This document shows positions 1-40,718 of a DNA stretch of 40,718 nucleotides, in pieces. The stretch comes from Sulfobacillus acidophilus (GTDB lineage Bacteria; Bacillota; Sulfobacillia; Sulfobacillales; Sulfobacillaceae). The stretch spans positions 1-40,718 of the forward strand of contig PXYV01000031.1 in assembly GCA_003023745.1 (NCBI GenBank), in the 5' to 3' direction. Each line of letters begins with the position of its first letter. Positions within the stretch are counted from its first letter, which is position 1. Position numbers and translations under genes: made by a program. Under the pieces are notes generated by a model that was not told the DNA's origin, ran no database searches, and saw only the letters and a list, made by a program, of their open reading frames with translations.

Positions 1-65
1 TTTTGTCCTATCTGGCCACCGTACCCGAAGAAATTCAATCCCGTCTGGGCCGACTTCCCGAATAG
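1..65 (+). CDS. C-terminal fragment of an unidentified protein
   Basis: One frame is open from the left edge to a TAG at 63-65. It encodes about 20 residues ending in LSYLATVPEEIQSRLGRLPE. The acidic and amphipathic composition looks like a genuine protein end, and the frame converges on the tRNA gene downstream. It is too short to assign a family. The other two forward frames read less protein-like sequence, which is the only reason for choosing this one. Confidence 0.3.
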   Translation, partial: LSYLATVPEEIQSRLGRLPE

Positions 66-101
66 CACCGGAAGAAATTAAGGAGCATTCATATAGCAAT
101 G

Positions 102-190
102 TGGTGCCGGGAGCGGGACTTGAACCCGCACAATCCTTCCGGATCGGAGGATTTTAAGTCCTCTGCGTCTGCCGATTCCGCCATCCCGGC
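102..190 (-). tRNA. tRNA-Leu (anticodon UAA)
   Basis: The minus strand folds as a class II tRNA. The acceptor strands GCCGGGA (190-184) and TCCCGGC pair, and are followed by discriminator A and an encoded CCA at 104-102. The anticodon stem GAGGA/TCCTC encloses the 7-nt loop CTTAAAA, giving anticodon TAA, which reads UUA. A long variable arm (CGATCCGGAAGGATTG) is typical of leucine tRNAs, and the T arm contains GGTTCAAGTCC. It lies just downstream of the S1-domain gene and may share its transcript. Confidence 0.96.
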
Positions 191-198
191 CTCATAAA

Positions 199-618
199 TT
201 AGGCGCCACGGCCGCCTCGCTTGGCATCGTTGCTGCGCCGCAGATCTCCCAGCCTATCTTCACTGTCCCGCATAAACCGCTGTACCTTGTCTTCAAAAGA
301 TATCTGTTGGCTGCCGCGCCGCTCATGCCGATGTTCGCGCCGCGGAGCGCTCTCGCGGGCTGGGGCTTGATCTGACTTTGGTTGCGATTGTCGGATTGAC
401 AATGCAATTTTGCCCTTTGGATCCATCGACAACACTTTAACCTGGACCTTGTCATTTTCCTTGTAGTAGTCTTTGATGTCCTTGACATAGGCATCTGCCA
501 CTTCCGAAATATGCACTAACCCCGTCCTACCGTTGGGCAGCACAACAAAGGCTCCAAAGTGGGTAATTCCACTGATGGTGCCCTCTACTATTTGGCCAAC
601 TTCTAATTCAGATGCCAT
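199..618 (-). CDS. S1 RNA-binding domain protein, YabR-like
   Basis: The 139-residue protein starts with one S1 domain (about residues 4-73: VGQIVEGTISGITHFGAFVV, then GLVHISEVAD and VKVLSMDPKGKIALSIRQ), the classic single-strand RNA-binding OB fold. The rest is a basic, Arg-rich tail with low complexity. Known relatives of this size are the general stress protein GSP13/YabR group, some of which bind ribosomes or RNA. The exact role is unknown. In B. subtilis yabR follows divIC, and the same order holds here. An AGGAGG lies about 14 bases upstream of the ATG, longer than usual, so the start is slightly uncertain. Confidence 0.85.
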   Translation of the reverse strand: MASELEVGQIVEGTISGITHFGAFVVLPNGRTGLVHISEVADAYVKDIKDYYKENDKVQVKVLSMDPKGKIALSIRQSQPKSDQAPARESAPRREHRHERRGSQQISFEDKVQRFMRDSEDRLGDLRRSNDAKRGGRGA

Positions 619-726
619 ACAGAGTTCAAGGTCCTCCTATTAGAAACGATTCAGACTACGGACTATTATATGGCGGGATTCGAAAAGTTGTCAACGGGAT
701 ACCCAGCTGACTTTTCCATTTACTGG

Positions 727-996
727 CTACTCGACGCTGTTAAGATTGGGCAAGGGTGCCCGCCCCGTCAGTATGCGCTTCAGTGTGGTGGGATTATGCA
801 GCCGGTGGATATCCGTGCTTAAGAGGCGATTTTCACGTTGCACGACAACAATTTTTTGCGTCAAACTGGCTTCCCTCTGGCCAATCACCCACATATGGTG
901 CAAGGATACCACACACCAATAGACCAAGTAGGCACCAATGACAAGGGTTATGGCCCTTCGCCAACGTACCCGTACTTTCCGTTTGTGGGCTGTCAT
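727..996 (-). CDS. divIC: DivIC/FtsL-type septum formation initiator
   Basis: The 89-residue bitopic membrane protein has a short basic N-terminal cytoplasmic segment (residues 1-14), one membrane helix (about 15-33, AITLVIGAYLVYWCVVSLHH) and a periplasmic-side coiled coil (about 38-68, rich in Q, E, R and L). It ends with the short LKRILTGRAPLP segment. This architecture and its position between the yabP/yabQ block and the S1 gene match DivIC, a divisome scaffold that works with FtsL and DivIB. The ATG overlaps the stop of the upstream HTH gene by four bases (ATGA), so the two are translationally coupled. Confidence 0.85.
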   Translation of the reverse strand: MTAHKRKVRVRWRRAITLVIGAYLVYWCVVSLHHMWVIGQREASLTQKIVVVQRENRLLSTDIHRLHNPTTLKRILTGRAPLPNLNSVE

Positions 997-1226
997 TCTA
1001 TATCGCCCTCTCCGTCATCCCCAAATACCCCCAACGGGTCGCCTGCAATCACCAAGACCACTTGGTATCCCTTGTTCTTTGCCCGATTGTACAATGTCGC
1101 AACCGTTGCGGTGGACAGTCCCAGTTTCTTGGCGATGGCTTCACTGGACTGGCCGGTTTCCTTTAGGGCTACGACCTGGCGTTCGCGAAACGAAAGCCGT
1201 TCCATTCCCCGAATTTCTATGTGCAT
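993..1226 (-). CDS. Small HTH DNA-binding protein (LuxR/sigma region 4-like)
   Basis: The 77-residue protein carries a compact helix-turn-helix: MERLSFRERQVVALKETGQS followed by SEAIAKKLGLSTATVATLYN. This resembles the GerE/LuxR C-terminal or sigma-70 region 4 fold, with recognition helix near residues 35-47. The C-terminal tail is acidic (GDDGEGDIE). No receiver or sensor domain is present. ATG at 1226 is preceded by GAGGG; a second ATG at residue 8 is possible. It is inserted between yabQ and divIC, where B. subtilis has no such gene, and overlaps divIC by four bases. Directly upstream lie a near-consensus promoter and a six-unit, 11-bp-phased repeat array, which makes autoregulation a reasonable inference. 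The gene's targets are unknown. Confidence 0.72.
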   Translation of the reverse strand: MHIEIRGMERLSFRERQVVALKETGQSSEAIAKKLGLSTATVATLYNRAKNKGYQVVLVIAGDPLGVFGDDGEGDIE

Positions 1227-1237
1227 AATCCCTCAAC

Positions 1238-1303
1238 TTATCCACATTCTGTGCACAACCTGTGTACAACATCACTACAAAATTTGTACAGTGCTTGTAC
1301 ATT
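1238..1303. repeat. Six-unit 11-bp phased TGTACA-type array
   Basis: Six consecutive 11-mers fill this interval without gaps. On the plus strand they are TTATCCACATT, CTGTGCACAAC, CTGTGTACAAC, ATCACTACAAA, ATTTGTACAGT and GCTTGTACATT. Columns 7-9 (ACA) are identical in all six. TGTACA itself occurs at 1263, 1285 and 1296, with TGCACA at 1252 and TCCACA at 1241. The period equals about one helical turn, so all units face the same side of the helix. The array spans the -10 element through the ribosome-binding region of the small HTH gene. A multi-site operator is the simplest reading. The first unit is also a perfect DnaA box. Confidence 0.75.
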
Positions 1304-1329
1304 ATAGGATATCCCCAGGGGGCTGTCAC
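1301..1329 (-). promoter_or_regulatory. Sigma-A promoter of the HTH-divIC unit
   Basis: On the minus strand GTGACA (1329-1324), a 17-nt spacer and a perfect TATAAT (1306-1301) form a strong housekeeping promoter. The -35 lies at the very end of yabQ. Transcription would start near 1294, inside the phased array, so proteins bound there would block initiation. Confidence 0.7.
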
Positions 1330-1727
1330 GCTTTTGGCGGGAGTTTTCTTTGACGCCATGGCCAGCGCCTCACCCGCTTCCACAGACGTTGTCCCGGCAG
1401 TGTTGCGTAGTAGACGAGTCGCGCCTGGCCATATGTCATGGCTGACACCAGTGTGAATACGAGCGGGGCGGCAAGCCATGACCACACCCCGTAACCCGTC
1501 AAAATCAAAACAATGGACCAAATGCGGAATGTCCCCCATTCGGTCCAAAACGAGACGCCTACATACCCTATTGCCGCGAGCACGAACCACAACCAATCAA
1601 AAAAGTGATCCAATCCCCAATGGATGCGGTACGATTGTCGACACGCCCCATAGAGAGTGGACAAAAAGCCCAACCCAAACCCCAATAATATCCATACGGC
1701 GATGATATCGAGCGCTTGCGGGGTCAT
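1326..1727 (-). CDS. yabQ: Spore cortex biosynthesis protein YabQ
   Basis: The 133-residue integral membrane protein has about four hydrophobic segments (residues 5-27, 43-60, 66-88 and 89-100) and a strongly basic C-terminal tail. Size, topology and position just after yabP match YabQ, which is required for spore cortex formation and localises to the outer forespore membrane in B. subtilis. It follows yabP by 12 bases and is presumably cotranscribed. The start is an ATG reading MTPQALDIIAVWIL. Confidence 0.85.
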   Translation of the reverse strand: MTPQALDIIAVWILLGFGLGFLSTLYGACRQSYRIHWGLDHFFDWLWFVLAAIGYVGVSFWTEWGTFRIWSIVLILTGYGVWSWLAAPLVFTLVSAMTYGQARLVYYATLPGQRLWKRVRRWPWRQRKLPPKA

Positions 1728-1739
1728 CTTACCCCTCCC

Positions 1740-2012
1740 TTAGCGCCACAGCTTATTCCAGGTACTGCCTGGCCCGCGCGTCGCCTTTTTACGCCCATAC
1801 TGCAACGCATCAAACTCGCCGACCGCTTCAAAGTAACCTCGGTCAAGCGCAAGCGTCTGTATTTTGAGGCTATGGCCGCGGATTGTCATTGTACCCATCG
1901 TTGTGGCCAGCACAATCGAGTCGTCATCGAAACTGTCAACGTGCTGAACCCCTTGCAAGATGAGACTTTGACGGTTCACCAGAGTGATCGAATGCGTCGA
2001 CTTGTCGTCCAT
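1740..2012 (-). CDS. yabP: Sporulation protein YabP
   Basis: The 90-residue protein shows the YabP/YqfC signature: HSITLVNRQSLILQGVQHVD, SFDDDSIVLATTMGTMTIRG, then the segment with LKIQTLALDRGYFEAVGEFDALQYG. In B. subtilis yabP is transcribed with yabQ during sporulation under sigma-E; the molecular function is not established. The 160 bases upstream, up to rqcP, show no other gene and should contain its promoter, but I could not assign a clear sigma-E motif. Confidence 0.9.
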   Translation of the reverse strand: MDDKSTHSITLVNRQSLILQGVQHVDSFDDDSIVLATTMGTMTIRGHSLKIQTLALDRGYFEAVGEFDALQYGRKKATRGPGSTWNKLWR

Positions 2013-2171
2013 GCAAAGGCCCTCTCTTCGCCAAGGCTTTCACGGTTCAAGCCTCTCTTCGGGGGATCGCCTAGACTTGGGAGAAGGGAAGCCTCCTCCA
2101 AGTTTTCCCCACCACAAACGTGGATTAAAACACCAAACCTCTCATTGAAGGATATGGCCGACCGCTTTGCT

Positions 2172-2411
2172 TTAGACCGATCGATACAGGCTTTCGGCAT
2201 CTTTAGCCGGAACATTGTCGCGAATGGCCACGACGATGACCGTTCGTGGGCCACCGGGGATATCCAATGTAATGCGATCTCCCACTTTAACCTCGTAGCC
2301 GGCTTTCACGACCCGCCCGTTCACCGAAACGCGCCCCATGTCTAGAACTTCTTTCGCGACGGTACGCCGCTTAATGATGCGACTGACCTTGAGATATTTG
2401 TCGATCCGCAT
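2172..2411 (-). CDS. rqcP: S4-domain RNA-binding protein RqcP (YabO/Hsp15-like)
   Basis: The 79-residue protein is almost entirely an S4 domain: MRIDKYLKVSRIIKRRTVAK at the N terminus, then VSVNGRVVKAGYEVKVGD. Known relatives bind the 50S subunit carrying peptidyl-tRNA and act with RqcH in ribosome-associated quality control by alanine tailing. ATG at 2411 was chosen over upstream starts because GAGGTGGGG lies just before it and the S4 fold begins at once. The HU terminator separates it from the upstream gene, so it may have its own promoter or depend on readthrough. Confidence 0.9.
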   Translation of the reverse strand: MRIDKYLKVSRIIKRRTVAKEVLDMGRVSVNGRVVKAGYEVKVGDRITLDIPGGPRTVIVVAIRDNVPAKDAESLYRSV

Positions 2412-2440
2412 GTTCCCCACCTCTATCGCTATCATCACAC

Positions 2441-2472
2441 AAAAAGGGGGCATGCACGAACCGCATGCCCCC
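2441..2472 (-). terminator. Intrinsic terminator after HU
   Basis: A perfect 10-bp stem, GGGGGCATGC/GCATGCCCCC (2446-2455 with 2463-2472), closes a 7-nt loop. On the minus strand it is followed by TTTTT (2445-2441). It ends the HU transcript 24 bases after the stop codon. Confidence 0.9.
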
Positions 2473-2495
2473 ACGTATTGAATTATATTACTATG

Positions 2496-2771
2496 CTATT
2501 TGCCCACAGATTCCTTCAACGCTTTTCCAGCCTTGAACGCTGGGACCCGGCTAGACGAGATTTCCAATGTAGCCCCCGTGCGCGGATTGCGACCGACCCG
2601 AGCGGCGCGCTCCCGCACTTCGAAGGTGCCAAATCCCACTAAAGATACGCGCTCCCCCTTGGTCAACGCCAATTCAATGCTCTCGACCACCGCGTTTACC
2701 GCGCGTTCCGCATCCTTCTTGGTCATACTGGCTCGTTCGGCCACTTCGGTTACCAACTCTGCTTTGTTCAA
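2496..2771 (-). CDS. hup: HU family nucleoid DNA-binding protein
   Basis: The 91-residue HU/IHF-fold protein carries the dimerisation helices ([20 protein letters not shown]), the family core [20 protein letters not shown] and the C-terminal part [19 protein letters not shown]. The DNA-binding arm contains the RNPRTG turn with the intercalating proline. TTG at 2771 is preferred: it aligns with the family N terminus and follows a strong AGGGGGG at a suitable distance. An upstream extension in the same frame runs into mazG and reads non-HU sequence. A strong terminator follows the gene. Confidence 0.92.
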
Positions 2772-2817
2772 AATGGTCCCCCCTAATGTGATTTCGCTAA
2801 CGGATTTTCGCATCCAG

Positions 2818-3711
2818 TTATTCGCCAAGACTTCGGGAAATCCTTTTTTTACCGCCAAATTCTCGACTTGGCCCATGTTGTTCTGCAGTCTGTGCCGCTT
2901 TTTTCCACAAAGCCCATTCGGCGTCCATATGGTGGATGCTCCCAAATTGGGCTATAGCCCAGGCGGCATCTGCCAGAATTTCCTCTATTTTCCCCGGGTT
3001 GTTGTCAAGATATACCTTCAAGAGGTCCAAAACCGCTTGATATACTTCGCTTTCCGGTCGCAGGCCGACCTTGCTCAACCGTTTAGCAGCTACCAATGCC
3101 GGAAAGACCCAGGTGGCTGACTTTTGATGGGACGGTTCCTCAGCTTTCAATGCATCCCATTGCTGACGCACTTCGTCGGCGCTGCTCCATGACTCTTGTG
3201 CGAATACGTGAGGATGGCGACGTACCAGCTTTTTCGCCTGTCGTTCGGCAATGTCGTCAAAGCTTGTATCGGACACAAGGGCGCCTTGGAACGCGACTTG
3301 CAAGAGCACATCTCCCAACTCTTCGATAAATGCATCCATATCGTCTGCCACCAACGCTTCAGCGGCCTCATAGCTTTCGTCTAATAGGTAGCGCAACAAG
3401 GAGTGGGGAGTCTGCTGCTTGTCCCATGGACATCCATCTCGCCCCAGTAACCGATCCATGACATACAAAAGCGGCCCAGCCGCCACGGGAATTCCGGGCA
3501 AGATCAAGGCATCGCCGTGAGCCAACGCGATCTCTGACAGTTGACCGAATCGAACCGTCTCGGGCTCACCTGCGGCGCGCGTGATCGTGACGGCTGCATC
3601 CGCGGGAAACTTCTCTCCCAAGCGCTGTTTGATGTCATCGCCCGCAATCGGACCCGGGATCGTAAAACACGCATCGCGACCATCCCAGTCTTTGAGCACC
3701 CAGTGCGCCAT
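2818..3711 (-). CDS. mazG: MazG family nucleoside triphosphate pyrophosphohydrolase
   Basis: The MazG domain runs from about residue 80 to 170. It has [20 protein letters not shown] at 94-113 and the metal-binding acidic residues D111, E112, E115, E130, E131 and D134 ([15 protein letters not shown]). Family members hydrolyse (d)NTPs to monophosphates. B. subtilis YabN at this locus carries an N-terminal tetrapyrrole-methylase domain. Here the first 80 residues are too short for that domain and do not resemble it. The C-terminal 110 residues resemble a second, degenerate MazG half ([15 protein letters not shown] onward). ATG at 3711 has GGGGGGACC upstream. The gene lies between the spoVB-like gene and hup. 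Confidence 0.88.
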
Positions 3712-3785
3712 GGCGGTCCCCCCAGGGCAAAATTACGGATCGCTGCCGGACCTAGTATAGCAAAGATCGGGCAAAATCCCTTATT

Positions 3786-5303
3786 TTAATGCTCTTTCAG
3801 AGCTTGTGAAATCATCTCCGTTTCTCCGGCTAGAACTAGAACACTGCCATAGAGAACGATCCCCAAAGGCACAGCTAAGGCGACCCGTAGCCACCGCGTC
3901 AGGGCCACGGGGCTGATCATCCATAGATGCAGTCCCATCACCATGACTACGGTGCCAACCACGGGCCAGAGCACGGTGCGCCAGGGGTCCGTGCCCGAAC
4001 CGACAATGCGAACCCAGTCGCGCCAGTTGAGATAGGCGGTTGTGACGGCGGCCGCAACCGACCCCAACGCTGCGCCCCGAATGCCCCAGAATGCAACGGG
4101 CGTCAGCCACCACGTCAACGCGAATTTTACCAGAGCTCCCACGAGTAGATTACGCACGGGAACCCACGCGTGTCCCGATGCCTGCAAAGACGTCCCCATG
4201 ACCTGTTGCATGGCCAACACCGGTGATCCGACGGCCAATACCTGTAACGCACCCGAGGCTCCCGATTCGCCATAAAGCACCCACGTCAATGGGCGCGCTA
4301 GCACGATTAAGCCGCCGGCCATCGGTAAACCCAATAACCAAACCAGATGAATCGCATTGTCGACTTGGCGGTTAGCTTCCCGCCGATCTTTCGCGATAAT
4401 CGCGCGGGCAATGGCCGGCACCAGCGAAACGGCAAGCGCTGCGCCCACCACCATCGTCAAGTTAATCAGAGGCATCGCCTCTCCACTCAGCTCACCAAAG
4501 CGCGCCGTCGCCTGGTGCAAAGTCAAGCCGGTTAATTCAAGACGAGATGGGACGAAAACAGAATCCGCCATCAACATCAAAGGAAAGAGCAGGCCGGACA
4601 ACGACATCGGCAGGGCAATCGTCATTAAATGCCACAAGTCGGGCCAGGGCACATGCCGTCCCAGCGACCAGCGTCCGCGTCGCACCCGCTTTCTTGCCAA
4701 AAACAGCATTCCCGTCATCGCTCCCACCGGAGCGCCCAAAGTGGCACCGGCAGCCGCCTTGTCCACTCCTTGCGGCAAAAAATGATAGGCTAAGGGAAAC
4801 ATGACCATCACGCGCGACACTTGCTCTAAAATCTGTGAAATTGCCGTTGGACGCATGTCCTGATGTCCTTGGAAATATCCGCGAAAGCTGGCCTCCAACG
4901 CCACAAATGCCAACGCCGGGGCCAGGGCTCGAATACACCACAGCGCCGCGGGTTCATGGAGTAGTCCCGCCGCAATCCAAGGAGCCAGACACTCCATTGC
5001 AGCGGCGCATGCTAGCCCGACGACTCCCAGTCCACACTGCGCCCAAGACGCGAGACGCTCCGCACCCGCCTCATCGCCCTGGGAAATCTTCTCGGCGGTC
5101 TGCTTGGCCAAAGCGGTCGGAATGCCGTTCACCGATACTGCCAGCAAGATGGCGTACAACGGATACGCCATCTGAAACAGCCCGACCCCATAATTTCCGA
5201 GGATCCGAGGCAGGAAAATACGATAAATAGCACCCACCAGCCGTGAAATAAACGAGCCTAGCGAAAGCCAAAACGCACCCTGCCAGACGGATTTTTTTGC
5301 CAT
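3786..5303 (-). CDS. spoVB: SpoVB-type MOP/MATE flippase family protein
   Basis: The 505-residue protein has about 13-14 membrane helices and the SpoVB/MurJ/Wzx N-terminal pattern (GSFISRLVGAIYRIFLPRIL). Glycine- and proline-rich helices follow, typical of the MOP flippase fold. SpoVB homologues are thought to export lipid-linked cortex or cell-wall precursors during sporulation, although substrate specificity is not proven. The gene precedes mazG as in the B. subtilis spoVT-yabM-yabN order, but spoVT has been moved 4.6 kb away by inserted genes. ATG at 5303 has a run of G upstream as ribosome-binding site. Confidence 0.87.
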   Translation of the reverse strand: MAKKSVWQGAFWLSLGSFISRLVGAIYRIFLPRILGNYGVGLFQMAYPLYAILLAVSVNGIPTALAKQTAEKISQGDEAGAERLASWAQCGLGVVGLACAAAMECLAPWIAAGLLHEPAALWCIRALAPALAFVALEASFRGYFQGHQDMRPTAISQILEQVSRVMVMFPLAYHFLPQGVDKAAAGATLGAPVGAMTGMLFLARKRVRRGRWSLGRHVPWPDLWHLMTIALPMSLSGLLFPLMLMADSVFVPSRLELTGLTLHQATARFGELSGEAMPLINLTMVVGAALAVSLVPAIARAIIAKDRREANRQVDNAIHLVWLLGLPMAGGLIVLARPLTWVLYGESGASGALQVLAVGSPVLAMQQVMGTSLQASGHAWVPVRNLLVGALVKFALTWWLTPVAFWGIRGAALGSVAAAVTTAYLNWRDWVRIVGSGTDPWRTVLWPVVGTVVMVMGLHLWMISPVALTRWLRVALAVPLGIVLYGSVLVLAGETEMISQALKEH

Positions 5304-5378
5304 AGGCCCCCCCAGATGTTCTCTGAGGTATCCATATGCCCTGGATAAGTGGGTCAGACCAAGCCTCCGGCCTTTCGG

Positions 5379-6671
5379 TCAGCCGCGCAGACGTGAAAAC
5401 GCGTAGTCCACCGCACTGATGGTGCGCTCAATCTCGGTCGCCTGATGCGCAGCGGAGACAAACCACGCTTCAAACCGGCTGGGTGCCAAATATACGCCCT
5501 GTTCCAGCATCAGGCGGTGAAAAGCGGCAAATTGGGTACTGTCTGCCTTTTGCGCAGCGCGATAGTCCTTCACCTCGTCCACGCCAAAAAAGAGGGTAAA
5601 ACCGGATCCCGCTCGATTAATCGACACATCAATCCCATGGCGATCGGCCGATAAAAGAATTTCAGTCTCCAGCACACGCGCCAGTTCGTCCATACGTGGG
5701 TAGGGATTGGTCGTGCGCAATACCTCTAAAGTGGCCAACCCCGTCGCCGATGACAAGGGATTCCCGGCCAGGGTGCCTGCTTGAAACATACCGCCCAGAG
5801 GCGAAACCAGCGCCATAATCTCTGCCCGACCCCCGTAGGCACCGGCAGGCAGACCGCCACCAATGATTTTTCCTAGGGCATACAGGTCCGGAATGACACC
5901 TAAAAGGGCGCCTGCTGAGCCGTAGTGGAACCGGTAGGCGGTGATCACCTCATCAAACCCCAAAAGCGCGCCGGCCTCGTGCGTCATCGCGGCCATCGCC
6001 TGCAAATAGCCCGGTTCGGGATGAACGATGCCCATGTTGCCGACGATGGGCTCAGTCAACACCAAGGCCACTTCATGGCCGATCTGGGTTAGAGTGTTCC
6101 GCAAAGCCTCAAGATCATTAAAAGGCAAACTAATGACATCATGCATCACGCCCGGAGGGATTCCAAGGCTATCACCCGCCCCCGCCGTGGATGCGCCAGA
6201 ACCGGCGCGCACCAGCACCGCATCGCTGTGACCGTGGTAGCTGCCGTCAAACTTTATCACCCGATTTCGACCCGTATAGGCACGCGCCAGCCGAATCAGG
6301 GACATGACGGCTTCTGTCCCGGTTGTGGTTAACCGCACTTCCTGCAACCCCGCAATGGAGCGACACAACTCCTCGGCCAATAAAATCTCGGTAGGATGCG
6401 GGGTGCCTGTCAGCGAGCCCTCGGCCAAAGCTCGGACGCCCGCTTCCACAACGTGTGGGTGACTATGGCCGAGCACCAACGGCCCAAATGCCGCCAAGTA
6501 ATCAATATAGCGATTCCCATCCACATCAACCAGGTACGCGCCTTCCCCCTTTTGCACCACAACCGGCGGATTTCCTCCAACTGCCGCAAACGAGCGTGCC
6601 GGTGAATTCACGCCGCCCGCAATCACCGTCTGGGCCCGGTCAAACCATTCCCTCGATCCGTTGTGCTTCAT
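5379..6671 (-). CDS. hemL: Glutamate-1-semialdehyde 2,1-aminomutase
   Basis: The 430-residue PLP enzyme converts glutamate-1-semialdehyde to 5-aminolevulinate, the entry to tetrapyrrole synthesis by the C5 route. Seen motifs include VIAGGVNSPARSF, the substrate/PLP region FDGSYHGHSDAVLV, the FDEVIT cofactor aspartate near residue 240 and the Schiff-base lysine K268 in ALGKIIGGGLPAGAYGG. Length fits the family. ATG at 6671 is chosen because AGAGGAG lies 7 bases upstream; a TTG seven codons earlier lacks this. No other heme gene is adjacent. It is inserted between spoVB and spoVT, interrupting an otherwise conserved order. Confidence 0.95.
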   Translation of the reverse strand: MKHNGSREWFDRAQTVIAGGVNSPARSFAAVGGNPPVVVQKGEGAYLVDVDGNRYIDYLAAFGPLVLGHSHPHVVEAGVRALAEGSLTGTPHPTEILLAEELCRSIAGLQEVRLTTTGTEAVMSLIRLARAYTGRNRVIKFDGSYHGHSDAVLVRAGSGASTAGAGDSLGIPPGVMHDVISLPFNDLEALRNTLTQIGHEVALVLTEPIVGNMGIVHPEPGYLQAMAAMTHEAGALLGFDEVITAYRFHYGSAGALLGVIPDLYALGKIIGGGLPAGAYGGRAEIMALVSPLGGMFQAGTLAGNPLSSATGLATLEVLRTTNPYPRMDELARVLETEILLSADRHGIDVSINRAGSGFTLFFGVDEVKDYRAAQKADSTQFAAFHRLMLEQGVYLAPSRFEAWFVSAAHQATEIERTISAVDYAFSRLRG

Positions 6672-6737
6672 GCTTCGGCTCCTCTCGTCCAAATTGCGCC
6701 ATCATCTTAGCAAAGACCCGAGGTTCTGGATAGCTGA

Positions 6738-7159
6738 CCATATCAGCGCCTGCATACCCTTCCCCTGCAGCCAATTGCGGCGAATGCCTTGCACCAACTC
6801 ACGACCGATCTCGTTGAACGTTTTGATGTCATCGCCATCGAGGATCTGAATGTGGCGGGGATGTTGAAAAATCACAAGTTAGCCCGCGTGATTGCCGATA
6901 TGGGCTTTGGCGAATTTCGCCGCCAACTCGAATACAAGGCCTCCAGGCGCGGTGTCACGGTTGTCGTCGTGAATCGCGGGTATCCCAGCAGTAAAACATG
7001 TTCCGCTTGTGGCTACAAAGTGCCGAAAATGCCGCTCTCCGGACGGGAGTGGACGTGCCCCGAATGTCATACGCATCATGACCGCGACACCAATGCGGGA
7101 TCAATTTACGACACGTGGCCGAGATTTCGGTGAGGGGCTCCTCACCCGTTCCTGCCTGA
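6738..7159 (+). pseudogene. Decayed tnpB (IS200/IS605 family) C-terminal remnant
   Basis: A frame after TGA 6735-6737 encodes ANALHQLTTDLVERFDVIAI, then EDLNVAGML, VVVVNRGYPSSKTCSACGYK and CPECHTHHDRDTNA. These are the RuvC-like E and D motifs and the zinc ribbon (C-x2-C...C-x2-C) of TnpB. The N-terminal two thirds are missing. Near 7097-7100 the frame breaks: the next frame continues INLRHVAEISVRGSSPVPA to TGA at 7157-7159, the usual TnpB end, so one base appears lost in the NAA-INL region. No TnpA gene is visible. TnpB proteins are RNA-guided nucleases; this copy cannot be functional. Confidence 0.88.
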
Positions 7160-7286
7160 CGGTAGGACTGCTCGGTGACTCGCTTGGGGAGCGCCCTCCG
7201 GTGGACGACCAGTCCTTGAGACCCTCAGAAGCCGCGACGCGATGAACCAGGAAGGTGGCAACAAATTGGGTCAGCAATGATCCAAT
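7100..7286 (+). other. Probable right end of the IS605-type element / former omega-RNA region
   Basis: In intact IS200/IS605 elements the guide (omega) RNA is encoded by the tnpB 3' end and the element's right end. This interval follows the tnpB remnant, is GC-rich, and contains no gene of its own. It ends before a change to more A/T-rich sequence near 7260-7290. The exact right boundary and any conserved hairpin could not be fixed by eye. The assignment is inferred from position. Confidence 0.3.
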
Positions 7287-7355
7287 TTGGATAAGTCCAT
7301 CAGAACGGAAACTCGACCGCTTGTACAGTTCGACAAATTTAGCCATAATTGTCGC

Positions 7356-7871
7356 ATGAAGCGAGCCGCAATCATTCTCGTCGCCTGCTTAGTGGCCGGG
7401 ATATTGGGATGGCAACTGTACCATCGCCTCGCCCGCCATCAGGAAACGCTAGTCCTTACGAACTTGTGTCGCACCTACTTGGTCGATGCGGCAGAGCTTC
7501 CTTCGCCGGCGGCCTCGGCCAGCATTAAACGGATTACGGTGCCTTTCAGCCAAGCTATCCTGTCGGCGCAATCGCTGGCGGATTCCTCGACTCCGAACCC
7601 GCATATCCGCCAAGCTCGGGTGCATGTGTCTTCTCTTACATTTTCCGGATCCCGTCCGCTGGTGGTGCATGCCAGTGTCGTCGTGAGCCGCATCTTTTCG
7701 CCCCATGGCACAAGTCATGTCAGCGAGACGGCCACATTCTGGGTGACGCAGGGAAAGATTGAGATCGTCCGGTTCAATACCAACGAGTCAAATTCCTCGC
7801 AAGGCCCGGATGCCTTTAATCTAAATTTATGGAATCAAGTGCCTGCCGCACCGTTGCCCCATGGTCAATGA
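7356..7871 (+). CDS. Hypothetical membrane-anchored or secreted protein
   Basis: The 171-residue protein starts with MKRAAIILVACLVAGILGWQ, a signal-anchor or signal peptide without a lipobox. A soluble domain of alternating hydrophobic strands follows (VHVSSLTFSGSRPLVVHASV, then TATFWVTQGKIEIVRFN). I do not recognise the family. The strand pattern suggests a small beta-rich domain exposed outside the membrane. A longer frame upstream exists, but the hydrophobic anchor fits a start at 7356. No clear ribosome-binding site is visible. It lies just downstream of the tnpB remnant. Confidence 0.6.
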   Translation: MKRAAIILVACLVAGILGWQLYHRLARHQETLVLTNLCRTYLVDAAELPSPAASASIKRITVPFSQAILSAQSLADSSTPNPHIRQARVHVSSLTFSGSRPLVVHASVVVSRIFSPHGTSHVSETATFWVTQGKIEIVRFNTNESNSSQGPDAFNLNLWNQVPAAPLPHGQ

Positions 7872-8019
7872 ATTCGTCGCCGGGTCAGGTCCGAGCGTCC
7901 GTCTCTGCTGCCTCCGCTCGGCCGGGAGGCCTCGGTGCTCCATGGACCGGGCCGCCACGCCTTCATGGATGGTCGGCTCCCGATCTACGATGCCTTGATC
8001 CTGAAAGGGAGGCAGGAGG

Positions 8020-8157
8020 ATGGCTTCACTGAACCACCGACTCTGGCATTGGCTGGTCCTCGGCGTCTTGGCGTTCGGCGGGTTTGGCGCGAGTTTCGCC
8101 CTGGGCCAATGGGTGGCAAGCGGGCCGGGCATGAAGCAATCCAAGAGTTTCGTGTGA
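8020..8157 (+). CDS. Small single-span membrane protein, 45 aa
   Basis: ATG at 8020 follows AAAGGGAGG with a 7-nt spacer, a strong ribosome-binding site. The product starts MASLNHRLWHWLVLGVLAFG and continues GFGASFALGQWVASGPGMKQ, giving one glycine-rich membrane helix (about residues 9-32) and a short basic tail ending KSFV at TGA 8155-8157. It sits 149 bases after the preceding anchored protein and may belong to the same transcript. No family is recognised. The strong Shine-Dalgarno and clean membrane helix argue that it is real. Confidence 0.55.
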   Translation: MASLNHRLWHWLVLGVLAFGGFGASFALGQWVASGPGMKQSKSFV

Positions 8158-8245
8158 TGTTTATGCTCCTAAGTTTTCGGTTGTGTTACCTTGGGGCTAA
8201 GCGGAGAGGTGACTCGGATGTAGCGGCGACTTAGCTCAAGAGCCG

Positions 8246-8280
8246 GGGGTGTTGCAAGTGCTGGCCCCTTTTTACCTTTT
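8246..8280 (+). terminator. Possible intrinsic terminator
   Basis: GGGG (8245-8249 region) can pair with CCCC at 8264-8267 across an imperfect stem, followed by TTTTTACCTTTT. The U-rich tract is good and the stem is weak. It would end transcription of the two small membrane-protein genes. Confidence 0.35.
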
Positions 8281-8409
8281 ACAAAACAAATTACAGCGGG
8301 ACGTTTCGATGAGGCAAGCCAACGTGACACCGTGCAATCTCAGGGTCGCACAATGAAGCTTTAGTCGCCATGATACGCCGAGCCCGAGAGCCTCGAAGGA
8401 GACACCATA

Positions 8410-9039
8410 ATGGTCGTCTCTATTGATGAGTCACAGGACACGGAACGTTTTGTATTGCGAGCAATCGCCACCCCGGACATGGTAACCGCTCAAGGGATTG
8501 TTGGGGATTTGCGGAAAGCAGCCCGCCAGCTACATGTTGCCTTGCATGAGTTTCACGAAGCCGATCTTTATCGCGATCACCCCCGATTGCTCACGCGTAG
8601 TCTAGAACTGATGAGTACCGCCAAACGAAAGAAACATCCCTACCCGCGTCGAGAGGTTTGCTTTCTCGGAACGTACTACATAAAAGCATCTACAGAGCAG
8701 CACAAACCCACGTTAACACAACGGCGAATGCTCACAGTGTATTTCGAATTGCTGCAAGCTCTTATCTGGGCGTTGCCTCTAACGCCTCAAGAAAAACTCA
8801 CGGTCATCTGCGATTGGTTTCAAGGATGCCTAACGTTACAATCGGCGGTCGACTCACTACTTGCAGAGCTCAATGGAACCCTGGCGTTTGGGAATTCCGC
8901 CACGCAAAAACCTTTACAGTTGGCGGATTTGCTTGTCGGAACATTGCGCCGACATTTAGCAGGAGACCGCAACGAAGATCGGTTTTGCTTTGTGAAGCCA
9001 TTATTGCACCACTTAGGAGCTGTGTCGGTCAAACAATGA
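8410..9039 (+). CDS. DUF3800-like protein
   Basis: The 209-residue protein begins MVVSIDESQDTERFVLRAIA, matching the DUF3800 opening D-E-S-x-D. It ends with the family-like QKPLQLADLLVGTLRRHL, where the D of QLAD is the usual second acidic residue. A basic middle (TAKRKKHPYPRREV) is also typical. DUF3800 proteins are predicted RNase H-fold nucleases, often found near mobile elements and defence genes; the function is not established. ATG at 8410 has AAGGAGA 8 bases upstream. It stands alone next to a decayed tnpB and is flanked by gene-free DNA, consistent with an acquired gene. Confidence 0.65.
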   Translation: MVVSIDESQDTERFVLRAIATPDMVTAQGIVGDLRKAARQLHVALHEFHEADLYRDHPRLLTRSLELMSTAKRKKHPYPRREVCFLGTYYIKASTEQHKPTLTQRRMLTVYFELLQALIWALPLTPQEKLTVICDWFQGCLTLQSAVDSLLAELNGTLAFGNSATQKPLQLADLLVGTLRRHLAGDRNEDRFCFVKPLLHHLGAVSVKQ

Positions 9040-9880
9040 AACGACCGCGGTCACCTGTAGGGCCTTGCGTACTCTGGGAATCCAAAGCGCCTTACGTCAC
9101 GTTAGCGCGACGGGAACAAACAGGGAGAGGCGGCACTTTCACTTAGAGTGTACCCGACTTTGGGTTTTTATTCAATATGTGACTTGCGCTTGTGCGCTGT
9201 GATGGGAAATCACAGGGAGTTTTGGTAAATTTTATGGTGAAGTTGTTGAGGACAGGTTGGGTTGGCGGGGAGGTTTTGGGCTGCAACGCATGGGCATAGC
9301 TTGACAATGCAAAGCAACGGCTCTGGTCATCATCAACAGGGCGCCAGCAGTTATTGCGGCGCCCTTAAATACGGTTAACCGAGGGACGGTAGCAATTTTT
9401 GTAGGACCATTTGTTTTGGGGTTAATTATAACAAGGTGTGAGAATATGTATCGCCTTTTAAATCCCTGACCGTGGTGCCCGCTACGGGCCACAAATTCCT
9501 GTCAACATCCCGCGACCTCTGGGGAGACAGGCAGAAGTAGAAGTCGCTGGAGTCCCTGCCGAAGCTTCTGTTAGTCGTTATCATCGAGCGGGTACAGGCT
9601 GGCTGTGAGCTAGGTTCGAATGAACCTTCGCTCCTTTCTTGCCCTGGTCATTCTAGGAGAAAGAGCGTTGTTGAGAAGACGTGTCTTTCGCCAAAATTCA
9701 CCGTTCAAGCCAGACGCTGGCCGACAAAATCGTTGGTACAATGTCCAGGACTTCGTGTAGGGTAATCCAAAGCCTTTCCTGCGGTCACAAGGGAGGCTGG
9801 CTCGACGAATTGATGGCCCTAGGAGCCAGTGCGACGCCGACCACCGTCATTTGCTGCGCTGCCAACCTGAAGTCACGCCT
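9040..9880. other. Gene-free stretch with decayed coding traces
   Basis: No convincing gene is seen in about 840 bases. A weak hairpin with T run (ACCC...GGGTTTTTATT near 9152-9170) may end the DUF3800 transcript. A perfect 7-bp hairpin, CTGTGAT/ATCACAG, lies at 9197-9215. From about 9300 to 9470 the plus strand has a hydrophobic frame (VAIFVGPFVLGLIITRCENM) without start or ribosome-binding site, possibly the remnant of a membrane protein gene. The rest shows no structure I can name. Confidence 0.5.
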
Positions 9881-9921
9881 ACAACAAAAACCGCAATGAT
9901 CTTGCGGCGAGATCATTGCGG
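9881..9921 (-). terminator. Intrinsic terminator of spoVT
   Basis: A perfect 12-bp stem, CCGCAATGATCT/AGATCATTGCGG (9891-9902 with 9910-9921), closes a 7-nt loop. On the minus strand it is followed by TTTTTGTTG. It lies 30 bases after the spoVT stop codon. Confidence 0.93.
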
Positions 9922-9950
9922 ACTCCCACGGTTCTGGGTCGCGTCAGTCC

Positions 9951-10505
9951 CTACTGTTCCATTTGTTTAGCCAGGAAGCCCGCAGCCGTCTCCGCCAGTT
10001 TAATCTCCATTTCACCCATTTTGACGTCAGGCTCCCGACTGCAAATAATGATCGCCCCGATCGGATCACCTTCCGCGATGATGGGGGCGATAACTTCGGC
10101 AACGAACTTGTCCTCGTCCTCATCCCCGATAATGCTGCCTTTGGGCCGATGTTCCCCACGGTTAAAAAACAAGGTTTTCCGGTCGTCCATAGCCTTTTCT
10201 ACCAACATCCCGAGCGTCTTGTTTAAAAACTCTTTTTTCGGAGCCCCGGACACCGCAATCACGGCATCGCGATCGGCAATCAACGCAATGTGCCCGATCG
10301 CTTCGTACAAGGAATCTGCATATTCTTTAGCAAAGTCACCCAACTCTCCAATCGGGGAGTACTTCTTCAAAATGACTTCGCCATCCCGGTCTACGAAGAT
10401 TTCCAGCGGGTCACCCTCGCGGATCCGAAGGGTTCGTCGAATCTCTTTGGGGATTACGACACGACCCAAATCGTCAATTCGACGGACGATTCCCGTAGCC
10501 TTCAA
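9951..10505 (-). CDS. spoVT: Stage V sporulation regulator SpoVT
   Basis: The 184-residue protein has an AbrB-type swapped-hairpin DNA-binding domain (residues 1-50: MKATGIVRRIDDLGRVVIPK, then EIRRTLRIREGDPLEIFVDR) and a C-terminal GAF-like domain (about 55-180). In B. subtilis SpoVT is made in the forespore and tunes the sigma-G regulon. The start is TTG at 10505, with AAAGGGGG 8 bases upstream. A sigma-G-like promoter lies 35-65 bases upstream and a strong terminator follows, so the gene is probably monocistronic. Its DNA-binding half closely resembles the abrB product at 32.8 kb. Confidence 0.96.
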   Translation of the reverse strand: MKATGIVRRIDDLGRVVIPKEIRRTLRIREGDPLEIFVDRDGEVILKKYSPIGELGDFAKEYADSLYEAIGHIALIADRDAVIAVSGAPKKEFLNKTLGMLVEKAMDDRKTLFFNRGEHRPKGSIIGDEDEDKFVAEVIAPIIAEGDPIGAIIICSREPDVKMGEMEIKLAETAAGFLAKQMEQ

Positions 10506-10539
10506 ATGAGCGCCCCCTTTCTCTTCGCATCTTCAGAGG

Positions 10540-10569
10540 TAGTATATCGAAGGCGATTCCGAATTATGC
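10540..10569 (-). promoter_or_regulatory. Sigma-G-like promoter of spoVT
   Basis: On the minus strand GCATA (10569-10565), exactly 18 nt and TATACTA (10546-10540) match the sigma-G pattern GYATR-18-CATANTA with a single mismatch. SpoVT is sigma-G dependent in B. subtilis. TATACT could also serve as a sigma-A -10, but no good -35 lies 17 nt upstream of it. Confidence 0.6.
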
Positions 10570-11270
10570 GTTCCCAGTGCCGCCAGACAGTTCCCGTTAC
10601 CTGGCCAACACGCGCCATCAGTTCGCTACACATCATCGCTCCAATCGCGCGTCAATGTCGCGTCCCTGACATACCGTGCGTAAATTTGGCCCTAATGGCC
10701 GGTTTGACCGCATGACACGGAATCGTTGATCCCGCCCGAGATGCTTGAACTTCGATCATAGAGTAGCCTAAAGCGTGTGGAACTATACCCGCTGGACAGC
10801 GCATGAGACCCACTCCACTCAACTCTGATACGCAAGGCGCGGATCGTCGGTTCTCGGCACCGACCATAGAACGCGAATGATTTGACGCGAGGCCCAGGTG
10901 GAGTGTCGATCCGGATCCGTTCGCCCGCCCATCAACGCGCCACTCCCCGGGAAAACGCCTGTTCGGCTCTCGTAATCGCATCGACACCGTGCGGAAGCTT
11001 GATGCCCTAGCGGTCTTCAACTTCAACCTTCTGCCCACGATGTCTTGGAAGTCAGCAACGGTCGAGGGCGTCAGCTAGGAACGATGTAGGAATCGGGCGG
11101 CGCCACCTGCCGCCTTTCGGTCATGCCACGAGCATCAGTGACAAGGGGGTCAAACTTTGGCTCAGGTCTACGCACAACCAAGCACAGCAATCTGGCAATT
11201 ATTTTTCACTGTGTTTGCTTTAACAGCCGGTTCGCTCTGGTCGCTTTGTACCACCGGGTCTTAGACTAGA
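10570..11270. other. Gene-free stretch between mfd and spoVT
   Basis: About 700 bases carry no gene I can support. The longest frame (minus, about 10652-11038) reads Arg/Ser/His-rich low-quality protein without a ribosome-binding site. No strong terminator with a U-tract was found directly after mfd. The sequence is GC-mixed and looks like decayed or non-coding DNA. Confidence 0.45.
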
Positions 11271-14200
11271 CTAAAGGAGGCGTTCACTTCCGCCCACACC
11301 CACGGAATCGTGAGGCGCTGCCTCCTCGCCCCCCTTCATAACCCGCAACACCGTTTCAGCCAGATCCAACACATCGTCCGCAGAAGTCTGACCGGCAAAT
11401 TTAACGCCGATTTCTGGTGCCCGATTGCTTCCCGGCACCAGACGACCGGGAAATCGGCTGGCCAACGCCCGGATCGTGTCGGCACTAACGGTACTTTCTG
11501 TTGACGCACGAATCACGAGCCGGTTTTTCCCTTGAGCAACGGACACTAATTTCAACTGCTGGGCCATGACCCGCACTCGCGACAATTGCTCCAAGCGCAC
11601 GACCGGCGGCGGTGCGGGACCAAATCGATCTTCGATTTCCTCGGCTAACTCGTCAACCTGTCGCAACGTTTTGGCGGACACTAACTCTTTATACACTTGT
11701 ATTTTTTGCCGAGCATCAGGAACGTAAGCGTCAGGCAGGTATGCGTCCACCGCAATTTCAATGGTCGGGTCGGCCACCGTCGCAACCGACGCGCCTTTGA
11801 GCTGGCGAATGGTTTCCGCGAGCATTTGCGTATATAAATCAAATCCTACGGATGCGATAAACCCATGTTGCTCGGCACCTAAAAGATTTCCGGCACCCCG
11901 AATTTCAAGATCGCGCAAGGCGATTTGGTAACCGGCACCCAGTTCCGTAAACTCCCGAATCGCCTCCAGCCGCTTTTCGGCCTGCGGTGTGATCACTTTG
12001 TTGGGCTTAAACGTGAAATAGGCATACGCCAACCGCGCCGATCGGCCCACCCGCCCTCGCAACTGGTATAGTTGGGCCAGCCCCATCCGATCCGCGTCTT
12101 CGACAATGAGGGTATTGGCGTTGGCAATGTCTAGTCCCGACTCAATAATATTCGTGGCAACCAACACATCGTACTCTTGGTCAATAAAACGGGCCATGAC
12201 ATCTTCAATGCGGCTCTCGGGCATTTGACCGTGGACCACTCCCAGTCGCAACTCGGGGAACATGCGCAACAGCCGCTCGACCGTGCGGTCCATGGCCATA
12301 ATACGATTTTGCACGTAGAACACTTGCCCGGAGCGCTCCATTTCTCGCCGAATGGCATCGCGCACGAGCGCCTCATCAAATTCGACCACCACCGTTTCCA
12401 CCGGCAGGCGATCCTCGGGCGGTGTCTCAATGACGCTCATGTCCCGAATGCCTACCATGGCCATGTGCAATGTCCGCGGAATCGGCGTCGCGGTAAGAGT
12501 CAGCACGTCGACGTTGGCACGCAGGGCTTTAATGCGTTCTTTGTGCGCCACCCCAAAACGGTGTTCCTCGTCGACAATCAATAGGCCCAAATCTTGAAAT
12601 ACCACGTCCTTCGCCAACAATCGGTGCGTACCCACCAAGAGGTCCACCTGTCCGCGGCGCAAGCGCTCCAAAATATCTTTTTGCTGCCGGGGCGTTCGAA
12701 ACCGACTCAAAACTTCCACGCTGACCGGATAGCCGGCCAATCGCGATTTGCTCGTCGTAAAGTGCTGCTCCGCCAAAAGCGTGGTCGGCACTAAAAACGC
12801 CACTTGCTTACCGCCCATAATGGCTTTGAACGCTGCCCGCAAAGCCACTTCGGTCTTCCCGTAGCCCACATCGCCGCATAAAAGCCGATCCATCGGCCGC
12901 GCCCGCTCCATATCGCCCTTGATCTCCGCGATGGCCCGTAATTGATCGGGGGTCTCTTCATAGGGAAAGGATGCCTCAAAGTCTGCTTGCCAAGGCGTGT
13001 CGGGCCCAAACGCAAATCCGGGCTGAGATTCTCTTAGCGCGTAAAGGCGCAGCAATTCCTCGGCAATTTCGCGCACCGCAGCACGGGCCCGCTCCTTGGT
13101 GCGATGCCATTCCTGCCCCCCCATCTTTGACAGTTTGGGTTCTTGTCCTTCAACCCCCACATACTTTTGCACCAACGACAATTGATCGACCGGCACGTAC
13201 AGTGCATCTTGGCCCGCATACTGCACCCGCAAATAATCCTTGTGCTGCCCCTGCATCTCCAAGGTCTGGATCCCTACAAACCGACCAATCCCGTGTGTGA
13301 CATGGACAACATAGTCTCCGGGCTTAAGATCGGTGAGACGCAGGCGCACCTGGGGCTCACGCCGCGGCACTCGCAAGGGCATCTCACGCCCGGACAGCTC
13401 GGTTTCAGCTAAGACCGCCAAACCCAGTTCTGCCAGCACAAATCCTTGTGAAAGCTGACCAACCACGACCCCCACTTCGCCGGGCACCCCTAAGCCTGAT
13501 CGGACCGACAAATTGAGGTCGATTATCTGATGCACCAGCACGCGCGCACTGTCCTGGTCCCGAGCCACCAAAGCGGTGCGCATGCGGGCTTTGCGTAGGC
13601 GCATCAATTCGGATTTTAGGAGTTCGGCTTGGGCGTGGACCCGGGGAGCCGGACGACCGGTGAGATTTAGAGTGACATCGTAAGTGCCTTGACTATGTGC
13701 TAAGAGCGATAAAAAGACGTCGGCATGTCCCTTAATCTCGGCCGGCCACAACCCTTCAGGCAGGGTCATTTCCTGTTCCATGGCCAAGAAGTCGCCCCGC
13801 TCCAACCGCCGTTCATGCTCCAAGCGCTCACTCGCATCGAGGCCGCGCCAAGCCTCGGCAATCCGGGATACATCATGATAAATCACCAGCGGCGGCATCG
13901 CAAAGGCGCGCGTCAAAGGCTCAGGCGGATAAAAGGCGGCACTGTAGCGTTCAATTCCCGGAAAACTCCGGCCTTCGGCCAGATCATGCAAGTAGCGACC
14001 ATAACGTTCGCGTGCGCGTGTGGCCTCATCCAGCTTACCCAAGGCCTCAAGGTTCTTCACGACATCAGCCGACTCGCGCGCCAATCGGTCAATGGCGCTT
14101 AAACGTGACGCGTCGGACCACACCAATTCACGCGCCGGACCAATTTCGACCTCGGATTGCATCGACACGGTCCGTTGCGTTTGTACATCAAATACTCGAA

Positions 14201-14831
14201 TCGAATCCACTTCGACGTCAAACCATTCGAGGCGAACCGCCGGTCCCTGGGGCTGATAGACGTCAATAATCGCGCCACGCCAGGCAAACTGACCTTCTTC
14301 CTGCACTTCATGCTGGCGTTCATAGCCCAGCTCGTGCAGTCGCTGGGCAATCACTGAGGGTTCGACCATATCGCCCGGCTTTAGCGCGATGTGCGCGTGA
14401 GGCGCACTGGCCAGCCGTTGCCGAACCGCCTCAACCGGTGCAATTAGTACGGCTTCGCGATCACGAGAGGCTTCAAATAGCGCTTTGATGCGGCGCTCGT
14501 GCCACTCATAGCTTTCAGCCCGCACATCGCCGGCCAAATTGGGCCGCGCCGGTAACAGGTAAACCGAGGCATGGGGTCGAAATGAGCGCAACTCGGCTTC
14601 CATCCGCCGCGCCTCTTGAAATCCGGCTGTCACCACTAACGCGGGGCGCTGCACGTCTTGCGTGAGTCCGGCCACAATGTATGATGGCAAGGACCCCGAC
14701 AGCCCACTGACTTGGACGCGGGTCTTGCCCTCGCGCAACCGTGCGATAATCTCCTGATAGGGTGCGTACCCCGACCACAAAGTCACCAATTGACTGAGGT
14801 CGACCTGGGTTTCACGTGCTTGGGTGGCCAT
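11271..14831 (-). CDS. mfd: Transcription-repair coupling factor Mfd
   Basis: The 1186-residue superfamily 2 translocase removes RNA polymerase stalled at lesions and recruits UvrA. Seen in order: the UvrB-like N-terminal module; the RNA polymerase interaction domain around residues 480-560 ([20 protein letters not shown]); Walker [15 protein letters not shown] near residue 650; DEEHRFGV near 752; [12 protein letters not shown]; the helicase C-terminal motifs [17 protein letters not shown]; and a C-terminal TRCF domain. ATG at 14831 ([16 protein letters not shown]) has AAGGGAG close upstream; a GTG ten codons earlier is the alternative. It follows fin and pth as in B. subtilis. Confidence 0.97.
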
Positions 14832-14859
14832 AGACTCCCTTCGTCTGCGAACATCAAAC

Positions 14860-14881
14860 ACGGGCTAGAATGCTAGCCCGT
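14860..14881 (-). repeat. Hairpin between fin and mfd
   Basis: A perfect 9-bp stem, ACGGGCTAG/CTAGCCCGT, encloses AATG. The minus strand continues GTTTGATG, which lacks a proper U-tract. It may be a weak terminator or an RNA processing or stability element in the fin-mfd transcript. Function is not shown. Confidence 0.5.
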
Positions 14882-14889
14882 CACTTTCT

Positions 14890-15099
14890 TCAGTTATACC
14901 ATAGGTTCATATCCCATGGTACGGGAAGACAATTCTCACACAAAAGTTTTACCGTCACGATTTCCCCGGTATCGTTAAACTGCAAGACTTCTTCCCCCTC
15001 ATCCGCCTCCAAATCCGTCAATCCTAACGCGGGGTCGCGCCAATCACCATGGTAGGCGCCGATGAGACGCTCACACTGCCGACAGACATACCGAACCAT
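14890..15099 (-). CDS. fin: Anti-sigma-F factor Fin (YabK family)
   Basis: The 69-residue protein has the Fin zinc-binding pattern: MVRYVCRQCERLIGAYHG near the N terminus (C-x2-C) and LLCENCLPVPW near the C terminus (C-x2-C). In B. subtilis Fin binds and inhibits sigma-F to allow the switch to sigma-G. GTT/GTG-rich upstream sequence extends the frame, but ATG at 15099 is decided by AGGAGG 8 bases upstream. Its position between pth and mfd is the conserved one. Confidence 0.88.
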   Translation of the reverse strand: MVRYVCRQCERLIGAYHGDWRDPALGLTDLEADEGEEVLQFNDTGEIVTVKLLCENCLPVPWDMNLWYN

Positions 15100-15154
15100 T
15101 GGCCAGGCCTCCTCGGAGTTGAATACCATCGAGTTTTCCCGAGGGAGCACCATT

Positions 15155-15709
15155 TTAGCCGTTAAAGCGATTCATGGCTGCCTCGATGCCATCGTTGCAA
15201 AGCGTGTCAAGCGCCTTGACAGCACGATCGATAACCTCGGCCAGCCGGTGCACTTCGACCTCCGTAAAAGGCATCAGCACCCAGTCAATCACGTCAATGG
15301 CAGCAGGCGGACGCGAAATCCCAAGGCGCACCCGTCCAAACGCATTGGTCCCGAGGGCAGCAATAATGGAATTGAGGCCATTGTGACCACCACTGGAACC
15401 GGCGCGGCGAATCCGCAAAGTGCCAAACGGCAAATCCAAATCGTCGGCGACCACAACCAGACTGTCCGGCCCCATGCGATGATAGCGCAAGAAAGGACCC
15501 ACCGCCTCGCCCGACCGATTCATATAAGTTTGTGGTTTCAAGACCCACCCAAAATCCAGTTCCGCCACCTGGCCAAACCGGCTGCGGCGAAAACGCCCCC
15601 CATGCTCCGCCGCAAACGCCTCCACCGTCATAAATCCCAAATTATGCCGGGTACGGCTATAACGCGGTCCTGGATTCCCCAATCCAACGATCACGTGCCG
15701 CCTCATCAT
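15155..15709 (-). CDS. pth: Peptidyl-tRNA hydrolase
   Basis: The 184-residue enzyme releases peptides from peptidyl-tRNA. Seen motifs: VIVGLGNPGPRYSRTRHNLG with the catalytic His in TRHNLG, LKPQTYMNRSGEAV, VVADDLDLPFGTLRIRRAGS and SSGGHNGLNSIIA. Length is normal. Its ATG overlaps the prs stop by four bases, indicating coupling. It corresponds to spoVC of B. subtilis, although here, as there, the role is general translation. Confidence 0.97.
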   Translation of the reverse strand: MMRRHVIVGLGNPGPRYSRTRHNLGFMTVEAFAAEHGGRFRRSRFGQVAELDFGWVLKPQTYMNRSGEAVGPFLRYHRMGPDSLVVVADDLDLPFGTLRIRRAGSSGGHNGLNSIIAALGTNAFGRVRLGISRPPAAIDVIDWVLMPFTEVEVHRLAEVIDRAVKALDTLCNDGIEAAMNRFNG

Positions 15710-16647
15710 TCGAATAGTTTAGAGACCGAGAGGTCCTCGTGCACGCGCATAATGGCCTCCGCCAAAAGCGGCGCCACCGAAATGATCTGGGTGCGTTTGG
15801 GAGCGCTATCCAATTGAATGGTATCCGTCACCACGATTTCTTGAAATGGCGAAGCGGTCAGAATTTGGGCTGAATCCCCGGAGAACACTGGATGCGTCGC
15901 CGCGGCATACACTGCCCGCGCCCCCAACTCCATAATGGCTACCGCCGCTTTGGCAATGGTTCCCCCCGTATCAATCATGTCGTCCACAATAACCACCGTC
16001 TTGTCTCGCGCCTTGCCGATCACGTTGACTACTTCCGACACATTCGGCTCCGGTCGCCTCTTGTCGATAAAGCCTAACGGAGCCTGCAAAAACTTGGCCA
16101 TTTGACGCGCACGATACACCCCTCCGGCATCAGGTGAAAAAATCATCACGTTGTCCAAATGCTTTTGGTAGATGGCTTCGGACAAAATGCGCCCGCCCTG
16201 CAAATTATCGACCGGAATATCAAAAAACCCCTGAATCTGCGGCGCATGCAAATCCATGGTCAAAACTCGCCGCGCTCCTGCCGTCGTAATCAAGTTGGCG
16301 ACTAACTTAGCAGAAATGGGCTCGCGTCCGCGCTCCTTGCGGTCCTGACGCGCATAGCCGTAGAACGGAATCACCGCGGTTACCCGGCGCGCCGAGGCAC
16401 GGCGCGCGGCATCAATCAACAATAAGAGCTCCATGAGGTTGTCATTCACAGGACTAGAGGTCGGCTGCACAATAAACACATCGGCCCCCCGCACGTTTTC
16501 CAACAGCCGCACCCGAATCTCGCCATTGGAAAATCGGCCGACATCGGCTTGTCCCAGCGATATCCCCAAATGCTCCGTAATCTTTTCTGCCAGGGGCCGA
16601 TTCGCATTGCCCGTGAAAATCTTCAGAACACCTTCACGCTCAAACAT
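15706..16647 (-). CDS. prs: Ribose-phosphate pyrophosphokinase (PRPP synthetase)
   Basis: The 313-residue enzyme makes PRPP from ribose-5-phosphate and ATP for nucleotide, His and Trp synthesis. Seen: KIFTGNANRPLAEKITEHLG at the N terminus, FSNGEIRVRLLENVRGADVF, the flexible-loop GYARQDRKERGREPISAK and the PRPP-binding VVIVDDMIDTGGTIAKAA. ATG at 16647 is set by AGAGGAGA upstream and gives the family's usual length; the open frame continues 39 codons further into glmU. Order glmU-prs-pth matches B. subtilis, except that ctc is absent. Confidence 0.97.
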   Translation of the reverse strand: MFEREGVLKIFTGNANRPLAEKITEHLGISLGQADVGRFSNGEIRVRLLENVRGADVFIVQPTSSPVNDNLMELLLLIDAARRASARRVTAVIPFYGYARQDRKERGREPISAKLVANLITTAGARRVLTMDLHAPQIQGFFDIPVDNLQGGRILSEAIYQKHLDNVMIFSPDAGGVYRARQMAKFLQAPLGFIDKRRPEPNVSEVVNVIGKARDKTVVIVDDMIDTGGTIAKAAVAIMELGARAVYAAATHPVFSGDSAQILTASPFQEIVVTDTIQLDSAPKRTQIISVAPLLAEAIMRVHEDLSVSKLFE

Positions 16648-16669
16648 GCCGTTCTCCTCTGCGCAATTT

Positions 16670-18046
16670 CTATGTATTGCTCCGTTCCGCTCGACGTGCT
16701 TTGGCCCAGCCCGCCTTATTTTCCTGACGCCCGCGAGCAATGGCAAGAGCATCTGCGGGCACATTTTGCGTTAACGTGGAGCCAGCCGCCACATAAGCAC
16801 CAGGCCCAATCTCCAACGGTGCCACTAAATTGCTGTTACAGCCGATGAAGGCCTCGTCTCCAATAAAGGTCGGATGTTTGGCCATTCCATCGAAATTGAC
16901 GATGACCGTGCCCGCCCCGATGTTCACGCGGCCACCTATGGTCGCGTCCCCCAAGTATGAATGGTGAGCCGCCTTTGATGCAATGCCGACCCGAGCATTT
17001 TTCAGTTCCACAAAGTTGCCAATTTTAACATCGCGATCCAAAAAGGTGCCCGCTCGTAAGTGGCTGAACGGCCCGACATGCGCCGTGCTGGAGATAATAC
17101 TTTGTTCAACCACCGACTGCTGGACGACCACACCGTCCGCAAGGCGACTATTGACGACCGTGGTCAGTGGGCCGATGTGGCACTCACGGCCAATCTTCGT
17201 GTTTCCCTTTAAAAACGTCATCGGGTAAATCACGGTGTCTTGACCGACTTCAACCTCGGCATCCACATAGGTTGTGGCGGGATCAATCACGGTCACACCT
17301 TCATCATAGAGGCGGTTTAGCGTGCGCCGACGGCAAATAGCCTCGGCTTGCGCTAAATCGCGCCGAGTATTGATGCCCATTAATTGATCTGCGTCATCCC
17401 ATAGAATTGATCCGATGCGTTCGCCCTGGTGGCGCAAAGCTTGCACCGCCTCGGTCAAATATTGCTCCTCCCCATGAGATGACAGACCGGGCAAGATCTG
17501 GCGGAGGGCATGCACACGCCATACGCCAATCCCGCTATTGATCTCCTGAATCGCACGCGTGATCTCGTCCGTTGCCACATCCTCAATGATGGCCTCAACG
17601 GTTCCGTCTTCGCCGCGCACGATGCGACCATAGCCGCTGGGATCATCCACGATCGTCGTAACCAAGGTGGCGGCCGTCGTGTCCTGATGATGACGTTGCA
17701 ACAGTTCAGTCAATAGCGTCTCCGGAATCAAAGGACAGTCAGCGTACAAAACGACAATGTCATCCACGTCATCCGACAGCTCCGCCAGGGCATGAAAAAC
17801 TGCGTCGCCCGTGCCCCGCATTGCTGGCTGTCGAACAAATTCGGCCCGACCCTCCAAGACTTCCTCAACACGTTCAGCTTGATATCCAGTCACTACCAGA
17901 GGAGTTCCCAACCCTGCCCGCTCCACCGCGCGGACAACGTGAAGCACTAGGGGAACACCGCCTAACTCGTGTAAGGCCTTGGCACGCCCCGAACGCATGC
18001 GCGTACCCCGACCGGCTGCCAAAATGACTGCAGCTGTTTTCGCCAT
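16670..18046 (-). CDS. glmU: Bifunctional GlcNAc-1-P uridyltransferase / GlcN-1-P acetyltransferase
   Basis: The 458-residue enzyme makes UDP-GlcNAc for peptidoglycan. The N-terminal nucleotidyltransferase shows VILAAGRGTRMRSGRAKALH, RGTGDAV and VVLYADCPLIPETLL. From about residue 250 a left-handed beta helix of hexapeptide repeats follows, with FVELKNARVG and AAHHSYLGDATIGGRVNIGA containing the acetyltransferase active-site region. ATG at 18046 follows GGGAGGGATCCAC. It lies downstream of spoVG, separated by a terminator, so it probably has its own promoter or relies on readthrough. Confidence 0.97.
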   Translation of the reverse strand: MAKTAAVILAAGRGTRMRSGRAKALHELGGVPLVLHVVRAVERAGLGTPLVVTGYQAERVEEVLEGRAEFVRQPAMRGTGDAVFHALAELSDDVDDIVVLYADCPLIPETLLTELLQRHHQDTTAATLVTTIVDDPSGYGRIVRGEDGTVEAIIEDVATDEITRAIQEINSGIGVWRVHALRQILPGLSSHGEEQYLTEAVQALRHQGERIGSILWDDADQLMGINTRRDLAQAEAICRRRTLNRLYDEGVTVIDPATTYVDAEVEVGQDTVIYPMTFLKGNTKIGRECHIGPLTTVVNSRLADGVVVQQSVVEQSIISSTAHVGPFSHLRAGTFLDRDVKIGNFVELKNARVGIASKAAHHSYLGDATIGGRVNIGAGTVIVNFDGMAKHPTFIGDEAFIGCNSNLVAPLEIGPGAYVAAGSTLTQNVPADALAIARGRQENKAGWAKARRAERSNT

Positions 18047-18130
18047 GTGGATCCCTCCCGCCTACCTCAGCCGTGCACCGAGCTTAGCATACCAAAGTTG
18101 CAAGTAGGTCTGCCAGCAAAAAGCCATAGC

Positions 18131-18156
18131 AAAAAGGCGACATCCATGATGTCGCC
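18131..18156 (-). terminator. Intrinsic terminator after spoVG
   Basis: A perfect 9-bp stem, GGCGACATC/GATGTCGCC (18136-18144 with 18148-18156), has a 3-nt loop and is followed on the minus strand by TTTTT (18135-18131). Confidence 0.9.
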
Positions 18157-18224
18157 CGGTGTGCCAGCGGCGCCCTTGGTCGCACTCTATGACCAAGCCG
18201 CGCCAGACACGTTCGCGTTGCGAA

Positions 18225-18479
18225 CTATGACGCAGAATGGAAAACGTCGAGTACTGCTTTTTGAATGCGTTCCCGGGCTTGCGGCGTGATAGGATGAGCG
18301 ACGTCGCGAAACTCGCCGTCCGGAGTCTTTCGGCTCGGCATCGCCACAAAAAGGCCCTTTAAGCCCTCGACAACCTTTACATCGTGTATTACGAACTCAC
18401 CGTCTAAGGTCACGGAAGCCACGGCCTTCATTTTACCGTCAGTAGCCATCCGCCGAAGCCGCACGTCAGTTATTTCCAC
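18225..18479 (-). CDS. spoVG: SpoVG regulator
   Basis: The 84-residue protein matches SpoVG throughout: [40 protein letters not shown] and [20 protein letters not shown]. SpoVG affects septation, sporulation and other processes; homologues bind nucleic acid. GTG at 18479 aligns with the family start and follows AAGGAGG with a 7-nt spacer, ruling out the ATG nine codons upstream. It precedes glmU as in B. subtilis, with a terminator between. Here threonine dehydratase, not yabJ, is its upstream neighbour. Confidence 0.96.
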
Positions 18480-18561
18480 AGCAAATCCTCCTTCGCCACG
18501 AGGCACAGTGACCCAGGCCTTTTGGGTAGGAGACTATTCGCTATCGGACAGCCTAATTCCT

Positions 18562-19821
18562 TCAATTGTCGAAATTTTTGGTATGGAGGTCCTGGGACGA
18601 CTCCCGTGGCTCCACCATGACTTCATATCCATCGCCCGTTAGCGCGTCCACAATCGCGCGCCAATGCGATGCGTCGCGCGTTTCCAACATGAGCTCCACA
18701 CTGACGTCTTGCGGCGCCACTAAGGGATCCCAACGCTCGTGATTCACGCGAATCACGTTGGCCTTCAGTTGCGCCACACGCTCTAGCAACCGAAACAATT
18801 GACCGGGCCGGTCGGCGATAACAGTGCGCAAATGGAGTTGACGGCCTTCTTCCACCAAGCCCTTTTCAATGATATGGCTCAGCAGCGTCACGTCGATATT
18901 GCCGCCACTAACAACCACTGCGCTAGTCTCTTGACCCAGCGAAATTTTCCCCGCCAACAGCGCCGCCAACCCGACGGCACCTGCGCCTTCCACCAACAAT
19001 TTGGACCGTTCAAGAAACATTAAAATCGCTCGTGAAATATCATGTTCGTCGACCGTGACGACCTCATCCACAAGCCGCTCCATCATGCTAAAGGTGAGTT
19101 CCCCAGGCCGTTTGACGGCGATTCCATCGGCAATCGTGCGGACCGTGGCACTCGTTTGAATCTGGCCCAATTGGCGCGATTGCAACACCGCCGATGCTCC
19201 GGCCGCCTGCACTCCGACCACGCGAATGCGCGGATTTTGCGCTTTTACAGCCAAGGCGATGCCGCTAATCAAGCCGCCCCCGCCAATCGGAACAATGATC
19301 GTCTCAATCGTGGGGCGCTCGTCCAACATTTCCAATCCCACGGTTCCTTGCCCCGCAATGACCCAGGGATCGTCAAATGCGTGAATCAAGATCCGGCCCG
19401 TCCCCGTAGCGATGCGCTCCGCCTCCAAGAACGCATCATCGAAGCTCTCCCCGATTTGTCGGACCTCAGCGCCATAGGACCGGGTCGCCTCAATTTTGTT
19501 CAGTGAAGCGCCTTCGGGGGTCACAATCACGGCCGTGGTTCCAACCAACCCCGCGGCCAAGGCCACTCCCTGAGCGTGATTGCCAGCGGAAGCGGCAACC
19601 ACGCCCCGGCGCAACTCGTCGGCGCGCAGTTGGCGAATGCGGTTGTACGCTCCCCGCAATTTAAAAGAACCCGACCTCTGCAAGTTTTCCAGTTTAAAAA
19701 AGACCCGGCTGCCCACCAGATCATTTACATAGCTGAACTCTTGCAGGGGAGTGCGGTATGTGACTCCCGCCAAGGCCGATTCCGCTTGTCGCACGTCTTC
19801 CAGCGTCGGCCAATGTATCAT
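18562..19821 (-). CDS. ilvA: Threonine dehydratase with C-terminal ACT domain
   Basis: The 419-residue PLP enzyme has the Schiff-base lysine K54 in RSGSFKLRGAYNRI, SAGNHAQGVALAAG, the phosphate-binding loop VPIGGGGLISGIALA and a C-terminal ACT-like domain (about 325-405: LRTVIADRPGQLFRLLERVA). It deaminates threonine (possibly serine) to 2-oxobutyrate. The single ACT domain is the organisation of catabolic or short biosynthetic forms and may allow allosteric control. ATG at 19821 follows GGGAGGAAT and overlaps the purR stop by four bases. It occupies the place held by yabJ (a RidA imine deaminase acting on this enzyme's product) in B. subtilis. Confidence 0.93.
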   Translation of the reverse strand: MIHWPTLEDVRQAESALAGVTYRTPLQEFSYVNDLVGSRVFFKLENLQRSGSFKLRGAYNRIRQLRADELRRGVVAASAGNHAQGVALAAGLVGTTAVIVTPEGASLNKIEATRSYGAEVRQIGESFDDAFLEAERIATGTGRILIHAFDDPWVIAGQGTVGLEMLDERPTIETIIVPIGGGGLISGIALAVKAQNPRIRVVGVQAAGASAVLQSRQLGQIQTSATVRTIADGIAVKRPGELTFSMMERLVDEVVTVDEHDISRAILMFLERSKLLVEGAGAVGLAALLAGKISLGQETSAVVVSGGNIDVTLLSHIIEKGLVEEGRQLHLRTVIADRPGQLFRLLERVAQLKANVIRVNHERWDPLVAPQDVSVELMLETRDASHWRAIVDALTGDGYEVMVEPRESSQDLHTKNFDN

Positions 19822-20654
19822 GACAATTCCTCCCAGTGTACCAACCGCTTGACCCAATCCGAAGGTGCTACCGAACCCACGCCATCATCGGCACGATTCC
19901 ACTCCAAAATGGCGCTATAATCCTCCACTAGTTTATGGCGCGGTTCGCGGGTTGCCACCAGCACCCCGACACCGACAACCTGTGCGCCGAAATCCCCTAA
20001 CAAGTCTTGGGCCGCCCGGGCAGTGCCTCCTGCCTGCATGAAATCATCAACAAACAACACCCGTCCCCCGCGGACCAACGCCCGCCGGGCCAATGACATG
20101 GATTGCACGTGACGCGACGATCCCGATAAATAGTTAATGGATAGGGACGATCCTTCGGATAGGCGATGGTCACGGCGCAACAGCACCACGTCGACGCGAA
20201 GCGCGCGAGACGTTGCCAAAGCCAGTGGGATTCCCCGGGTTTCGACGGTAGCGACATAGTCCACGTGCAAATGGCGAAAGCGTTGCCCCAAAAGCATACC
20301 CAGCCCATCGATTTTGTCAGGGCTAAACAACAAATCCGTGACATAGAGAAAGCCGTCGGGTGTGAGCCGATCGGCATTGGTCAATTCCGCAGTAAACACT
20401 TGCAACCCTTCGCGCAAGCGTTCCGCATCAATGCTCGGCCAGAAGGTCACGCCCCCTGCTGCGCCCACATGCGAATTAATTTCTCCCAAGCGGGCATCCT
20501 CCAGTGCCTCTTTCACCAAGAACAGATCCTCGCTTAACGTCGACTTCGCCACATTCAAGCGCCGACTTAAATCGGTCAGGTTAAGCTGATCGCCAGGTCG
20601 AGCCGTAATTAAGCGCGTGAGCGCGATCAATCGCTTATGCCGCTGATCACTCAC
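19818..20654 (-). CDS. purR: Purine operon repressor PurR
   Basis: The 278-residue protein has an N-terminal winged HTH (about 1-70: NLTDLSRRLNVAKSTLSEDL) and a phosphoribosyltransferase-like effector domain with the PRPP-binding motif VLFVDDFMQAGGTARAAQDL at 199-218. Bacillus-type PurR represses purine genes and is relieved by PRPP, the product of the nearby prs gene. It overlaps the upstream nucleotidyltransferase gene by four bases and ilvA downstream likewise. Confidence 0.95.
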   Translation of the reverse strand: MSDQRHKRLIALTRLITARPGDQLNLTDLSRRLNVAKSTLSEDLFLVKEALEDARLGEINSHVGAAGGVTFWPSIDAERLREGLQVFTAELTNADRLTPDGFLYVTDLLFSPDKIDGLGMLLGQRFRHLHVDYVATVETRGIPLALATSRALRVDVVLLRRDHRLSEGSSLSINYLSGSSRHVQSMSLARRALVRGGRVLFVDDFMQAGGTARAAQDLLGDFGAQVVGVGVLVATREPRHKLVEDYSAILEWNRADDGVGSVAPSDWVKRLVHWEELS

Positions 20655-21424
20655 GAGATGTCCCAGCCCTGTCCACTCGCCTCGCTCGCTTGTGTCCCGA
20701 GTTCTCGTTCAGCCAACGCTAAGTCTTCCGGCTTGTCAACATCGACGCCCACTTCAGCATAAGGGAACACCAGCGCACAGCCTGAAATTCCCAAAATCCT
20801 CCCCACGCGCCGCTGAACATCATCGAGAGAAAGTCGCCCCGCAACCAGCCGCAGCAAAAGCCCCGGCCCAATATCCCGTGCGAGTTTCCACGGAGATTTG
20901 CGATGCGCCAACAACACCTCGGCGCGTTCCTTCAAACCCGGGACCGCAGACACCTTGGCCAAAAAAATATTGCCGCCCGTAAAAACTCCTTCCCGCAAGC
21001 GGATGTAGGTCCGTTTGGTCCCCGGAAAACGGGATTCTACCACGACTTTAGGGATGACGGGATAGACCACGTCGACATCGCGCGGGGCTCGCTGCAAGAA
21101 TGTATCGATGATGGGTCCAGATATCCAGGGAATGTCAGACGTGACAAAAAGTACGCGTTCCGTCTGCGGCGGAGCAGTCTTCAGGCCCTGTAAAATATTC
21201 CCGAACAAATCCTGCGCCATCGGCGCGATCGTGAGATTGTCGCGCTGCAAAGAATCCGGGCCGACCAATCCAATGGAGCTGACTGCCGAAGACGCTTGCA
21301 ACGCGTCAAGCACCCAGTCCGCCATGGCGCGTCCACCGACTGGAATCTCCGCCTCGTAGAGATTCGGATGCGTGGCCTTCAACAATCCGCGGTTGGGTTG
21401 TCCCGCTAATAAGATCGCATGCAC
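20651..21424 (-). CDS. MobA-like NTP transferase domain protein
   Basis: The 257-residue protein starts MHAILLAGQPNRGLLK, a divergent nucleotidyltransferase signature, with VLFVTSDIPWISGPIIDTFL as the metal-binding D-x-P segment and VGVDVDKPEDLALAERELG near the C terminus, as in GT-A fold NTP transferases. The signature G-G-x-S/G-x-R-x-G is weak, so substrate and activity are unknown. It is coupled to purR. GTG at 21424 is the start; the ribosome-binding site is poor. It lies 18 bases after ispE. Confidence 0.8.
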   Translation of the reverse strand: MHAILLAGQPNRGLLKATHPNLYEAEIPVGGRAMADWVLDALQASSAVSSIGLVGPDSLQRDNLTIAPMAQDLFGNILQGLKTAPPQTERVLFVTSDIPWISGPIIDTFLQRAPRDVDVVYPVIPKVVVESRFPGTKRTYIRLREGVFTGGNIFLAKVSAVPGLKERAEVLLAHRKSPWKLARDIGPGLLLRLVAGRLSLDDVQRRVGRILGISGCALVFPYAEVGVDVDKPEDLALAERELGTQASEASGQGWDIS

Positions 21425-21442
21425 GTCTTAATTTCACTTCTT

Positions 21443-22300
21443 TCACCAAGACTCCAAGACGGTCGTCGCGTGAACTAGCGGCACACCACGCAACACCAGG
21501 CGCTGAGCCATCCATTGGGCCCAGTCTTCGTCTCTGCCAAAAATGTAATAGGTGGGACCACTGCCCGACAAGGCCAACGCAGCGCCATCGGCCGCCGACC
21601 GCATCAGGTCGCGAAAATCGCGCAAGGACGGCATCACCCGAAACGCTGCCGACTCCAAATCATTGTGTAGGTCCTCCTCTTCAGGCCACTGCCCATCGGT
21701 CAACGCCTGCACGACCGCAGCGATTGCATCACTTTCCCGGCCATGCCCACCCACCTCGTCAAAGGCTCTATACACGGCGGCAGTTGACAACACCACCCCC
21801 GGGTTAGCCAACACCACCCCGCCAGCAGATAACGACGGCACCGTCTCCAGGCGCTCACCGTACCCCTGTGCTCGCGCCGCACCCCCGACGATAAAGAAGG
21901 GAACATCCATTCCCAATTGCGCGCTCTGTCCTAAGAAATCAGGGTGTCGCAACTCTTCCGATCCGGCAAAAGCCCATCGGATTAATGCCGCGGCGTCTGA
22001 ACTGCCACCGCCTAGCCCCGCGCCAATCCATGTCACCTTGTGCAGACGACCATACACACAGGGCAGATCCGGCTTGCGCTGCTTCGCCCAGCCATAGGCC
22101 CGGACCACTAAATTCTGATCGTCCATGGGCAGGGACGACTGCGTAGACTCCCATAGCATATAATCACGAGGCTCAAGATACAACTGATCAGACAGAGCCA
22201 CCGTCTGCATAACCGTATCGACGGGGTGATATCCACTCGCGTCGCGCGCTCCCACCCAAAGGCCCAAATTGATCTTGGCCGGCGCCTGATACCAGGGCAT
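21443..22300 (-). CDS. ispE: 4-diphosphocytidyl-2-C-methyl-D-erythritol kinase
   Basis: The 285-residue GHMP kinase phosphorylates CDP-ME in the MEP isoprenoid pathway. Seen: APAKINLGLWVGARDASGYH with the catalytic Lys, the ATP loop IGAGLGGGSSDAAALI (93-107) and ALSGSGPTYYIFG near the C terminus. The motif begins I-G rather than the common P-x-G. ATG at 22300 aligns with the family start. In B. subtilis ispE also lies next to purR. Its presence shows the MEP route, which matters for the HMG-CoA reductase-like gene at 39-40.5 kb. Confidence 0.95.
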   Translation of the reverse strand: MPWYQAPAKINLGLWVGARDASGYHPVDTVMQTVALSDQLYLEPRDYMLWESTQSSLPMDDQNLVVRAYGWAKQRKPDLPCVYGRLHKVTWIGAGLGGGSSDAAALIRWAFAGSEELRHPDFLGQSAQLGMDVPFFIVGGAARAQGYGERLETVPSLSAGGVVLANPGVVLSTAAVYRAFDEVGGHGRESDAIAAVVQALTDGQWPEEEDLHNDLESAAFRVMPSLRDFRDLMRSAADGAALALSGSGPTYYIFGRDEDWAQWMAQRLVLRGVPLVHATTVLESW

Positions 22301-22357
22301 CCTGCACCATCTCCCAACTACACAATTCGGGATCCGGCACAAAAAATCCTCTTGTCT

Positions 22358-24985
22358 CTATGCTTGTTGCAAAAAACCCTGGCGCCCGCGCTCCACCAAC
22401 GCCTCTTCTGCGGCCTCGCGCACGCATTGGTAGCGTTCGTATAAAATTAATACCAAGGAACCCGGTTCTGCTGTCAGAATGGCCTCTTTCACGGATTCGG
22501 CTTCGTCTAGGACCACTTTCACGTCGCAAGTTGGCACCCGTGCCGCCGCACGGCGAATTAGTTCCGCGACCGCGCCGGGCTCCCGGCCGCGTCGATCCGC
22601 ATCTTCACGGATAATGACGCGATGGCTAAAACTGGCCACAACCTGCCCGGAAGCCACAATGTCGTCATCGCGCCGGTCTCCGGGAAGCCCTACCACCGTA
22701 ACAATTCGTCGTGGTCTCAGGCGTCGGCAAATATCGCCTAAGGCTGTGATGGCCGGAACATTGTGGCCATAGTCCACCAACACTCGCAAATCGCCTCCAT
22801 CTAACATTTCCAAGCGGCCGCGGTTTAGGCCCGCTCCGCCCGCTGGAAAGGTTCTGAGACCTTCCGCGACCAGCGATGGCGCAAGCCCCAGCGCTAGCGC
22901 GGCGGCGGCAGCGGCTGCCGCATTGGCCACATTAATTGATGCGACGCCACCCAAACTGGACGGCAGGGCGCGAATGCCAATCAGCCGGCGGTCGACGCCG
23001 GCACGCGCATGATAGAGAAAACCGCGCTTGCAATAGACCGCCTCCCCCCCTGCATGCAAATGGCGCACGACCTCAGGATTCGCCGGCTCCGTCGAGAACA
23101 AGACAATGCGGCCACGGCAGCGATTCTTCAGAGCCAGAACCCGGGCATCGTCGGCATTGAGCACGGCACTGCCGTTGGGTCTTACGACATCCACCAGCAA
23201 TGCCTTTAAATGAATCAAATCCTCCAACGTCTCGACGCCATCTTGTCCCAAATGATCTTGACCAATATTGGTCACAACGGCCACATCCACGTCATCAAAA
23301 CCAAGGCCACCGCGGGCAATTCCACCGCGTGCGGTTTCGAGCACAGCCCATTGCACGGTCGGGTCATTGAGCACGAGGCGAGCTGACCAGGGACCGGTCA
23401 AGTCCCCGGACTTAACCACCTCCCCACCAATGCTAATCCCATCCGTCGTCGCCATCCCCACCCGGTATCCCGACCGGCTTGCAATATGACCCAGCATCCG
23501 CGTCACCGTCGTTTTGCCGTTTGTGCCGGTAACCGCAGCCACGGGTATTCGCCCGTCGCGGCCCCAAAACAGATGGTCGATGATGGCATCGGCAACCGGC
23601 TGAGGCACTCCCGCAGCCGGATACAGGTGCATACGCAGTCCCGGCGCCGCATTCACCTCGATGATGGCCCCGTTGGCTTCCGTCAGCGAGCAATCCAATC
23701 GAGGCGTGACGACGTCCACCCCGGCAACATCTAGCCCAACTGCCCGGGCAGCCCGAACGGCGTCGTTGGCCAACTGGGGACACACCTTCGCGGTCACATC
23801 GAAAGCCTCGGCCCCCGTGGACATGTTGGCCGTACTGCGCAAATCGACGACCACCTTAGGCGGTAAGACGGTATCCCGCGCGTAACCTTGCCGTGCTATA
23901 GTCTGCTCGGCCTCTTGGTCCCACATTGCCCAACTCATCGGGAATCCGTGATCGGGACCGCGCCGCGGATCCCGGTTTAACTCCTGCATCAATTCGTTCA
24001 AAGTATGCACACCGTCACCCACAACCCTTGGCACCTTGCGCTCGGTCGCCGCTACCATGTGGTTGCCAACCACCAACAGTCGCAACGTTACCCCCGCAAT
24101 CTGCTGTTGAATCAGCACCTGCTGGGTGCTAAGTTGCTGCGCCGCCTGCAATCCCTGGCGGAGTTGTTGCGGCGAGGAGATATTCATCACCACGCCATGC
24201 CCATGACTTCCGTCCAAGGGCTTAACGACCACAGGATAGCCGATCCGGTCTGCGAAAAGGCGCGCCTCCTCGAACGAGCGAGCGGTAAAATGCAAGGGAA
24301 CCGGTAATCCCGCATCTTGCAGCAGCTGCGAAGCCAACTGCTTGTCCTGCGCCACCTCGACGCCGACGATATTGGTGTTGTCGGACAACGTAGCCATTAT
24401 GCGCCGCTGATTGACCCCTTGTCCAAGTCGGATGAGGTTCTGGCGGTCAAGTCGCGCTACAGGGATATCCCGGCGTCGCGCCGCCGCCGCAAGGGCCCGT
24501 GTGCTCGGACCGAGCCGGTACTGGCCCAGTTCGTTGCGAAAATTTTGCAACCGCTCGTCATAGTCATCGATGGCCCGGTTGTCCCAAATCCCTGTTACGG
24601 TCTCAATTGCTAATTGTAAAGCCAACCGACCCCCGGGTTCGGTTTCTGACTCAAACACAATCGTCACCAGCTGGCCTGAAAGTTCGCGTGTTTTCCCATA
24701 GACGCCGCGTTCTCCACCCAGATACAGACACTCTAGGGCGACATGTTCAACCACATGTCCCAGATACGTGCCTTCTTGCAGCCGTTCGGCAAATCCGCCG
24801 CGATGGCCGCGGGAGCAATGGTGTTCCTTAAGCCCAGGCAGTACCTCGATCAACCTCGGAGCGAAGTCAGTGTGAGCCGTAGACGGCACCGCCCCATAGT
24901 TGCCCAAATCCAGCCTCGCCTCAACAGCTGGGCGCAGTACATGGCGATTGGGCCCAGCGAAAAAAGTGAGGGTTATTATGTGCAC
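22358..24985 (-). CDS. cphA: Cyanophycin synthetase
   Basis: The 875-residue enzyme polymerises Asp and Arg into cyanophycin from an existing primer using ATP. It has an N-terminal domain (about 1-160), an ATP-grasp domain (about 190-470: YPVVVKPLDGSHGHGVV, EVNAAPGLRMHLYPA) and a Mur-ligase-like domain with P loop VAAVTGTNGKTTVTRML near residue 485 and ETARGGIARGGLGFDDVDVA. GTG at 24985 is preferred because GGGAGGAC lies just upstream and the product then starts at the usual HIITLTFFAGPN. It begins one base after the cphB stop, so cphBA form an operon. Length equals that of typical CphA1. Confidence 0.96.
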   Translation of the reverse strand: MHIITLTFFAGPNRHVLRPAVEARLDLGNYGAVPSTAHTDFAPRLIEVLPGLKEHHCSRGHRGGFAERLQEGTYLGHVVEHVALECLYLGGERGVYGKTRELSGQLVTIVFESETEPGGRLALQLAIETVTGIWDNRAIDDYDERLQNFRNELGQYRLGPSTRALAAAARRRDIPVARLDRQNLIRLGQGVNQRRIMATLSDNTNIVGVEVAQDKQLASQLLQDAGLPVPLHFTARSFEEARLFADRIGYPVVVKPLDGSHGHGVVMNISSPQQLRQGLQAAQQLSTQQVLIQQQIAGVTLRLLVVGNHMVAATERKVPRVVGDGVHTLNELMQELNRDPRRGPDHGFPMSWAMWDQEAEQTIARQGYARDTVLPPKVVVDLRSTANMSTGAEAFDVTAKVCPQLANDAVRAARAVGLDVAGVDVVTPRLDCSLTEANGAIIEVNAAPGLRMHLYPAAGVPQPVADAIIDHLFWGRDGRIPVAAVTGTNGKTTVTRMLGHIASRSGYRVGMATTDGISIGGEVVKSGDLTGPWSARLVLNDPTVQWAVLETARGGIARGGLGFDDVDVAVVTNIGQDHLGQDGVETLEDLIHLKALLVDVVRPNGSAVLNADDARVLALKNRCRGRIVLFSTEPANPEVVRHLHAGGEAVYCKRGFLYHARAGVDRRLIGIRALPSSLGGVASINVANAAAAAAAALALGLAPSLVAEGLRTFPAGGAGLNRGRLEMLDGGDLRVLVDYGHNVPAITALGDICRRLRPRRIVTVVGLPGDRRDDDIVASGQVVASFSHRVIIREDADRRGREPGAVAELIRRAAARVPTCDVKVVLDEAESVKEAILTAEPGSLVLILYERYQCVREAAEEALVERGRQGFLQQA

Positions 24986-24986
24986 G

Positions 24987-25805
24987 TTAGTCCTCCCTCG
25001 GATCCCGTAAAGAGCCGGGAAGCCGTTCATTCAGATCAAAATCGTAACCTTGCGGCAAGACGTGCAATCGCACACCGGTAATCGCCAGCGGGCGGTCGGC
25101 GCGCGACTCCGACGCATTGGTCTCGTCAACGCTCGACCCGTCCAACAATGTCACCGTGCGCGATCCCCAAACGCGCAGCCGGTGTTCGGCCAACCGCACT
25201 TCGATAGCGGTATCCTCATCGAGCCCCACCCCGAGAATGCCTGGGTTCTGAGCCAATGCCGACAATAGGCGGCCAATACGCCCGCGCTGGGAAAAGTGTT
25301 GGTCTATCACCGCCCCGACCCACAGTCCCATTCCCGGTGCCATCTGCACGGTATTCTTGGTCGGGGCCTTTTCGCCCTCCCCCATGACAATCATGGTATC
25401 GGACATCATGGATGCGCCCGCCGAAGTGCCAGCCACAGCCAAGCCGCGTCGATGCTCCTCTAATAGAACGTGATGAAAAAGTGTGCCGCCCAGCACACTG
25501 GTAATTCGCAATTGGTCACCGCCACTAAAAAACAACATAGCGCATCGCCGGATCGCGTACACGCGCTCGGCGCGCGACGCCTCGCGGCGACTGTCCACGG
25601 TCAAACCCAGCACCTCTTTGAGGCCTAGTTCGGTAAAGATCTTTTGATACTGCGAAAAGGCCGCTTGACCTTCCCGCGAAGCGGTCGTAACCACCCCAAG
25701 TATCGGCTGACGAGAGGATGCCTGGGTTAGCTGCACCACACGTTGCAAAATCGCCCCTTCATGGGTTTTGTCCTCATTGCCGCCAATAATGATTAACGGG
25801 CCGAT
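24987..25805 (-). CDS. cphB: Cyanophycinase with apparent ATC start
   Basis: The 272-residue S51-family serine peptidase cleaves cyanophycin to beta-Asp-Arg. Seen: GPLIIIGGNEDKTHEGAILQ at the N terminus, LFFSGGDQLRI and the nucleophile elbow AVAGTSAGASMM with Ser128. The first conventional start in frame (TTG, 25748) would remove the first beta strand with its conserved IIIGGxEDK. Upstream to the in-frame stop near 25855 there is no ATG, GTG or TTG. ATC at 25805, 9 bases after GGGAGG, fits the family start, so initiation at ATC (or a sequencing error at this base) is inferred. cphA follows immediately. Confidence 0.9.
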   Translation of the reverse strand: MGPLIIIGGNEDKTHEGAILQRVVQLTQASSRQPILGVVTTASREGQAAFSQYQKIFTELGLKEVLGLTVDSRREASRAERVYAIRRCAMLFFSGGDQLRITSVLGGTLFHHVLLEEHRRGLAVAGTSAGASMMSDTMIVMGEGEKAPTKNTVQMAPGMGLWVGAVIDQHFSQRGRIGRLLSALAQNPGILGVGLDEDTAIEVRLAEHRLRVWGSRTVTLLDGSSVDETNASESRADRPLAITGVRLHVLPQGYDFDLNERLPGSLRDPRED

Positions 25806-25820
25806 GGTAAGTCGCCTCCC

Positions 25821-25849
25821 GAAAAAGAAAAAGAACGGCTGGATGCCGT
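25821..25849 (-). terminator. Hairpin with U-tract just before cphB
   Basis: On the minus strand ACGGC/GCCGT (25849-25845 with 25839-25835) closes a 5-nt loop and is followed by TTCTTTTTCTTTTTC. The tract ends directly at the cphB ribosome-binding site. It could be a terminator or attenuator in the cphB leader. The short stem keeps confidence modest. Confidence 0.45.
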
Positions 25850-25883
25850 CCTATCTTCTTCCCCTATGAAGAGGTTTATACCC

Positions 25884-25908
25884 ACAAAGAAACCTCCGTC
25901 GCGGAGGT
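25884..25908 (-). terminator. Probable terminator after veg
   Basis: A perfect 7-bp stem, ACCTCCG/CGGAGGT (25892-25898 with 25902-25908), has a 3-nt loop and is followed on the minus strand by TTCTTTG. It lies a few bases after the veg stop. Confidence 0.6.
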
Positions 25909-25914
25909 AAAAAT

Positions 25915-26169
25915 TCAGCTCGTGAGTGATTCGGGCAGGATGAGCTCGACGGTTTCTGTTAACACATCGGTGTACGAATATGAAACGCGCCGCTCGGACA
26001 AATGACCTTCCTCAATTTTCACCACGAAGATGTATGGATATGTCTTTTCCAAGATGCCTTCCTTTTCGTCCACCTTCTTGCGGCCTTTGTTGGCCTTAAC
26101 TCGAATTCGCTCCCCCACATGCGACTCAAGTTCTTTTTTTATATCGTCCAATACGCTCTTAGCTGCCAC
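25915..26169 (-). CDS. veg: Veg family protein
   Basis: The 84-residue protein matches Veg: SVLDDIKKELESHVGERIRV, KANKGRKKVDEKEGILEKTY and PYIFVVKIEEG. B. subtilis Veg is a highly transcribed small protein that promotes biofilm gene expression by interfering with SinR. The start is GTG at 26169 (VAAKSVLDDI), preceded by GAGGAAGG. An upstream extension reads unrelated sequence. Position between the rsmA block and ispE matches B. subtilis, with the cyanophycin genes inserted downstream. Confidence 0.92.
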   Translation of the reverse strand: MAAKSVLDDIKKELESHVGERIRVKANKGRKKVDEKEGILEKTYPYIFVVKIEEGHLSERRVSYSYTDVLTETVELILPESLTS

Positions 26170-26229
26170 GCGACCACTTCCTTCCTCACAGATGAAGGGC
26201 AACAATACTGATTTTAGCATTCGTTGTCA

Positions 26230-27357
26230 GTTATGTCAAATGAGCCGATTATTTTAGCAATATCATTGCGTTGCAGTCAATAGGGGTCGACGTTGAAATT
26301 GCGATTGCCGACTCATGACATGCGAACCAAAGTGTTGAAAGTGAGCTCGTATTAAGACCGGGTGCCAGTCGTGACCGCTTCACCCATATCGTCGTCGGTC
26401 CTCTTTGTAAACACCCCTGAAAACACCCCGCACACCAATCTTCCATTATCTGCAAAGTTGCGATTTTCACTGTGCTCATATAAACCCGCCCGGACACTCG
26501 GGGATCACGGAGGCGTTCGCGGCATGACAGACTGTTCCATCCACCCTAATTGGCGAGAAGCTTGGCGCATGCGGCCCCCCACACAATGGAATAATTCGAA
26601 GAAAATGCGGCGTGACTCCTGCAGACCGTTCCTGCTGTCCCGCAGTATCTAGACGGAATACGCACCGTTCGGTGGATTGCCATCCTCCACGCTACGCGTA
26701 GGGGTGCACGGCGCCTACCGACTCAGCGCGGGCGGTAGACTTACCGCCGCCATGTCGCTGTTCGCCCGAGATCGGGGTAGTCCCCCATCAGCTTTCAGGT
26801 GCCGCTATATCGCACGACTAACGACCGGACTGTGACTAAGTCTAGTCATGCGGTGGTAGATCGGCCCGTTTGGGATCGTGAGCCCCACATCCTTGCTTTT
26901 CGACATTCTTTACAACATCGCGGAGAACAACGAGGCTCGCCACAGGCCGCCTTAGCCCGCACCACCTATGGGTCCGGTCTGCGCCCACCTATCCCATCGC
27001 TCGAAGTCGGCTGATTCGCCAGGGTGCGGGCCGTCGGCGCGTTTCATCGATATCCGGGAAGCCGTTCACACATTCGAATTCAAGGTCCAGCCGCTCCATC
27101 AGCGGCCGACCCGCGAGATTCCCTGCCAAAACCCTTAAACGCCGTGTCAAACCCGACCGCTGACTTCGGCGAATTACCTCAACCGTCGTAGACCAACTCA
27201 TTCGCGCCTTGAGATCCGAACTCTCGATACGGCAGCCATCGATTGATCGTGTCGGTTGCGCTTGGCCGCCGCGGACTTCCGCTGTTGGGAGAGAAATCTC
27301 ACATGGACATGGGAGAATTAGCCCGTTCCATCATTCTACGGTAGCAGAGCAAATCTC
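26230..27357. other. Gene-free stretch upstream of veg
   Basis: About 1.1 kb has no supported gene. It is the place where yabG lies in many Firmicutes, but no yabG remnant is readable. The frames present lack ribosome-binding sites and read Arg/Ser/Pro-rich sequence. A perfect 7-bp hairpin GGCGGTA/TACCGCC with a 4-nt loop (26731-26748) is the clearest structure and has no U-tract. The right part (27290-27357) lies past the DUF458 stop. Confidence 0.5.
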
Positions 27358-27828
27358 CTATTTCGTATATTTATCGGCGACCGTAGATGCCCCGAATGAC
27401 TCTGGCTTGATCGCAGCACGGTAGCCGCTGCCTGTCACCATGCCCACAATTTCCCGGATTAGGTCTTTCGTTTCGCCTTGCCGTCCCACATCGATGTGAA
27501 TTTGCACATCTAGATCCACAACCCCAGATTTTTCGAACGTCTCCGTCAAGCGCGACGCCACCGACAAACTCGTCGAGGTTTCGTAAAAAATCTTTTGCCG
27601 CAAACTCTTGATAATGCGCCGATGCGCTCGGTGAAAATAATATCGGCCGCCCTTACCCAGATGATGAACCACGATCGCGGTGACCAAAACCGTATCGTGC
27701 CGCGTATGCGAATCAGTTCCAATGATAATGCGATATTGGTCGTCTGGAGCCTGATTTAGATACTGCAACATATCGGCAAACATTTCTTCAAAAGTTAGCC
27801 GCCCTTTTGTCGGACTCTCAAAAATCAT
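27358..27828 (-). CDS. DUF458 (YkuK-like) RNase H-fold protein
   Basis: The 156-residue protein has the DUF458 pattern: IIIGTDSHTRHDTVLVTAIV with an early acidic residue, HIDVGRQGETKDLIREIVGM and IKPESFGASTVADKYTK near the end. The family is predicted to adopt an RNase H-like fold; in B. subtilis YkuK is uncharacterised. Its ATG overlaps the rsmA stop by four bases, so it is translationally coupled to rsmA. It takes the place of yabG in the B. subtilis order. Confidence 0.85.
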   Translation of the reverse strand: MIFESPTKGRLTFEEMFADMLQYLNQAPDDQYRIIIGTDSHTRHDTVLVTAIVVHHLGKGGRYYFHRAHRRIIKSLRQKIFYETSTSLSVASRLTETFEKSGVVDLDVQIHIDVGRQGETKDLIREIVGMVTGSGYRAAIKPESFGASTVADKYTK

Positions 27829-28703
27829 CGCAGGCTCTGCTCCTCTGCCTCCTTAAGCGCCGCCGCCAGGCGTGTCCACTGATCCAAGGTCAACTCCTCT
27901 GCACGCGCTCGGGATGCAATATTTAAGGCGGACAACACATCCGGCCAAGCAATCTCGCTCCATACCGCCGACAAACACTTGCGCAAAGTTTTGCGCCGGT
28001 GCTGAAACCCGGCCCGAACGATCCGCCGGTATGCATGCCAGTCAACAGCCAGATTGGGGTGTCGAATTAATTGTATCACAGCCGACTGGACCTCTGGACG
28101 GGGCGAAAAACGGTCCGGAGCGATCAATGGGATACCCTCGCGAACATCCATTTTATATCGCAAAAGGACGCTTAACGCCGATGTGTTTCGGTGCCCCGGG
28201 TCTGTCAAAAGACGCTGAGCCACTTCGCGCTGCACCATAAAGACAGCCCGATGCCACGGAAAATCCAACACCAATAGCCGACCAAGCAACGGAGCCGTCA
28301 GATAATAGGGAACATTTCCCACTACGTTGGCGGATTCCCACCCAACCTGCCGCAAGGCATCGGCCCACGAAATGCTAAGAGCGTCCTGATACAGCGTGGT
28401 CAGTTGCGCGGGAAAACGCCGAGCCAGATGGTCCAACACCGGCTTGACCCGTTGATCGATCTCGATGCCGATCACTGACGCACCGTGCTCTAATAAGGTT
28501 AACGTCAACCCCCCCACGCCCGGGCCAATCTCTAGCACTTGCGCAGGCACGCTGTCGCAGTTCAGCAAGTTGACCATCGCTTCAAATATTTCCCGGTCAA
28601 TTAAGAAATTCTGGCCCCACCGTTGCGACGGGGCCAGATTCAAACGACTTAAGACCCATTGCAGTCCGACGGGAGACCGCGGGTCGACCCATTGCCCGCT
28701 CAA
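27825..28703 (-). CDS. rsmA: 16S rRNA (adenine1518/1519-N6)-dimethyltransferase RsmA
   Basis: The enzyme (about 292 residues) dimethylates two adjacent adenosines at the 3' end of 16S rRNA. Seen: QRWGQNFLIDREIFEAMVNL, the SAM loop VLEIGPGVGGLTLTLLEHGA and the catalytic NVPYYLTAPLLGRLL (NVPY variant of NLPY). TTG at 28703, after a G-rich GGGGGGCGGGGACC, is the likely start: the frame further upstream overlaps the 3D-protein gene and reads unrelated sequence. The exact start is uncertain. The rnmV gene that usually precedes ksgA/rsmA is absent. Confidence 0.93.
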   Translation of the reverse strand: MSGQWVDPRSPVGLQWVLSRLNLAPSQRWGQNFLIDREIFEAMVNLLNCDSVPAQVLEIGPGVGGLTLTLLEHGASVIGIEIDQRVKPVLDHLARRFPAQLTTLYQDALSISWADALRQVGWESANVVGNVPYYLTAPLLGRLLVLDFPWHRAVFMVQREVAQRLLTDPGHRNTSALSVLLRYKMDVREGIPLIAPDRFSPRPEVQSAVIQLIRHPNLAVDWHAYRRIVRAGFQHRRKTLRKCLSAVWSEIAWPDVLSALNIASRARAEELTLDQWTRLAAALKEAEEQSLR

Positions 28704-28720
28704 AGGTCCCCGCCCCCCAT

Positions 28721-29710
28721 CTAGTACGAACTGAGTATATACACCGTGACGTCGCGCACGCCCCAATCTACCGCCTGCTGCGCATCGTCGTAACATAAGT
28801 CAATGCGATCCCCGACAATAGCTCCTCCGACATCCGCAGCCACCGCAAACCCATATCCGGGAATGTAAAGTCGCGTACCTAACGGTATGACCGCGGGATC
28901 CACTGCCGCGATCCCATAGCCCGCACGCACACCAGTGGCGGTATACCCGCTAGACCAGGCGGGATCCGGCCAATATGCCGTGCTCACCATCGGAATGGCG
29001 GCGCTAAACTGCGGCACTGCAGTGCCGCGTGAGATGGGATGGGCCGTCCCGTAATAGATGATTTCCCATTGTGGTGAGTGCCATTCGTGCATGCCAATCA
29101 CTTGGCTTTTGACCACTTTGCCTGCTTGCATGAGATCACGCACAACCGCCACCCGTTCGCCAAATTGTCCCGAACGGTGAATCATAACGCGACCCTGAGG
29201 CAGGTAGGGATCCGGGACGTGGCGAACCCCAAACGGAATTTTTTGCCGGATGCGTTTGGTAACCCACCAACGCTGGATGACGTTAACAGTAGTAGAAGAT
29301 GTAATCTTCGCGTTCAGGGCTGGGCGTACTAAATCCAGAGGGCGCATCTTGATTTTAGCGGCGCTCAGCACCGCCTGAACGTTATAGCGCGTGGTCCACA
29401 CATGCATACGGCGGTTATCCATGAGAACCATAACAGGAACAGCCTTTCGCACAATGATTGGATGCCCCGGTGTTACGATTCGACTCGGCTCAATCACGTC
29501 GTGCCGATTCGCCGGCACGCCGGCTTTGTGGAGAATGCCCTTCACAGTATGTGAAAACGTCCAAATCGATAAGTGTCGCTTGTGCTTCGGGCCTTGGACC
29601 ACAATGTCGACCTGTCGGAACTGGGACCCCGCTACGGCTGCACCCATCACGGCGATGGCCGCTGCTCCCAATAGTAAGGCATGCAATCCCGACGTCTGCC
29701 ATTTAGCCAA
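28721..29710 (-). CDS. yabE: YabE-like DUF348/G5/3D-domain cell-wall protein
   Basis: The 329-residue exported protein has an N-terminal signal anchor (about 9-28, ALLLGAAAIAVMGAAVAGS), two DUF348 repeats (about 40-80 and 88-130), a G5-like region (about 140-215) and a C-terminal 3D domain (about 235-325) with TATGVRAGYGIAAVDP, VIPLGTRLYIPGYG and the Asp-rich DVGGAIVGDRIDLCYDD. The 3D fold is the catalytic core of Sps/Rpf-like lytic transglycosylases, so peptidoglycan hydrolysis is expected. TTG at 29710 follows AAAGGGGG. The tatD-yabE-rsmA order is conserved. Confidence 0.9.
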   Translation of the reverse strand: MAKWQTSGLHALLLGAAAIAVMGAAVAGSQFRQVDIVVQGPKHKRHLSIWTFSHTVKGILHKAGVPANRHDVIEPSRIVTPGHPIIVRKAVPVMVLMDNRRMHVWTTRYNVQAVLSAAKIKMRPLDLVRPALNAKITSSTTVNVIQRWWVTKRIRQKIPFGVRHVPDPYLPQGRVMIHRSGQFGERVAVVRDLMQAGKVVKSQVIGMHEWHSPQWEIIYYGTAHPISRGTAVPQFSAAIPMVSTAYWPDPAWSSGYTATGVRAGYGIAAVDPAVIPLGTRLYIPGYGFAVAADVGGAIVGDRIDLCYDDAQQAVDWGVRDVTVYILSSY

Positions 29711-29758
29711 ACAGCCGTCCCCCTTTACATCGCTCCCTCGACATTAGTCTTGCGGCCG

Positions 29759-30544
29759 CTACTCCCTAGAGGCTATCGCCAACGAAAAGAGAGTCGCCGC
29801 ATTGCCCATAGTAACCGCAAAAAGTTGCTCTGTCGAGCAATTTTTTAGGGCAGCCAGCACCTCCGCCACCCGAATCACGCGCATCGGCTCATTGCGCTGG
29901 CCGCGCCACGGCACCGGAGACAAGTAGGGCGCATCCGTTTCAATAAGAAGGCGGTCGAACGGTAACGTCTCCGCCACTTTTCGCAAGTCATGCGCATTCT
30001 TAAAGGTCACGGCGCCTGAGAACGAAATGGACCAGCCAAACTCCACTACGCGTTGGGCAAATTCTGGCGTTCCTGTAAAACAGTGAATGACGCCGCGGCG
30101 ATGCCCTACCGTGCGAATAATCTGCCATGTATCCTCCTCGGCTTCACGCGTGTGAACAGACGCCGCCACGTTCAATTCTCGCGCCAGCGTCAATTGTTCC
30201 AAAAACACGGTCCTCTGTACTTCGGGAAGGCTGTGATTATAGTGGTAATCCAGTCCGATCTCCCCAATACCCGCGACGATGTCACAGTGAGCCACCCACT
30301 CGCTCAACTGATCGAGATCCGATCGGCGGCGTTCTTTGGCGTCGTGTGGATGAATACCCACCAACGCCCACGTATCGTTCTTTTCACATGCAAACGCAAC
30401 AGCCGCCTTTGAGCTAGGCATGGTATAGCCCGGCACAATCAGACCAATTCCACTCTGCTGGGCGCGGCGATACACGTCGTCGCGGTCGCCGTCAAAAGCT
30501 GGATCCTGCAAATGACAATGGCTATCGATCAGCTTGACCGTCAT
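29759..30544 (-). CDS. tatD: TatD family metal-dependent DNase
   Basis: The 261-residue TIM-barrel hydrolase shows LIDSHCHLQDPAFDGDRDDV with the HxH metal ligands, ALVGIHPHDAKE, GIGEIGLDYHYNHS, the histidine of ASVHTREAEEDT, GVIHCFTGTPEFA and LIETDAPYLSPVPWRG. Relatives are 3'-5' exonucleases or deoxyribonucleases acting in repair and DNA turnover. Its ATG overlaps the metG stop by four bases, so the two are coupled, as in many Firmicutes. Confidence 0.95.
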   Translation of the reverse strand: MTVKLIDSHCHLQDPAFDGDRDDVYRRAQQSGIGLIVPGYTMPSSKAAVAFACEKNDTWALVGIHPHDAKERRRSDLDQLSEWVAHCDIVAGIGEIGLDYHYNHSLPEVQRTVFLEQLTLARELNVAASVHTREAEEDTWQIIRTVGHRRGVIHCFTGTPEFAQRVVEFGWSISFSGAVTFKNAHDLRKVAETLPFDRLLIETDAPYLSPVPWRGQRNEPMRVIRVAEVLAALKNCSTEQLFAVTMGNAATLFSLAIASRE

Positions 30545-32427
30545 TTCACCCGAGCCCCTTCTGCAAGGCGCTTCGTCGGCGCGACAATGCTCAACTCTTG
30601 GCTGTCGGAACCCGCTAGCAGCATGCCTTCACTCATAATGCCGCGGACCTTCACCGGCTTAAGATTAGCGACCAAAACCACTTGTTGCCCAATCAGTTCC
30701 TCGGGACGATAATAGGGACGAATCCCGGATACGATAGTGCGGTCGCGCTGACCGTCGAATACGGTGAGCTTTAACAAACGATCGGCGCCGTCTACGACCT
30801 CGCAGCGGCGCACCGTGCCGATTCTAAAATCCAACTTGCGAAAGTCATCAATCGTCGCAGAAGCGGTGATATCGACCTCTTTTCCATCTGTCGCCAACGC
30901 GTCATTTTTTTCAATGCGTGGAAAGATTGGTGCTTGACGACGAACCACTATCCCCTCGGCGTCGAATCCAAACCAGGCTTCACGATAGTTCTCCACGGGC
31001 TGCTCCAGTCCCAATTGTTCTCGAATTTTATCGGGCGTCTCCAACAAGAACGGTGTCAGCAGCACAGACACCACCCGCAAGGTTTCCCACAATCCATACA
31101 GCACATTGTGCAGGGTGACGCGGTCGTCACTCCTCGCCAGATCCCACGGTTTTTTCTCTTCGATGTACTTATTGGCGCGCCCAATCAACCGAAATATCGA
31201 GGTCAGCGCATCTGAAATGGCCAGCTGTTCCATCGCCGCCTCAACCTCTCGATATGCTCGCGCCGCTTCTTGAGCCAATATTCCGTCATCCCGTTCAGCT
31301 ATCCGCGCAGGGACTCGCCCCTGCGCGAACCGTTCAATCATGGCGGTAGTCCGCGACAACAAGTTGCCCAGATCATTGGCTAAATCCACATTCGTGCGCA
31401 AAATGAGCGCCTCTTCGGTGTAGCTACCGTCGGCTCCAAACGGCACTTCGCGCAGGAGGTAGTGACGCACCGGGTCGACCCCGTAGCGGTCCAGCAACTC
31501 GACCGGGTCCACCGCATTACCCATTGATTTACCCATCTTGGCCTGCCCGATAAGGAGCCACCCATGTCCGAAAACGCGCGTTGGCAGGGCAACCCCCAAG
31601 GCCATCAAAATGATCGGCCAAATCACGGTATGAAAGCGGACAATTTCCTTGCCAACTAACTGCACATTGGGCGGCCACACCGCGTTAAACCGCTCGCTAT
31701 CCTGGCGATACCCGGCCGCGGTCAAATAGTTGGTCAAGGCATCAAACCACACGTAGATGACATGGTCCGGATCGCCGGGCACCGCAATGCCCCAGGACAC
31801 GCCGGTACGTGATACCGACAAATCCTCCAGTCCGGCATCAATAAAATTCAGCATCTCATGACGCCGAGAAGGCGGCTGAATAAAATCTGGGTGTTCCACA
31901 ATATGCGCGCGCAATCGATCTTGATAGCGGCTTAGGCGAAAGAAGTAACTCTCCTGACGCACGCGCTCCACGGGACGTCCACAATCGGGGCAGCGCCCGT
32001 CAATTAACTTAGATTCAGTCCAATACGATTCGTCTGGTAAACAGTACCACCCCTCGTAAACCCCTTTATAAATATCGCCCTGATCCAAAAGTGTTTGAAA
32101 AATGGACTGAACCACTTCGCGATGTCGGGGCTCCGTGGTCCGGATAAAGTCATCGTACGAAATACCCAACCTTTGCCATAGCGGATTCCGAATGTAATCT
32201 ACAATCGGCGTCACAAAATCCAAGGGACTTAGTCCCGCTTGATCCGCCTTCTTTTGAATTTTTTGTCCGTGCTCATCCGTGCCGGTCACGAATAAGACCT
32301 CTTCGCCCCGCAGGCGATGAAACCGAGCGAGTGCATCGGCAGCCACCGTCGTATACGCATGTCCAACATGCAAATTGTCGCTCGGATAATAAATAGGCGT
32401 TGTAATATACCAAACTTGCCGACCCAT
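30541..32427 (-). CDS. metG: Methionyl-tRNA synthetase with C-terminal tRNA-binding domain
   Basis: The 628-residue class I synthetase has TTPIYYPSDNLHVGHAYTTV (HIGH motif as HVGH), the knuckle RCPDCGRPVE, KMSKS as AKMGKSMGNAVDP and an anticodon domain. From about residue 520 a Trbp111/EMAPII-like domain follows (LDFRIGTVRRCEVVDGADRL, KPVKVRGIMSEGMLLAGSD). The first half of the zinc knuckle reads WYCLPDESY, so its second Cys is missing. ATG at 32427 has AAGGAG upstream. A T-box leader and sigma-A promoter precede it, giving control by uncharged tRNA-Met. Confidence 0.97.
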   Translation of the reverse strand: MGRQVWYITTPIYYPSDNLHVGHAYTTVAADALARFHRLRGEEVLFVTGTDEHGQKIQKKADQAGLSPLDFVTPIVDYIRNPLWQRLGISYDDFIRTTEPRHREVVQSIFQTLLDQGDIYKGVYEGWYCLPDESYWTESKLIDGRCPDCGRPVERVRQESYFFRLSRYQDRLRAHIVEHPDFIQPPSRRHEMLNFIDAGLEDLSVSRTGVSWGIAVPGDPDHVIYVWFDALTNYLTAAGYRQDSERFNAVWPPNVQLVGKEIVRFHTVIWPIILMALGVALPTRVFGHGWLLIGQAKMGKSMGNAVDPVELLDRYGVDPVRHYLLREVPFGADGSYTEEALILRTNVDLANDLGNLLSRTTAMIERFAQGRVPARIAERDDGILAQEAARAYREVEAAMEQLAISDALTSIFRLIGRANKYIEEKKPWDLARSDDRVTLHNVLYGLWETLRVVSVLLTPFLLETPDKIREQLGLEQPVENYREAWFGFDAEGIVVRRQAPIFPRIEKNDALATDGKEVDITASATIDDFRKLDFRIGTVRRCEVVDGADRLLKLTVFDGQRDRTIVSGIRPYYRPEELIGQQVVLVANLKPVKVRGIMSEGMLLAGSDSQELSIVAPTKRLAEGARVK

Positions 32428-32459
32428 CTCCGCATCTCCTTAAAGGTAGTCTCATCCAC

Positions 32460-32671
32460 AAAAAAACCCCTTCACGCGAAGGGGCGACAACAAGCCGCGG
32501 TACCACCCTTTTTGGTTCTTGCCAGTCCAATATCGGAGACTATCCGGAAGTCTTACTCGCATTCAGACTCCGAGCTCCAGGGCCATACCCTAGCGCGCTG
32601 GCGACGGGCTCACACCCTCCCCGCCTCGCTGCCGCTGCTCACGCTGGCGTTTCCCTTTCCCCGCTCATTGT
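32460..32671 (-). promoter_or_regulatory. T-box riboswitch upstream of metG
   Basis: The minus strand contains the T-box sequence AGGGTGGTACCGCGG (32509-32495) followed by a terminator stem CCCCTTC/GAAGGGG (32467-32473 with 32478-32484, loop of 4) and TTTTTTT (32466-32460). The stem I distal loop GGGAGGGTGTGAGCCC is recognisable. Downstream on the 3' side, AGGGTATGGCCCTGG places ATG (32586-32584) where the specifier codon is expected, matching tRNA-Met. Uncharged tRNA would stabilise the antiterminator and raise metG expression. Confidence 0.92.
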
Positions 32672-32677
32672 GGGCGC

Positions 32678-32706
32678 AGTTTATCAAACCGCTTACTATT
32701 TGTCAA
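32678..32706 (-). promoter_or_regulatory. Sigma-A promoter of metG
   Basis: On the minus strand a perfect TTGACA (32706-32701), 17 nt and TAAACT (32683-32678) lie just before the T-box leader, placing the start of transcription near 32671. Confidence 0.7.
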
Positions 32707-32778
32707 ATCAAGGGCTGTTCCACCAGGTTGGCCCTATGCCCCAGTTTCCTCGCTGTTTCGACAAATTCCGGCCACGAA

Positions 32779-32819
32779 TTGACTATATTTTGGAATTTCT
32801 GGTATGATACTGGTATCAT
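32779..32819 (+). promoter_or_regulatory. abrB promoter with overlapping palindrome
   Basis: TTGACT (32779-32784), 18 nt and TATGAT (32803-32808) form a sigma-A promoter. A perfect palindrome, ATGATAC-TG-GTATCAT (32804-32819), overlaps the -10 and the start site, as expected for an operator. The binding protein is unknown; AbrB autoregulation is one possibility. Confidence 0.7.
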
Positions 32820-32846
32820 CATGTCGAACGCGAAAGGAGGATGGCA

Positions 32847-33095
32847 ATGAAGTCGACCGGCATTGTACGGCGCGTTGACGAGCTCGGACGAGTAGTGCTT
32901 CCGATTGAGTTGCGCCGGACCCTCAACATCAGTGACAAGGACTCGCTCGAAATTTACGTTGACGGCGAGAAAATTGTTCTCAAGAAATATGAGCCCGCGT
33001 GCATCTTTTGTGGAAACGCCGAGGGCATCGAGACCTTTCGGGGAAAAAATATTTGCCGATCCTGTTTAAAAGATTTGAATACGGAGGCCGTTTAA
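32847..33095 (+). CDS. abrB: AbrB family transition-state regulator
   Basis: The 82-residue protein has the swapped-hairpin DNA-binding domain MKSTGIVRRVDELGRVVLPI, ELRRTLNISDKDSLEIYVDG. The C-terminal segment carries four cysteines, ACIFCGNAEG and NICRSCLKDL, a possible zinc-binding site common in clostridial relatives. AbrB-type proteins repress post-exponential genes. ATG at 32847 lies 6 bases after AAAGGAGG; the ATG at 32841 abuts it and is too close. It is divergent from metG as in B. subtilis and converges with rsmI, overlapping it by four bases. Confidence 0.95.
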   Translation: MKSTGIVRRVDELGRVVLPIELRRTLNISDKDSLEIYVDGEKIVLKKYEPACIFCGNAEGIETFRGKNICRSCLKDLNTEAV

Positions 33096-33925
33096 TACCC
33101 GTGCAGGCGCTGATATAATTCCCGACGGTCTATAGCGTTGTCGCGGGCAACCTGTCGGATGGCGTCATTCGGGTGCATGCCTTGTTCTATCATTCTCTCC
33201 ACCCGGGAGACCAGTTGAGGCCAATCAACTTCGCTACTTCCGGGAATTTTTTTTCGAGGCCCGATCACCAACACACACTCACCTTGCCACGATCTCGGCG
33301 TTTCCACTAATGCTTGCAAGGAACCTCGCCAATACTCCTCATGACGCTTAGTCATTTCGCGACCCAAGACAATTTCGCAAATTCCGACGCTCGTGTTCAG
33401 GTCCATGAGCGTTCTGTCCATGTGGTGCGGGGATTCGAAAACCACGGCGGCGTACGGCCACTGAGCGATTTCTGCCAAAACCCGGCGCCGCGGCTCCCCA
33501 TGGCGGGGTAGAAAACCCCAAAATCCAAACGGTGCCGGAAAACCGGAAGCCGCAAACGCGGTAATAGCGGCCGATGGCCCGGGAATGACCGAGACATGCA
33601 AACCGTGAGCCCAGATTGCTTCGACCAGTTCTTGCCCCGGATCCGAAATCGCTGGCATTCCCCGATCGCTTACCAAGGCCAAGGTGTGGCCTTGCTGCAG
33701 TTGGCTAATCACCTCGGGAATGCGCTGGCGCGTATTATGAGCATGAAACGACAGTAGCCGCACCGCAATCCCGGCATTGTGGCACAATAGCCCAGTCACA
33801 CGCGTGTCTTCTGCTAACACGATATCCACGCCTGCTAAAATCTCTTGCGCGCGCACCGACCAGTCCTTCAAATTGCCGATCGGTGTGGCCACCAAATAGA
33901 GGGTGCCCGGGATCAATTCATCCAT
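33092..33925 (-). CDS. rsmI: 16S rRNA (cytidine1402-2'-O)-methyltransferase RsmI
   Basis: The 277-residue SAM-dependent enzyme of the tetrapyrrole-methylase fold shows TLYLVATPIGNLKDWSVRAQ, LAEDTRVTGLLCH, LVSDRGMPAISDPGQELVEA and VIPGPSAAITAFAASGFPAP. It 2'-O-methylates C1402 in the 16S decoding centre. ATG at 33925 (MDELIPGTLYLV) is the likely start and overlaps the end of the GIY-YIG gene by eight bases. The C terminus contains an HTH-like tail (MHPNDAIRQVARDNAIDRRE). Confidence 0.95.
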   Translation of the reverse strand: MDELIPGTLYLVATPIGNLKDWSVRAQEILAGVDIVLAEDTRVTGLLCHNAGIAVRLLSFHAHNTRQRIPEVISQLQQGHTLALVSDRGMPAISDPGQELVEAIWAHGLHVSVIPGPSAAITAFAASGFPAPFGFWGFLPRHGEPRRRVLAEIAQWPYAAVVFESPHHMDRTLMDLNTSVGICEIVLGREMTKRHEEYWRGSLQALVETPRSWQGECVLVIGPRKKIPGSSEVDWPQLVSRVERMIEQGMHPNDAIRQVARDNAIDRRELYQRLHGY

Positions 33926-34211
33926 GGCTCGGTTCGCCTCCCTGTGCCTGCGCGTCGACCAGTGCCGCTTTACGGGCATGTGGCCAGCGCTTGATGCGGC
34001 GTTCTGCCTTCAGCGCCTCGCCATGTGTCAGCGGGCCCGTCCACCAACACAGTTGCAACGGACCGCGTCCTCGGGTGTAACGTGCGCCACGCCCTCGGCA
34101 ATGACTTTGAAAGCGGCGTTGCACATCAACGGCAATGCCCGTATAAAAGGTCCCGTCGCCGCAGCGGATGAGGTAAACCGACCACTCGGCTGTCTTTAAC
34201 GACGAGGCCAT
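33918..34211 (-). CDS. GIY-YIG domain protein, YazA-like
   Basis: The 97-residue protein has a GIY-YIG nuclease-like domain: WSVYLIRCGDGTFYTGIAVD, with V-Y-L and Y-T-G replacing GIY and YIG, then VQRRFQSHCRGRGARYTRGR. This UPF0213 subclass is widespread next to rsmI; activity is largely uncharacterised, but the fold suggests DNA cleavage or processing. It overlaps the holB end (stop 34196) and rsmI start. Confidence 0.9.
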   Translation of the reverse strand: MASSLKTAEWSVYLIRCGDGTFYTGIAVDVQRRFQSHCRGRGARYTRGRGPLQLCWWTGPLTHGEALKAERRIKRWPHARKAALVDAQAQGGEPSHG

Positions 34212-34891
34212 ACGCGCAAAAGTTGGGCTCGTGCCAGCTCCTCATTCCCATTGGCTTCAAGCTGGCGATACACGTCCTGCACCGTCTCCCAGGCGCGAAG
34301 CCATGCCAGTGACTGGGTTTGTCGATAACGCTGACGCACCCAGTAAGCCGCCTGCTCGACGCGGTCCGTCGTCAAAGGCTCGGATTGCAATTGCTGCCAA
34401 AGGTCGATACCGTCGGCGTCTGCCGTGGCCGCTGTAAACCGCCAATGCTGACAGCGGCTGCGAATTGTGGCAATAATTGCCTCAGGGTTTTGGGTTAGCA
34501 AAAGGTAATAGACGTAGGGCGGCGGCTCTTCCAGATGCTTAAGCAAAAATGTTTCAGCTTCGCGGCTTAGCGCCTCGGCCGGACGGAAAACAACCACCTT
34601 CATCGGCGCCCAGAGCGGGCCTGATGCGAGCCCCGCTACGGCGGCGCTTACCGCCTCTTTGCCGATCGTGCGAGGGCTGGGCAGACATTCGCTGTAATCA
34701 GGATGAGAGTTGACACCGGCCGCACACGACCGACAGCGACAGTTGTCTCCTCCTGTTTCCTCACACAGCATCGCGCGTGCCAGTTTCGCTACGATATCCG
34801 TCTGCTGATCGCTTTTTGCGCTAATCAACAAGGCTTGGGCCAACTGTCGGGATCGCACAAGTCGGATCATGTCCTGCAATTGCGACGACAT
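34196..34891 (-). CDS. holB: DNA polymerase III delta-prime subunit-like protein
   Basis: The product (about 231 residues) matches delta-prime: LCEETGGDNCRCRSCAAGVN SHPDY is the zinc-ribbon part with Cys ligands, AETFLLKHLEEPPPYVYYLL and TIRSRCQHWRF are clamp-loader motifs. The Walker A position reads LLISAKSDQQTDIVAKLARA, without GxxGxGKT, so ATP binding is unlikely, as in other delta-prime subunits. The start is uncertain: ATG at 34891, just after the darA stop, is used here; ATG at 34906 overlaps darA and is possible. Confidence 0.85.
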   Translation of the reverse strand: MSSQLQDMIRLVRSRQLAQALLISAKSDQQTDIVAKLARAMLCEETGGDNCRCRSCAAGVNSHPDYSECLPSPRTIGKEAVSAAVAGLASGPLWAPMKVVVFRPAEALSREAETFLLKHLEEPPPYVYYLLLTQNPEAIIATIRSRCQHWRFTAATADADGIDLWQQLQSEPLTTDRVEQAAYWVRQRYRQTQSLAWLRAWETVQDVYRQLEANGNEELARAQLLRVWPRR

Positions 34892-34892
34892 C

Positions 34893-35219
34893 TCAAAATT
34901 TCTCATAACGGTCGACATCGAGAACAAATACGGTCGCGCCTCCCACCGTAACTTCCACGGGAAACGGCACATACGGCTCACCACTGTGACTGGGAGTTTG
35001 CGGGGTCAGCGTCTCATGCCGCACCGAACTGGTACGCCGCAAGACCGACAAGACCTGCTCCACATCGTGCTCTTCCACTCCAATCAGAATAGTGGTGTTG
35101 CCTTCCCGTAAAAACCCTCCCGTACTGGCCAGCTTCGTGGCACGAAAGCCGCGTCGGTTAATCTCGGTCACAGCACGTCCCGCATCTTTATCCTGAAGAA
35201 TCGCAACAATGAGTTTCAT
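34893..35219 (-). CDS. darA: Cyclic-di-AMP receptor DarA (YaaQ/PstA)
   Basis: The 108-residue PII-like protein begins MKLIVAILQDKDAGRAVTEI and continues GFRATKLASTGGFLREGNTT, the YaaQ/PstA pattern, followed by IGVEEHDVEQVLSVLR. Such trimers bind c-di-AMP; the downstream target is not known. The start is ATG at 35219, giving the family's usual length. It lies between tmk and holB as in B. subtilis; yaaR, which usually follows, is missing. Confidence 0.93.
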   Translation of the reverse strand: MKLIVAILQDKDAGRAVTEINRRGFRATKLASTGGFLREGNTTILIGVEEHDVEQVLSVLRRTSSVRHETLTPQTPSHSGEPYVPFPVEVTVGGATVFVLDVDRYEKF

Positions 35220-35232
35220 CGCGTAGCCCCCC

Positions 35233-35838
35233 TCACATATCATTCAGCAATGTCTCAATCCGTTCCTGCAACAAGCCAAATACCTCATCTGGGCTTTGCC
35301 GACTGTCCACCACTAACCAGCGTTGGGGCTCTTGTTGCACCAACCATTGATACCCCTGCTCGACGCGTGCATAATACTGGGCGTCCCGCTCTTCCACCCG
35401 GTCCGCCCTCGCCATCGGAAAAGGGTCTCCTTTGAGCCAAATCGTCAAATCGGGCGTGCGCTCATGGACAACCACCCGATTAATCTGGTCCACTATTTTC
35501 ACGGCCAGTCCGTGTCCAAATGCTTGATATGAAACACTGGAATCAATGAATCGATCCATCACCACCACCGCTCCCCGAGCCAATGCCGGCAGCACCACCG
35601 TTTCCACCAGTTCAGCGCGGGCGGCTGCAAACACTAGAAATTCCGCCAAACTGCTCTGAGCTTCCACACGCTGCAAAATCAATTCTCTCAGGGCTTCGCC
35701 CAAAGGCGTGCCACCCGGTTCCCTCACCGCCAGCACTTCATCCACTCGATCACGCAACCACGCACAAATTCGTTCAATTTGCGTCGTCTTGCCGACTCCG
35801 TCAATTCCTTCCAGCGAGATAAGAAGTCCTGATGTCAT
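35233..35838 (-). CDS. tmk: Thymidylate kinase
   Basis: The 201-residue kinase makes dTDP from dTMP. P loop LEGIDGVGKTTQIERICAWL, the DRx motif in VVMDRFIDSSVSYQAF and the LID region RADRVEERDAQYYARVEQGY are present. ATG at 35838 (MTSGLLISLEGIDG) overlaps the decarboxylase stop by four bases. Confidence 0.95.
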   Translation of the reverse strand: MTSGLLISLEGIDGVGKTTQIERICAWLRDRVDEVLAVREPGGTPLGEALRELILQRVEAQSSLAEFLVFAAARAELVETVVLPALARGAVVVMDRFIDSSVSYQAFGHGLAVKIVDQINRVVVHERTPDLTIWLKGDPFPMARADRVEERDAQYYARVEQGYQWLVQQEPQRWLVVDSRQSPDEVFGLLQERIETLLNDM

Positions 35839-37196
35839 GACCGCACGACCCATACACAAAGTTGTCCGTCCAATCGTTTAATTCCCTGCAACGTTCCGGC
35901 CGCCTCTTGCACCCACTCACTAAGCCACTGAGTTAGTTCTGGGGTGAGCAATTCACCGGGCATCGCCGCCGGAATCCCCGGAGGATAGGGGACCAACGGG
36001 TCATGAGCAACTTCTCCAGCCGCATGCGCCAACGGGACCCAATGGCCTGGCTTCTCGAAAGCTTCTCGCACCCCCATTGCCGCCTTTAAGCGCGGATAGG
36101 AGAGAACCCTGAGCGCCTTGGGGTCATGCGTATCCGGCAGCCGAGCCAGCGCACTGGCCAAGGGCGCCAATGATTGCTGGGGCGAGAGGATCAGAGTACA
36201 ACTGTGAGCCGTCACCTTTTCCACTGCTCCCACCGGGGCCAGCACCTGCGCAACGCGCAACCCCTGACCCATAATGGTCAACCGCGCCGGATCCACCTCC
36301 CAGTGCCGCGCTGCGGCCCACGGCTGCAGTAATGCGATCCTAGACTGAGCACACTGGATCCAGAGATCGCGTGCCCGCACCGCTAACGAATCCCAAGTTT
36401 GACAACGCTCGGGTTGCCGCCTTTCCCACTGCAAACGGTCTAAGGCGCCCAGCAACAGGTAGGAGGGGCTTGTCGTTTGAAGCACGCGCCACCACCGCTC
36501 AACCGCCGACGCTGAAACCCGATGGCCCTTCAGATGCAGCAATCCCGTTTGAGTCAGGCTGGCTTCGTTTTTATGCACGCCGTGAGCCACCAGATCCGCG
36601 CCGATGGCCAAGGCCGAGGCTGGATAGTGCGGTCCTTGCCAATGACTGCCATGCGCTTCGTCCACCACCACAATCAATCCCTGCTGATGGGCGGCTTGCA
36701 CAATCTCCGTCAATGGTGCAGCCAGCCCGTCGTAGGTGGGGCGAGTCAAAACAACGCCATCCACACCGGATAGATCACTAGGAAAATTTTTCAGCGGCAA
36801 GGGCAGTCCGGCGCCGATGAAGTCGGGATAGAGCCAACGAACCTTATAGGCGCCAATAATAAGGGCGCCTAACACAGAACGGTGGATGGCCCGGTCAATC
36901 AAGAGTGTCGAGCCAAAAGGGAAAGCGGCCAAAATGCCCGCCATCACTGGCAACGTAGCGCCCTGCACCGAATACCAGGTTCTGTCGGCCCCATATGCCG
37001 ACGCCATCAGCCGTTCAGACAGTTCCACCGGATTAGGTGTGGCATGCATGTCCTCAATTTCCGTGATATCGTTAGCCCAATCCAAAAACTCACCATGCAC
37101 CGGCGTGACGCCTTTGTGCCCGGGGGTGTGCCAGCGTTCGCCTCCATGCTTTCGATAACGGGAAAGCATGTCCAAGACGGGTGCGTCCACCAGCAT
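35835..37196 (-). CDS. Orn/Lys/Arg decarboxylase family PLP enzyme (YaaO-like)
   Basis: The 453-residue fold type I PLP enzyme has WHTPGHKGVTPVHGEFLDWA at the N terminus, VVVDEAHGSHWQGPHY (179-182 DEAH) and the Schiff-base lysine K209 in AHGVHKNEASLTQTG. The substrate could be Arg, Lys or Orn and is not readable from the sequence; family members feed polyamine synthesis. ATG at 37196 sits very close to GAGAGGGGG, so GTG at 37190 may be used. It heads the tmk operon as in B. subtilis. Confidence 0.9.
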   Translation of the reverse strand: MLVDAPVLDMLSRYRKHGGERWHTPGHKGVTPVHGEFLDWANDITEIEDMHATPNPVELSERLMASAYGADRTWYSVQGATLPVMAGILAAFPFGSTLLIDRAIHRSVLGALIIGAYKVRWLYPDFIGAGLPLPLKNFPSDLSGVDGVVLTRPTYDGLAAPLTEIVQAAHQQGLIVVVDEAHGSHWQGPHYPASALAIGADLVAHGVHKNEASLTQTGLLHLKGHRVSASAVERWWRVLQTTSPSYLLLGALDRLQWERRQPERCQTWDSLAVRARDLWIQCAQSRIALLQPWAAARHWEVDPARLTIMGQGLRVAQVLAPVGAVEKVTAHSCTLILSPQQSLAPLASALARLPDTHDPKALRVLSYPRLKAAMGVREAFEKPGHWVPLAHAAGEVAHDPLVPYPPGIPAAMPGELLTPELTQWLSEWVQEAAGTLQGIKRLDGQLCVWVVRS

Positions 37197-37404
37197 CCCC
37201 CTCTCTGCGGAACTTTGTAGTATTTTACCGTGTTTCGTGCGGTTGCGAAATTGCCAATTCGCTAGCGTCCCTTCAACGTCCGCCGTCTCGCCGCCCCACC
37301 ATCCAGTAAAACGTCCTAATCATCGCAGAAAAAGTCGGCGCCGGTCCTCCTCAGTGGACTAAATCCTCGCAGAGTCGAATAAGTCCTAGCGGGAGGGATC
37401 GGAC

Positions 37405-38031
37405 ATGAACAAACGACACTTGACCATTTCCCGCCGCACTGCGGGATGGCTGGTCGCCATCTTTGCCGCCCTAGTCGTGATTCACTATGCTTATAGCACC
37501 AGCGTCGCCAATTTAGCTCGTACGGTCATGGGTAAGCCTGCCATCGCCGTCGCCCTGCGCGGCGAAATTACAAATCTCAACGCCGACCACATGACCGTGA
37601 CTCTCGAGGATCCCCATGGTGACCTGACCAATTTGTCGCGACAAGTCATCCTCACCGATCAGACGCGCGTCATGGCGCCCGGTAAGCCGCAAGTGACCGG
37701 CAAGTCAGGTCTAGCGTACCTAAAGGAAGGATACCGTGTTTCCGTCAGTGGCCAGGGAACATTAGACAACAGCGTGGAAGCGCAACTGGTCGAAGTCAAC
37801 TTTCCACCAATCAATGGCGTTGTGAGTCATATCGATACCTCGCAAATTACGGTTGAGGTATCGGGACAGCCGTCCCCAGCGGTGGTGGATGTCACGTCCC
37901 ATACGGCATTCTTTATGCCCGACGGCAACGTCTTTGCACTCAAGGTAGGAGCACCCGTTAGAGTCTGGGTTGTCCCCAACAGCGCGGCCAATTCTGGATT
38001 GACCGCTGTCACTTTGATGGTGAAATCATGA
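37405..38031 (+). CDS. Hypothetical membrane-anchored protein, beta-rich
   Basis: The 208-residue protein has an N-terminal anchor (about 13-32, AGWLVAIFAALVVIHYAYST). Two similar beta-strand repeats follow: LRGEITNLNADHMTVTLEDP and INGVVSHIDTSQITVEVSGQ, each continuing into a T-R/H-x-F/V segment and a K-x-G turn. This resembles OB-like DUF5666 repeats, though this is a visual judgement. Function is unknown. ATG at 37405 follows GGGAGGG. It is divergent from the decarboxylase operon and ends before a terminator-like hairpin. Confidence 0.75.
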   Translation: MNKRHLTISRRTAGWLVAIFAALVVIHYAYSTSVANLARTVMGKPAIAVALRGEITNLNADHMTVTLEDPHGDLTNLSRQVILTDQTRVMAPGKPQVTGKSGLAYLKEGYRVSVSGQGTLDNSVEAQLVEVNFPPINGVVSHIDTSQITVEVSGQPSPAVVDVTSHTAFFMPDGNVFALKVGAPVRVWVVPNSAANSGLTAVTLMVKS

Positions 38032-38068
38032 CCGGCTTTTGTGTGTCTCAATCTGTGGTCGATGAAGT

Positions 38069-38096
38069 GCCCCGTACAGTTCGGGGCGCTCTTGTT
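38069..38096 (+). terminator. Probable intrinsic terminator
   Basis: A perfect 6-bp GC stem, GCCCCG/CGGGGC (38069-38074 with 38082-38087), has a 7-nt loop and is followed by GCTCTTGTTTC, an imperfect U-tract. It would end the anchored-protein transcript. Confidence 0.6.
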
Positions 38097-38251
38097 TCCT
38101 GATGAATCGCGCGGTGAGCGGCCACCACGAAAGGTTTGCGTCTTGCGTCCACATGATCTATTCTTAGACGGACGAATAGACTGCCTCGTGTTGTCGTTTA
38201 GGGCAATGTTGCGGTAGCATGCTGATTTAGGTGACGATGGAGGAATTGTCC

Positions 38252-39172
38252 GTGATAAAGATTTTCCCTCAATTCGAAGACGATTTATTGATCCGTCTGT
38301 TTCATAAGGGGGTCAAGGCTCAATGGACGGTCTCCGACGTCGAGTGGCAGCAGCCGCTGATGATGGGAGAGGATGAGGCGCGCGCCCTTGCCCATATGTT
38401 GACACCGGTCTATCTCGGCGAGCAGTCCGCCATGATTGGTGCGAGCGTCGTACTGCCACAAATGGCTTTAGCCGGAGAAACCACATCGCAAATTTATTTG
38501 AGCAGTTTTTTAATGGATGAGGCCCGCCATTTCGAAGTGTTGACCCATCTCTATAAACGACTGGGAGAAGACCCGCTGAACGTGCGGCAAATGCCCGCTA
38601 TGCTGCGATATCATAACCGCTTGCGCAAGGGTGATCGTATCGACTGGGTGTGGGGCATTCTCATCTCCGATGTGTTTGCCAAAAACTTTTATCAAATTTT
38701 TTCGCGCTCTCAACCGCAAGCGTTGTTCGGTGGACTATCGGGTCGAATTTTGCAAGATGAGTCACGTCACCAGGCATTTGCGGAGCACTATCTAAAAGGC
38801 GCTATCCCCCAGCTGGAATCGGCTCGTCTGCTCGAATTGGTCAAAATGAAAGACGAACTGCTTGACATTATGGATAACATGTATGAGCACCTGTTAGACG
38901 ACGCGGGGCGTCTCAATATTGATGGCCGTTTATTTCTCGATGAGCTGCGGGCCGAGATTGAATACAAGGCCAAGCGTATCGGCTTGTCGTTGGATGGTCC
39001 CTCTGGCAAAGAAACCACGAAGCAGATGTTTTCCGGCGTAGGTGAGGGTGTGAAATCGGCCGTGCAAGATTTATCGTCCAAATTTCAAGGACTCAAAGCG
39101 TCTCGATGCGACACCTGCTTTGTGGCACTGTTGTGTCGGACACGACTGGTGCGGACGGCACAGTGCAGCTAG
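38252..39172 (+). CDS. Ferritin-like di-iron protein, RNR R2-like oxidase
   Basis: The 306-residue all-helical protein carries the carboxylate ligand pattern of R2-type di-iron proteins: E57 (LGEQSAM), E90 and H93 (MDEARHFEVL), D140 (LISDVFAKNFYQIF) and E170 and H173 (QDESRHQAF). Helix E offers Asp where class I R2 has Glu. It resembles R2-like ligand-binding oxidases more than true ribonucleotide reductase subunits; no large subunit gene is near. GTG at 38252 has GGAGGA 8 bases upstream; earlier frame starts lack this. The last 25 residues (SRCDTCFVALLC, AQCS) are Cys-rich and unlike the family. Confidence 0.75.
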   Translation: MIKIFPQFEDDLLIRLFHKGVKAQWTVSDVEWQQPLMMGEDEARALAHMLTPVYLGEQSAMIGASVVLPQMALAGETTSQIYLSSFLMDEARHFEVLTHLYKRLGEDPLNVRQMPAMLRYHNRLRKGDRIDWVWGILISDVFAKNFYQIFSRSQPQALFGGLSGRILQDESRHQAFAEHYLKGAIPQLESARLLELVKMKDELLDIMDNMYEHLLDDAGRLNIDGRLFLDELRAEIEYKAKRIGLSLDGPSGKETTKQMFSGVGEGVKSAVQDLSSKFQGLKASRCDTCFVALLCRTRLVRTAQCS

Positions 39173-39227
39173 TCAATCGGACGCCCGAACATGCTCATTG
39201 TGTACCACGCAGTTCGTATTACAGCGT

Positions 39228-40505
39228 TTACGTTGCGCCCCGGTGACCACCCCGCGTTAAATGGGCCCGGAAAAAGTTTTCACTGCCGTGACTGGCCATT
39301 GATGCCGATGCCGACACTTCCAGCGCCAATGCTGCGGCGGCGATAATTTGGGCCAGGCGCTGGGCGGATCCGGGTCCATGACACTGCAGCAACCGCAAAT
39401 ACGTCTGAGCATGCGGAAGGGCAGTGCCTCCTCCGACCGTGCCCACTTCAATACCACCCATTTGCAAGCTAAAAGACGCCCCGTCTTGGACCTCTTGAAT
39501 CGTGGCATGCGCCATACTGCTTGTGCCGACCATGCCTAAATCTTGTCCGGTGGTTGAAAAGATGGCCGCGACGGCCGAGGCCGGGGTAAACGCAAAGGAT
39601 TGCATGCCGCTCGCGTTTGAACCGTGCAGCCCCGTCCATTCGAGGCTCTTCAGCTGTGCCACGGTCGTGTTGAGATAGCGCTTGAGGTGTCGATGTGTCA
39701 ACTTGGCCGTGGCCATCACTGTCTTGCCGTGCCCGCCATTATAATGCTCGTGGCTTGGCTTCTTGTCCCCGCCCATATTCGCTTCCAAGAAAATGTTTAA
39801 GAGGCGCCAGGGCTTCCCGTCCAGGCGTCGGACAATTTCGCGGTTTAAGGCGTAGGCGTTGCGGGTAATCATGTTGGGTCCACACGCCTCACCGGTAAAG
39901 AAACGGTACAACAAATGGCAGACCGACCCAACGATTTGGGCGTCAATTTGCAAAAGGAGCGCGTGCCGCGAGACGTCGGACACGGCTTGTCCCGGCTTAA
40001 GTGCTTTGTCGGGATGATCGGGGTGGTTCAACCAGGCAATGAGATCGCCGCGAATCGCAATAATCCAATCATAGAACGCCTTGGATTCATCCGCCGACTC
40101 GAACACGAAGGCGCAATCACGAGTCATCATGTCATTAAGGACATAGGTCTTAATGCCGCCCGTGCGATTGAGAACGTGAAAACCACGCTGCATCGACATC
40201 GAGAGCCCGCCCTCGGTATGTGCTAACGGGACATACACATCGTCTTGGTAGCGGTCGCTCTCGACAAACTGACCTTGGCGCCATTGATATCGGCCCAGAT
40301 CGAGGTGGGCAGGGCCCACAACCGATACCGGCATTACCATCTGACCAGTCAGAGCTTCCAAAAAAGGAGAAAGCTGAGTGGGATCAACACTCCAATCAAA
40401 GATGCGTTCGTCCTCGTTATGCCACTGCGGGAGATCACGCAAAAATTGCTGCCTTGCCTCGATTGCCTCTGGGTGATTGCGGTGGGACCAATGCTTTATC
40501 AACAT
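39228..40505 (-). CDS. HMG-CoA reductase-like protein
   Basis: The 425-residue protein has the ordered motifs of HMG-CoA reductase: PVSVVGP; VPLAHTEGGLSMSMQRG with catalytic Glu98; GEACGPNM in place of GDAMGMN; NMGGDKKPS with Lys248; GGHGKTVMATA for the GRGK segment; STTGQDLG with Asp322; EVGTVGGGTALP; and a late His406 in MASHGS. All four catalytic residues are present, though identities elsewhere are low, so the substrate may differ from HMG-CoA. ATG at 40505 follows GGAAGGA. It converges with the R2-like gene; no other mevalonate gene is visible. Confidence 0.8.
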   Translation of the reverse strand: MLIKHWSHRNHPEAIEARQQFLRDLPQWHNEDERIFDWSVDPTQLSPFLEALTGQMVMPVSVVGPAHLDLGRYQWRQGQFVESDRYQDDVYVPLAHTEGGLSMSMQRGFHVLNRTGGIKTYVLNDMMTRDCAFVFESADESKAFYDWIIAIRGDLIAWLNHPDHPDKALKPGQAVSDVSRHALLLQIDAQIVGSVCHLLYRFFTGEACGPNMITRNAYALNREIVRRLDGKPWRLLNIFLEANMGGDKKPSHEHYNGGHGKTVMATAKLTHRHLKRYLNTTVAQLKSLEWTGLHGSNASGMQSFAFTPASAVAAIFSTTGQDLGMVGTSSMAHATIQEVQDGASFSLQMGGIEVGTVGGGTALPHAQTYLRLLQCHGPGSAQRLAQIIAAAALALEVSASASMASHGSENFFRAHLTRGGHRGAT

Positions 40506-40531
40506 CGCGCCTTCCTTCCCGGGATGATGCA

Positions 40532-40555
40532 TAAAAGCCCTCGCCAAGGCGAGGG
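40532..40555 (-). terminator. Intrinsic terminator upstream of the HMGR-like gene
   Basis: CCCTCGCC/GGCGAGGG (40538-40545 with 40548-40555) forms an 8-bp stem, followed on the minus strand by CTTTTATG. It probably ends the transcript of a gene beyond the right edge, or attenuates this one. Confidence 0.55.
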
Positions 40556-40718
40556 ATCGAGAGGATAAAGAGGCGGTCGGCACGGCCTGCACATCCCAGA
40601 GCCCGACGGCTCCAGTAGGAACAGCGTGCGCGAGGGGGACGACCGTGTGCGGAATGGGAACGGGTCAACTCTCGCGGCGCGACGCACCGACCACACTGCC
40701 AGACGCTACGGGCGTCCA

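Follow-up and report, generated by a model that had tools for sequence, protein, structure and literature searches.

A conserved 11-bp-phased array of DnaA-box-like and TTGTA units, a putative two-protein operator, on the promoter of a small HTH gene preceding a divIC-like gene in Sulfobacillus acidophilus

The window, i.e., the whole stretch of 40,718 nucleotides of Sulfobacillus acidophilus DNA that was analyzed, was scanned in its entirety for phased runs and for exact DnaA boxes, and its letters were read from position 1 to position 3600. This part contains a yabP-yabQ-HTH-divIC gene cluster in which a six-unit array occupies the promoter region of a small helix-turn-helix (HTH) gene (Table 1). 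The neighbors of the array are yabQ, the HTH gene, and the divIC-like gene; neither dnaA nor dnaN adjoins it, so that the locus lacks this mark of an oriC. The divIC-like gene has no NCBIfam match and shares 4 bp with the HTH gene. At the end of the cluster, a minus-strand tRNA gene (105 to 190) comes after an S1-domain gene (199 to 618), which we take to be yabR-like.

Table 1. Positions of the genes and sequence features at the array locus
Feature	Position	Strand	Basis
divIC-like gene	727..996	minus	Weak Pfam DivIC match (E 0.0047), under the curated cut-off; conserved position
HTH gene (77-residue single-domain protein, GerE and sigma-70 region 4 like)	993..1226	minus	Pfam
Six-unit 11-bp array	1238..1303	minus	Letters, unit listing, shuffles
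C-type unit TGTGGATAA, exact DnaA box	1238..1246	minus	Exact-box scan of the whole window
Two B-type units, DnaA-box-like	1250..1269	minus	Unit listing and class B matrix
Three A-type units (TGTA...), promoter-proximal, proposed HTH-protein sites	1269..1301	minus	Unit listing
Sigma-A-like promoter, GTGACA-17-TATAAT	1301..1329	minus	Promoter scan, 11/12 match
yabQ, upstream neighbor	1326..1727	minus	TIGR02893, 32.2 bits (cut-off 32); Pfam Spore_YabQ under its cut-off

The product of the HTH gene is a stand-alone conserved HTH protein. It exceeds the Pfam cut-offs of both the GerE HTH domain (31.9 bits for a cut-off of 23.5) and Sigma70_r4_2 (31.7 bits for a cut-off of 25.7). Only HTH-type families score meaningfully in Pfam, with no receiver or signal-binding domain, and sigma region 4 is present without region 2, unlike in a sigma-70 factor. 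The AlphaFold2 model (mean pLDDT of 87) is a strand-HTH-strand fold, and structure searches returned generic HTH folds, including GerE, none with an E value of 0.001 or less. The protein thus resembles the LuxR/GerE and sigma-region-4 regulators by its Pfam scores but differs from them in standing alone and in its predicted flanking β strands. The names given to its orthologs in the sources are inconsistent ("transposase," "FixJ family two-component response regulator," "RNA polymerase subunit sigma-70").

The HTH gene was found in 38 of 41 genomes, including the window's own, in a single copy apart from two weak extra matches. In a phylum-wide sample of 299 genomes it was detected in 119 and yabQ in 239, indicating that yabQ occurs without the HTH gene in many genomes. 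Among 150 loci with a downstream open reading frame (ORF) called, the latter starts between 38 bp inside and 27 bp past the HTH stop codon in 124, the commonest overlap being 4 bp (28 loci), followed by 1 bp (20 loci); these ORFs are longest-ORF picks and include some spurious frames. A DivIC-like motif, defined by a pattern of our own, was recognized in 96 of the 150 downstream ORFs, and the divIC-like gene of the window lacks it.

An earlier note on this DNA had reported six hexamers in strict 11-bp phase, and all of its positions are right: TCCACA at 1241, TGCACA at 1252, TGTACA at 1263, ACTACA at 1274, and TGTACA at 1285 and 1296, with a step of 11 bp between neighbors throughout. Read on the gene strand from 1301 down to 1236, the units are TGTACAAGCAC, TGTACAAATTT, TGTAGTGATGT, TGTACACAGGT, TGTGCACAGAA, and TGTGGATAAGT. 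This run of six ACA is the longest ACA/TGT run at an 11-bp period in the 40.7-kb window, where the runners-up reach 2, and runs at periods of 8 to 10 and 12 to 14 bp do not exceed 3. In 200 dinucleotide-Markov shuffles of the window, the longest run was 2 (175 shuffles), 3 (24 shuffles), or 4 (1 shuffle), and no shuffle reached six. The array is therefore confirmed as a real observation exceeding chance. A repeat search of the window did not return it, since the units diverge.

In-phase units were sorted, with labels, scores, and cut-offs set by rules of our own, into three classes: A (TGTA...); B, inverted DnaA boxes or near-boxes of the form TTRTNCACA; and C, the forward box TGTGGATAA. The array of the window has the order A-A-A-B-B-C rather than B-C-C. 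Its last unit, proximal to the ATG, is the reverse complement of TTATCCACA and the only exact occurrence of TTATCCACA or TGTGGATAA in the window. The two B units, TTGTACACA (1269 to 1261) and TTGTGCACA (1258 to 1250), are oriented opposite to that last unit, and each departs by one mismatch from TTATNCACA, the DnaA-box consensus in the accessible text of PMC4447404; base 1269 is common to the first B unit and the third unit.

Recurrence of the array was investigated at HTH loci, of which 154 were collected and 153 scored, the array of the remaining one (L184) lying 48 bp from a contig end; two loci with short upstream DNA (L121 and L122) were retained, and the window's own class is over-represented in the set. 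Within 250 bp upstream of the HTH gene, at least two TGTNNA units at exactly 11 bp were present in 115 of the 153 loci and at least three in 81, versus 1.8 and 0.0 loci in shuffles. Periods of 8 to 10 and 12 to 15 bp gave at most 8 loci with two units and none with three, and distances between units peaked at 11, 22, 33, 44, and 55 bp (234, 144, 79, 41, and 28 pairs, respectively). The array score exceeded the 99th percentile of the shuffles in 145 of the 153 loci. The recurrence upstream of orthologous HTH genes that the earlier note had suggested looking for was thus observed, a minority of these orthologs (38 of 153 loci) having no run of two TGTNNA units. When up to 3 mismatches were allowed, a three-unit pattern matched a single place in each of 35 of the 41 genomes (as overlapping matches at that place in G008 and G035), with no control matches. 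This supports the proposal that the array, phased by one helical turn, is an operator dedicated to the HTH-divIC operon, since it is tied to the HTH gene.

The classes follow one another in a fixed order, A then B then C. In the 153 HTH loci, A precedes B or C 416 times versus 11 times for the reverse, and B precedes C 206 times versus none. B or C units are present in 128 loci, B lies directly before C in 92, and strict A units accompany B or C in 100, a combination within one array that did not arise in any of 765 shuffles. The best arrays lack B or C in 25 of the 153 loci and lack a strict A unit in 28; thus, neither half is universal.

The GTGACA-17-TATAAT promoter proposed for the HTH gene is present at its assigned position with 11 of 12 matches, and on the gene strand the array starts with the final T of TATAAT. 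The scan that recovers this promoter yielded 2 promoter-like sites versus a shuffle mean of 1.6, and with no excess over shuffles it was dropped as evidence by itself. A −10-like hexamer lies close to the first unit in 89 of the 153 HTH loci versus 25% in shuffles, so that the start site and the early leader would lie under the array in many loci, a location at which bound protein would repress. Being downstream of the −10 element, the array would be transcribed, as needed if it acted as RNA in the leader. However, the leader folds in an ordinary manner (z = −1.09; 24 of 200 shuffles fold equally well), the sole Rfam match at the gathering threshold within positions 1 to 3600 is the tRNA at 105 to 190, and the exact 11-bp phase and the inverted DnaA boxes point to duplex DNA. 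We consider a function as RNA highly improbable.

The B and C units are, by their letters and arrangement, oriC-type DnaA boxes. Exact boxes number 131 in the 37.9 kb upstream of the HTH genes (153 regions) versus 15 in the 439 kb that make up the remainder of these loci, a roughly 100-fold higher density. The B-C-C core, scanned in public genomes as TTATCCACA-N3-TGTGGATA-N3-TGTGGATA, occurs in at least 118 loci. Among the 118 matches listed, 90 are no farther than 636 bp from dnaA, 2 precede an HTH gene (L229 and L244), and 26 are located elsewhere (65, 2, and 13, respectively, for the first 80 listed), and many come from Lachnospiraceae or Bacillus relatives, outside the window's class. The 26 listed matches elsewhere (e.g., L241, L248, L250, L253, L272, L283, and L298) lack a dnaA within 3 kb as well as an HTH gene in the stretch examined, and include Elusimicrobiales, Streptococcus, and Armatimonadetes records; they may be additional sites under DnaA control, or origins truncated where the contig or the stretch ends.

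A looser two-unit pattern gave 143 matches in 114 of the 299 genomes of the phylum, versus 9 for the reversed control. Upstream of an HTH gene lay 61 of these matches (52 genomes), within 2 kb of dnaA a further 35, and near neither the remaining 47, which comprised 10 in HTH-bearing genomes, 1 in a genome without a dnaA match, and 36 in HTH-lacking genomes, one of which, G074, is considered below. dnaA coordinates were obtained for 79 of the 80 genomes queried. Besides a full-length dnaA, three genomes (G200, G225, and G098) have a second DnaA-like match covering 331 to 346 of the 437 model positions, one of these matches being interrupted by an internal TAG.

Comparison with DnaA-box clusters beside dnaA revealed both similarities and a difference. 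Nine-mers matching the consensus are present in the array, and their arrangement is common in dnaA-side clusters among the matches listed. The inverted B-C junction is 3 bp long here, as in loosely defined doublets upstream of own-class dnaA (26 occurrences in 30 loci). These doublets (L058 to L087) often read ATATCAACA-N3-TGTGGATAA, and a further same-strand box commonly follows 23 bp on (15 pairs). The 11-bp same-strand phase is not the rule at own-class dnaA loci, where same-strand boxes are mostly spaced by 12 or 23 bp and by 11 bp only twice, indicating that the extended 11-bp array is no mere copy of the local oriC.

The period itself matches box spacings in published work. In the accessible text of PMC10316083, Thermotoga DnaA shows its best paired binding on same-orientation 9-mer boxes with a 2-bp gap and, on inverted boxes, its best pairing at 4 bp apart; the available part of PMC6070618 gives a 2-bp separation for the low-affinity sites of E. 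coli oriC. A 9-bp box plus a 2-bp gap makes an 11-bp period. As far as these sources go, the array resembles the oriC clusters of E. coli (low-affinity boxes) and T. maritima in its TTATCCACA boxes, 2-bp same-orientation gaps, and inverted B-C junction, and the exact B-C-C motif is common to many dnaA-side clusters among the matches listed. It differs from oriC clusters in its position on the HTH-divIC promoter and in its in-phase TTGTA units, which were not seen at dnaA-side clusters. In B. subtilis, too, DnaA-regulated promoters of genes besides dnaA carry DnaA boxes, but no strictly phased two-type array was seen among the DnaA-bound regions in the portion of PMC4447404 available. Neither yabQ nor divIC appears in the text of PMC4447404.

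The array was also sought at yabQ loci lacking the HTH gene. Forty such loci were chosen by hand to spread over families; divIC was recognized by our own motif in 19 of them, and in the others the search extended as far as the stretch reached. Two units at 11 bp were absent from 39 of the 40 loci, the sole exception being G074, which carries an array before divIC and in whose genome (completeness of 100) the HTH gene has no match at E values up to 0.001. The core before divIC is intact in G074 (TTATCCACA-N3-TGTGGATA-N3-TGTGGATAA), whereas the two unit positions preceding B-C-C, TCTACAATAAT and ACTACTAGTTA, are devoid of TGTA. In G152, which belongs to the same family, these two positions (TGTAAATAATT and TGTACAAAATT) contain TGTA. 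In G074, TTATCTACA is also present 13 bp upstream of the B box. The set includes only 3 genomes from the family of G074 and 3 from its class, so that this case of an array without the HTH gene stays single. G074, as one genome, separates the two kinds of units as predicted if DnaA recognizes B and C and the HTH protein recognizes A. The array was thus retained once in the absence of the HTH gene, for its DnaA-box part only.

These data bear on the earlier note's view of the whole array as an autoregulatory operator at which the HTH protein alone would occupy all six units. The tight association of the array with the gene (115 of 153 HTH loci versus 1 of 40 HTH-lacking yabQ loci) and its single place per genome in 35 of 41 genomes are what this view would lead one to expect. 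It is at odds, however, with the B and C units being DnaA boxes, with the B-C-C core being a common dnaA-side motif (90 of the 118 matches listed), and with the survival of this core in G074. For the array as a whole, this view is not supported, and we regard it as improbable. Autoregulation as such is a narrower claim that fits the TTGTA units, which persist in HTH loci devoid of DnaA boxes.

TTGTA units behave as a feature of HTH promoters. In 67, 34, and 24 of 105 HTH loci, TGTA precedes the first B box by exactly 11, 22, and 33 bp, respectively, versus 0, 0, and 1 of 91 dnaA-side B-C-C cores among the matches listed. Considering boxes with at most 1 mismatch, TGTA occupies position −11 for 44 of 106 boxes at HTH promoters, versus 0 of 141 boxes in 30 own-class dnaA loci and 0 of 147 boxes in 16 dnaA loci of HTH-bearing genomes, the dnaA-locus counts including every such box across the whole locus and not just upstream of dnaA. 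Among the latter 147 boxes, TGTA was found once at −22 and once at −33. The shorter TGT at −11 of exact boxes was detected in 0 of 33 cases at own-class dnaA loci versus 6 of 37 at dnaA loci of other HTH-bearing genomes. No box with at most 1 mismatch is present in the 250 bp upstream of the HTH gene in 20 of the 153 loci, and 15 of these 20 have an A-type array scoring above the 99th percentile of the shuffles (e.g., L113, L144, and L170). The first "unit" in some A-only loci may be part of the −10 element (TGTAGAAT).

These observations also weigh on the possibility that DnaA alone occupies the entire array, the exact box anchoring a head-to-tail filament that would spread over the weak B and then the A units, as at E. 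coli oriC, with the HTH gene being merely a regulated target. All three classes keep to a single strict 11-bp phase, the B and C units are oriC-type boxes, and 2-bp gaps favor DnaA cooperativity in the accessible parts of PMC10316083 and PMC6070618. Since boxes with three mismatches are usable by B. subtilis DnaA according to the consulted portion of PMC4447404, A units could be weak DnaA sites. Against this, TGTA was not found 11 bp before dnaA-side boxes, either among the B-C-C matches listed or in the dnaA loci, A arrays exist in the 15 HTH loci without a box, and A is the part missing from the HTH-less G074. Binding by DnaA alone thus appears rather unlikely to us, and, judging from the distribution of the TTGTA units, the HTH protein itself is their likely binder. 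A triple TTGTA pattern gave 21 matches in the 299 genomes, 4 of them at HTH genes, versus 18 for the control by our own count, i.e., no clear excess, which would leave the HTH protein few such targets other than its own gene. In view of this lack of a clear excess over the reversed control, we dropped the idea that the TTGTA units define a regulon across the genome.

Taken together, the unit classes and their distribution make it moderately probable that the array is a two-protein operator controlling HTH-divIC, with DnaA (B and C units) and the HTH protein (A units) as the predicted binders. DnaA would bind the boxes on the start-codon side, and the HTH protein would bind the TTGTA units on the promoter side of its own gene. 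All units are in one 11-bp phase, which would place both proteins on a single face of the DNA, where they could contact each other. We infer that the array would repress transcription over the start site and the first 60 bp, that the level of DnaA would set this repression, and that the HTH protein would contribute negative feedback. Expression of divIC might thereby track the initiation of replication.

DnaA-controlled promoters and DnaA-box clusters are already known kinds of elements. A strictly phased two-type operator on a divIC operon was not found in the open-access literature searched, most subscription papers lying outside the scope of the search. The array is a conserved cis-element through which DnaA boxes of the oriC type come to lie on the promoter of an operon with divIC, accompanied by a conserved partner regulator. 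To our knowledge, the coupling of replication initiation to division in Gram-positive bacteria is unsettled. A bolder and doubtful extension is that the small HTH protein is a partner of DnaA, the two forming a mixed helical filament in a shared 11-bp register on the divIC promoter, as an ancient DNA-encoded checkpoint present in much of the Bacillota. If this were true, the HTH-DnaA filament would make a division gene responsive to the state of replication initiation.
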